Positions 1-33,943 of a stretch of 33,943 nt of DNA are shown piece after piece. Position 1 is the stretch's first letter. Each line of letters starts with the position of its first letter. The stretch spans positions 1-33,943 of the forward strand of contig JAAFIM010000037.1 of the NCBI GenBank assembly GCA_013297745.1. The letters are read 5' to 3'. Under the pieces are notes generated by a model that did not search any database, had not been told where the DNA came from, and saw nothing but the letters and a program-made list of their open reading frames with translations. The stretch comes from Chitinophagales bacterium (GTDB taxonomy: Bacteria; Bacteroidota; Bacteroidia; Chitinophagales; Saprospiraceae). The position numbers were made by a program, and so were the translations under genes.

Positions 1-43
1 TCCATAAAAAAATAGAAAATATAACATTTTTTACCATTTTTGT

Positions 44-66
44 GCGTGGGGTGTAAAACCCCACGC
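44..66. repeat. Perfect hairpin near left edge
   Basis: GCGTGGGG (44-51) and CCCCACGC (59-66) form an 8-bp perfect stem around a 7-base loop. A flanking GTGCG at 42-46 and GCGCAC at 73-78 could pair as an alternative outer stem. It has no T-tract, so it is not a convincing intrinsic terminator. Its G/C-rich stem with an A/T loop resembles the hairpins of the intergenic blocks at 5764 and 9173. The rest of 1-138 holds nothing else I can support. Confidence 0.6.
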
Positions 67-138
67 TATTGAGCGCACACTGTTATTTTTTTCAATCTAC
101 CAAATTTTTTAACTGCGAAAGGTCAGGATTTAAAACAA

Positions 139-1023
139 ATGGCTCTTAATGCGTTGAAATTAGATATAACAGCTATAGAAAATAAATATCTGGCTGTTGA
201 TAAAAAGCAGTTGACCCAATTATCCTTTGCTTTCTTAAAATACATAAATAATCAGTTCCGTACTTTAAAGAAAAATAATGAGGAAGTTGCTCTGTATCCC
301 TACCAACTCGCTCCAATATTTTTTGGAGAACAGGAAGTTATTCTCAATAAAAAAGATAAGAAACATTCTGCTTTATTGAAAGCAAACGGAATTTTCTATT
401 TCCTAAATGCTGCTAAATCTTATGATGATGTAAAAATACGCTTCACCAACGAGCCGGGCGAAGAAGTTTCTGAAGTGCGACAAATACAGATAAAAGCACT
501 AAATCCAGAGAAAGTGTTAGATTTCCCTAAAGTAAGCAATAAATTATTTTCTTTTGAACCTGCAAAAGAGCAAAAAGAATATAAAAATTATGACGACACT
601 TATTTATTATTGGGGCAAATCAAAAATTTGGATGTTTTGTTAGACCAAAAATATGGTCATATTTACCTTTTGCAAGACAAATATAATACAGAATATCGCT
701 ATGACCTTATTTTTGTCAATTTATCAGCGCAGGCTTTTGCTAAAACTTTAAATAAAATTAATAGCTTTGCAACTCAAATAAATCAAAATAACGACTTATT
801 AGGGCTTGCAGATAAAATTCAAACGCTTAAAAAAAACATTTGGCTTATTGATAAACAAATAGCCACAAGAGCAGAATTTTCTTTATGGCGGGATATTTTT
901 TTCCCTGAATTAGATGAGTTACGTGGCAAACTAATAGAAAAATATCTTAATGATAGCAAAGAACGGCTAAAAAACGCCACCCATTTTTCTTCTAGCCTTT
1001 CTGGCCGCCTTATTTCGCTTTAA
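139..1023 (+). CDS. Hypothetical cytosolic protein (294 aa)
   Basis: I do not recognise this protein. The 294-residue product is rich in Lys, Asn, Leu and aromatic residues. It has no signal peptide, no convincing membrane segment and no nucleotide-binding or metal-binding motif I can identify. The C-terminal third (about 200-280) is Leu/Lys-rich and probably helical, possibly coiled coil. The ATG at 139 follows an A-rich stretch and no Shine-Dalgarno sequence, as is normal in Bacteroidota. It lies 24 bp upstream of the YtxJ-like gene on the same strand and could share its transcript. Coding is supported by length and by the absence of a competing frame; function is unknown. Confidence 0.75.
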   Translation: MALNALKLDITAIENKYLAVDKKQLTQLSFAFLKYINNQFRTLKKNNEEVALYPYQLAPIFFGEQEVILNKKDKKHSALLKANGIFYFLNAAKSYDDVKIRFTNEPGEEVSEVRQIQIKALNPEKVLDFPKVSNKLFSFEPAKEQKEYKNYDDTYLLLGQIKNLDVLLDQKYGHIYLLQDKYNTEYRYDLIFVNLSAQAFAKTLNKINSFATQINQNNDLLGLADKIQTLKKNIWLIDKQIATRAEFSLWRDIFFPELDELRGKLIEKYLNDSKERLKNATHFSSSLSGRLISL

Positions 1024-1047
1024 TCTCTTTCTAAATCTTTCTTTATA

Positions 1048-1479
1048 ATGTTTCCACACCAACAGAATAAAACCATACCCTTTATGGGTGCCATACAAAG
1101 CAATGCTGACCTTCAGCAGGTGCTAGATTTTTCTGAAGATATACCAGTTGGTATTTTCAAGCACGACCCACAGAATAACATTTCTATCATGGGTACGAAC
1201 TTCCTCAACCGCAATTGGGAGATTGAATCGCATCGGGTACAAATGTATTATTTGGATGTGCACGCTTATCGTTCTGCTTCTGCTATCGTTGAGCGCACTA
1301 TAGGGATAAAACACGACGCACCTCAGCTTATTGTTTTGTACAAAAATAATATCATTTACTACGCTTCGCGCTCTTTTATCTCCCAGCAAGAACTATCTGA
1401 TATTTTGGATAAACATTGCCCGCCGCCTTCAGAAACTGTATCTGAAAACACAACCCCCACAGATGAAAATCCGCAATAA
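1048..1479 (+). CDS. ytxJ: YtxJ-like (bacillithiol-system) protein lacking the redox cysteine
   Basis: The 143-aa product resembles YtxJ (DUF2847), a small thioredoxin-fold-like family linked to bacillithiol metabolism and typically 110-130 aa. The pattern IFKHDPQNNIS at 36-46, then FLNRNWEI, a hydrophobic strand LIVLYKNNIIYYASR near 104-117 and a final helix match the family. Members usually carry HSTRCSIS-like residues in the loop; here the Cys position is Asn43. The only cysteine is Cys124, near the Pro/Thr-rich tail. The redox role is therefore doubtful and the protein may be a structural or binding paralogue. An internal ATG at 1084 is an alternative start. The last 17 bp overlap the next gene, suggesting translational coupling. 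Confidence 0.7.
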   Translation: MFPHQQNKTIPFMGAIQSNADLQQVLDFSEDIPVGIFKHDPQNNISIMGTNFLNRNWEIESHRVQMYYLDVHAYRSASAIVERTIGIKHDAPQLIVLYKNNIIYYASRSFISQQELSDILDKHCPPPSETVSENTTPTDENPQ

Positions 1480-1924
1480 AATTATATTGCTTTCGCTGCT
1501 TGCAGCACAACTTTTTTTTACTTATAAGGGGGTGGAAACTGCCCCCTTTTTTCATTTTGGTATGTATTCAACCGTTCAGCAAAAAGTGGATTCGGTAGAA
1601 ATTATCCAACTTCAAATCAACCAAAAACCTTTTTTGATTAGCAATTTACCCCTTTTATCTCAAGAGTTTTTGACCAATAATATCTTTTATTTCGAACAGT
1701 TGCAAAAAAATAATTTTATAGATGATAATTTAAAAGTGGTTGAAAAACGGTTTCAAACTTGGCTGTCGCCTAATCTGTATCAATTTATAACCCAACAACT
1801 CTGCAACGGGTATATTCATCCCAACGATTTTAACCAATGGTTGAAAAACTATCTACAGCCTTATTCCGTAGAAAAAATTGATAGCTTAAATTATCAAATT
1901 ATCAAAATAAAAGCAGGTTTTTAG
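1463..1924 (+). CDS. Small membrane-anchored hypothetical protein
   Basis: Starting at the ATG at 1463, the 153-aa product begins [19 protein letters not shown], a positively charged N-terminus followed by a hydrophobic segment that fits a signal anchor or uncleaved signal peptide. The remainder is a soluble, probably periplasmic domain with a PFFHFGMYS motif just after the membrane segment. The open frame extends upstream to 1331, but those 44 codons lie inside the ytxJ-like gene and would place a long non-secretory leader before the hydrophobic segment, so I chose the later start. It overlaps the upstream gene by 17 bp. I do not recognise the family. Confidence 0.65.
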
Positions 1925-1969
1925 CCTATTTGTTTGTAATCATTCTAAACTAAATAAAATATACCCAAT

Positions 1970-1991
1970 TTTTAGCAAAAAAAAGCTAAAA
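1970..1991. other. Hairpin upstream of aconitase
   Basis: TTTTAGC (1970-1976) and GCTAAAA (1985-1991) form a 7-bp stem around a loop of eight A. No T-tract follows, so it could be a weak terminator for the preceding genes or a chance structure in A/T-rich DNA. Confidence 0.3.
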
Positions 1992-2027
1992 TTCCTACAA
2001 AAAATACGCAGTTTTATTAAAAAAAAC

Positions 2028-2035
2028 TATCTTTG
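2028..2035 (+). promoter_or_regulatory. Putative -7 element (TATCTTTG) for aconitase
   Basis: TATCTTTG matches the Bacteroidota -7 consensus TAnnTTTG and lies 40 bp before the aconitase ATG. I see no clear -33 TTTG at the expected distance, so only half of the promoter is supported. Confidence 0.5.
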
Positions 2036-2075
2036 CGCTCATATTATAACTTATAAAATAATCCATAATACGCCA

Positions 2076-4352
2076 ATGTCTGCTAACATTTTTGACTTTG
2101 CTATGATTGAGCGGTTCTACACCGAATTACCCGCTCGCGTAGCTGCTGCGCGGAAAGCTTTGTCCCGCCCACTTACTTTGACGGAGAAAATTTTATTCTC
2201 GCATTTGCATCCAGAATCTCCCTTGGCTGATTTTAAGCGAGGAGATGATTATGTATTTTTTGCCCCTGACCGCGTAGCTATGCAAGATGCTACCGCACAG
2301 ATGGCTTTGTTGCAGTTTATGACCTGTGGGCGTCCTCAAGTGGCTGTGCCTTCTACAGTACATTGCGACCACTTGATACAAGCCAAAGACGGTTCGGCTG
2401 CTGACCTTAAAACAGCCTTGGATAAAAACTCGGAAGTTTTCCAATTTTTGCAAGACGTTTCTAATAAATACGGCATCGGTTTTTGGAAACCAGGCGCGGG
2501 GATTATTCACCAAATCGTGTTGGAAAATTATGCTTTCCCTGGTGCTATGATGATAGGCACAGACTCTCACACGGTTAACGCTGGCGGTTTGGGTATGGTG
2601 GCTATCGGTGTAGGTGGTGCGGACGCTGTAGATGTGATGTCGGGCTTGGCTTGGGAGTTGCGTATGCCCAAACTATTGGGGGTGAAACTCACCGGAAAAC
2701 TCAACGGCTGGGCTTCTCCCAAAGACGTAATTTTGAAAGTAGCTGGCATTTTGACCGTAGAGGGCGGAACTGGTTATATTTTGGAATACTTCGGCGAGGG
2801 TGCAGAAGCTATGTCTTGCACAGGTAAAGGCACTATTTGTAATATGGGGGCTGAAATTGGCGCAACTACTTCCACATTCGGCTATGATGAGTCTATGCGC
2901 AGATATTTGCAAGCCACAGGGCGCGCAGAAGTTGCCGCTTTGGCAGAAATCGCAAAAGCTGATTTGACCGCAGATGCTGAAGTTTATGCTAATCCTGCCG
3001 CTTATTTTGATAAAGTGATAGAAATTGACCTTTCTACCCTTGAGCCGCACGTAAATGGTCCCTTTACCCCCGATTTGGCTTGGCCTTTGTCCAAATTCGC
3101 GCAAGCGGTTAAAGATAATGACTATCCCGCCAAGTTGGAAGTGGGCTTAATCGGCTCTTGTACCAACTCTTCTTACGAAGATTTATCCCGCGCTGCTTCT
3201 TTGGCTCGCCAAGCTGCTGAAAAACAGCTAATCGCGCAGTCTGAATTTACCATAACTCCAGGTTCTGAACTCATCCGCTACACAGTTGAGCGCGACGGTT
3301 TGCTGAATGATTTCGAGAAAATTGGTGGGGTCGTCCTCTCCAATGCTTGCGGTCCCTGCATCGGGCAATGGGCAAGACATACTACAGATAATACTCGCAA
3401 AAATTCTATTATTACCTCCTTCAACCGCAATTTCAAATCGCGCAACGACGGTAACCCCAACACCCACTCGTTTGTGGCTTCGCCCGAAATCGTTACCGCT
3501 TTGTCTATAGCTGGTAGTTTGACCTTCAACCCGCTAACCGATACGCTGACTAATAAAGATGGCCAACAGGTTAAATTAGACCCGCCCGTAGGGGTTGAAT
3601 TGCCTCCAGCAGGTTTTGATGTACAAGACGCGGGTTATTTAGCCCCAGCCGCATATGGTGCAACGGTCAACATTAACGTTAGCCCAACCTCCGACCGCTT
3701 GCAATTGTTGCAGCCTTTTAGCCCAATTACCAACCCACAGTTGCAAAATATGCGCGTGTTGATAAAAGCCAAAGGCAAATGTACCACAGACCATATCTCT
3801 ATGGCTGGAGTTTGGTTGAAATATCGCGGACACTTGGAGAACATTTCTAATAACTGCTACATTGGCGCAACCAACGCGTTCAACGGTCAAGCTAATAACG
3901 TGTGGAATGCCACAACAAACAGCTTCCATCCAGTACCCGATTCGGCGCGTGCGTATCAAAAAAGCGGTATTGGTACAATCATTTTCGGCGAAGATAATTT
4001 GGGCGAGGGCTCAAGTAGAGAACACGCCGCTATGGAGCCTCGTTATCTCGGGGTTAAAGCGGTAGTGGTGAAGTCTTTTGCAAGAATACACCAAACCAAT
4101 CTTAAGAAGCAGGGAATGTTGGCTTTGACCTTCGTTAATCCTCAAGATTACGACCTTATCCGCCAAGATGACCAGGTAACTTTAAACGGGTTTGAGACGT
4201 TTGCACCAAACAAAAACTTGTCTATCACTTTGAACCACGCAGACGGTACAACTGATACGTTTGAAGTAGCACATACTTACAACCAACAACAAATAGAATG
4301 GGTAAAATCTGGTTCGGCACTCAACAAAATTAGAGAAGAAATAGCCAATTAA
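2076..4352 (+). CDS. acn: Aconitate hydratase (mitochondrial-type)
   Basis: Aconitase isomerises citrate to isocitrate through cis-aconitate in the TCA cycle, in the cytoplasm, using a [4Fe-4S] cluster. The 758-aa length matches the mitochondrial-type enzyme common in Bacteroidota. Cluster ligands are visible as Cys362 in [10 protein letters not shown] and Cys425/Cys428 in ACGPCIGQW; their spacing (63 and 3) equals that of the pig mitochondrial enzyme. Substrate-binding segments include [24 protein letters not shown] and the swivelling C-terminal domain with [15 protein letters not shown]-like residues (here [15 protein letters not shown]). It has its own putative -7 element and is followed by a terminator, so it is probably monocistronic. 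Confidence 0.96.
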
Positions 4353-4375
4353 ACCATTGATTAGCAACTTTATAG

Positions 4376-4408
4376 AACAGCAACCGTAAAAGTTGCTGTT
4401 TTTTTTTA
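4376..4408 (+). terminator. Intrinsic terminator after aconitase
   Basis: A 9-bp stem, AACAGCAAC (4376-4384) with GTTGCTGTT (4392-4400), has a 7-base loop and is followed directly by a run of T. It separates the aconitase transcript from recF. Confidence 0.85.
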
Positions 4409-4439
4409 TGTTTAAATTTATACCAAATATCTTTATAAA

Positions 4440-5540
4440 ATGATGAACAATTATACCCATAATTTAGCCCTTAAGCAGCTTATTTTAACCAATTTTAAAA
4501 ATTATGAATACGCAAATTTTGATTTTCATCCCAAACTGAACGCTTTAGTGGGCAATAATGGGGTGGGCAAAACCAACGTTTTAGATGCTATTCATTACGT
4601 TGGCGTAGCAAAAAGCTATTTTCAAACACAAGACAGGTTGAATGTGCGTCACGAAAGCGAGTTTTTTAGAATAGAAAGCTATTTTGATAAAAATGAACAA
4701 AAAGATAAAATTGTTTGCAAGTTTAGCCCCAAAACTAAAAAGGTATTAGAACAAAATGATGTCGTTTATACCAAATTAGCCGAGCATATTGGCCAATATC
4801 CTTTAGTTTTTATCAGCCCAGACGATATAAAGTTGATAAACGAGGGGAGCGAAGAGCGGCGTAAATTGATAGATTTTAGCCTTTCTCAGTTAGACCAAAA
4901 ATACTTGCAGCAGTTGATTGTTTATAATCAGTTGTTGCAGCAAAGGAATAGCCTACTCAAAAATTTTAACAACGATTATGTGCTATTAGAAACTTATAAT
5001 CAGCAATTAAGCCCGTTGGCGCAGTATATTTACGCCCAAAGGCAGGAATTTTTTAACCAATTTTTGCCTTTATTCAACCATTTTTATACGACTATAGCGG
5101 GGGAGAAAGAAGCGGTTAGCTTAAACTATTTATCCGATTTGCACGACAATAGCCCTTTGGACTGCTGGGCAAAAACGCTGCAAAATGATGTGTATTTGCA
5201 ACGCACCACCAAAGGTATTCATAAAGACGATTTTAGCTGTTTGTTGTATAATCAACCCGCCAAAAGCATAGCTTCTCAAGGTCAAAAGAAATCTTTTCTA
5301 TTGGCGTTAAAATTAGCGCAATATCAGCTCATTTTTGAAAAAACGGGCTTGTCGCCTTTGTTGTTGTTAGACGACATTTTTGATAAATTAGATGCTAACC
5401 GCGTAGCGAAATTAATGACGATTATAAATAATCCCCCTTTTGGGCAAATTTTTATCAGCGACACGGATGAAAATAGGGTTAGACAACTTTTTGCAAACGC
5501 AAATTTAGATAGTTATAAGTTGTTAGTGATTAGTGGTTAG
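4440..5540 (+). CDS. recF: DNA replication and repair protein RecF
   Basis: RecF is the SMC-like ABC ATPase that helps load RecA at gapped DNA in the RecFOR pathway. The 366-aa length is typical. Walker A is GNNGVGKT at 38-45. The ABC signature region lies around GQKKSFLLALKLAQ near 281-294. Walker B is LLLLDDIFDKLD at 307-318, with a D-loop-like DANRV after it and the family's C-terminal GQIFISDTDENR. ATG codons at 4440 and 4443 are both possible starts. The last nine residues, SYKLLVISG, and the TAG stop are written in a heptamer repeat array that continues downstream (5511-5566), so the natural C-terminus may have been replaced or extended by the repeat. Confidence 0.95.
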   Translation: MMNNYTHNLALKQLILTNFKNYEYANFDFHPKLNALVGNNGVGKTNVLDAIHYVGVAKSYFQTQDRLNVRHESEFFRIESYFDKNEQKDKIVCKFSPKTKKVLEQNDVVYTKLAEHIGQYPLVFISPDDIKLINEGSEERRKLIDFSLSQLDQKYLQQLIVYNQLLQQRNSLLKNFNNDYVLLETYNQQLSPLAQYIYAQRQEFFNQFLPLFNHFYTTIAGEKEAVSLNYLSDLHDNSPLDCWAKTLQNDVYLQRTTKGIHKDDFSCLLYNQPAKSIASQGQKKSFLLALKLAQYQLIFEKTGLSPLLLLDDIFDKLDANRVAKLMTIINNPPFGQIFISDTDENRVRQLFANANLDSYKLLVISG

Positions 5541-5566
5541 TTGTTAGTGATTAGTTATTAGTGGGT
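5511..5566 (+). repeat. Heptamer repeat array (AGTKRTT-type), left arm
   Basis: Eight consecutive 7-base units occur here, mostly AGTTGTT, AGTGATT, AGTGGTT or AGTTATT. The first four and a half units lie inside recF and encode its C-terminus. An inverted counterpart lies at 6255-6296. Confidence 0.85.
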
Positions 5567-5570
5567 TGTT

Positions 5571-5592
5571 GTAGGGGCAAACCTATGTGTTT
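5571..5592 (+). repeat. Truncated GGGGCAAAC palindrome copy
   Basis: GTAGGGGCAAACCTATGTG followed by T is the inverted match of the complete palindrome at 6218-6240, but the second arm (GCCC) is missing and replaced by T-rich sequence. Confidence 0.7.
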
Positions 5593-5631
5593 TTTTTATA
5601 TTAATTGTGCAATTTTTTTCAATTATATACG

Positions 5632-5660
5632 GTAGAGACGTTGTATTGCAACGTCTCTAC
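5632..5660. repeat. Perfect palindrome GTAGAGACGTTG
   Basis: GTAGAGACGTTG (5632-5643) and CAACGTCTCTAC (5649-5660) form a 12-bp perfect stem around a 5-base loop. Palindromes of closely similar sequence are, from memory, dispersed in many cyanobacterial genomes. It lacks a T-tract and is not a typical terminator. Confidence 0.85.
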
Positions 5661-5763
5661 ACCTTGCGCGAAATTAAATAATCAAACATATTTTATAAAA
5701 TCTTGACAGGGTTGTAAGCAACTAAGTTTTTTGGGGTTGGAAATACATTTTATTATTTTTTTT

Positions 5764-5877
5764 ATAATCCCCGTGTTTCACACGGGGCAATTACTGTTCA
5801 ACCCCTTCGGGGTTAGCAAAATAAAACCCCAACGGGGTTTAACAGAAATAACCCCGCGTTATAACGCAGGGACAACG
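5764..5877. repeat. 114-bp four-hairpin repeat block, copy A
   Basis: Four short G/C-stem hairpins follow one another: CCCCGTGT/ACACGGGG, AACCCC/GGGGTT, AAACCCC/GGGGTTT and an imperfect CCCGCGTT/AACGCAGG. Copy B at 9173-9286 has the same length and differs at about seven positions, with no gaps. Most differences fall in loops or between stems. Confidence 0.88.
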
Positions 5878-5915
5878 TGCGCAGATAAAACAACGTGTAA
5901 AATTATTTAAGTTCT

Positions 5916-6134
5916 AACTCTAATAATGGAACTGCTAACTCTAACGTTGAAACTGCTAACTCTAACGTTGGAACTGCTAACTCTAACGTTGGAACTGCCA
6001 ACTCTAACGTTGGAACTGATAACTCTAACGTTGGAACTGCTAACTCTAACGTTGAAACTAATAACTCTAACGTTGAAACTAATAACTCTAACATTGGAAC
6101 TAATAACTCTAACGTTGGAACTCGTAACTCTAAT
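5916..6134. repeat. 21-bp tandem repeat array
   Basis: Ten complete 21-bp units (5916-6125) plus nine bases of an eleventh occur head to tail. The core is AACTCTAACGTTGGAACT followed by a variable triplet (GCT, GCC, GAT, AAT, CGT). The unit is a multiple of three and lacks stops in four of six frames, which creates spurious open frames on both strands. In the plus frame starting at 5916 it reads N-S-N-V-G-T-x, but that frame has no start codon. There are no spacers, so it is not a CRISPR array. Confidence 0.9.
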
Positions 6135-6142
6135 AAAAAAAA

Positions 6143-6169
6143 TAGAGACACTGCAATGCAATGTCTCTA
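6143..6169. repeat. Imperfect TAGAGACA palindrome
   Basis: TAGAGACA (6143-6150) pairs with TGTCTCTA (6162-6169), and an inner TGC/GCA pairs after one C-A mismatch. It is a diverged relative of the palindrome at 5632-5660 and lies on the other side of the tandem array. Confidence 0.7.
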
Positions 6170-6217
6170 CTGATAAATTAAAATAAAAAACCACCGTAAA
6201 AAACTTGTTGCTAATTA

Positions 6218-6240
6218 GGGCAAACACATAGGTTTGCCCC
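6218..6240. repeat. Complete GGGCAAAC palindrome
   Basis: GGGCAAAC (6218-6225) and GTTTGCCC (6232-6239) form an 8-bp stem around ACATAG. The strand-inverted partner at 5571-5592 keeps only one arm. Confidence 0.8.
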
Positions 6241-6254
6241 TATATTATAACTTG

Positions 6255-6296
6255 AATAACTAATAACTAATCACTAACAACTAATCATTAACCACC
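6255..6296 (-). repeat. Heptamer repeat array, right arm (inverted)
   Basis: Six 7-base units (AATAACT, AATCACT, AACAACT and similar on the plus strand) are the reverse complement of the array at 5511-5566. The array runs into the 3' end of folC and encodes its last residues (VVND) and the TAG stop. Confidence 0.85.
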
Positions 6297-7597
6297 AATA
6301 ACGCTTCACCGATGACAAAGATGCTGCCACCGATAAAAATCATTTCGTCATCTTTGCAGTTGGTTTTGGCATTTTGTAAGGCTTGTTTTATACTATCAAA
6401 GTGATTGCCTAAAAGTCCAAACTCGGCAGCTTTATCTTTCAACACGTCGGCTGGCATAGCGCGGGGAATTTGTGCATTGCAAAAGTAATACTGTGCATTT
6501 TGAGGCAACAAAGACAAAATTTTGCTCACGTCCTTATCTTTTACACAGCCAAATATAAAATGTAGCTTTTGAAGTTGATAAGTTTTAAACACATCTTTCA
6601 ATTGTTCCAACACATAACCCAAACCGTGCGGGTTGTGGGCTGCATCGGCTATCATCAACGGTTTTTTGCCCAACACCTGCCAGCGACCCAACATTCCCGT
6701 TAAAGTTTGTACTTGGGCGCAAGCAATTTTAAACTGCTCTTCTGACACACGGAAGGGCGTTTTTTGTGCTAATAAAGCCAAAGAGGCGGTAACTGTAGCC
6801 AAGTTTTTGGATTGATAATTGCCCAATAATTGTAAAGATAGGTTGTAGCGGCTATCTGACAACCTGTTTTCAATATGATAAAAAGCGTGTTCTAAATTTT
6901 GCCCCTTATGGGTAATTTTGATAAAATCTTCGGCAAAAAATAACTCAGCATTTACTGAAGTAGCTTTATCCACAAACACTTGAGTAGTCTCGGGGTGAGA
7001 TTCACCGATAAGAGCTGGAGTATTGGGTTTGATAATTCCCGCTTTTTCTCCCGCGATTAAAGCTAACGTATCGCCCAACATATCCATATGGTCGTAATCT
7101 ATGTTAGTGATAACGGAAAGCAAAGGTTGGACGATGTTGGTAGAATCTAAACGCCCCCCAAGTCCCGTTTCTATAATAGCAATATCCACTTTTTGCGCGC
7201 TGAAGTAAGCAAAAGCCATAGCTACGGTAATTTCAAAAAAGGAGGGTTTAATTTGGTCGGCCAACGCTTGCACATCTGCGGTAAATTGGGTTACAAATGC
7301 TTCGGTAACAGGCAGTCCGTCTATCTTTATCCGCTCTTTGAAATCAATATAATGAGGAGAGGTGTACAAACCGACCCGATAACCAGCCGTTTGCAGCGCA
7401 GCAGCCAACAAATGTGAGGTAGAACCCTTGCCGTTGGTGCCAGCTATATGCACGGTGGGGAAATTATTCTGCGGGTTTCCAAAATGGGCGCACAAAGCTA
7501 TAGTATTGGTTAGGTCTTTTTTGTAAGCTGCCGCCCCGATGCGGGAAAACATAGGCAATTGGTTGAAAAGATATTCCAACGCTTGAGAATAATTCAT
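6281..7597 (-). CDS. folC: Bifunctional folylpolyglutamate/dihydrofolate synthase
   Basis: FolC attaches glutamate to dihydropteroate and to reduced folates using ATP, completing folate synthesis and retaining folates in the cell. The 438-aa product has the Mur-ligase-type ATP loop GTNGKGST at 53-60, then YTSPHYIDFKERI, the ETGLGGRLDSTN motif and the C-terminal MIADAAHNPHGL motif of the family. Length is normal. The start at 7597 lies 43 bp downstream of the lipoprotein gene at 7641-8279, so the two are probably cotranscribed. The final residues VVND and the stop lie in an inverted heptamer array. Confidence 0.95.
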   Translation of the reverse strand: MNYSQALEYLFNQLPMFSRIGAAAYKKDLTNTIALCAHFGNPQNNFPTVHIAGTNGKGSTSHLLAAALQTAGYRVGLYTSPHYIDFKERIKIDGLPVTEAFVTQFTADVQALADQIKPSFFEITVAMAFAYFSAQKVDIAIIETGLGGRLDSTNIVQPLLSVITNIDYDHMDMLGDTLALIAGEKAGIIKPNTPALIGESHPETTQVFVDKATSVNAELFFAEDFIKITHKGQNLEHAFYHIENRLSDSRYNLSLQLLGNYQSKNLATVTASLALLAQKTPFRVSEEQFKIACAQVQTLTGMLGRWQVLGKKPLMIADAAHNPHGLGYVLEQLKDVFKTYQLQKLHFIFGCVKDKDVSKILSLLPQNAQYYFCNAQIPRAMPADVLKDKAAEFGLLGNHFDSIKQALQNAKTNCKDDEMIFIGGSIFVIGEALLVVND

Positions 7598-7640
7598 AAC
7601 AAAAAGAGATTTTTATAAAAACAATAAAACAATAATTGGG

Positions 7641-8279
7641 TTATTTTACCTTTTTCAGCACGGCGGATTGGGAGGAAAAGACAGGCATTGATTTTACCTC
7701 AAACCCTTCTTGATTATACTCGCTAACCACTTTGGGAGCGGCGGTATAAATGTCATAAAATAGCAAATCGCCAAAGCGTTTGAACACACAGTTGTAATAA
7801 CTTCCGTTGACGGTGTAAAAATTGTAAAAAGTGTTGTCAAAATAGCTATTCTGTAATAAAATACCGTTATTTTCGTCCGTCCAATATTGAGGTGTGCCTT
7901 TAAAACTATCAGGTTGTACAAGTTTATAATCTTTAACCACGTTGCCATAGACGCTGCTGGTGTAGCCAACGCGCCAAACCCATTGATTAACTACAGGAGT
8001 GGTGTCAATTTCTACCACAAGTTTTACCCAATGGGGCGTATCGGGGCTATTAAGCGCGTACATTTTCATCGTACCTTCATAAACGCCCAACCAATCTTTT
8101 ATCGCGAGGTTGGGGCGAAGGTCGGGATTGTCGTGCCAATCTGTTAAGAAAGACAAACTTGAGTGGTCGCTGCTGATATAATGCTCAACTTTCTTATTTT
8201 TAGCCCCAGAATTGGGTTGATTTTGGCAAGAAAATAGAAAAAAACAAGCCCAAAAAATGATAAAAGATAAAAATTTCAT
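7641..8279 (-). CDS. Hypothetical lipoprotein (212 aa)
   Basis: The N-terminus MKFLSFIIFWACFFLFSCQN is a lipoprotein signal with the modified cysteine at Cys18. The mature part is rich in aromatic residues and beta-forming stretches (DWLGVYEGTMKMY, WVKLVVEID, QWVWRVGYTSS), suggesting a beta-barrel-like or lipocalin-like fold at the outer membrane. I do not recognise the family. It probably starts a two-gene unit with folC. A -7-like element lies on this strand at 8345-8352. Confidence 0.8.
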   Translation of the reverse strand: MKFLSFIIFWACFFLFSCQNQPNSGAKNKKVEHYISSDHSSLSFLTDWHDNPDLRPNLAIKDWLGVYEGTMKMYALNSPDTPHWVKLVVEIDTTPVVNQWVWRVGYTSSVYGNVVKDYKLVQPDSFKGTPQYWTDENNGILLQNSYFDNTFYNFYTVNGSYYNCVFKRFGDLLFYDIYTAAPKVVSEYNQEGFEVKSMPVFSSQSAVLKKVK

Positions 8280-8322
8280 AAAAGAATTTTGTTAAAGGGT
8301 GAATTAGATAGGATAAAAAGCG

Positions 8323-8330
8323 TATCTTTG
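8323..8330 (+). promoter_or_regulatory. Putative -7 element (TATCTTTG) for lipoprotein at 8412
   Basis: TATCTTTG followed by CGCG matches the Bacteroidota -7 consensus. It lies 81 bp before the start at 8412. No clear -33 element is seen. Confidence 0.5.
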
Positions 8331-8344
8331 CGCGCAATTGAGGG

Positions 8345-8352
8345 CAAAAGTA
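8345..8352 (-). promoter_or_regulatory. Putative -7 element (TACTTTTG) for lipoprotein/folC
   Basis: On the minus strand CAAAAGTA reads TACTTTTG, a match to TAnnTTTG, 65 bp before the start at 8279. A TTG at 8377-8375 lies 22 bases upstream, slightly far for a -33 element. The plus-strand element at 8323-8330 lies between this one and the gene, so the two promoters overlap head-on. Confidence 0.4.
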
Positions 8353-8411
8353 GAAATTTTTTAAAAACGCCATTCAATAGCTACCATTTCAACTCATAAT
8401 TTCAACTTAAA

Positions 8412-9068
8412 ATGTTAAAAACTATCCTTTTTTGGGCGGCAACTATCGCTTTATTCGCTGCTTGCAACCAACCCAGTACCAACGGCACAAATAATGAAAA
8501 CTCCAGCACTGAAGGCACAGACCCACAAGCTACAGAGGTTAAAAATTATAAAAAACCAGCCGAAAGTGTAAAAGATAAATGCGCCGCACCCACCAATATG
8601 CGCGAGTTGTCGGGCGGGATGGAAAAGTTATTTTATCAATTTACCAGCTCAAATGAAGCCAATTTATCTGTGTTTGGTATGGCCAACGCCAAATTGACCA
8701 AAAAAGAGGTGGTGGTTGTGGTAGATTTTATCCAGTTTAAGGATATGAATTGTACAGGAGAAAAAGTGCGTTACGGGGTGGGCGCAAGATTGTTTTTAAA
8801 CATCAAAAAAACCCAAGGGGGGATAAAAGTAACCGACTTGCCCAAATTGGCGGCTGGGGTAGAATTGGGTAGAGCTTCGGTAACTTACAGTATTAAAGTT
8901 ATCGGTCTCACAGGGGACAAAGTGCGGGCTGCTTTGCCCAACACGGGCGATTTTAACGTAGAGGCTTATGGGAAAGTGATGAGCGCAGTGGATAAAATTC
9001 AGATGTTGGCTTCAGATAATGAAGAGGGGGTAGTGGTAGAACCGCAGATTATTCCCGTATCTAATTAG
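8412..9068 (+). CDS. Hypothetical lipoprotein (218 aa)
   Basis: MLKTILFWAATIALFAACNQ is a lipoprotein signal with Cys18 as the modified residue, followed by a Ser/Thr/Asn/Gly-rich linker to about residue 45. The globular part has alternating hydrophobic strands (KEVVVVVDFIQF, VTYSIKVIGL) and two cysteines (CAAPT and MNCTGE) that could form a disulfide. I do not recognise the family. The stop codon TAG at 9066-9068 is provided by the first unit of a heptamer array, so the C-terminus may have been set by repeat insertion. Confidence 0.78.
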   Translation: MLKTILFWAATIALFAACNQPSTNGTNNENSSTEGTDPQATEVKNYKKPAESVKDKCAAPTNMRELSGGMEKLFYQFTSSNEANLSVFGMANAKLTKKEVVVVVDFIQFKDMNCTGEKVRYGVGARLFLNIKKTQGGIKVTDLPKLAAGVELGRASVTYSIKVIGLTGDKVRAALPNTGDFNVEAYGKVMSAVDKIQMLASDNEEGVVVEPQIIPVSN

Positions 9069-9101
9069 CGATTAGTTATTAGTGGTAAGTGGTTAGTGGT
9101 T
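9067..9101 (+). repeat. Heptamer repeat array, left arm of element B
   Basis: Five units, AGCGATT, AGTTATT, AGTGGTA, AGTGGTT and AGTGGTT, follow directly on the lipoprotein gene and include the last two bases of its stop codon. Confidence 0.8.
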
Positions 9102-9172
9102 TATAAAAGCTCTTTAATGAATAATCAAACACTAAATGTAAATAATTAGCGGTAATATCTTTTTATCTCTTC

Positions 9173-9286
9173 ATAATCCCCGTGTTTTACACGGGGCAAT
9201 TGCCGTTCAACCCCTTCGGGGTTGGCAAAATAAAACCCCAACGGGGTTTAACAGAAATAACCCCGCGTTACAACGCGGGGAAAACG
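9173..9286. repeat. 114-bp four-hairpin repeat block, copy B
   Basis: This block has the same length and order of four hairpins as copy A at 5764-5877, in the same orientation. Its fourth hairpin is perfect here (CCCGCGTT with AACGCGGG), whereas copy A has a mismatch, so copy B may be nearer the parent sequence. Confidence 0.88.
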
Positions 9287-9342
9287 GTAAAAAAATATCC
9301 CATTAAGATTATTTAATCCCTAATAATCTCTTTCTCTTACTT

Positions 9343-9384
9343 GACAACTAACAACTCACCACTAATAACTAACAACTAATAACT
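9343..9384 (-). repeat. Heptamer repeat array, right arm of element B (inverted)
   Basis: Six units of the AACAACT/AATAACT type, inverted relative to 9067-9101, end 12 bp before the start codon of the permease gene at 9397. Confidence 0.8.
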
Positions 9385-9396
9385 AATACGCAGATA

Positions 9397-10812
9397 ATGG
9401 TTAAAAAAATTGACCTTTTAGTTATCCGAATGTTTATTTCGCCTTTTTTGACCTGGTTTTTGGTGGCTGTGTTTGTGTTTAATATGCAATTTTTGTGGAA
9501 ATACATAGACGACATTATCGGCAAAGGGTTGGAAGTTTGGATAATTTTAGAGCTGTTGTTTTATCAAGCCTTAGCGATGATACCCAAAGCGATGATATTT
9601 GCTACAGCATTGGCTTCGGTGATGACTTTGGGCAATTTATCCGAACATTATGAGCTAGCGGCGATGAAGTCTGCTGGCTTATCTTTGCTTAGGGTGATGC
9701 GTCCGCTAATGTGGGCAATAGGGTTTGTAGCTTTAAGTTCATTTATTATATCCAATTACGCCATACCGGTAGCATCGTTGAAGTTTAAAGCGAGATTATT
9801 TGATATAAGAAAGCAAAAACCCGCCCTTAATTTAGAATCGGGTAAGTTTAACGACGATTTCAAAGACTTTTCTATCTATATTGGGAACAAAGACCCCCAA
9901 ACGCAGTTATTGGAGCAGGTAAGATTGTACGACCACACTAAAGCGCAAGGGAATGTTAGCCAAACCAACGCCAAAAAGGGCGAATTGTTTTTTACCAAAG
10001 ATGAACGTTATCTGGTGGTGAAGCTATACGAGGGCGAAAGGCAAGAAGAACGCGCTTTCCAACCCAACAAAGCGAACAAATACCCCTATTTGCGGATAGC
10101 GTTTAAGGAATACACCAGCTTGTTTGATATGCAACAGTTTGACACCAAACAAACCAACGAGGACGCTTTTGGCAGTCATCCCACTTTGTTGAGTATAGGG
10201 CAGTTGATAGATGCGATGGATTCTATAGATTTGCGGAAAGGGAGAAAAGTTGATGAATTGCAGCGCACCACAGAAACATTTTTTTACGCGCGGCGGGACA
10301 CAGGCGAGCGCGCTTCAGCACCCAAAGAGTTGAGCCGTCCTTATTTGCCCAACAATATCAATGACAAAGACAACAATATAGATTTTTATTCTACTATCAG
10401 CAAAGAAGAGTTGAAAACTGCCTATGGAAGAGCCGTCTCTGTGGCGAGGTCTGTATTAAGCCAAGCCGAAAATGCAAAAAAAAGTATAAGCAGTATCAAA
10501 GAGAACAAAGCCGAGTTTGAGAACGAAATACATCAAAAGATAATGAACGCTTTAGCCTGTTTGTTGTTTTTATTCGTGGGCGCGCCTATGGGAGCTATTA
10601 TCAGAAAGGGGGGATTTGGGTTGCCCGTGTTGGTAGCTTTTGTGTTTTTTATGGCTTTTTTTGTGCTAAATCTAATGGGCGAACACTTATCCAAGAATGC
10701 GATAACTCCCTGTTGGATAGGCGCATGGCTGCCTGTTATGGTTTTGTTTCCTATAGCAATTTGGCTAACCTACAAAGCGTTGAAAGATAAGCCTGTGTTT
10801 AGTATGCGTTGA
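9397..10812 (+). CDS. LptF/LptG family permease (YjgP/YjgQ)
   Basis: LptF and LptG are the inner-membrane parts of the LptB2FG ABC transporter that extracts lipopolysaccharide for transport to the outer membrane. The 471-aa product starts with a basic DLLVIRMFISPFLTWF segment and a first helix typical of the family. It has MIFATALASVMTLGNLSEHYELAAMKSAGLS near 65-95, a central soluble periplasmic domain (about 130-370) and three C-terminal membrane helices with FVGAPMGAIIRKGGFGLPV. The sequence does not decide between LptF and LptG. It is the first gene of a plus-strand run; the next gene starts 4 bp after its stop. A heptamer array sits directly upstream where a promoter would be expected. 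Confidence 0.9.
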   Translation: MVKKIDLLVIRMFISPFLTWFLVAVFVFNMQFLWKYIDDIIGKGLEVWIILELLFYQALAMIPKAMIFATALASVMTLGNLSEHYELAAMKSAGLSLLRVMRPLMWAIGFVALSSFIISNYAIPVASLKFKARLFDIRKQKPALNLESGKFNDDFKDFSIYIGNKDPQTQLLEQVRLYDHTKAQGNVSQTNAKKGELFFTKDERYLVVKLYEGERQEERAFQPNKANKYPYLRIAFKEYTSLFDMQQFDTKQTNEDAFGSHPTLLSIGQLIDAMDSIDLRKGRKVDELQRTTETFFYARRDTGERASAPKELSRPYLPNNINDKDNNIDFYSTISKEELKTAYGRAVSVARSVLSQAENAKKSISSIKENKAEFENEIHQKIMNALACLLFLFVGAPMGAIIRKGGFGLPVLVAFVFFMAFFVLNLMGEHLSKNAITPCWIGAWLPVMVLFPIAIWLTYKALKDKPVFSMR

Positions 10813-10816
10813 TAAA

Positions 10817-11470
10817 ATGAGTTTTAAAATGAGTATTTTGTCCAAGTCTAATTTAAGTTTTTTTATCCTATTTGCTATAATTTGGTTAATAGCGGCTTAT
10901 TGTTCAGTGTTATTTCCCAAAGGTGAAGAATTATTGAATGTGGCTAAATATAGAACCACAATAGGAGATTTTTTATTCCCAATAATTACTTTGTTGGGAG
11001 AAGCTTATGTGTATATTATCGCGGCGTTAATTTTTTTGATACAAAAAAAACAACCTCAAGTATTAACTATAGGGATATTAGGCCTAGGCGCGGCTTTGTT
11101 GAGTTATGGAGCCAAAACTTGGTTTGCTGCACCGCGTCCAAAAGTGTATTTTGAGCAGATATTGCAACGTCCAGAGTTAATTTCGCAGATAGAAGGGGTA
11201 GATTTGGCGAATAGTTTTACCAGCAGTTTTCCTTCGGGGCATACATTAGCCGCTTTTGCCTTCTATACTTTTATCGCCTTGCAACAAAAGACCATATTTT
11301 TAAAAATAAGTTTATTGATAACCGCTATAGCTGTGGGTTTCTCGCGTATGTACCTATTCCAACACTTTATAACCGATGTGGTTTGGGGGGCTTTAATTGG
11401 GCTGCTGTGGGCTGTATTGGTTGATTGGGGTTATAGGCAGAAAACAACCAAAAATCTCATAAAAATATAG
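10817..11470 (+). CDS. PAP2-family membrane phosphatase
   Basis: The 217-aa membrane protein carries all three signatures of the PAP2/type 2 phosphatidic acid phosphatase superfamily: K100-x6-R107P108, FPSGH at 138-142 and S176R177-x5-H183-x3-D187. Members dephosphorylate lipid phosphates such as undecaprenyl pyrophosphate, lipid A or phosphatidylglycerol phosphate at the membrane. About five membrane segments are visible. The position directly after an LptF/G-type gene (4 bp gap) favours a role in envelope lipid metabolism, but the substrate cannot be read from the sequence. A second ATG at 10829 is an alternative start. Confidence 0.9.
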   Translation: MSFKMSILSKSNLSFFILFAIIWLIAAYCSVLFPKGEELLNVAKYRTTIGDFLFPIITLLGEAYVYIIAALIFLIQKKQPQVLTIGILGLGAALLSYGAKTWFAAPRPKVYFEQILQRPELISQIEGVDLANSFTSSFPSGHTLAAFAFYTFIALQQKTIFLKISLLITAIAVGFSRMYLFQHFITDVVWGALIGLLWAVLVDWGYRQKTTKNLIKI

Positions 11471-11481
11471 ATAAAATAAGA

Positions 11482-12237
11482 ATGCAGTTAAACGCTTTTA
11501 TCCCTGCTGCGGGCTTGGGTACAAGATTAGCCCCGCTTACTTTGGATAAGCCTAAAGCTTTGGTCGTTGTGCGGGGAAAAACCTTATTGGAGTGGGTTAT
11601 AGATAAATTGTACCAATTGGGTATAAATAATTTTATCATCAATATACATTATTATAGCGCGCAGATAGTTGATTTTGTCCAACAAATAAGCGGTAATTAT
11701 CCCCTTGCTCGTTTTATTTTCTCTGATGAAAGTGACGAATTATTAGATACGGGTGGAGCTATAAAAAAAGTGGCGAACTTGTACACGGATAAAATTATTG
11801 ACAACAATTATCCTTTATTGGTCTACAACTGTGATATTTTATCCAATATTGATATCGAAGCTATGTATAATTATCACATCAAAGCGCAAGCTTTTATCAG
11901 TTTGGCGGTGAGGGAAAGAGAAAGCAGCAGACAGTTTATTTTCAACCATAACAACGAGCTAATCGGTTGGGAAAATGCCAAGACACAAGCGCAGATTTTT
12001 GCTAGAGATAGCCAAAACGCAACCAATCAAAATTATAAAAAAGCAGCATTTAGCGGCATACATATTTTATCCCCGCAAGCGTTTGATTATTTGCCCAAAG
12101 CGCGTATATTTGCTACTAAAGACTGGTATTTAGATTTAGCTAAAAATAATAATTTATTAGCTTATTACCACAACGAAGACAGTTGGGAAGATGTGGGGCG
12201 TTATGCAGATTGGGAGCGTTTGAATAAACCTGTTTGA
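11482..12237 (+). CDS. Sugar-phosphate nucleotidyltransferase
   Basis: This is a GT-A-fold nucleotidyltransferase of 251 aa. The N-terminus has the nucleotide loop AAGLGTRLAPLT (9-20), KPKAL (23-27), DTGGAI at 89-94 and the metal-binding aspartate in YNCDILSN (Asp118). The C-terminal part has FSGIHILSP and ends with WEDVGRYADW. The size and the GG-AI motif resemble the MurU/mannose-1-phosphate guanylyltransferase group, which activates sugar 1-phosphates for envelope polymers. The exact sugar and nucleotide are undetermined. It lies 11 bp after the PAP2 gene. Confidence 0.88.
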   Translation: MQLNAFIPAAGLGTRLAPLTLDKPKALVVVRGKTLLEWVIDKLYQLGINNFIINIHYYSAQIVDFVQQISGNYPLARFIFSDESDELLDTGGAIKKVANLYTDKIIDNNYPLLVYNCDILSNIDIEAMYNYHIKAQAFISLAVRERESSRQFIFNHNNELIGWENAKTQAQIFARDSQNATNQNYKKAAFSGIHILSPQAFDYLPKARIFATKDWYLDLAKNNNLLAYYHNEDSWEDVGRYADWERLNKPV

Positions 12238-12270
12238 AATCAATTCATAAACCAATAAAATAACTATATT

Positions 12271-13326
12271 ATGTATAACAAATTAAAATATATAGGCGCT
12301 TATGTTGTGCCTGCGGCTTTGTTCATATCTTTATATTTTGCTGCTTGGTGGAGTTATGGGGGGTTGATATTAGCCTTTGTTATTATACCTTTTTTGGAGT
12401 TATTTTTGCCCAAAGATATAGAAAATTTTGATGATACGACCGAACAAAATACAACTCAAGAGCCAATTTATAGTTGGTATTTGTATTTTAATGTGCCGTT
12501 ATTATATGGGGGATTGGCTTGGTATGTTTATAAAATAGCTTATACAGAGTTGGCTACATACGAAACGGTAGGGCTTACGCTGACTATGGGGATAGCTTTG
12601 GGGGTTATGGGTATTAATGTAGCGCACGAATTGGGGCATAAATCCACCTGGTATGAACAATTGATGGCAAAAATGTTGTTGTTGCCTAACTTTTATATGC
12701 ACTTTTTTATCGAACACAACCGCGGGCATCACGTCAACATCGCTACAGATGAAGACCCTGCTTCTTCGCGGTTGAATGAGTGGGTTTATGCGTTTTGGTT
12801 GCGTTCTGTGTTGGGGGGGTATTTATCTGCTTGGCATTTGGAAATTAATCGGTTAAAATATATTAACAAATCCTTTTTTTCGGTAGAAAATGAGATGTTG
12901 TGGTATCATTTTTGGCAAAGTTTATATTTTGGATTAGTTTTATATTTTTTGGGTTTACAGATAGCCTTATTGATTTTGGCGGCTGGCTTGGTGGGGATTT
13001 TATTGCTCGAAACGGTTAATTATATTGAGCATTATGGTTTGCGCAGGCAAAAATTAGCCTCTGGGCGTTATGAGCGGGTACAACCTTATCACTCTTGGAA
13101 CGCTGATTATGTGCTGGGTAGGATAGTTTTGTATGAACTGACCCGCCACAGTGACCACCATTACAAAGCGGCGCGAAAATACCAAATTTTACGCCATTTG
13201 GAAAGCCCCCAATTGCCTATGGGTTATCCAGCGGCTATGTTGTTGTCTTTGTTTCCCCCACTTTGGTTTTGGGCTATGAACCCCAAAGTTGAATACTATC
13301 GCCAGCAGTTGCCTTTGGCGGGATAA
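12271..13326 (+). CDS. alkB: AlkB-type alkane 1-monooxygenase
   Basis: The product is an integral-membrane non-haem diiron hydroxylase. All signatures of the AlkB family are present: HELGHK at 119-124, EHNRGHH at 148-154, NYIEHYGL at 250-257 and LTRHSDHH at 290-297 (usually LQRHSDHH). NYxEHYGL separates AlkB from fatty acid desaturases, which have the other histidine boxes with different spacing. Several membrane segments lie between the boxes. It is 351 aa, about 50 shorter than Pseudomonas AlkB. Known enzymes oxidise terminal methyl groups of alkanes with rubredoxin as electron donor; no rubredoxin or rubredoxin reductase gene is in this window. The substrate could be an alkane, a fatty acid or another lipid. 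Confidence 0.92.
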   Translation: MYNKLKYIGAYVVPAALFISLYFAAWWSYGGLILAFVIIPFLELFLPKDIENFDDTTEQNTTQEPIYSWYLYFNVPLLYGGLAWYVYKIAYTELATYETVGLTLTMGIALGVMGINVAHELGHKSTWYEQLMAKMLLLPNFYMHFFIEHNRGHHVNIATDEDPASSRLNEWVYAFWLRSVLGGYLSAWHLEINRLKYINKSFFSVENEMLWYHFWQSLYFGLVLYFLGLQIALLILAAGLVGILLLETVNYIEHYGLRRQKLASGRYERVQPYHSWNADYVLGRIVLYELTRHSDHHYKAARKYQILRHLESPQLPMGYPAAMLLSLFPPLWFWAMNPKVEYYRQQLPLAG

Positions 13327-13443
13327 AATTTAGCTTTTTTATACTAAAATGGTATTTATTAGCAAATTTTATAAACATTTTTATAGTTTTGGGGTTTTTT
13401 GAGGTATAATACATTAAAATTTACTTTTTTAGCAATCAATATA

Positions 13444-14115
13444 ATGGAAACTCCCTCAAATAGCCCCAAAGCTAAGACAAAGTCTAGCAAGGCTTTTTTA
13501 GTTGCTGCCGCTTTATTTTTGGTCATCGCGCCCGTGCTCACCGTATCTTTTTCTAAGTTTGGTTTAGATAGATTTAGACAAGCCAAAGTGGAGATGGAAT
13601 TGTTGAAGGATTCTATCCGTTTGGATAGTTTTGTGGCGATAAGCAGCAGCGCTGATACTTTTAGCAACTTATCTATAAAGGGCAGATTGGCTATTTTTCA
13701 TTTTTTTGAGGATAATAACTCTCCAGCTTGGGCTGAAATGCGACGCGTGCAGCGAGAATATACCAAAGAAAAGCAAGATAATTTGAAACTCTTATATTTG
13801 TCTTTACCCTTACTTGATAGTGGGCTTGTGGCAGACAACGCGGTAAAAATGGACAGTACAAATTGGTTTGTTTTAGACCAAAATATAACCACCAAAATGC
13901 TATTGGATAAAGCCAAAATTAAGCCTGAAGATGCAAAATATCAACTTTTATTGGTTGATGCGCGGGGTTATCTGTGCAAAATTTATGACAGTAGAAAAAA
14001 AGACGACATCAACCAAATGCTGCGGCATATTTCTATAGTGATGCCGAAAACTCGCCGCAAAAAATATGTGTACAGAAAAGATAATACTTTTTTTGAAAAT
14101 GAAGAAAATAGCTAA
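13444..14115 (+). CDS. SCO1/SenC-like membrane protein without copper ligands
   Basis: The 223-aa product has an N-terminal membrane anchor (about 16-36) and a thioredoxin-like domain. It is followed by a DUF420 gene and a small CxxC protein, the order seen after cytochrome oxidase assembly genes in Bacteroidota, where an SCO copper chaperone occupies this position. The segment RLAIFHFFEDNNSPAWAEM (81-99) aligns with the SCO strand that normally ends in CPxxC; both cysteines are absent. The only cysteine is Cys178 in VDARGYLCKIYD. Copper delivery is therefore unlikely by the usual mechanism. The ATG at 13444 was chosen over an upstream TTG at 13399 because it directly precedes a basic segment and the membrane helix. 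Confidence 0.6.
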   Translation: METPSNSPKAKTKSSKAFLVAAALFLVIAPVLTVSFSKFGLDRFRQAKVEMELLKDSIRLDSFVAISSSADTFSNLSIKGRLAIFHFFEDNNSPAWAEMRRVQREYTKEKQDNLKLLYLSLPLLDSGLVADNAVKMDSTNWFVLDQNITTKMLLDKAKIKPEDAKYQLLLVDARGYLCKIYDSRKKDDINQMLRHISIVMPKTRRKKYVYRKDNTFFENEENS

Positions 14116-14148
14116 CTGATTAGCAAAATATATTAAAATTAATTCACT

Positions 14149-14691
14149 ATGGAAACACATAGCCAAAAACTACCTGATGCCTACCAAAAATTAAGTCTTT
14201 GGGTTAAAATAATCTCTGTTTTTTTGCCTGTAGCTGTGGCGATTTTGTTCGGGATAAAATTACCTTTAGAACTACCTTTTGATAAGCATTTACTACCGTT
14301 TATCAACGCCATTATCAACGGCACAAGCACAGTTTTGCTAATAGCTGCGCTCGTTGCGGTCAAATATAACCGAATAGGTTTGCACAAAAGGCTAATTTAT
14401 GCGACGATGTTATTGTCTGTCGTTTTCTTACTTTTGTACGTATTTTACCACCTGATTAGCGAGCCAACCCGATATACAGGCGATTATGGAATGGTTTATT
14501 TTCCGCTATTGATTGTGCATATCATAGCCGCAGCCATACAACCGCCCTTTGTATTATATGCCTTTTTGTATGCTTATACCAATCAAATAGAGAAACACAA
14601 AAAATTGGTCAAAATAAGTTATCCGCTTTGGCTTTTTGTGGCTGTATCTGGGGTGGTTTGTTATTTAATGATTTCTCCTTTTTATCAATAA
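14149..14691 (+). CDS. DUF420 membrane protein
   Basis: The 180-aa protein has about five membrane segments. It carries conserved His residues at the ends of helices (GIKLPLELPFDKHLLPFINAIINGTS, HKRLIYATM, FYHLISEPTRYTG, LLIVHIIAA), a pattern typical of DUF420. Genes of this family lie beside cytochrome c oxidase assembly genes in Bacteroidota and Bacillota; the biochemical role is not established. It sits 33 bp after the SCO-like gene and 22 bp before the small membrane protein, forming a conserved trio. No oxidase subunit is visible in the window. Confidence 0.85.
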   Translation: METHSQKLPDAYQKLSLWVKIISVFLPVAVAILFGIKLPLELPFDKHLLPFINAIINGTSTVLLIAALVAVKYNRIGLHKRLIYATMLLSVVFLLLYVFYHLISEPTRYTGDYGMVYFPLLIVHIIAAAIQPPFVLYAFLYAYTNQIEKHKKLVKISYPLWLFVAVSGVVCYLMISPFYQ

Positions 14692-14713
14692 ATTTAAAAT
14701 TAATCGCTTAATT

Positions 14714-14968
14714 ATGAAAGTATTAGGTATTGTTTTGTTTGTCTTGGTAAGTATGTTTGTAGCCACTGACTTATCTGCCCAATGTGCTATGTGCAAGGCC
14801 AACGCCGATGCGAGCAACGCTTCTGGATTTAATGCGGGAATTTTGTATATGCTTTCCTTGCCTTATGTTATGATAGGCACGATAGGTTATTTTTGGTGGA
14901 GAAACCGCCAACAGATAGAGAATGCAGAGCAAGAAGCAGAAGTGTTGAAATTGCTAAAAAACGGATAA
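14714..14968 (+). CDS. Small CAMCK-motif membrane protein
   Basis: The 84-aa product begins with a signal-like segment ending at LSAQ. A CAMCKANADAS motif with two cysteines three apart follows, then a membrane segment (about 45-62) and a charged C-terminal tail. I recall similar small proteins following DUF420 genes in Bacteroidota respiratory clusters. The Cys pair could bind a metal or be redox-active on the periplasmic side, which is inference. It ends the plus-strand unit, with a terminator 15 bp after the stop. Confidence 0.75.
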   Translation: MKVLGIVLFVLVSMFVATDLSAQCAMCKANADASNASGFNAGILYMLSLPYVMIGTIGYFWWRNRQQIENAEQEAEVLKLLKNG

Positions 14969-14982
14969 AAAATTTACTTTAT

Positions 14983-15013
14983 AGCCTTTCTTTTATAGAA
15001 AGGCTTTTTTTTT
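14983..15013 (+). terminator. Intrinsic terminator after the DUF420 cluster
   Basis: AGCCTTTC (14983-14990) pairs with GAAAGGCT (14998-15005) over a 7-base loop and runs into T residues. Confidence 0.9.
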
Positions 15014-15025
15014 GTAAAAAAAAAC

Positions 15026-15033
15026 TATTTTTG
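15026..15033 (+). promoter_or_regulatory. Putative -7 element (TATTTTTG) for panC
   Basis: TATTTTTG followed by CGCC matches TAnnTTTG and lies 23 bp before the panC start, directly after the preceding terminator. No -33 element at the standard spacing is clear. Confidence 0.5.
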
Positions 15034-15056
15034 CGCCCGAATTTAGCTTTTTTAAT

Positions 15057-15911
15057 ATGAAAATCATCAATAGTTCGGCAACGCTGCAAGAGTTTGTAGC
15101 TTATCAGCATCAGCATCAACTTCGGGTAGGATTTATACCCACTATGGGCGCTTTGCACGAGGGGCATTTGGAGTTGATACGTCAATCAATACAATCTGGA
15201 AACCAAGTCCATATTTGTTCTATTTTTGTCAATCCCAAGCAGTTTAATGACGCCAAAGACTTAGAAAAATATCCCCGCCCAATAGAGGCAGATATTCAAA
15301 AATTGGAATCTGTGGGCTGTTCTGTGTTATTTTTGCCCGATTATGAGCAAATTTATCCCGAAAATTGGCAACGTTTTCCTTTCCAATTTGCTAATTTGGA
15401 TACAACAATGGAAGGGCTGCATAGAACTGGGCATTTTGAGGGGGTAGCGCAGGTTGTATATCGTCTTTTACAAATTTGTACCCCCGACCAGATATTTATG
15501 GGGCAAAAAGATTTTCAACAGGTGGCGATAGTGCGTAGTTTGATGAAACAAGCCCATTTGGAGCAAAAAATAGAATTAGTGCGGGTGCCTACAGTTCGCG
15601 AACTTGACGGACTGGCTATGTCTTCTCGCAATATCCGCCTTTCAGCAGAAGGGAGGAAAAGAGCGGTTTTTATCAGCAAAACTTTGTTTTGGTTACAAGC
15701 TAATTATAAAAACTTAACCCCAAATGAAGCCCAAAATCAATCCAAAACGCAACTACAAGCGCAGGGATTGGACGAGATTGACTATTTGGAAATTATCGAT
15801 GCGTTCAGTTTGCAACCTGTAGAAAAATGGGAAGACGCGCTTTCTGTAGTGGTTTGTGTGGTAGTGCGCATAGACGGGGTAAGGCTATTGGATAATGTGA
15901 TTTTATACTAA
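15057..15911 (+). CDS. panC: Pantothenate synthetase
   Basis: PanC joins pantoate and beta-alanine, using ATP, to make pantothenate for coenzyme A. The 284-aa length is standard. The HIGH-type nucleotide motif is PTMGALHEGH at 28-37. Other family motifs are IFVNPKQFN, the GQKDFQQVAIVR segment, PTVRELDGLAMSSRN and the KMSKS-equivalent region after it. It has its own putative promoter and is followed after 33 bp by the pyrophosphatase gene. Pyrophosphatase removes the PPi this reaction releases, but the pairing may be chance. Confidence 0.96.
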   Translation: MKIINSSATLQEFVAYQHQHQLRVGFIPTMGALHEGHLELIRQSIQSGNQVHICSIFVNPKQFNDAKDLEKYPRPIEADIQKLESVGCSVLFLPDYEQIYPENWQRFPFQFANLDTTMEGLHRTGHFEGVAQVVYRLLQICTPDQIFMGQKDFQQVAIVRSLMKQAHLEQKIELVRVPTVRELDGLAMSSRNIRLSAEGRKRAVFISKTLFWLQANYKNLTPNEAQNQSKTQLQAQGLDEIDYLEIIDAFSLQPVEKWEDALSVVVCVVVRIDGVRLLDNVILY

Positions 15912-15944
15912 ACCGATTAAAATTTAAACTCAAAAATAATTATT

Positions 15945-16640
15945 ATGCAAAACGAATTATCAACCCAACTATTATCTGCTTTGGCTACCCGCTTCAAAGC
16001 CCATCCTTGGCATGGTATCAATCCCACCACAAATAAACCCAATTTATTCAGAGCTTATATAGAAACTGTAGTTGGTGACCACATGAAATATGAAATTTGT
16101 AAAAAAACGGGCTATTTGATGGTAGATAGACCGAACAAATTTTCTAATATATTCCCCGCGCTGTACGGTTTTGTGCCCCAAACTTACTGCCGCGAACAAG
16201 TTGCGCAGTTGTGTATGAACGCCACCCAACGCACCAATATAGTAGGCGATGGCGACCCTTTGGATATTTGCATATTGAGCGACCGTCCTTTGGTGCATGG
16301 GGATTTGTTGGTTGATGCGCAAATTATAGGCGGATTTCGGATGATAGATGGGGGAGAGGCGGACGAAAAAATTGTTGCGGTGCTCAAAAATGACCATTCT
16401 TATAGCCATTATGAAGATATTAGCCAATTGCCAGAGATGTTGATTAAAAAAATGAAGCATTATTTTCTCACATATAAGAATGACCCCGACAAACCCAACG
16501 CCAAAGTAGAGGTAGAAATTACCGAAACTTATGGACGTGCGCATGCTTTGGAGGTGATTAAAGCCAGCCAAGCGGATTACCAACAACATTTTGGTTCTGC
16601 TGATGCTAAGTTAGCCGCTATTTTAGCCCAATTGGTATAA
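15945..16640 (+). CDS. ppa: Inorganic pyrophosphatase (family I)
   Basis: The enzyme hydrolyses pyrophosphate to phosphate in the cytoplasm and so drives biosynthetic reactions. The 231-aa product has the family I signature DGDPLDICIL at 102-111 with Asp102, Asp104 and Asp107 as metal ligands. It also has KYEICKKTGYLMVDRP and IFPALYGFVPQTYC, the substrate-binding parts, and a KNDHSY segment. It is longer than the roughly 175-aa E. coli enzyme because of N- and C-terminal extensions. A bidirectional terminator follows. Confidence 0.92.
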   Translation: MQNELSTQLLSALATRFKAHPWHGINPTTNKPNLFRAYIETVVGDHMKYEICKKTGYLMVDRPNKFSNIFPALYGFVPQTYCREQVAQLCMNATQRTNIVGDGDPLDICILSDRPLVHGDLLVDAQIIGGFRMIDGGEADEKIVAVLKNDHSYSHYEDISQLPEMLIKKMKHYFLTYKNDPDKPNAKVEVEITETYGRAHALEVIKASQADYQQHFGSADAKLAAILAQLV

Positions 16641-16660
16641 AAATACCCATTGCATTATAC

Positions 16661-16696
16661 AAAAAAAGCCTTATCTGTGTAGATAAGGCTTTTTTT
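16661..16696. terminator. Bidirectional terminator between ppa and DUF547 gene
   Basis: Seven A plus GCCTTATCT (16661-16676) pair perfectly with AGATAAGGC plus seven T (16681-16696) over a GTGT loop. Convergent genes end on each side, so it can serve both. Confidence 0.93.
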
Positions 16697-16717
16697 ATGG
16701 GAAAAAATGGCGGAAAA

Positions 16718-17440
16718 TTATTTTTTATTTAATTTCCAATCATAATCCATATACTTAATCGTTGGGGACAAATTGAAGGTGGTTTTGCTATATTTGCGCA
16801 CAAAAACAGCCACATTTAGAAAGTCAGCAGCGTACCATTCAAAAATTTTGGACAAACGCAACTCGTTAAAACTGATGACATTATAGCTTTTATTGTTCAA
16901 AAAATCTTTGGTGCGAGTTTCCAACGTTCTATTCAAATCTCCCTCTTCCCAAGCTTTGTTCATTAAAGGCGGGCAAGATGTAGCAGCACAATTTACCGCA
17001 AAATGCACACGGGGTTCTTTCAGCTCTTTTATCAAAATTTCTTTCTCTATAGCGTCAAGGGTATAATCTTTGCCCGCTACGTTGATTTTGGCCGTTGTCC
17101 AAACTTTACCCCCGTCCAAATCCATAATAGAGTTGATATTGGGATATTTTTCGGTTACTTTTTGTATGGTAAAAGCATTGTATAAATTTATCCAATATGC
17201 AATTTTTCTCTCGCGCGACCAAGTTGCTTGAGGGGTATTTTCGCGCAATTTGCCGATATAAGCATCCAATTGGCTTTTATCAGTTTTGAACCCTGCATAA
17301 TCTACCTTACCTGTAGCAGTTACGTGTTTTTGCAATAAAACTGTCCAATCGCTGTGTGCGCTGCTGGTTCTGGTTTGGGCATTAATTTGGGTTTGCGCGA
17401 GGGCAAAAAGGCTAAGAAAACAAAACAATAATTTATTCAT
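16718..17440 (-). CDS. DUF547 secreted protein
   Basis: The 240-aa product has a signal peptide (MNKLLFCFLSLFALAQTQINAQT) and a DUF547 domain, recognised by KIAYWINLYNAFTIQ, LDAIEKEILI, PRVHFAVNCAATSCPPL and a C-terminal KYMDYDWKLN. The conserved Asn, His and Cys suggest an active site distantly related to transglutaminase-like folds, but no activity is established for the family. The open frame extends to 17494, yet the ATG at 17440 places the signal peptide at the N-terminus. It is the last gene of the minus-strand run, before the bidirectional terminator. Confidence 0.87.
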   Translation of the reverse strand: MNKLLFCFLSLFALAQTQINAQTRTSSAHSDWTVLLQKHVTATGKVDYAGFKTDKSQLDAYIGKLRENTPQATWSRERKIAYWINLYNAFTIQKVTEKYPNINSIMDLDGGKVWTTAKINVAGKDYTLDAIEKEILIKELKEPRVHFAVNCAATSCPPLMNKAWEEGDLNRTLETRTKDFLNNKSYNVISFNELRLSKIFEWYAADFLNVAVFVRKYSKTTFNLSPTIKYMDYDWKLNKK

Positions 17441-17507
17441 CGTTGTGAGTTGGTTTAAAATGTTGGTTAATGGATATAAATAGCTGGCTAACAAAAACTA
17501 TGCCAAA

Positions 17508-18287
17508 CTATTTGACTTTAATCCCAGCAGCGAGTTTTTCGAGCGGAATTTCCAGCACAGTGGGTCCCATCGCATAAGCGGCTATTTCGTAAGGGTTGTA
17601 ATAAAAAATAACTTTATTGTCGCTAACGCCGATATTTTGGGCTAATGGTAGATTATTTTTTTCTATAAAGAAACCTGCTCCTTCATAAGTTACATTTTTG
17701 GGTAATTCAGCTTTCCAGTGTTCGCGAAAGGCAGCATCTACGGCAGGCATAATTTTAGCACTATCCAATAACTCATTATTAGTCAATACTTTATTACTTG
17801 CTAAATCGATATTGATAAAACCGCTGTAAGTGCTGGGATGAGCGCCTCCAGCGAAAGAGTAACTATCAAAACCCAAGCAAAGATAAGTGGGGCTTTTATA
17901 ATGATTGCGCATCGTAAACTCAAAATTCCAGCCCATCATCCCCCCTAAGTCGCCGTCGGGATAAGATTCTTTAAAGGCTTTTTGCAAGTAAGCGAACATA
18001 TCTTTGTAATTGCGCAAATTTGCGACTTTTTCGTCGCCCATAGTTAGCACTTCGCATACTTTTTGGTTAATAACCTCATTTATAGCTTCGCTGCCTTTGC
18101 CTTTAGCTACCAACAATTCAACCGTAACGGTTAAATTTTTATCCTTCAAACTGTCTTTTAGCAACTCAAAGCTAAGCGCAGCTTCAGTAACGGCTGGTGG
18201 ATTGGGGGTTACATTGGGGTTGGTTTTTGTACCGCAGGCTGCAAATGTAAGCGCTAAAATCGCGGTTAGGAATAAAGTTTTTTTCAC
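17508..18287 (-). CDS. DUF3298/DUF4163-type lipoprotein
   Basis: MKKTLFLTAILALTFAACGT is a lipoprotein signal (Cys18), followed by an Asn/Pro/Thr-rich linker. The rest of the 259-aa protein matches the RsiV/PdaC-like DUF4163-DUF3298 arrangement: LCLGFDSYSFAGGAHP in the middle and VIFYYNPYEIAAYAMGP near the C-terminus. In RsiV this region binds lysozyme; in other members the role is not known. It lies 67 bp upstream of the DUF547 gene and 44 bp downstream of another lipoprotein gene on the same strand. Confidence 0.85.
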   Translation of the reverse strand: MKKTLFLTAILALTFAACGTKTNPNVTPNPPAVTEAALSFELLKDSLKDKNLTVTVELLVAKGKGSEAINEVINQKVCEVLTMGDEKVANLRNYKDMFAYLQKAFKESYPDGDLGGMMGWNFEFTMRNHYKSPTYLCLGFDSYSFAGGAHPSTYSGFINIDLASNKVLTNNELLDSAKIMPAVDAAFREHWKAELPKNVTYEGAGFFIEKNNLPLAQNIGVSDNKVIFYYNPYEIAAYAMGPTVLEIPLEKLAAGIKVK

Positions 18288-18331
18288 TTGTTGTATAAAT
18301 GATTAAGGTTAAGTATAATAAAAAAAATAAA

Positions 18332-19249
18332 TTATTCAATAATAGGCATTAGCCCCCGCAAACCCATATCTACTACAGGTTCGCCTTTGTTGGCGTCCCA
18401 AAGACCATTAGCATTATAATCCTGCCATTCAAAACTGCGGTTGGTGGAAAGGCTAATAATCACGGTAATATCTTCTTTTTCTTGCCCGGTGATGCTAAGC
18501 GGTTGAGCGAATGCCCCCGTTGCCAAGCAAGAACCAGCAGGAATGGGCGAAGTAGCGTGCAAAGGATTGACTACAGTTGTGGCGCCCGCTGGAGATTGTC
18601 CTTGATTGAGAAAGTTGAAAGTTTGCCCCATATAATTAACCGTGCCTTCGGCTGCCCAAAAACCTTGAGCTTTGTTGCTATTGACCGCTATAGTTTGGGC
18701 ATCTACTTGCACATTTTGGATAAAATTGTTGTAACCCACAAAACTGGCTATACGGGTGGGAATGTCTAATACGACAGGAAAGTTATTTCCATTTATATTA
18801 TGAATACTATCGTAGCGTATGTTGATGTCATAATTTTGGTAGGATAAAGACACCCGCAAATACTCATAAGTGCCTGGACTTAAGTCTTTTATCGGTAAAG
18901 TTAGAAAAACCTCGTTATTGCCTTTTATTATAGCCTCATTAAAATTGATAGCTGTAGCCCCGCCTGTTTGTGTTTCGGGGGCGTGGTAAAGAATTTCGCC
19001 TGCGCCTACAGCCGTAAAAGCATTGCTTGCTAGCTCTACATAGTGCGCGGAAATTTTATGCATATTGGGGCTTTGGGCTGCGTGTCCAGCGGGGAGAGTA
19101 GCGACTTGCCCCAAGTTGTTGAGCCTTTGCTGGGTAGAATCTAAACGGATTTTTAAAATCAAATTGGCTGTACTTTCGCGGTCTGTTTCGCAGCTGGCCA
19201 ATAATAAACAAGCGGCTAAAGCTTGTATCAGTAAGATGCTTTTATTCAT
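18332..19249 (-). CDS. Hypothetical lipoprotein (305 aa)
   Basis: MNKSILLIQALAACLLLASC is a lipoprotein signal with Cys20. The mature protein is beta-rich, with segments such as ANLILKIRLDS and EVFLTLPIKDLSPGTYEYLRVSLSY that resemble surface beta-sandwich lipoproteins of Bacteroidota. Near the C-terminus, DYNANGLWDANKGEPVVDMG looks like a calcium-binding loop of the DxNxDGxxD kind. A related Asn/Asp-rich loop is common in secreted proteins of this phylum. The family is not recognised. Confidence 0.78.
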   Translation of the reverse strand: MNKSILLIQALAACLLLASCETDRESTANLILKIRLDSTQQRLNNLGQVATLPAGHAAQSPNMHKISAHYVELASNAFTAVGAGEILYHAPETQTGGATAINFNEAIIKGNNEVFLTLPIKDLSPGTYEYLRVSLSYQNYDINIRYDSIHNINGNNFPVVLDIPTRIASFVGYNNFIQNVQVDAQTIAVNSNKAQGFWAAEGTVNYMGQTFNFLNQGQSPAGATTVVNPLHATSPIPAGSCLATGAFAQPLSITGQEKEDITVIISLSTNRSFEWQDYNANGLWDANKGEPVVDMGLRGLMPIIE

Positions 19250-19302
19250 ACGGCTATTTATTTGTGAATAAGGGGGTGAGATAAAAAATCTATGTTTTGG
19301 TC

Positions 19303-20196
19303 TTAATCGCTATCTCTTTTGCGTTCTTTTAACCGTTGGAATTGATTTTCGATAAGCATTTGCTTAAATTGGGTTCTATTCAAACTGTTGGCTAACCGAT
19401 AATGAAAATGGTAGTAACCAAACTCCAAATCGTAAAAATCTCTAGTTTGTTCATATCCCAAGTCCAAAAGACAGCCGATTATATCTCTAAACGTGTCCTC
19501 ATTTCTTGTGGCAAATTGGATTTTTTTATGGTCATCAATTCTCAAGTCTGTATCAGCTTCAGTAGAATAGACAACGATTTCCAAAAATCCATTTTCTAGG
19601 GTATCAACGCGATGTTGTTGGAGAAAATCTTTTATGGATTGAGGCGTATTTAGCCACTCATTACCCCATAATTCGGTTTCATTATCGTCCCAATGTTCGT
19701 GTATGTAGATGTAAAAAAGGCTAATAGCGGGCAATAAATCAATTAATTCAAAAAAAACAGGGGTTAAATTCTCTTTATTGAGTACCAACTCCAAGCTAAA
19801 AATTCCAGTTTCTTTATTATGTAATGCTACAAACTTTTCTTCAATTAGCTCGTAATCATATTCGGTATCGTCTGTGCTTTTCACGATGCCTGTAGGCGAA
19901 ACAAAATTCCAATCCGAAGCATCAAGCGGTAATTTATACTTGGTAAGGTTGGGATGCATAAAAACGCCCGCACTAATTTCTACCAGCTCGTTTCTATTCT
20001 CTATAACTTCAAAACTAGTTACAGGGGCAGCTTCTGCCAGGTCGTTATTGTAGAAATTTTGCTTCTGCGCGGCTATAATTACTTTCTCTAGGACGTCACC
20101 CAAATGGTCGCCATAAGCGTAAAAAACGCCTAAAAATCCGGTGTTGGGGCTTTGTTGTCCAGTGATGAGCAAGCCCCAAAGTTCTTGGTTGTTCAT
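19303..20196 (-). CDS. Hypothetical acidic cytosolic protein (297 aa)
   Basis: I do not recognise this protein. The 297-aa product has no signal peptide or membrane segment, is acidic (many Asp/Glu) and aromatic-rich, and contains the stretch IYIHEHWDDNETELWGNEWL. The last 20 residues switch to a basic Lys/Arg-rich tail. Acidic, aromatic, single-domain cytosolic proteins of this kind include immunity proteins and SMI1/KNR4-like proteins, but no motif confirms this. It lies 24 bp after the pruA stop on the same strand, so it is probably transcribed with pruA. Confidence 0.72.
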   Translation of the reverse strand: MNNQELWGLLITGQQSPNTGFLGVFYAYGDHLGDVLEKVIIAAQKQNFYNNDLAEAAPVTSFEVIENRNELVEISAGVFMHPNLTKYKLPLDASDWNFVSPTGIVKSTDDTEYDYELIEEKFVALHNKETGIFSLELVLNKENLTPVFFELIDLLPAISLFYIYIHEHWDDNETELWGNEWLNTPQSIKDFLQQHRVDTLENGFLEIVVYSTEADTDLRIDDHKKIQFATRNEDTFRDIIGCLLDLGYEQTRDFYDLEFGYYHFHYRLANSLNRTQFKQMLIENQFQRLKERKRDSD

Positions 20197-20220
20197 TTAT
20201 TGCTGTGGTTGGAAATCAAA

Positions 20221-21849
20221 CTACTTTTTCAAGAAAGGATAATGATAATCCACAGGCGGCACAAAGTTTTCTTTGATGGTACGGGGCGATGTCCAACGCA
20301 ATAGATTGAGCAAAGAACCCGCTTTATCGTTGGTACCAGACGCGCGGCTGCCGCCAAAAGGCTGTTGGCCGACCACTGCGCCTGTGGGTTTGTCGTTGAT
20401 GTAAAAATTGCCCGCAGAATGGCGAAGTGCTTGCGCTGCTTTTTCTATCACCAACCTATCCGTAGCAAATAAAGCGCCAGTCAATGAATAAGGCGAACCT
20501 TTGTCCGCTAATTCCAACACATTATCCCATTTTTTATCATCAAAAACATAAATGGTTAGCACAGGGCCGAAAATCTCCTCGCGCATAGTTACGTAATCTG
20601 CATCTTTAACCACCAAAACTGTAGGTTCGATAAAATAACCCTCTTTTTTGCTATAATTGCCCCCAGCTATAACCTTCACATTTTTGTCTTTTTGGGCGGC
20701 GGCTATGTAGGCGCTTATTTTATCAAAAGCTTTTTCATCAATTACGGCGTTGATAAAATTGCCAAAATTTTCTACCGTGCCCATTTTCATATCAGCCAAA
20801 TCAGCTAACAGTTGCTTTTCAACGGCTGGCCAAATGCTTTTGGCGATATAAGCGCGGGAAGCTGCCGAACATTTTTGCCCTTGATATTCAAACGCGCCTC
20901 TAGATAAAGCAACCCCTACAGCTTGTGGATTGGCTGAACTATGCGCAATAACATAATCTTTGCCCCCTGTTTCGCCCACCAATCGGGGATAAGTTTTGTA
21001 CTTGCCTATGTTTGCGCCCACAGTTTGCCACATACTTTGGAACGCGCGAGTGCTGCCCGTAAAATGTAAGCCCGCAAAATCGGGGTGATTGAACGCTACA
21101 TTGCCCGTTTCTATGGGGTCGCTGATAACCATATTGATAACCCCGTCTGGCAAACCTGCTTCCTTAAACAAGTCCATAATCACTTTGGCTGAATAAACTT
21201 GTGTTTCTGAAGGTTTCCAAACTACAGTGTTTCCCATCAAAGCAGGCGCAGCGGCAAGATTAGCACATATTGAGGTGAAATTGAAGGGACTAACAGCAAA
21301 AATAAACCCTTCTAAGGCTCTGTACTCCAACCTATTCCAAACTCCGGGCGAAGATATGGGCTGGTCGGCGTATATTTGCTGCATAAAATAGGCGTTAAAA
21401 CGGAAAAAATCAGCCAATTCGCAAGCTGCATCAATTTCGGCTTGGTATACATTTTTGGACTGCGCCAACATAGTTGCCGCATTGATTATGGGGCGGTATT
21501 TGCCCGACAATAAGTCAGCAGCTTTCAAAAATACAGCAGCACGATGCTCCCAACTACAGTTTTCCCAATCTTTTTTGGCTACCAAAGCTGCTTTTATAGC
21601 TTTTTCTACAGTTTGGCTGTTGCCTTGATGATAAGTGCCCAATACGTGGTTTAATTCGTGCGGTGGGCGAATTTTATGCACTTTTTTGGTATAAACAGTT
21701 TGCCCGTTGATAACAGAAGCTACCTCAATTTGCTCACTTTTCATAGCAGCAATTTGTTTTTTTATCTCAGCCCGTTCTTGACTTTGGGCTGCATAATTTA
21801 ATACGGGTTCGTTTTTAGGCACAGGAACTTTAAAAAAAGCGTTTGACAT
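20221..21849 (-). CDS. pruA: L-glutamate gamma-semialdehyde (P5C) dehydrogenase
   Basis: This NAD-dependent aldehyde dehydrogenase oxidises glutamate semialdehyde, formed from 1-pyrroline-5-carboxylate, to glutamate in proline degradation. The 542-aa single-domain form is the type found in Bacteroidota and mitochondria, without the fused proline dehydrogenase of PutA. The catalytic Cys327 lies in FEYQGQKCSAASRAY and the general base Glu293 in LVGETGGKDYV. The NAD-binding HFTGSTRAF segment precedes them, and PTGAVVGQQPFGGSRASGTNDKAG is a P5C dehydrogenase signature. No proline dehydrogenase gene is in the window. A -7-like element lies 43 bp upstream. Confidence 0.96.
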   Translation of the reverse strand: MSNAFFKVPVPKNEPVLNYAAQSQERAEIKKQIAAMKSEQIEVASVINGQTVYTKKVHKIRPPHELNHVLGTYHQGNSQTVEKAIKAALVAKKDWENCSWEHRAAVFLKAADLLSGKYRPIINAATMLAQSKNVYQAEIDAACELADFFRFNAYFMQQIYADQPISSPGVWNRLEYRALEGFIFAVSPFNFTSICANLAAAPALMGNTVVWKPSETQVYSAKVIMDLFKEAGLPDGVINMVISDPIETGNVAFNHPDFAGLHFTGSTRAFQSMWQTVGANIGKYKTYPRLVGETGGKDYVIAHSSANPQAVGVALSRGAFEYQGQKCSAASRAYIAKSIWPAVEKQLLADLADMKMGTVENFGNFINAVIDEKAFDKISAYIAAAQKDKNVKVIAGGNYSKKEGYFIEPTVLVVKDADYVTMREEIFGPVLTIYVFDDKKWDNVLELADKGSPYSLTGALFATDRLVIEKAAQALRHSAGNFYINDKPTGAVVGQQPFGGSRASGTNDKAGSLLNLLRWTSPRTIKENFVPPVDYHYPFLKK

Positions 21850-21891
21850 GATATAGCTGATTTTTATAAAAAAAAATTTTTATCCACGCCG

Positions 21892-21899
21892 CAAAGATA
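21892..21899 (-). promoter_or_regulatory. Putative -7 element (TATCTTTG) for pruA
   Basis: CAAAGATA on the plus strand reads TATCTTTG on the minus strand, followed by GCGGCG, 43 bp upstream of the pruA start. It matches TAnnTTTG. The -33 half is not clear. Confidence 0.5.
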
Positions 21900-21940
21900 G
21901 ATATATTTTTAAAACTAATAGCAGCTTTCAAAAAAAATGT

Positions 21941-21948
21941 TATCTTTG
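21941..21948 (+). promoter_or_regulatory. Putative -7 element (TATCTTTG) facing the DUF4476 gene
   Basis: TATCTTTG followed by CATAATG lies 196 bp before the start at 22144 and diverges from the pruA element 42 bp away. If used, it implies a long 5' leader. I see no riboswitch or open frame in that leader; it is A/T-rich. Confidence 0.4.
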
Positions 21949-22143
21949 CATAATGCTTAATTTTTTGCGAAAAAATAGATTTTTTGTGTAAAAAAATAGG
22001 TTTGGCATAAAATTTGTACAGCGAAATCCGAAATTGTTAGGGCAGAAAGAAGGATGCTTTGTATTATAGTTCATCTTTATTTGATAACTACCCGATAATT
22101 TTAAACATAAAACACAATTATTAATTATCAAAAATTTACAACT

Positions 22144-23106
22144 ATGTTTTTCAACTTAAAAACGACCCTTTGTATGCTTTTATTTGCCGCTTTTTGCTTT
22201 TCTGCTACCGCGCAAAGACACAAAAAAGCCAGCCCAGACACCAATAAAGATAAAAAAGAGGCTAAACCCAATGCTGGAGGCTCAAACAATGGGGCTAATA
22301 ATGCTGGGGCTAGCAACGGCGGCAGCACAGACGATAATGGGGCTAACAGTGGTGGCAGCACAGACGGTAATGGCGGTGGGAATGTAGAGCCTAACGATAA
22401 TGGCGGCAACGATAATAATGGGGCAAAAATTGACCCCAAACAATGCAAAATGAATGCTATTGATGTCAGCGCAACCCGCAATTTGTTGGAACGGACTACT
22501 TTTGAAAGCGAAAAATTGGAAGCTGCCAAAAACCAATTGAAAGGTAAATGTGCTACTTCTGCTCAAATTGCTGAAATTATGGGTATGATGATGAGTGAAA
22601 TGGATAAATTCGATTTTGCCAAATTCGCTTATGCTTATTGTGGCGACCCCCAAAATTATGCGCAGGTAGAAAATGCTTTGTTGTCAGAAATGAATAAATC
22701 CGAACTTCGTAAATTGTATAACAACAACGGAGGCAACAATAACAACGGAGGCAACAATAATAACGGAGGCAACAATAATAACGGAGGCAACAATGGTGAT
22801 GATAATATCGATGCCAAAAAATGCAAAATGAATGGTATTGATATGCAAGGTACAAAAGCGTTATTGGAACGGATGAAGTTTGAGGGGGAAAAATCAGAAA
22901 CTGCAAAAAAACAATTGAAAGGCAAATGCGCTACTTCCGCTCAAATTGCTGAAATTATGGGTTTGTTTAGTATGGATGGTATGAAATTGGATTTTGCTGA
23001 CTTTGCGCGGGAGTATTGTAGCGACCCTCAAAATTCTGCGGTTATTGAAAATGTATTTAGTAGCGAAGGGTATAAAATGATGATTAGACGGACTTATGGC
23101 AAGTAA
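22144..23106 (+). CDS. Secreted protein with two DUF4476 domains
   Basis: The 320-aa product has a signal peptide (residues 1-24, ending ATAQ) and then a Gly/Asn/Asp/Ser-rich linker to about 96. Two DUF4476-like domains follow at 101-193 and 227-320, separated by an Asn-Gly linker (194-219) of NNNNGG repeats. Both domains share CKMNxID, LLERxxFExEK, QLKGKCATSAQIAEIMG, a DFAxFA helix and a YCxDPQN motif, so they arose by duplication. DUF4476 is common in Bacteroidota secreted proteins and has no known activity. The conserved Cys residues in each domain could form a disulfide. A bidirectional terminator follows. Confidence 0.85.
   Translation: MFFNLKTTLCMLLFAAFCFSATAQRHKKASPDTNKDKKEAKPNAGGSNNGANNAGASNGGSTDDNGANSGGSTDGNGGGNVEPNDNGGNDNNGAKIDPKQCKMNAIDVSATRNLLERTTFESEKLEAAKNQLKGKCATSAQIAEIMGMMMSEMDKFDFAKFAYAYCGDPQNYAQVENALLSEMNKSELRKLYNNNGGNNNNGGNNNNGGNNNNGGNNGDDNIDAKKCKMNGIDMQGTKALLERMKFEGEKSETAKKQLKGKCATSAQIAEIMGLFSMDGMKLDFADFAREYCSDPQNSAVIENVFSSEGYKMMIRRTYGK
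22720..22797 (+). repeat. 18-bp coding minisatellite (NNNNGG linker)
   Basis: About four imperfect 18-bp units built on AACAATAATAACGGAGGC encode the Asn/Gly linker between the two DUF4476 domains. The unit keeps the frame, so copy number can change linker length without breaking the gene. Confidence 0.8.
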
Positions 23107-23125
23107 TGTTGCGATGAGCCAAAAT

Positions 23126-23165
23126 GGAAAAACTCTTAAGTGTATAACTTAAGAGTTTTTTTTAT
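23126..23165. terminator. Bidirectional terminator
   Basis: AACTCTTAAGT (23131-23141) and ACTTAAGAGTT (23147-23157) form an 11-bp stem with a 5-base loop, flanked by A on the left and T on the right. Convergent genes end on each side. Confidence 0.9.
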
Positions 23166-23169
23166 ATTA

Positions 23170-24294
23170 TCAATTTTCTATCCCATTAACAATAATCCCA
23201 TTGGCTTGATAATTTTCTAAAACAGCCAGTCGAGCTTCTAAACTAATGCGGTTATTTTTATTCAAATTATAATCAGGAGCGTTGAGTATGGTTTTGAGCT
23301 CTTTTTTTACCGTTTCTATATCCAACCAAAATCGGTCACAAAGTAGTATATCGTTGATAACAATTTGTCGCAAATCAGCATAATGGGATTTGAATAAATT
23401 ATCTTGGCTGTAGTTGGTGGTTTGGGCTAAAATTTGGCTGTGTATATTTCTACCCAACAAGCTATATAAAAGGGTATCATTAGCCGATTTTCTTATGTTC
23501 AAATCAGTGTACCAAAATTCGCTGCTATCGTTGGCATAAAGTAATAAATAATTGTTCAAAAAGTATTCGTCGCTGGTATCAGCAGTTTGTATTGTTTTGG
23601 GCAGCCAACTGGATAAGTTTTTATACAGGGCAAATTGTTGTTTTTCGTCCAACCAATATAATTGATACCCGTTAAAGACATCATTTATCCAAGCGAAATC
23701 ATTTTTTTGACTGCTAACAGATTGGTTATACAACTCGTTAATTTTTTGCTCCAAATCCACTTTTATCTGTTCGGCGCGCTGCCACACCATTTGGAAGGCT
23801 ATATCTGTTTGCATTTCATTAAATTCTTGATTATAGGCTTGGAGTTTATCGTTCCAACCTGCACCCAAAATTTTATCTATTCGTCTAGCCATAGTGAGGG
23901 ATTGCAAATCTAAAGATGGCGTTTGCAAAAAACGCAACGACCCAGCAAAAACCCAGCCTTCTAAGCCATTTTGATTGGGCAAAGCCACTTTGAGCCAAGG
24001 TTCGTCATAGACAATATCATCTAATTTTATCTCCAAAGTATGCCTACTTAATTCATTGACAAATAGTAATGTGTCGTTTTTTTTGTAGCGGGCAATTTCT
24101 GCCGCTGAAACATCAGGGCGATTTCTTATAATAGCCAAACTACCAGTCACCAAAACTAAAGAAGGTTGCCCATCAAGTTTTATCGTTTCTGCTGGGGTAT
24201 CTACGTTAATTATAGGATTGGGCAAAGGCGGTGGGCTGGATTGGCAAGCCCCCAAAAAGATAAAAATAAGCAGGCGAAAAAATTTTATATTCAT
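23170..24294 (-). CDS. SH3-like domain lipoprotein
   Basis: MNIKFFRLLIFIFLGACQ is a lipoprotein signal (Cys17), followed by a Pro-rich linker. Residues of about 48-120 look like a bacterial SH3 domain: TGSLAIIRNRPD, KKNDTLLF, EPWLKVALPNQNGLEGWVFAGSLRFL. Such domains often bind cell-wall peptides. The remaining 250 residues are helical, rich in Trp, Tyr, Gln and Asn, and match nothing I recognise. The total is 374 aa. The gene is convergent with the DUF4476 gene and divergent from the Ppx/GppA gene, whose -7 element lies immediately upstream of this start. Confidence 0.8.
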   Translation of the reverse strand: MNIKFFRLLIFIFLGACQSSPPPLPNPIINVDTPAETIKLDGQPSLVLVTGSLAIIRNRPDVSAAEIARYKKNDTLLFVNELSRHTLEIKLDDIVYDEPWLKVALPNQNGLEGWVFAGSLRFLQTPSLDLQSLTMARRIDKILGAGWNDKLQAYNQEFNEMQTDIAFQMVWQRAEQIKVDLEQKINELYNQSVSSQKNDFAWINDVFNGYQLYWLDEKQQFALYKNLSSWLPKTIQTADTSDEYFLNNYLLLYANDSSEFWYTDLNIRKSANDTLLYSLLGRNIHSQILAQTTNYSQDNLFKSHYADLRQIVINDILLCDRFWLDIETVKKELKTILNAPDYNLNKNNRISLEARLAVLENYQANGIIVNGIEN

Positions 24295-24303
24295 AAAAAG
24301 TTG

Positions 24304-24311
24304 TATTTTTG
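24304..24311 (+). promoter_or_regulatory. Putative -7 element (TATTTTTG) for Ppx/GppA gene
   Basis: TATTTTTG followed by CGC lies 44 bp before the start at 24356 and matches TAnnTTTG. A -33 half at standard spacing is not clear. Confidence 0.45.
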
Positions 24312-24355
24312 CGCAAAAAAAATTATATAATTATCAATAACATAATATCAAGCTG

Positions 24356-25312
24356 ATGAGTACATCCAAAAATAACCTTTTTGCGGTCATAGATTCGGGT
24401 ACCAATTCTTTTTCTTTATCTATTTATGAGCCAGCCGAAAATCATGCAGGACAGTTTAAGCGCGTATATAAAGAAAATTATTTTGTAGAATTGCTAGAAA
24501 ATAGCAACCAATTTATCAGCCCAGCAGCTTTTGAACGGGCGGTACGTGCTTATGAGTTGTTTGCCGAAACGTTGTGTTACAAAGAGGTCGATACAGTGCG
24601 GGCGGTGGCTACAGCTGCTTTTCGCCAAGCCGATAATGCGGCAGAGTTGATAACCGCTATTTGGGAAGCCACTAATATACAAATTGAGATTATAAGCGGT
24701 GAGCAAGAAGCTGATTTTATCTATCAAGGGGTAAAATTAGCCTCGCCCATACCAGCCAAAGGGCACGCTTTGATTATGGATATTGGCGGGGGAAGCGTAG
24801 AGTTTATCCTTTGCAACCAACAACAAGGCAAATTATGGGCTGAAAGTTTTGCTGTAGGGGCTGCGGTTTTATACAACCAATACCCTTTGTCTGACCCCAG
24901 CAATGCTATAGAATTAAATTACTTGCAGCAGCAAATTTCGCAAAAATTAACCAATTTATGGGCTATGCTTGCCAAATATCCCCCACAGATGCTTATTGGT
25001 GCTTCTGGTACATTTGATGTATTGTTGGCTTTGGTCGGCAAACGAAAAACTCAAAATTTATACGAATTATTTCCCGCTGCGCGTTTTCATAAAGAAATTT
25101 TCCCCTCACTTTGTTATACCAGTTTTGCCCAAAGAGCAACTATGCCCCAAGTGCCTGCGCGTCGTTCCAAAATGTTGATAGGTATTTTATCTTTGATAAA
25201 ATTGGTGTTGGATAATTGCCCTATGCAGCAGTTGGCTGTGTCTGACTATGCTTTGCGGGAGGGTTTGGCTTGGGAAATGTGGCAAAAAAAAATTAAAAAC
25301 GGCTTTAAATAA
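24356..25312 (+). CDS. Ppx/GppA family phosphatase
   Basis: The 318-aa product has the actin-like ATPase fold of exopolyphosphatase/pppGpp phosphohydrolase. The N-terminal phosphate-binding DSGTNSFSLSIYE starts at residue 13, VRAVATAAFRQADN follows, ISGEQEADFIYQGV carries the catalytic Glu region near 115, and DIGGGSVEF lies at 142-150. It is the short, two-subdomain form lacking the C-terminal HD-like region of E. coli Ppx. The substrate could be polyphosphate or pppGpp; motif content does not separate them. It is monocistronic or reads toward the Lrp gene, which has its own promoter. Confidence 0.92.
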   Translation: MSTSKNNLFAVIDSGTNSFSLSIYEPAENHAGQFKRVYKENYFVELLENSNQFISPAAFERAVRAYELFAETLCYKEVDTVRAVATAAFRQADNAAELITAIWEATNIQIEIISGEQEADFIYQGVKLASPIPAKGHALIMDIGGGSVEFILCNQQQGKLWAESFAVGAAVLYNQYPLSDPSNAIELNYLQQQISQKLTNLWAMLAKYPPQMLIGASGTFDVLLALVGKRKTQNLYELFPAARFHKEIFPSLCYTSFAQRATMPQVPARRSKMLIGILSLIKLVLDNCPMQQLAVSDYALREGLAWEMWQKKIKNGFK

Positions 25313-25371
25313 GGTAAAACAGGGCAAAAATATACTTTATCAAAATTTTATTTGGTTTTTTTTGTTTTAAA

Positions 25372-25402
25372 TTTGGTAAAATATAAAAATGATTGTACTT
25401 TT
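25372..25402 (+). promoter_or_regulatory. Complete Bacteroidota-type promoter for Lrp gene
   Basis: TTTG at 25372-25375 and TACTTTTG at 25395-25402 are separated by exactly 19 bases, matching the Bacteroidota -33/-7 consensus TTTG-N19-TAnnTTTG. It lies 105 bp before the Lrp start, leaving a leader in which autoregulation by Lrp is possible. Confidence 0.75.
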
Positions 25403-25507
25403 GCCGCTGCTTATGATTAAGCTAAGAATATAGCGAATAAAGAATAGCTAAAATTCACCAATTCAAAATTTAATTTCTTATCCGTTCACCAAACTCTATC
25501 AATTTAG

Positions 25508-25987
25508 ATGAAATTAGACCAAACAGACCTGCAAATTCTTCGTATTCTGCAAGAAAATAGTAAAATTACCAATTTAGACCTTTCCAAAAAGGTAGGATTA
25601 TCGCCTGCGCCTACTTTGGAGCGGGTCAAAAAATTAGAATCACACGGGATTATAGAAAGTTATCACGCCCACGTCAACGCCCAAAGCATAGGGCTTAGCG
25701 TGCAAACTTTTGTGTTGGTTTCTTTGGCTTGGAATAAAGAAAACGCCTTAGATAATTTTATCCTAAAAATTCAACAGATACCTGAAGTGGTAGAATGTTA
25801 TATCATTACCGGTGAAGCTGATGTGATTATGCGCTTGACTTGCAAAGATATACCAAGTTATGAAAAATTATTGTTTAAAACGTTATCTAAAATTGATGAA
25901 ATCGAGCGTTTGAAAACTTTGATGGCCTTATCTACTATCAAATCGTCTAAGGTTTTGCCTTTCAATTATGAAGACCAAGAAGATTAA
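25508..25987 (+). CDS. Lrp/AsnC family transcriptional regulator
   Basis: The 159-aa protein has the standard layout. An N-terminal winged helix-turn-helix (about 4-60) contains LDQTDLQILRILQENSKITNLDLSKKVGLSPAPTLERVKKLE-type residues (LSKKVGLSPAPTLERVKKL is the recognition part). A RAM/AsnC effector domain follows (about 65-150) with VVECYIITGEADVIMRL. Family members bind amino acids and form octamers. The effector is not predictable, and no amino-acid operon adjoins it. It ends before a clear terminator and has its own promoter, so it is a stand-alone unit. Confidence 0.95.
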   Translation: MKLDQTDLQILRILQENSKITNLDLSKKVGLSPAPTLERVKKLESHGIIESYHAHVNAQSIGLSVQTFVLVSLAWNKENALDNFILKIQQIPEVVECYIITGEADVIMRLTCKDIPSYEKLLFKTLSKIDEIERLKTLMALSTIKSSKVLPFNYEDQED

Positions 25988-26014
25988 TAGCTTAGATTTT
26001 AATTTAAGTCTTAT

Positions 26015-26048
26015 AGCGCAGTTTCTGATTAAGAGGCTGCGCTTTTTT
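26015..26048 (+). terminator. Intrinsic terminator after Lrp gene
   Basis: AGCGCAG (26015-26021) pairs with CTGCGCT (26037-26043) over a 15-base loop, then T residues. Confidence 0.8.
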
Positions 26049-26093
26049 ATTTAAACATATTCTATTTTTTTTCTGTTTTAAATCTCAAAAGTT

Positions 26094-27020
26094 ATGGAAT
26101 TTGGAAAATTGAGCGATATTGGCGGGGTTAATTTTGACCTATTGCCTACCCCAGTTTTTAGCCAGAATATATTAGCCCGTGTAGCCAAGCAAGAACCTGT
26201 TGAGCAACCAGAAATTTATGTGGGTTGTACAGGCTGGGCGAATAAATCTTGGCAGGGGGTTTATTATCCTACTTCAGCACGGGCGGATGATTATTTGAAG
26301 TATTATAGCCAACAATTTAATACAGTAGAGCTAAACGCTACCCATTATCAACTTCCTTCGGTAGAAATGGTTAAAAATTGGGTAAAACGGGTAGAAAATC
26401 GTCCGTTTAAGTTTGCGCCTAAAATGCTACAAACGGTTAGCCACGCCACCACGCTAAAATATGCTATACCCAGTATGCAACATTTTTGCGAAAATATACG
26501 TTATTTTGACCAGCATTTGGGGTTGGTTTTTACCCAATTGCCCGAACGGGTGGGCATAGCGCAATGGGCTGATATTGAACTATATTTAAAACATTTTCCT
26601 GCCGATATTCCTCACGCTTTGGAGCTGCGGCACGCTTCTTTTTTTGAGCCTCAACAGGACAAAATTTTAGCTTTGGCGGAATTGTTGGCTCATCACAACT
26701 GTGCGTTTGTTATCACCGATGTAGCAGGTAGGCGGGATGTATTGCATCAATATATTTGCAATGATACGGTTGTGCTGCGCTTTGTAGGCAACCAACACGA
26801 AGCAAGCGACCATTCGCGCATTTGCCAATGGGTAGAGAAATTGCAAGAATGGGTAGCTTTAGGTTTGAAAAAAATCTACTTTTTTTGCCATCAACCCGAT
26901 AATGAGCAAGCAGCCCAATTGGTTAGCTTTTTGATTGCACAAATACAGCAAAAAACCAACTGGCGGGTATCCGCACCCAAAATTTGGGAAAATCCCAACC
27001 CTCAATTCACCCTATTTTAA
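26094..27020 (+). CDS. DUF72 (YecE-like) TIM-barrel protein
   Basis: The 308-aa product matches DUF72: YVGCTGWANKSWQGVYYPTSAR at about 41-62, FNTVELNATHYQLPS, FKFAPKMLQTVSHA and PHALELRHASFFEP, with a C-terminal IYFFCHQPDNEQA. The fold is a TIM barrel related to sugar-phosphate isomerases. No reaction is established; a hydrolase or nucleic-acid-related role has been suggested for the family. It starts 46 bp after a terminator and is followed after 16 bp by the LysM gene, so it may lead a three-gene unit. Confidence 0.9.
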   Translation: MEFGKLSDIGGVNFDLLPTPVFSQNILARVAKQEPVEQPEIYVGCTGWANKSWQGVYYPTSARADDYLKYYSQQFNTVELNATHYQLPSVEMVKNWVKRVENRPFKFAPKMLQTVSHATTLKYAIPSMQHFCENIRYFDQHLGLVFTQLPERVGIAQWADIELYLKHFPADIPHALELRHASFFEPQQDKILALAELLAHHNCAFVITDVAGRRDVLHQYICNDTVVLRFVGNQHEASDHSRICQWVEKLQEWVALGLKKIYFFCHQPDNEQAAQLVSFLIAQIQQKTNWRVSAPKIWENPNPQFTLF

Positions 27021-27036
27021 CCCCAATTCAACATTT

Positions 27037-27987
27037 ATGAAATTTTTAACCTTACTTTTTTCTTTTTTCATCGTTATTATTGGCAGTCAAGCCCAATTTT
27101 ATACCCCAAAAGGAAACAATGCCCAAAATAGCAAGCAGCAACAAGCCAATCCGTCAAAAACAATAGATAATAACAACAGCGTAACCCCGCCCAGTTTGAC
27201 ATTTAATCCCAATGATAGTTTTTTTATCGTGGTAGAAAATGAGCAGAAATTTATCCTGCACAAGGTCAAAGCGGGGGAATCACCCAATCTTATCAAGAAA
27301 TTTTATGGGATAGAATTGGGAGATTTGTATTATTCTAATCCTGATATTACAGGCAGCGCACTTCGGGCTGGTCAAGTTTTGCGTATTCCTATCATCAATC
27401 GCGCCATTCGCACTCAAGCTGGTATAGGTTTTAACCCTGCGTTGTATTATCCGCTTTATTATAAGGTGAAAGAGAAAGAAACTTTATACAGAATAGCTAA
27501 AGTCTATTTCAAAACAGCCATAGAAACCTTCCAAACCAATAACAGGCTTATCTCTGATGTGGTACAAAAAGACCAAATTCTAAAAGTGGGTTGGATTTAT
27601 AAAACGGGTATTCCTGATTCTCTCCGCCGCCAAAATGGGGTAACAGGTTCTTTATCCGCAGAAAATCAACAGTTGAAATTGATTTATGAAGAACAAAAAG
27701 CGGACAAAAAAGAGCAGCGTTACGACGGTACAGCTTGTTGGATGAAAGGGGAAAAATTTGCGACCAACGATAAATTACATGTCTTATACACGGGTTTAGC
27801 CGCTGGCACAATTATTAAGATTGAAAACCCTATGTTTCCCAAAAATTATGTATATGCGCAAGTGGTGGCTGACTTGCCCGACAATAGCCTAACTGAAGGG
27901 GCGATGATTTTGTTGTCTGCTAATACTGCTTTTGCTTTGGGGGCAGTAGATGCACGTTTTCCCATCCGCGTGTATCATCTAAAATAA
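27037..27987 (+). CDS. Secreted protein with two LysM domains
   Basis: The 316-aa product has a signal peptide (MKFLTLLFSFFIVIIGSQAQ), a Gln/Asn-rich linker and two LysM motifs, at about 73-118 (HKVKAGESPNLIKKFYGIELGDL) and 140-187 (YKVKEKETLYRIAKVYF). A C-terminal beta-rich domain of about 100 residues follows. LysM binds peptidoglycan or chitin GlcNAc, so the protein probably sits in the periplasm at the wall. The frame is open upstream to 26935 inside the DUF72 gene, but the ATG at 27037 gives the signal peptide. Confidence 0.88.
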   Translation: MKFLTLLFSFFIVIIGSQAQFYTPKGNNAQNSKQQQANPSKTIDNNNSVTPPSLTFNPNDSFFIVVENEQKFILHKVKAGESPNLIKKFYGIELGDLYYSNPDITGSALRAGQVLRIPIINRAIRTQAGIGFNPALYYPLYYKVKEKETLYRIAKVYFKTAIETFQTNNRLISDVVQKDQILKVGWIYKTGIPDSLRRQNGVTGSLSAENQQLKLIYEEQKADKKEQRYDGTACWMKGEKFATNDKLHVLYTGLAAGTIIKIENPMFPKNYVYAQVVADLPDNSLTEGAMILLSANTAFALGAVDARFPIRVYHLK

Positions 27988-28015
27988 ACTTTCTAAACCG
28001 TATAAATTTATTATT

Positions 28016-28702
28016 ATGCGAATAATCTTTTTCTTTTTAGCTTTTTTGTCCTTTTTTTCCCCTTTTTTGCCCGCACAAAATGCTTCTGAAGACATAAGTG
28101 CTCAAATTATAGAAGTATCTGGGGTGGTTTTGTATCGCAATGATAGAGGCAAATTGGAACCTGTGCCTTATACGACAGTATTGGCTCTCAACACCTCGCG
28201 CGGTACTTACGCCAATTACGATGGGATGTTTTCGCTGGTGATTAAAAAAGGGCAAACTTTGCGATTTTCTGCTATAGGTTTTGAGACGGTAGAACTAACC
28301 GTACCAGCAGAGCAACCAGACTTTAGCCAATCGGTCATAATTGAGCTTAAACCACAAGCTGCCGAGCTTAATCAGGTCGTGGTTATGCCCTGGCCAAATC
28401 GGAATAATTTGCGCGCTGAGTTTTTGGCTATGAACCCCAACGAGGCGTTGATGATGCAGGCAGAAGCACGCCGCAATTTGGAAGAAAAGCAATTGTTGGC
28501 TATGCAGCAATCGTTTAAAATGGATAGCAAAGATGCAGCTACTTATTATTTGCAAAAACAAGCCCGCGATTTTTCTTATATGGGACAACTACCCCCACAA
28601 GCTATTTTTGACCCGTTGGCTTGGGCTAGATTTGCGCGCGAACAAAAAGCGAAAAAAGAGAAGAAAGAAAAAGAGAAAAAGCAAAAAAATTCATTGGATT
28701 AG
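28016..28702 (+). CDS. Secreted CarboxypepD_reg-like domain protein
   Basis: The 228-aa product has a signal peptide (1-21, ending LPAQ) and a CarboxypepD_reg-like beta-sandwich (about 33-125): SGVVLY, EPVPYTTVLALNTSRGTYANYDGMFSL, FSAIGFETVEL. This domain is found at the N-terminus of TonB-dependent receptors, but here it stands alone. The C-terminal half is helical and ends in a Lys/Glu-rich tail (about 207-225). The role is unknown; exposure in the periplasm or at the surface is inferred. Its terminator is the left copy of the 43-bp repeat that flanks the defence cassette. Confidence 0.87.
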   Translation: MRIIFFFLAFLSFFSPFLPAQNASEDISAQIIEVSGVVLYRNDRGKLEPVPYTTVLALNTSRGTYANYDGMFSLVIKKGQTLRFSAIGFETVELTVPAEQPDFSQSVIIELKPQAAELNQVVVMPWPNRNNLRAEFLAMNPNEALMMQAEARRNLEEKQLLAMQQSFKMDSKDAATYYLQKQARDFSYMGQLPPQAIFDPLAWARFAREQKAKKEKKEKEKKQKNSLD

Positions 28703-28717
28703 CATTCGTCAAATTTT

Positions 28718-28760
28718 ATAAAAAAAACCTACCAATCAACAGAAAGGTAGGTTTTTTTAT
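28718..28760. terminator. Left 43-bp direct repeat and bidirectional terminator
   Basis: Eight A followed by CCTACC, a 12-base loop and GGTAGG followed by seven T make a bidirectional hairpin terminator (stem 28721-28733 with 28746-28758). The whole 43 bp is identical to 33286-33328. It ends the transcript of the gene at 28016 and, in the other direction, that of the nuclease gene, whose stop codon begins at the next base (28761). Confidence 0.93.
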
Positions 28761-30356
28761 TTATTTTTTGCAAGCGATTACAATTTGGTCGCGATTTTTT
28801 AAATAGTAGATTTTACCAACCCAATAATGAAAGTTTTTTAGAATAAGTTCCCTTATTATTTTTTCATCTTTTAAATAAAGAAAGGAATATTTTTTCTCTA
28901 TGGCGTTTATGATTTGTTGGCGAATATACCATTTTAATTCCTGCCGAGTGGAATTAATGTCTTTTTTACTACAATAACTACTTAATAAAAATAGATAATT
29001 TATTTTAAATACAAATAAAAATAGGCTATTTCTATCGAAAAAATTATTGGGAAAATGATGATTAGACTCTGTATTTAAACATTGTTCAAATTTAATTTTT
29101 ATATTTTGTTGCTCAATGTTTAAGTAATCAATCTCCAAATAGGGACGAATGAAAAAATTAGGTATAAAATTATATCCTTTGCTATCCCCATTCTTATAAG
29201 AAACTGTTTCGTCAATATTAGGGTTCTTGATAAATTGTTGGCGGCAATTCAACGCATAAGTTAGTTGTTTATATTGTCCAATATCTTTGTTATTGAATAT
29301 AGTGTCAGTTTTATAGTATTTAGAATCAGCTATGTAGTAAATGTCGGCATCATTCCAAATATCTTTATCTTTATAAAGATGGTCTATCTCTTTACCATCT
29401 TCTTGATTTTTCAAAATTTTATTAGTAATCTCGTTATCGTCAGACAATAATTTATTTACCATATTTTCAAAAATAATATGGTAGTTTTTAGTATAAATAT
29501 ATTGTGGATTTTCTAGATTATTTTTACTTTCATATTGGGCTTTGCAAAAAGCTATTAGTAGCAATAAAAGCTGTTTTAATCTATCTTCAAAATGAATACT
29601 TTTAAATTCATTTAGTTTTTGGGTTGCACGTTGATAAAATTTTACATTTAGTTTTATAGTTGTGGGCTGATTATTACTAATCGGGAAATGATAGCGTTGT
29701 TTTATTTCTCCTAAAACTTGATTATATATTTCTATTAGCTCATTTTTGCTATCAATTTGTTTAGTTTTTTGCCAAAAATTCCCATAAATAGGGCTATCAG
29801 CAACGAACAAAGGTTGTTCGTTGCTGATAGTTTTATTCCAATTAACTTTATAATTGGTATTTTTTCGCTGCTGTTGTTGGATAAAAATAACTAAATTTTG
29901 ATTTTTTTTGTAGAAATCAAATAAGTTGAATGCTATATCCAAGTCAGACCATTGCTGTATATTTTTTGACCGAATTACTTTTTTTAAAGTTTGGGGTTCG
30001 CTATTAGCATTATCCATTTGATTTTTATATTTTTGAAAAGATATAAACAGCAAGCGGATAATTTTGGTGATAAAATTTTTATATTTCTCTTCTAAATCCA
30101 ACCATTTGGTGTTAGATTTTGCAAATTCGCAAACGTCTATTCCAAATAATTGATTTGTTGAGTCAATAAAAATTTTAGGAAGTGCCAAAATATCTAAATT
30201 TTTTGAGGAGTCCCTATACAAGCCCACAATATCAACACCTAGTTTAGGGGATTTATTAGTAGTCTTATTTTTAAATTTGTTATTACTCAAAAAAGTTTTT
30301 AACTCTTCACTAACAGACACCCCTGTGTAGTCAAATTGTTCAATTAATATGTACAT
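28761..30356 (-). CDS. McrC/LlaJI-type restriction nuclease subunit
   Basis: The 531-aa protein is probably the nuclease that partners the AAA+ protein encoded 6 bp upstream. A PD-(D/E)xK core is visible: Glu297 in IIFENMV, Asp325 in GKEIDHLY and the Asp344-x-Lys346 pair in YYIADSKYY, followed by GQYKQLTYAL. In LlaJI, BsuMI and McrC proteins the nuclease follows an McrB-like gene and has a similar ADxK-containing strand. The N-terminal 230 residues and C-terminal 150 are Lys/Asn/Tyr-rich and unassigned. The family (LlaJI endonuclease versus McrC) is inferred from motif and context, not from full alignment. Confidence 0.7.
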   Translation of the reverse strand: MYILIEQFDYTGVSVSEELKTFLSNNKFKNKTTNKSPKLGVDIVGLYRDSSKNLDILALPKIFIDSTNQLFGIDVCEFAKSNTKWLDLEEKYKNFITKIIRLLFISFQKYKNQMDNANSEPQTLKKVIRSKNIQQWSDLDIAFNLFDFYKKNQNLVIFIQQQQRKNTNYKVNWNKTISNEQPLFVADSPIYGNFWQKTKQIDSKNELIEIYNQVLGEIKQRYHFPISNNQPTTIKLNVKFYQRATQKLNEFKSIHFEDRLKQLLLLLIAFCKAQYESKNNLENPQYIYTKNYHIIFENMVNKLLSDDNEITNKILKNQEDGKEIDHLYKDKDIWNDADIYYIADSKYYKTDTIFNNKDIGQYKQLTYALNCRQQFIKNPNIDETVSYKNGDSKGYNFIPNFFIRPYLEIDYLNIEQQNIKIKFEQCLNTESNHHFPNNFFDRNSLFLFVFKINYLFLLSSYCSKKDINSTRQELKWYIRQQIINAIEKKYSFLYLKDEKIIRELILKNFHYWVGKIYYLKNRDQIVIACKK

Positions 30357-30362
30357 ATTCAG

Positions 30363-31991
30363 TTAGTTATCCTTTGTAACAAAGTTATAAAATTGTTTTA
30401 GTATTTTATCGCCATTGCTAGTGAATAACTCTTCAAAGGTGAAATTATTAATTTTCTCACCGTCCATGAATTTGAAAAAATAATACTCATCAGTTGGACT
30501 TTCGTGTTTTAGTATATCAAACCAAAGATAAGCCATCACTTTATTTTTAAAAGTAGCAAAACTGATTATATTATCGGTCGCTACTACAAAATAAGTTCCC
30601 ATTTGTTTATCTTCGCTATTGCTTATAGCTTTGATTTTAGTATTTATGGCGCGTAAAAATTTACCCCAGCTGCCAGTGCCAAATTCTTCAATACCAATTT
30701 TATCGGCCGCTTCGTAATCAATGGGTACGTATTCCCATTCCCAGCGTCGTTTGAAAGCACTATCCATAGGAAATAATGATTGGTCGCTGGTGTTCATCGT
30801 TGCTAAAATGGATAAGTTGGGGGGCAAACATAACCATTCAAAAACATTTCCTACCCTTCTTTTATTCTTTGTAAAGAAAAAATCATTTAATTTTACTGAA
30901 TAATCTGTATCTTTAAATTCTTCTTTTAAAAAATACTGTAAATCTGCATCCACTTTAATTGGATATTGAGAAAATCCTAAGTTGTCTCTATCCAAAAGTT
31001 GGAAAATATCCCCAAAAATAGCAGCACAATTACCTCTGTTTAGTTCTTCAATGACTAAATAATGGTGTTCGTTTAAATATTTCCATGCCCTAACATAAAT
31101 ATCTATGAAAACTTGCGGGGTGAACTTATAACTAATTTTATCACCAATCATCACAGGTTTGTAGACTCCAATAAAATTATGATAATCATAATTAGGATGG
31201 AAAGTGATTTTGTGGAAAAAGCAATTTTGGATTAATTTATTTATTGTGAATGATTTGCCTGTACCAGGACAACCAAAATACACTTTATTAAAGGGCTTCA
31301 TAATTAAATTATTAGGTAAAAAAGTAACTAATGATAATGGAAATTCTTTGAAATCTTTTGTATCAGATAGTTTATCGTCTACGAAAAAGTATCTTCCGTG
31401 GCAAAAACTTGTTAAGTTTTCAATATTATCTGCTGTTTCTAAAACTTGTTTGATTTGAGTAATTAATTGGGAATGGTTAAAATATTTCTCAATAATTTCT
31501 CGAGTTTGGCTTTTAGGGCTGAAATGAGTGTAATTAAATGTAAAATATAAAGCTATTACTATAAACAGATAGCCTTCATAAATATTATCTTTAAATTCAA
31601 TATCTATAGCTTCATTTTGGTATTCAAAGAGATTGTTTTTATAAAAAGGAAAATTAACTAAAATATTTGTTAGTATAAAAATTCTTTTAGTTAATGATTG
31701 TTTGAATTCTTGTAAATGATGAGCGCATATTTTTGCTAATTGTTCATCATCTTTGATTAGGCTGCGCAAATAATTAGCATCCTTAAAGTGTTTTTCTACA
31801 AACTCTTTAAGAGAGATTTTTAGCTTAGGTGTATCTTTCAACATACTAGAACCACAATTAATTGGGTTCTGACCGCCTGCACCAAATAAGAGTTTGGCAT
31901 CAAATTCTTTAAGAGTTAGATAAAGACGGTCAGGACTTTGAGGTCTGTATAATTGATGTAATTTATCAGCACTAAAACTATTTATCAGCAT
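30363..31991 (-). CDS. McrB-like AAA+ GTPase subunit
   Basis: The 542-aa protein has an N-terminal region (1-230) without recognised motifs and a C-terminal AAA+ module. Walker A is GCPGTGKS at 240-247. Walker B is YLVIEELNRGNCAAIFGD at about 311-328, where McrB has IIDEINRAN. The sensor/GTP-specificity motif is MNTSDQ at 399-404, where McrB has MNTADR, and an arginine-finger-like RRW follows at 415-417. In McrBC the hexamer hydrolyses GTP, translocates on DNA and activates the nuclease. It overlaps the methyltransferase gene by 7 bp and precedes the nuclease by 6 bp, so translation is probably coupled. The N-terminal region may recognise DNA. Confidence 0.85.
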   Translation of the reverse strand: MLINSFSADKLHQLYRPQSPDRLYLTLKEFDAKLLFGAGGQNPINCGSSMLKDTPKLKISLKEFVEKHFKDANYLRSLIKDDEQLAKICAHHLQEFKQSLTKRIFILTNILVNFPFYKNNLFEYQNEAIDIEFKDNIYEGYLFIVIALYFTFNYTHFSPKSQTREIIEKYFNHSQLITQIKQVLETADNIENLTSFCHGRYFFVDDKLSDTKDFKEFPLSLVTFLPNNLIMKPFNKVYFGCPGTGKSFTINKLIQNCFFHKITFHPNYDYHNFIGVYKPVMIGDKISYKFTPQVFIDIYVRAWKYLNEHHYLVIEELNRGNCAAIFGDIFQLLDRDNLGFSQYPIKVDADLQYFLKEEFKDTDYSVKLNDFFFTKNKRRVGNVFEWLCLPPNLSILATMNTSDQSLFPMDSAFKRRWEWEYVPIDYEAADKIGIEEFGTGSWGKFLRAINTKIKAISNSEDKQMGTYFVVATDNIISFATFKNKVMAYLWFDILKHESPTDEYYFFKFMDGEKINNFTFEELFTSNGDKILKQFYNFVTKDN

Positions 31992-33199
31992 TGTTTATTG
32001 ATTTTAATATTAAAAACATATTTAATTTTGTCTAAATCTTTGCCTTTAGCAAGATTTTCCAGCCTTTTTTCAATAATATTAAAAGAGCTTATATTGTTTT
32101 CACATACAATGCAACTCCTTTGAAGTTTTATAGCGGTTGCTAAGGTTGTTCCACTACCAGCAAAAAAATCTCCAACCAAATCATTGGGAAGACTACAAGT
32201 ATTTAGAATAAATTCCAGTAATTTTTCAGGCTTTTTAGAATCTTTAAAATCACATCCTACCCCTCCTTCTTTGTAGGTTTGAGGAACTATTTCTGTGTAA
32301 TCTAAATGATTTGTTGGTAAAATAGGGCGTCCAGCAGTGAGGGACGATTGATAATAAATTCCACTTTTTCTTTTGCTATTTTGTGTTTCAAACCAGCGAT
32401 AACCTAAACCATTTTTTTCCAAATCATATACTTTGATAAGTAGGTTGTCACCTAAACCTCGTAAATGATTTTCAAAAAATTCTCCTGACCAGTTACCAGT
32501 TGCCAATTTTCCAGCTATAATGTATCTCCTGAAATTGGATAAACTTGGCTCCTTTTTTACTACAGTGTATTGGTTAGGCTGATAAATTTCTATTTTTTTA
32601 CCGTTAATAATTTCTGTCTGTGGAGTGCATTTTGTAACAATTGTATAAATAAATTTTTCAACATTAGCTACTTTATGCTCAGTAAAAAACCTGGTTTGAG
32701 GCTTTTTTCGATAGAATAGCAAGTACTCAAAAACATCATGATAAGTTGCATTTATCATTAGTTGTCTATCTGTGTGACGTATTTTTACAGGAAACAAACC
32801 AATAAAACAATCAGAACCAAAAACTTTATCAGAAAGATTTTTTAAATTAAATAATTCTGTTTGATTTATTGATAAAACTAAAAAACCTGTTGATTTTAGT
32901 AAAGTATGGCAATTTTTTAATAAAAAACTCATTTCTTCTTGCCAATTATTATTTGAATCAGAGTATATTTTTCTTGCCCCGCGTGTTCTTTTTGTATTAT
33001 ATGGCGGGTCTAGATATATTAATTGGAAAGAATCAGGATTTTTATGAATTTGTTTATTGCTAAACTCAATTGCATTTTCAAAAGATAATTCATATAGATT
33101 TTCGTTGTTAATTCTAGTTGTTTGTTCTTCATTATTAGTTTTAGCTCCATTTTCTTTCTGCCAAAAAGCTAATTGATTATTTAATAATTCTAATTCCAT
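31985..33199 (-). CDS. Beta-class DNA methyltransferase (N6-A or N4-C)
   Basis: The 404-aa product has motif IV DPPYN at 64-68 before motif I FAGSGTT at 346-352. That order defines the beta class of amino-methyltransferases. DPPY favours N6-adenine, but N4-cytosine cannot be excluded. Between them lies a long variable region likely to hold target recognition. An open frame runs upstream to 33307, but the ATG at 33199 is preferred: it removes a hydrophobic leader overlapping a -7-like element. It leads the operon and presumably protects the host from the two downstream subunits. LlaJI and BsuMI carry C5-cytosine methyltransferases here, so this pairing differs. Confidence 0.88.
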   Translation of the reverse strand: MELELLNNQLAFWQKENGAKTNNEEQTTRINNENLYELSFENAIEFSNKQIHKNPDSFQLIYLDPPYNTKRTRGARKIYSDSNNNWQEEMSFLLKNCHTLLKSTGFLVLSINQTELFNLKNLSDKVFGSDCFIGLFPVKIRHTDRQLMINATYHDVFEYLLFYRKKPQTRFFTEHKVANVEKFIYTIVTKCTPQTEIINGKKIEIYQPNQYTVVKKEPSLSNFRRYIIAGKLATGNWSGEFFENHLRGLGDNLLIKVYDLEKNGLGYRWFETQNSKRKSGIYYQSSLTAGRPILPTNHLDYTEIVPQTYKEGGVGCDFKDSKKPEKLLEFILNTCSLPNDLVGDFFAGSGTTLATAIKLQRSCIVCENNISSFNIIEKRLENLAKGKDLDKIKYVFNIKINKQC

Positions 33200-33227
33200 A
33201 TTTTTGTTGTTTTTGGTTATTGCGCTG

Positions 33228-33235
33228 CAAAGATA
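33228..33235 (-). promoter_or_regulatory. Putative -7 element (TATCTTTG) of the defence operon
   Basis: CAAAGATA on the plus strand reads TATCTTTG then CAGCGC on the minus strand, 28 bp upstream of the methyltransferase ATG. TTTG at 33261-33258 lies 22 bases upstream as a slightly distant -33 candidate. It sits inside the cassette, between the methyltransferase start and the right repeat. Confidence 0.55.
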
Positions 33236-33285
33236 CGGCTTTATATGAAAAACTAAACAAAATTGTTTCAGGTTTATAAAAAAAA

Positions 33286-33328
33286 ATAAAAAAAACCTAC
33301 CAATCAACAGAAAGGTAGGTTTTTTTAT
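33286..33328. terminator. Right 43-bp direct repeat and accC terminator
   Basis: It is identical to 28718-28760 over 43 bp. It lies 12 bp past the accC stop and acts as the terminator of accC on the minus strand. It also insulates the cassette promoter from accC read-through. Confidence 0.93.
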
Positions 33329-33340
33329 GCTTACAAAAGC

Positions 33341-33943
33341 CTATTTCAAATCTTTGAGGTTCATATTATCAATGAACTTGGTGGTGAAGTTGCCTTTGAT
33401 AAAATCTTCGTTTTTCATCAACATTTGGTGGAAAGGGACGGTTGTTTTTATCCCTTCTGCGATAAATTCGTCCAAAGCGCGCGACATTTTTTGTATACAC
33501 TCTTGGCGAGTGCGCGCCCGAACTATCAATTTTGCTATCATTGAGTCGTAAAAAGGGGGAATTGTATATCCCGCATAAACGTGGGTATCTACCCGCACGC
33601 CGTGTCCTTTGGGGCTGTGGAAAGATTGAATTTTGCCAGGAGAGGGGCGGAAATCGTGGCTTGGGTCTTCAGCGTTGATACGGCATTCGATAGCGTGGGC
33701 TTGAGGATAATAATTTTTACCCGATATTTTCTCCCCAGCAGCAATTTTTATCTGCTCTCTAATCAGGTCAAAATCAATCACTTCTTCAGTAACGGTGTGT
33801 TCTACTTGGATGCGGGTGTTCATTTCCATAAAATAGAAATTTTTGTATTTATCCACCAAAAACTCTATTGTACCCACACCCTCGTAATTGATAGCTTTGG
33901 CTGCTTTTACGGCTGCTTCGCCCATTTTTTCGCGCAATTCTTG
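33341..33943 (-). CDS. accC: Biotin carboxylase subunit of acetyl-CoA carboxylase (3' part)
   Basis: AccC is the ATP-dependent biotin carboxylase of acetyl-CoA carboxylase, the first step of fatty acid synthesis. Only the C-terminal 200 residues are in the window; the gene continues past the right edge. Visible family motifs are [29 protein letters not shown] with the catalytic Glu, Asn and Arg, [13 protein letters not shown]-type residues ([21 protein letters not shown]), [10 protein letters not shown] and the C-terminal helices. The end of the gene is intact, so the adjacent cassette did not disturb it. Confidence 0.93.

What the first reader, a model, noticed from the sequence alone, without database searches (positions are those of the whole stretch)
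28718..33328. Defence cassette bracketed by duplicated 43-bp terminators
The two 43-bp repeats are identical, each is a complete bidirectional terminator, and they enclose exactly a promoter and three restriction-modification genes. Deleting the 4568-bp period leaves the left neighbour and accC convergent on one shared terminator, which is the likely ancestral state. The terminator thus behaves like an attachment site that is regenerated on both sides, so neither neighbour loses its terminator and the cassette is insulated. No recombinase is encoded, so the mechanism is open.
Basis: partly seen in the sequence, partly recalled or inferred. Interest (0 to 1): 0.88.

Follow-up and report, generated by a model that had tools for sequence, protein, structure and literature searches.

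The report
Foreign genes bracketed by copied terminators
A DNA-defence gene cassette sits between two identical copies of a transcription stop signal, and the same genome shows the arrangement around several other AT-rich, probably foreign gene groups, as if new DNA keeps landing in shared stop signals and copying them.

Summary
Two identical 43-bp bidirectional terminators enclose a promoter-like site and three genes: methyltransferase, McrB-like AAA+ protein, LlaJI-like nuclease. The repeat core occurs only twice in the 96%-complete assembly, and the cassette is AT-rich (28% versus 39% GC). The stronger result lies outside the window. In 1.43 Mb of the same genome (a third), 12 of 123 neighbouring terminator pairs are similar (15% edits or fewer), against a mean of 0.26 in 1000 permutations, and the DNA between them is AT-rich. 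I count ten clean sites; cargo includes this R-M system, a Septu system and unrelated genes. Most sites duplicate their own sequence, three of ten pairs are inverted, and one duplication is 207 bp. So a sequence-specific attachment site is unlikely, and the arrangement is not tied to defence. It best fits 'insertion with long target duplication', known for R-M genes, with shared terminators as usual target. No relative was close enough to show an empty site, so ancestral state and mechanism are inferred.

The parts
28016..28702 (+). left outer gene, CarboxypepD_reg-like domain protein, reads into the left terminator
   Evidence: ORF; PF13715 7.2e-15; ends 18 bp before the hairpin
28718..28760 (.). 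left copy of the 43-bp bidirectional terminator; ends directly at the nuclease stop codon
28761..30356 (-). LlaJI-like restriction endonuclease, 531 aa
   Evidence: PF09563 1.6e-9; no PADLOC match at 0.001 and no NCBIfam match at 0.01
30363..31991 (-). McrB-like AAA+ protein, 542 aa
   Evidence: PF07728 5.8e-7; PADLOC REase_II 5.5e-39; McrB equivalog 4.5e-10, far below its cut-off
31985..33199 (-). N6/N4 DNA methyltransferase, 404 aa
   Evidence: PF01555 2.7e-30; PADLOC MTase_III 8.2e-27
33228..33261 (-). promoter-like site TTTG-N22-TATCTTTG of the operon
   Evidence: pattern match; 12 matches in the window against 4.5 expected, so single matches are weak
33286..33328 (.). right copy of the 43-bp bidirectional terminator
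33341..33943 (-). accC (biotin carboxylase), cut by the contig end, reads into the right terminator
   Evidence: PF02785 9.7e-45; ends 14 bp from the hairpin

Best explanation
A foreign R-M operon was inserted at the bidirectional terminator that the 28016 gene and accC had shared, and the terminator was duplicated in the process, so that each outer gene kept a stop signal and the operon gained one. [quoted passage not shown] Most likely mechanism (inferred): incoming AT-rich DNA is joined or copied in by the host's own illegitimate recombination or replication template switching, using the T-tract on one side of the hairpin and the A-tract on the other as microhomology, so the hairpin between them is copied twice. 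Selection then keeps the insertions that leave both convergent genes terminated. Shown: identical bracket, AT-rich composition, recurrence, no recombinase family in the cassette. Inferred: the single-terminator ancestor, the joining route, the role of selection.
For: Identical repeats found only here. AT-rich cassette. Similar hairpin pairs (15% edits or fewer) concentrate within 6 kb: 16 of 176 local pairs against 26 of 25,249 others. 12 of 123 consecutive pairs are similar, against a permutation mean of 0.26 and maximum of 2 in 1000. Of 13 inter-hairpin segments under 32% GC, 7 have similar brackets, against 4 of 111 others, p = 6e-6. The hairpins behave as terminators: 114 of 210 lie between convergent genes and 5 of 210 between divergent ones, median 19 bp from a stop codon. 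Outer genes converge at 8 of my 10 clean sites, and at those 8 both end within 25 bp of their hairpin (coordinates; my reading). A 207-bp repeat brackets one AT-rich gene. Precedent: R-M genes inserted with long, variable target duplications (passages of PMC3874152; PMC3031569; PMC1643837).
Against: No empty site was seen in any relative examined. Inverted pairs (3 of 10) do not follow from a simple staggered-cut duplication. Some bracket hairpins have a near-copy far away: one mismatch at 211 kb for the C1 231593 pair, one edit for copies at C1 105995 and C1 217731, so hairpins also spread without an obvious insertion. Five distant homologues of the McrB-nuclease pair (nuclease 28-30% identical) show no exact direct repeats of 16 bp or more within 4.5 kb on both sides. 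Two relatives of the family have very few such hairpins, so generality beyond this lineage is unknown. Ku was not found, which argues against classical end joining.
Confidence: 0.6

Rival explanations
1. The cargo was inserted first by another route, and the neighbour's terminator was copied next to it afterwards (gene conversion or template switching), kept because it insulates the cargo.
For: Inverted pairs and distant similar hairpins (26 of 25,249 pairs; one-mismatch copy 211 kb away) show that hairpins can be copied without an obvious insertion; AT-rich cargo may lack terminators of its own.
Against: At the 8 convergent clean sites both outer genes end within 25 bp of their hairpin; a later copy need not produce that. 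The 207-bp bracket is much longer than a terminator.
Confidence: 0.18
2. A structure-specific mobile or repair activity acting on hairpins (cruciform resolution with fill-in of hairpin-capped ends, a Y1/HUH enzyme in trans, or a similar factor) captures DNA at terminators and duplicates the hairpin.
For: The structure is shared while the sequence mostly differs by site; at most of the pairs shown the identity ends near the A- and T-tracts; inverted copies fit a palindrome-based step; Y1 transposases are present, 5 matches.
Against: Some duplications run past the hairpin: about 20 bp at C122, 9-14 bp at two C78 pairs, 207 bp at C95. Of two Y1 loci looked at, one lies among palindromes unlike the terminators and the other has no such hairpin.
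Confidence: 0.15
3. Sequence-specific attachment site of a site-specific recombinase or integron-like system acting in trans.
For: Direct repeats, cassette without recombinase. Hairpins at three bracketed places (C1 105995, C1 216523, C78 38066) are related to each other, about 13-22% edits apart.
Against: The sequence of the present site occurs only here, and other brackets have other sequences and lengths; no attC-type core is visible by eye in the 43-mer.
Confidence: 0.05
4. Chance or paralogy: neighbouring terminators look alike because genes with their terminators were duplicated in tandem.
For: Paralogous genes occur at the C78 array, and 126 of 148 local direct repeats were paralogue-like by my filter.
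Against: At ten pairs checked (eight of the ten clean sites and two C78 pairs) the 60-bp flanks are only 0.23-0.45 identical; cargo differs from host in composition; permutations do not reach the observed number.
Confidence: 0.02

Closest known systems
Insertion with long target duplication of R-M genes (Helicobacter pylori; Nobusato et al. 2000, Furuta et al. 2010, known here only through passages of PMC3874152, PMC3031569 and PMC1643837)
   Same: R-M genes, no recombinase in the insert, long and variable direct repeats of target sequence on both sides.
   Different: There the event was shown by comparing strains. Here the duplicated target is typically a terminator hairpin, cargo is mostly not R-M, some copies are inverted, and no empty allele was found.
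LlaJI / McrBC-like R-M systems
   Same: McrB-like AAA+ protein next to a LlaJI-family nuclease, with a methyltransferase in the operon.
   Different: An N6/N4-type methyltransferase (PF01555); the two cytosine methyltransferases of LlaJI are recalled, not looked up.
Engineered marker between two copies of the yolB/yolC bidirectional terminator in B. subtilis phage SPss (PMC8880864, one passage)
   Same: The same architecture: cargo placed in the shared terminator of convergent genes with a terminator copy on each side.
   Different: It was built on purpose; here it appears to arise naturally.
REP/RAYT and group IIC intron systems that act at palindromes or terminators
   Same: Hairpins as DNA targets (structured DNA target of a group II intron: abstract start of PMC10190682 in the listing).
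   Different: The three cassette proteins match no such family and there is no sequence common to all sites; the preference of IIC introns for terminators is recalled.

Membership tests
Insertion with long target duplication | Long direct repeats flank the insert | tested here: met
   43 of 43 identical, 4568 bp apart
[quoted passage not shown]
   No relative close enough; left gene and accC not found side by side in relatives examined
Insertion with long target duplication | Insert carries no recombinase or IS | tested here: met
   Only R-M families match the three ORFs in Pfam
Insertion with long target duplication | Repeat is target sequence, not carried by the insert | tested here: inconclusive
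   Other sites mostly duplicate their own sequences; 5 of 5 homologous gene pairs elsewhere lack bracketing repeats
LlaJI-like R-M system | LlaJI-family nuclease | tested here: met
   PF09563 37.9 bits, cut-off 23.6
LlaJI-like R-M system | McrB-like AAA+ subunit | tested here: met
   PF07728 over cut-off; the McrB equivalog cut-off is not reached
LlaJI-like R-M system | Cytosine-5 methyltransferases (feature recalled) | tested here: not met
   Only an N6/N4 methyltransferase in the operon
Site-specific attachment site / integron | Common core sequence across occupied sites | tested here: not met
   Sequences differ at most sites, though hairpins at three bracketed places are related; the present core is found at this locus only
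Site-specific attachment site / integron | Recombinase encoded in the unit | tested here: not met

The most novel reading that the evidence does not exclude
This lineage has a general gene-capture route in which the hairpin of any bidirectional terminator, recognised by structure or by transcription termination rather than by sequence, is the landing site: DNA is inserted and the whole hairpin is copied to the other side. The result is self-insulating cargo slots between convergent genes that can be used again, giving arrays.
Probability: 0.25. Interest if true: 0.85.

Novelty: new variant of a known kind. Interest (0 to 1): 0.62.

Why it matters
How small defence operons without recombinases enter chromosomes is an open question. 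A genome with many terminator-bracketed cargo segments would make it testable: it gives junctions to compare, shows that cargo need not be R-M, and suggests why such insertions are tolerated, since both neighbours keep a terminator. It also offers a sequence-only way to find foreign cargo: look for locally repeated terminators.

Tried and rejected
Empty site: I searched 60 relatives with the left gene (59 of 60 hit) and with accC (59 of 60). Comparing the listed best hits by eye, they share a contig in four genomes, at least 33 kb apart, and lie on different contigs in the rest, so adjacency across a contig break is not excluded there. In 29 of the left-gene loci, which have up to about 1.5 kb of flank, accC was not found. 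A family-wide search found the left gene at 49% identity at best; 16 of 398 genomes, the own one included, pass E <= 1e-50, and the 3 loci returned from others lack accC.

Dispersed terminator: rejected for this site, two copies only. Ku-dependent end joining: no Ku match in the own genome. Y1 transposase as the driver: present, but of two loci looked at one has palindromes of another kind and one has none. Same bracket at homologous gene pairs: none in 5 of 5 loci; the nuclease has relatives in 5 of the 394 other genomes of the phylum sample. Plasmid carriage: one plasmid record, 28% identity.

Sites set aside before the count of ten: C78 36485/36796 (a MITE-like insert, type recalled), the C78 38066/38977/41040 array (paralogous small proteins), C67 22130/25619 and C144 40956/45789 (38.7 and 35.9% GC), the C95 3789-4047 palindrome cluster, C89 20211/21096 (39.9% GC), C1 14512/15355 and window 5816/9225 (not of the A-tract/T-tract type). 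Of the 12 similar consecutive pairs, 8 are among the clean ten and 4 are set aside; the other two clean sites (C70, C95 10912) came from the direct-repeat scan. In some searches my similarity measure missed the C1 231593/233119 pair because of trimming; one search corrects this. The pair counts behind the Fisher test are not independent.
Full report
What is in the window. The repeat is real: 43 of 43 bases identical at 28718-28760 and 33286-33328. Each copy is an A-tract, a G+C stem, a 12-base loop and a T-tract, and folds well on both strands. Between the copies lie a methyltransferase (PF01555), an McrB-like AAA+ protein (PF07728) and a LlaJI-family nuclease (PF09563), all on the minus strand, with a Bacteroidota-type promoter match just upstream (motif recalled). 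The outer genes, a CarboxypepD_reg-like protein and accC, converge on the block and end 18 and 14 bp from their hairpins. The cassette has 28.4% GC against 38.9% for the window upstream of it.

Is the repeat special? The 28-base core, with up to 3 mismatches, occurs only twice in the held 4.28-Mb assembly. The same stem with another loop occurs once more. This is not so clean everywhere: the C1 231593 pair has a third copy, one mismatch away, 211 kb off.

The same arrangement elsewhere. I took stretches of the own genome, 1,426,115 bp with the window (2,792 N), and listed A-tract/T-tract hairpins: 226. They behave as terminators: of 210 outside ORFs and away from stretch ends, 114 lie between convergent genes and 5 between divergent genes, while background adjacent ORF pairs are 45 and 45 of 322; the median distance to a stop codon is 19 bp. 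Similar pairs (15% edits or fewer, either orientation) make up 16 of 176 pairs within 6 kb and 26 of 25,249 others. Among consecutive hairpins 12 of 123 are similar; in 1000 permutations the mean is 0.26 and the maximum 2.

The DNA between them is unusual. Segments between similar neighbours run from 26.9 to 38.7% GC (n = 12 at 20% edits or fewer), against a mean of 38.3% (sd 3.0) for 112 other segments (p = 1.4e-6). Of the 13 segments under 32% GC, 7 have similar brackets; of the other 111, 4 do. A scan that did not assume hairpins gave 148 local direct repeats of 22 bp or more; 126 were dropped as paralogue-like by my filter. Of the 22 left, 8 bracket DNA of 33.1% GC or less: five of these are terminators of this type, one is the 207-bp repeat, one a different palindrome and one has no hairpin.

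Ten sites I regard as clean (selection is mine): C86 28718/33286 (this one), C67 20752/22130, C70 49787/50344, C122 72511/74564, C1 105995/107201, C1 216523/217731, C1 231593/233119, C95 10912/12309, C95 26179/26512 and C144 54943/56405. Cargo GC is 27-35%. Outer genes converge at 8 of 10. Three pairs are inverted (C1 216523, C95 26179, C144 54943). Cargo at C122 is a Septu system (PtuA 2e-116, PtuB 2.2e-48). At C95 26179 it is a 94-aa piece matching candidate defence family PDC-S05 (1.8e-21). C1 105995 carries an acetyltransferase-domain protein. C67 carries an HTH and an SH3 protein. C95 10912 carries a gene with a Fic-like motif (seen by eye, not tested), bracketed by 207 bp. Of ten cargo proteins given to Pfam, six match nothing at 0.01, among them PtuB and the PDC-S05 piece. 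Names such as phoH, secA, mnmG and bioD for outer genes are my reading of the translations.

What this means. Most sites duplicate a sequence of their own, so no sequence-specific attachment site explains them together; the exception is that hairpins at three bracketed places (C1 105995, C1 216523, C78 38066) are related to each other. The recurrent element is a shared terminator between convergent host genes with AT-rich cargo inside two copies of it. The simplest common history is insertion into the shared terminator with duplication of that terminator. The literature held here describes this kind of event for R-M genes: some R-M systems insert with long and variable target duplications in the order of 100 bp (PMC3874152, passage; also PMC3031569, passages; PMC1643837, passages). 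One of the primary papers was asked for and is not held; the other was not tried. Nine searches of the library for target duplication, terminators as target sites and related terms gave no report of this pattern as a natural phenomenon in the rows listed; six of the nine lists were cut short of the number of papers found, and I judged rows by title and abstract start. One paper builds the same architecture on purpose: a marker between two copies of a bidirectional terminator of convergent genes (PMC8880864, passage).

Mechanism. Not shown. Template switching or illegitimate joining at the A- and T-tracts would copy exactly the hairpin between them, and selection against losing a terminator would enrich such products. 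Extensions past the hairpin (about 20 bp at C122, 207 bp at C95) fit a variable process. Inverted pairs need an extra step. A cruciform-based route would give exact hairpin copies but not the extensions. Ku was not found. Y1 transposases exist (5 matches); of two loci looked at, one sits among palindromes of another kind and the other has no such hairpin.

Limits. No held genome of the same genus was listed; the host is probably in or near Saprospiraceae, judged from the nearest phoH records (59-64% over most of the protein, 73% on one short end piece). Host gene order at the two sites tested (this one and phoH/secA) was not found in relatives, so no empty site was seen; the other sites were not tested. 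Such hairpins are much rarer in the relatives sampled: 7 in 384 kb and 2 in 400 kb (the second genome has 59% GC), and 62 in 1.76 Mb of all non-own loci held then, which include those two, so the pattern may belong to this lineage. Only a third of the genome was examined.

Noticed in passing
G000:C122:72511-74599 (L148): Septu (PtuA-PtuB) defence operon bracketed by a near-identical terminator pair that extends about 20 bp past the hairpin on the left.
   Followed up: yes
G000:C95:10912-12515 (L093): 207-bp exact direct repeat around a 356-aa gene with a Fic-like motif; insert 30.8% GC.
   Followed up: partly
G000:C78:36485-41076 (L126, L127): Run of related terminators separating small lipoprotein-like and HTH genes, like an array of successive insertions; some genes are paralogues.
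   Followed up: partly
G000:C84 (L235:1058-1945): Y1 transposase gene beside five closely related 27-bp palindromes, a REP/RAYT-like arrangement.
   Followed up: partly
window 5816-5861 and 9225-9270: 46-bp repeat with CCCC-GGGG palindromes around folC-like and lipoprotein-like genes of normal GC; looks like a dispersed repeat, not a terminator pair (not searched genome-wide).
   Followed up: no
window 5926-6186; also L079, L080, L081, L090, L092: Tandem repeats with a 21-bp period occur at several places in this genome.
   Followed up: no
G000:C95:3789-4047 (L093): Three copies (two direct, one inverted) of a 39-bp terminator palindrome within 260 bp, among other GTTATCCACGG repeats.
   Followed up: no
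own-genome sample, e.g. C1:27103, C65:92, C70:2726: Palindrome GTACTTTTTGCAGGCGCAAAAAGTAC in 8 identical copies (either orientation) in 653 kb, a dispersed palindrome family.
   Followed up: no
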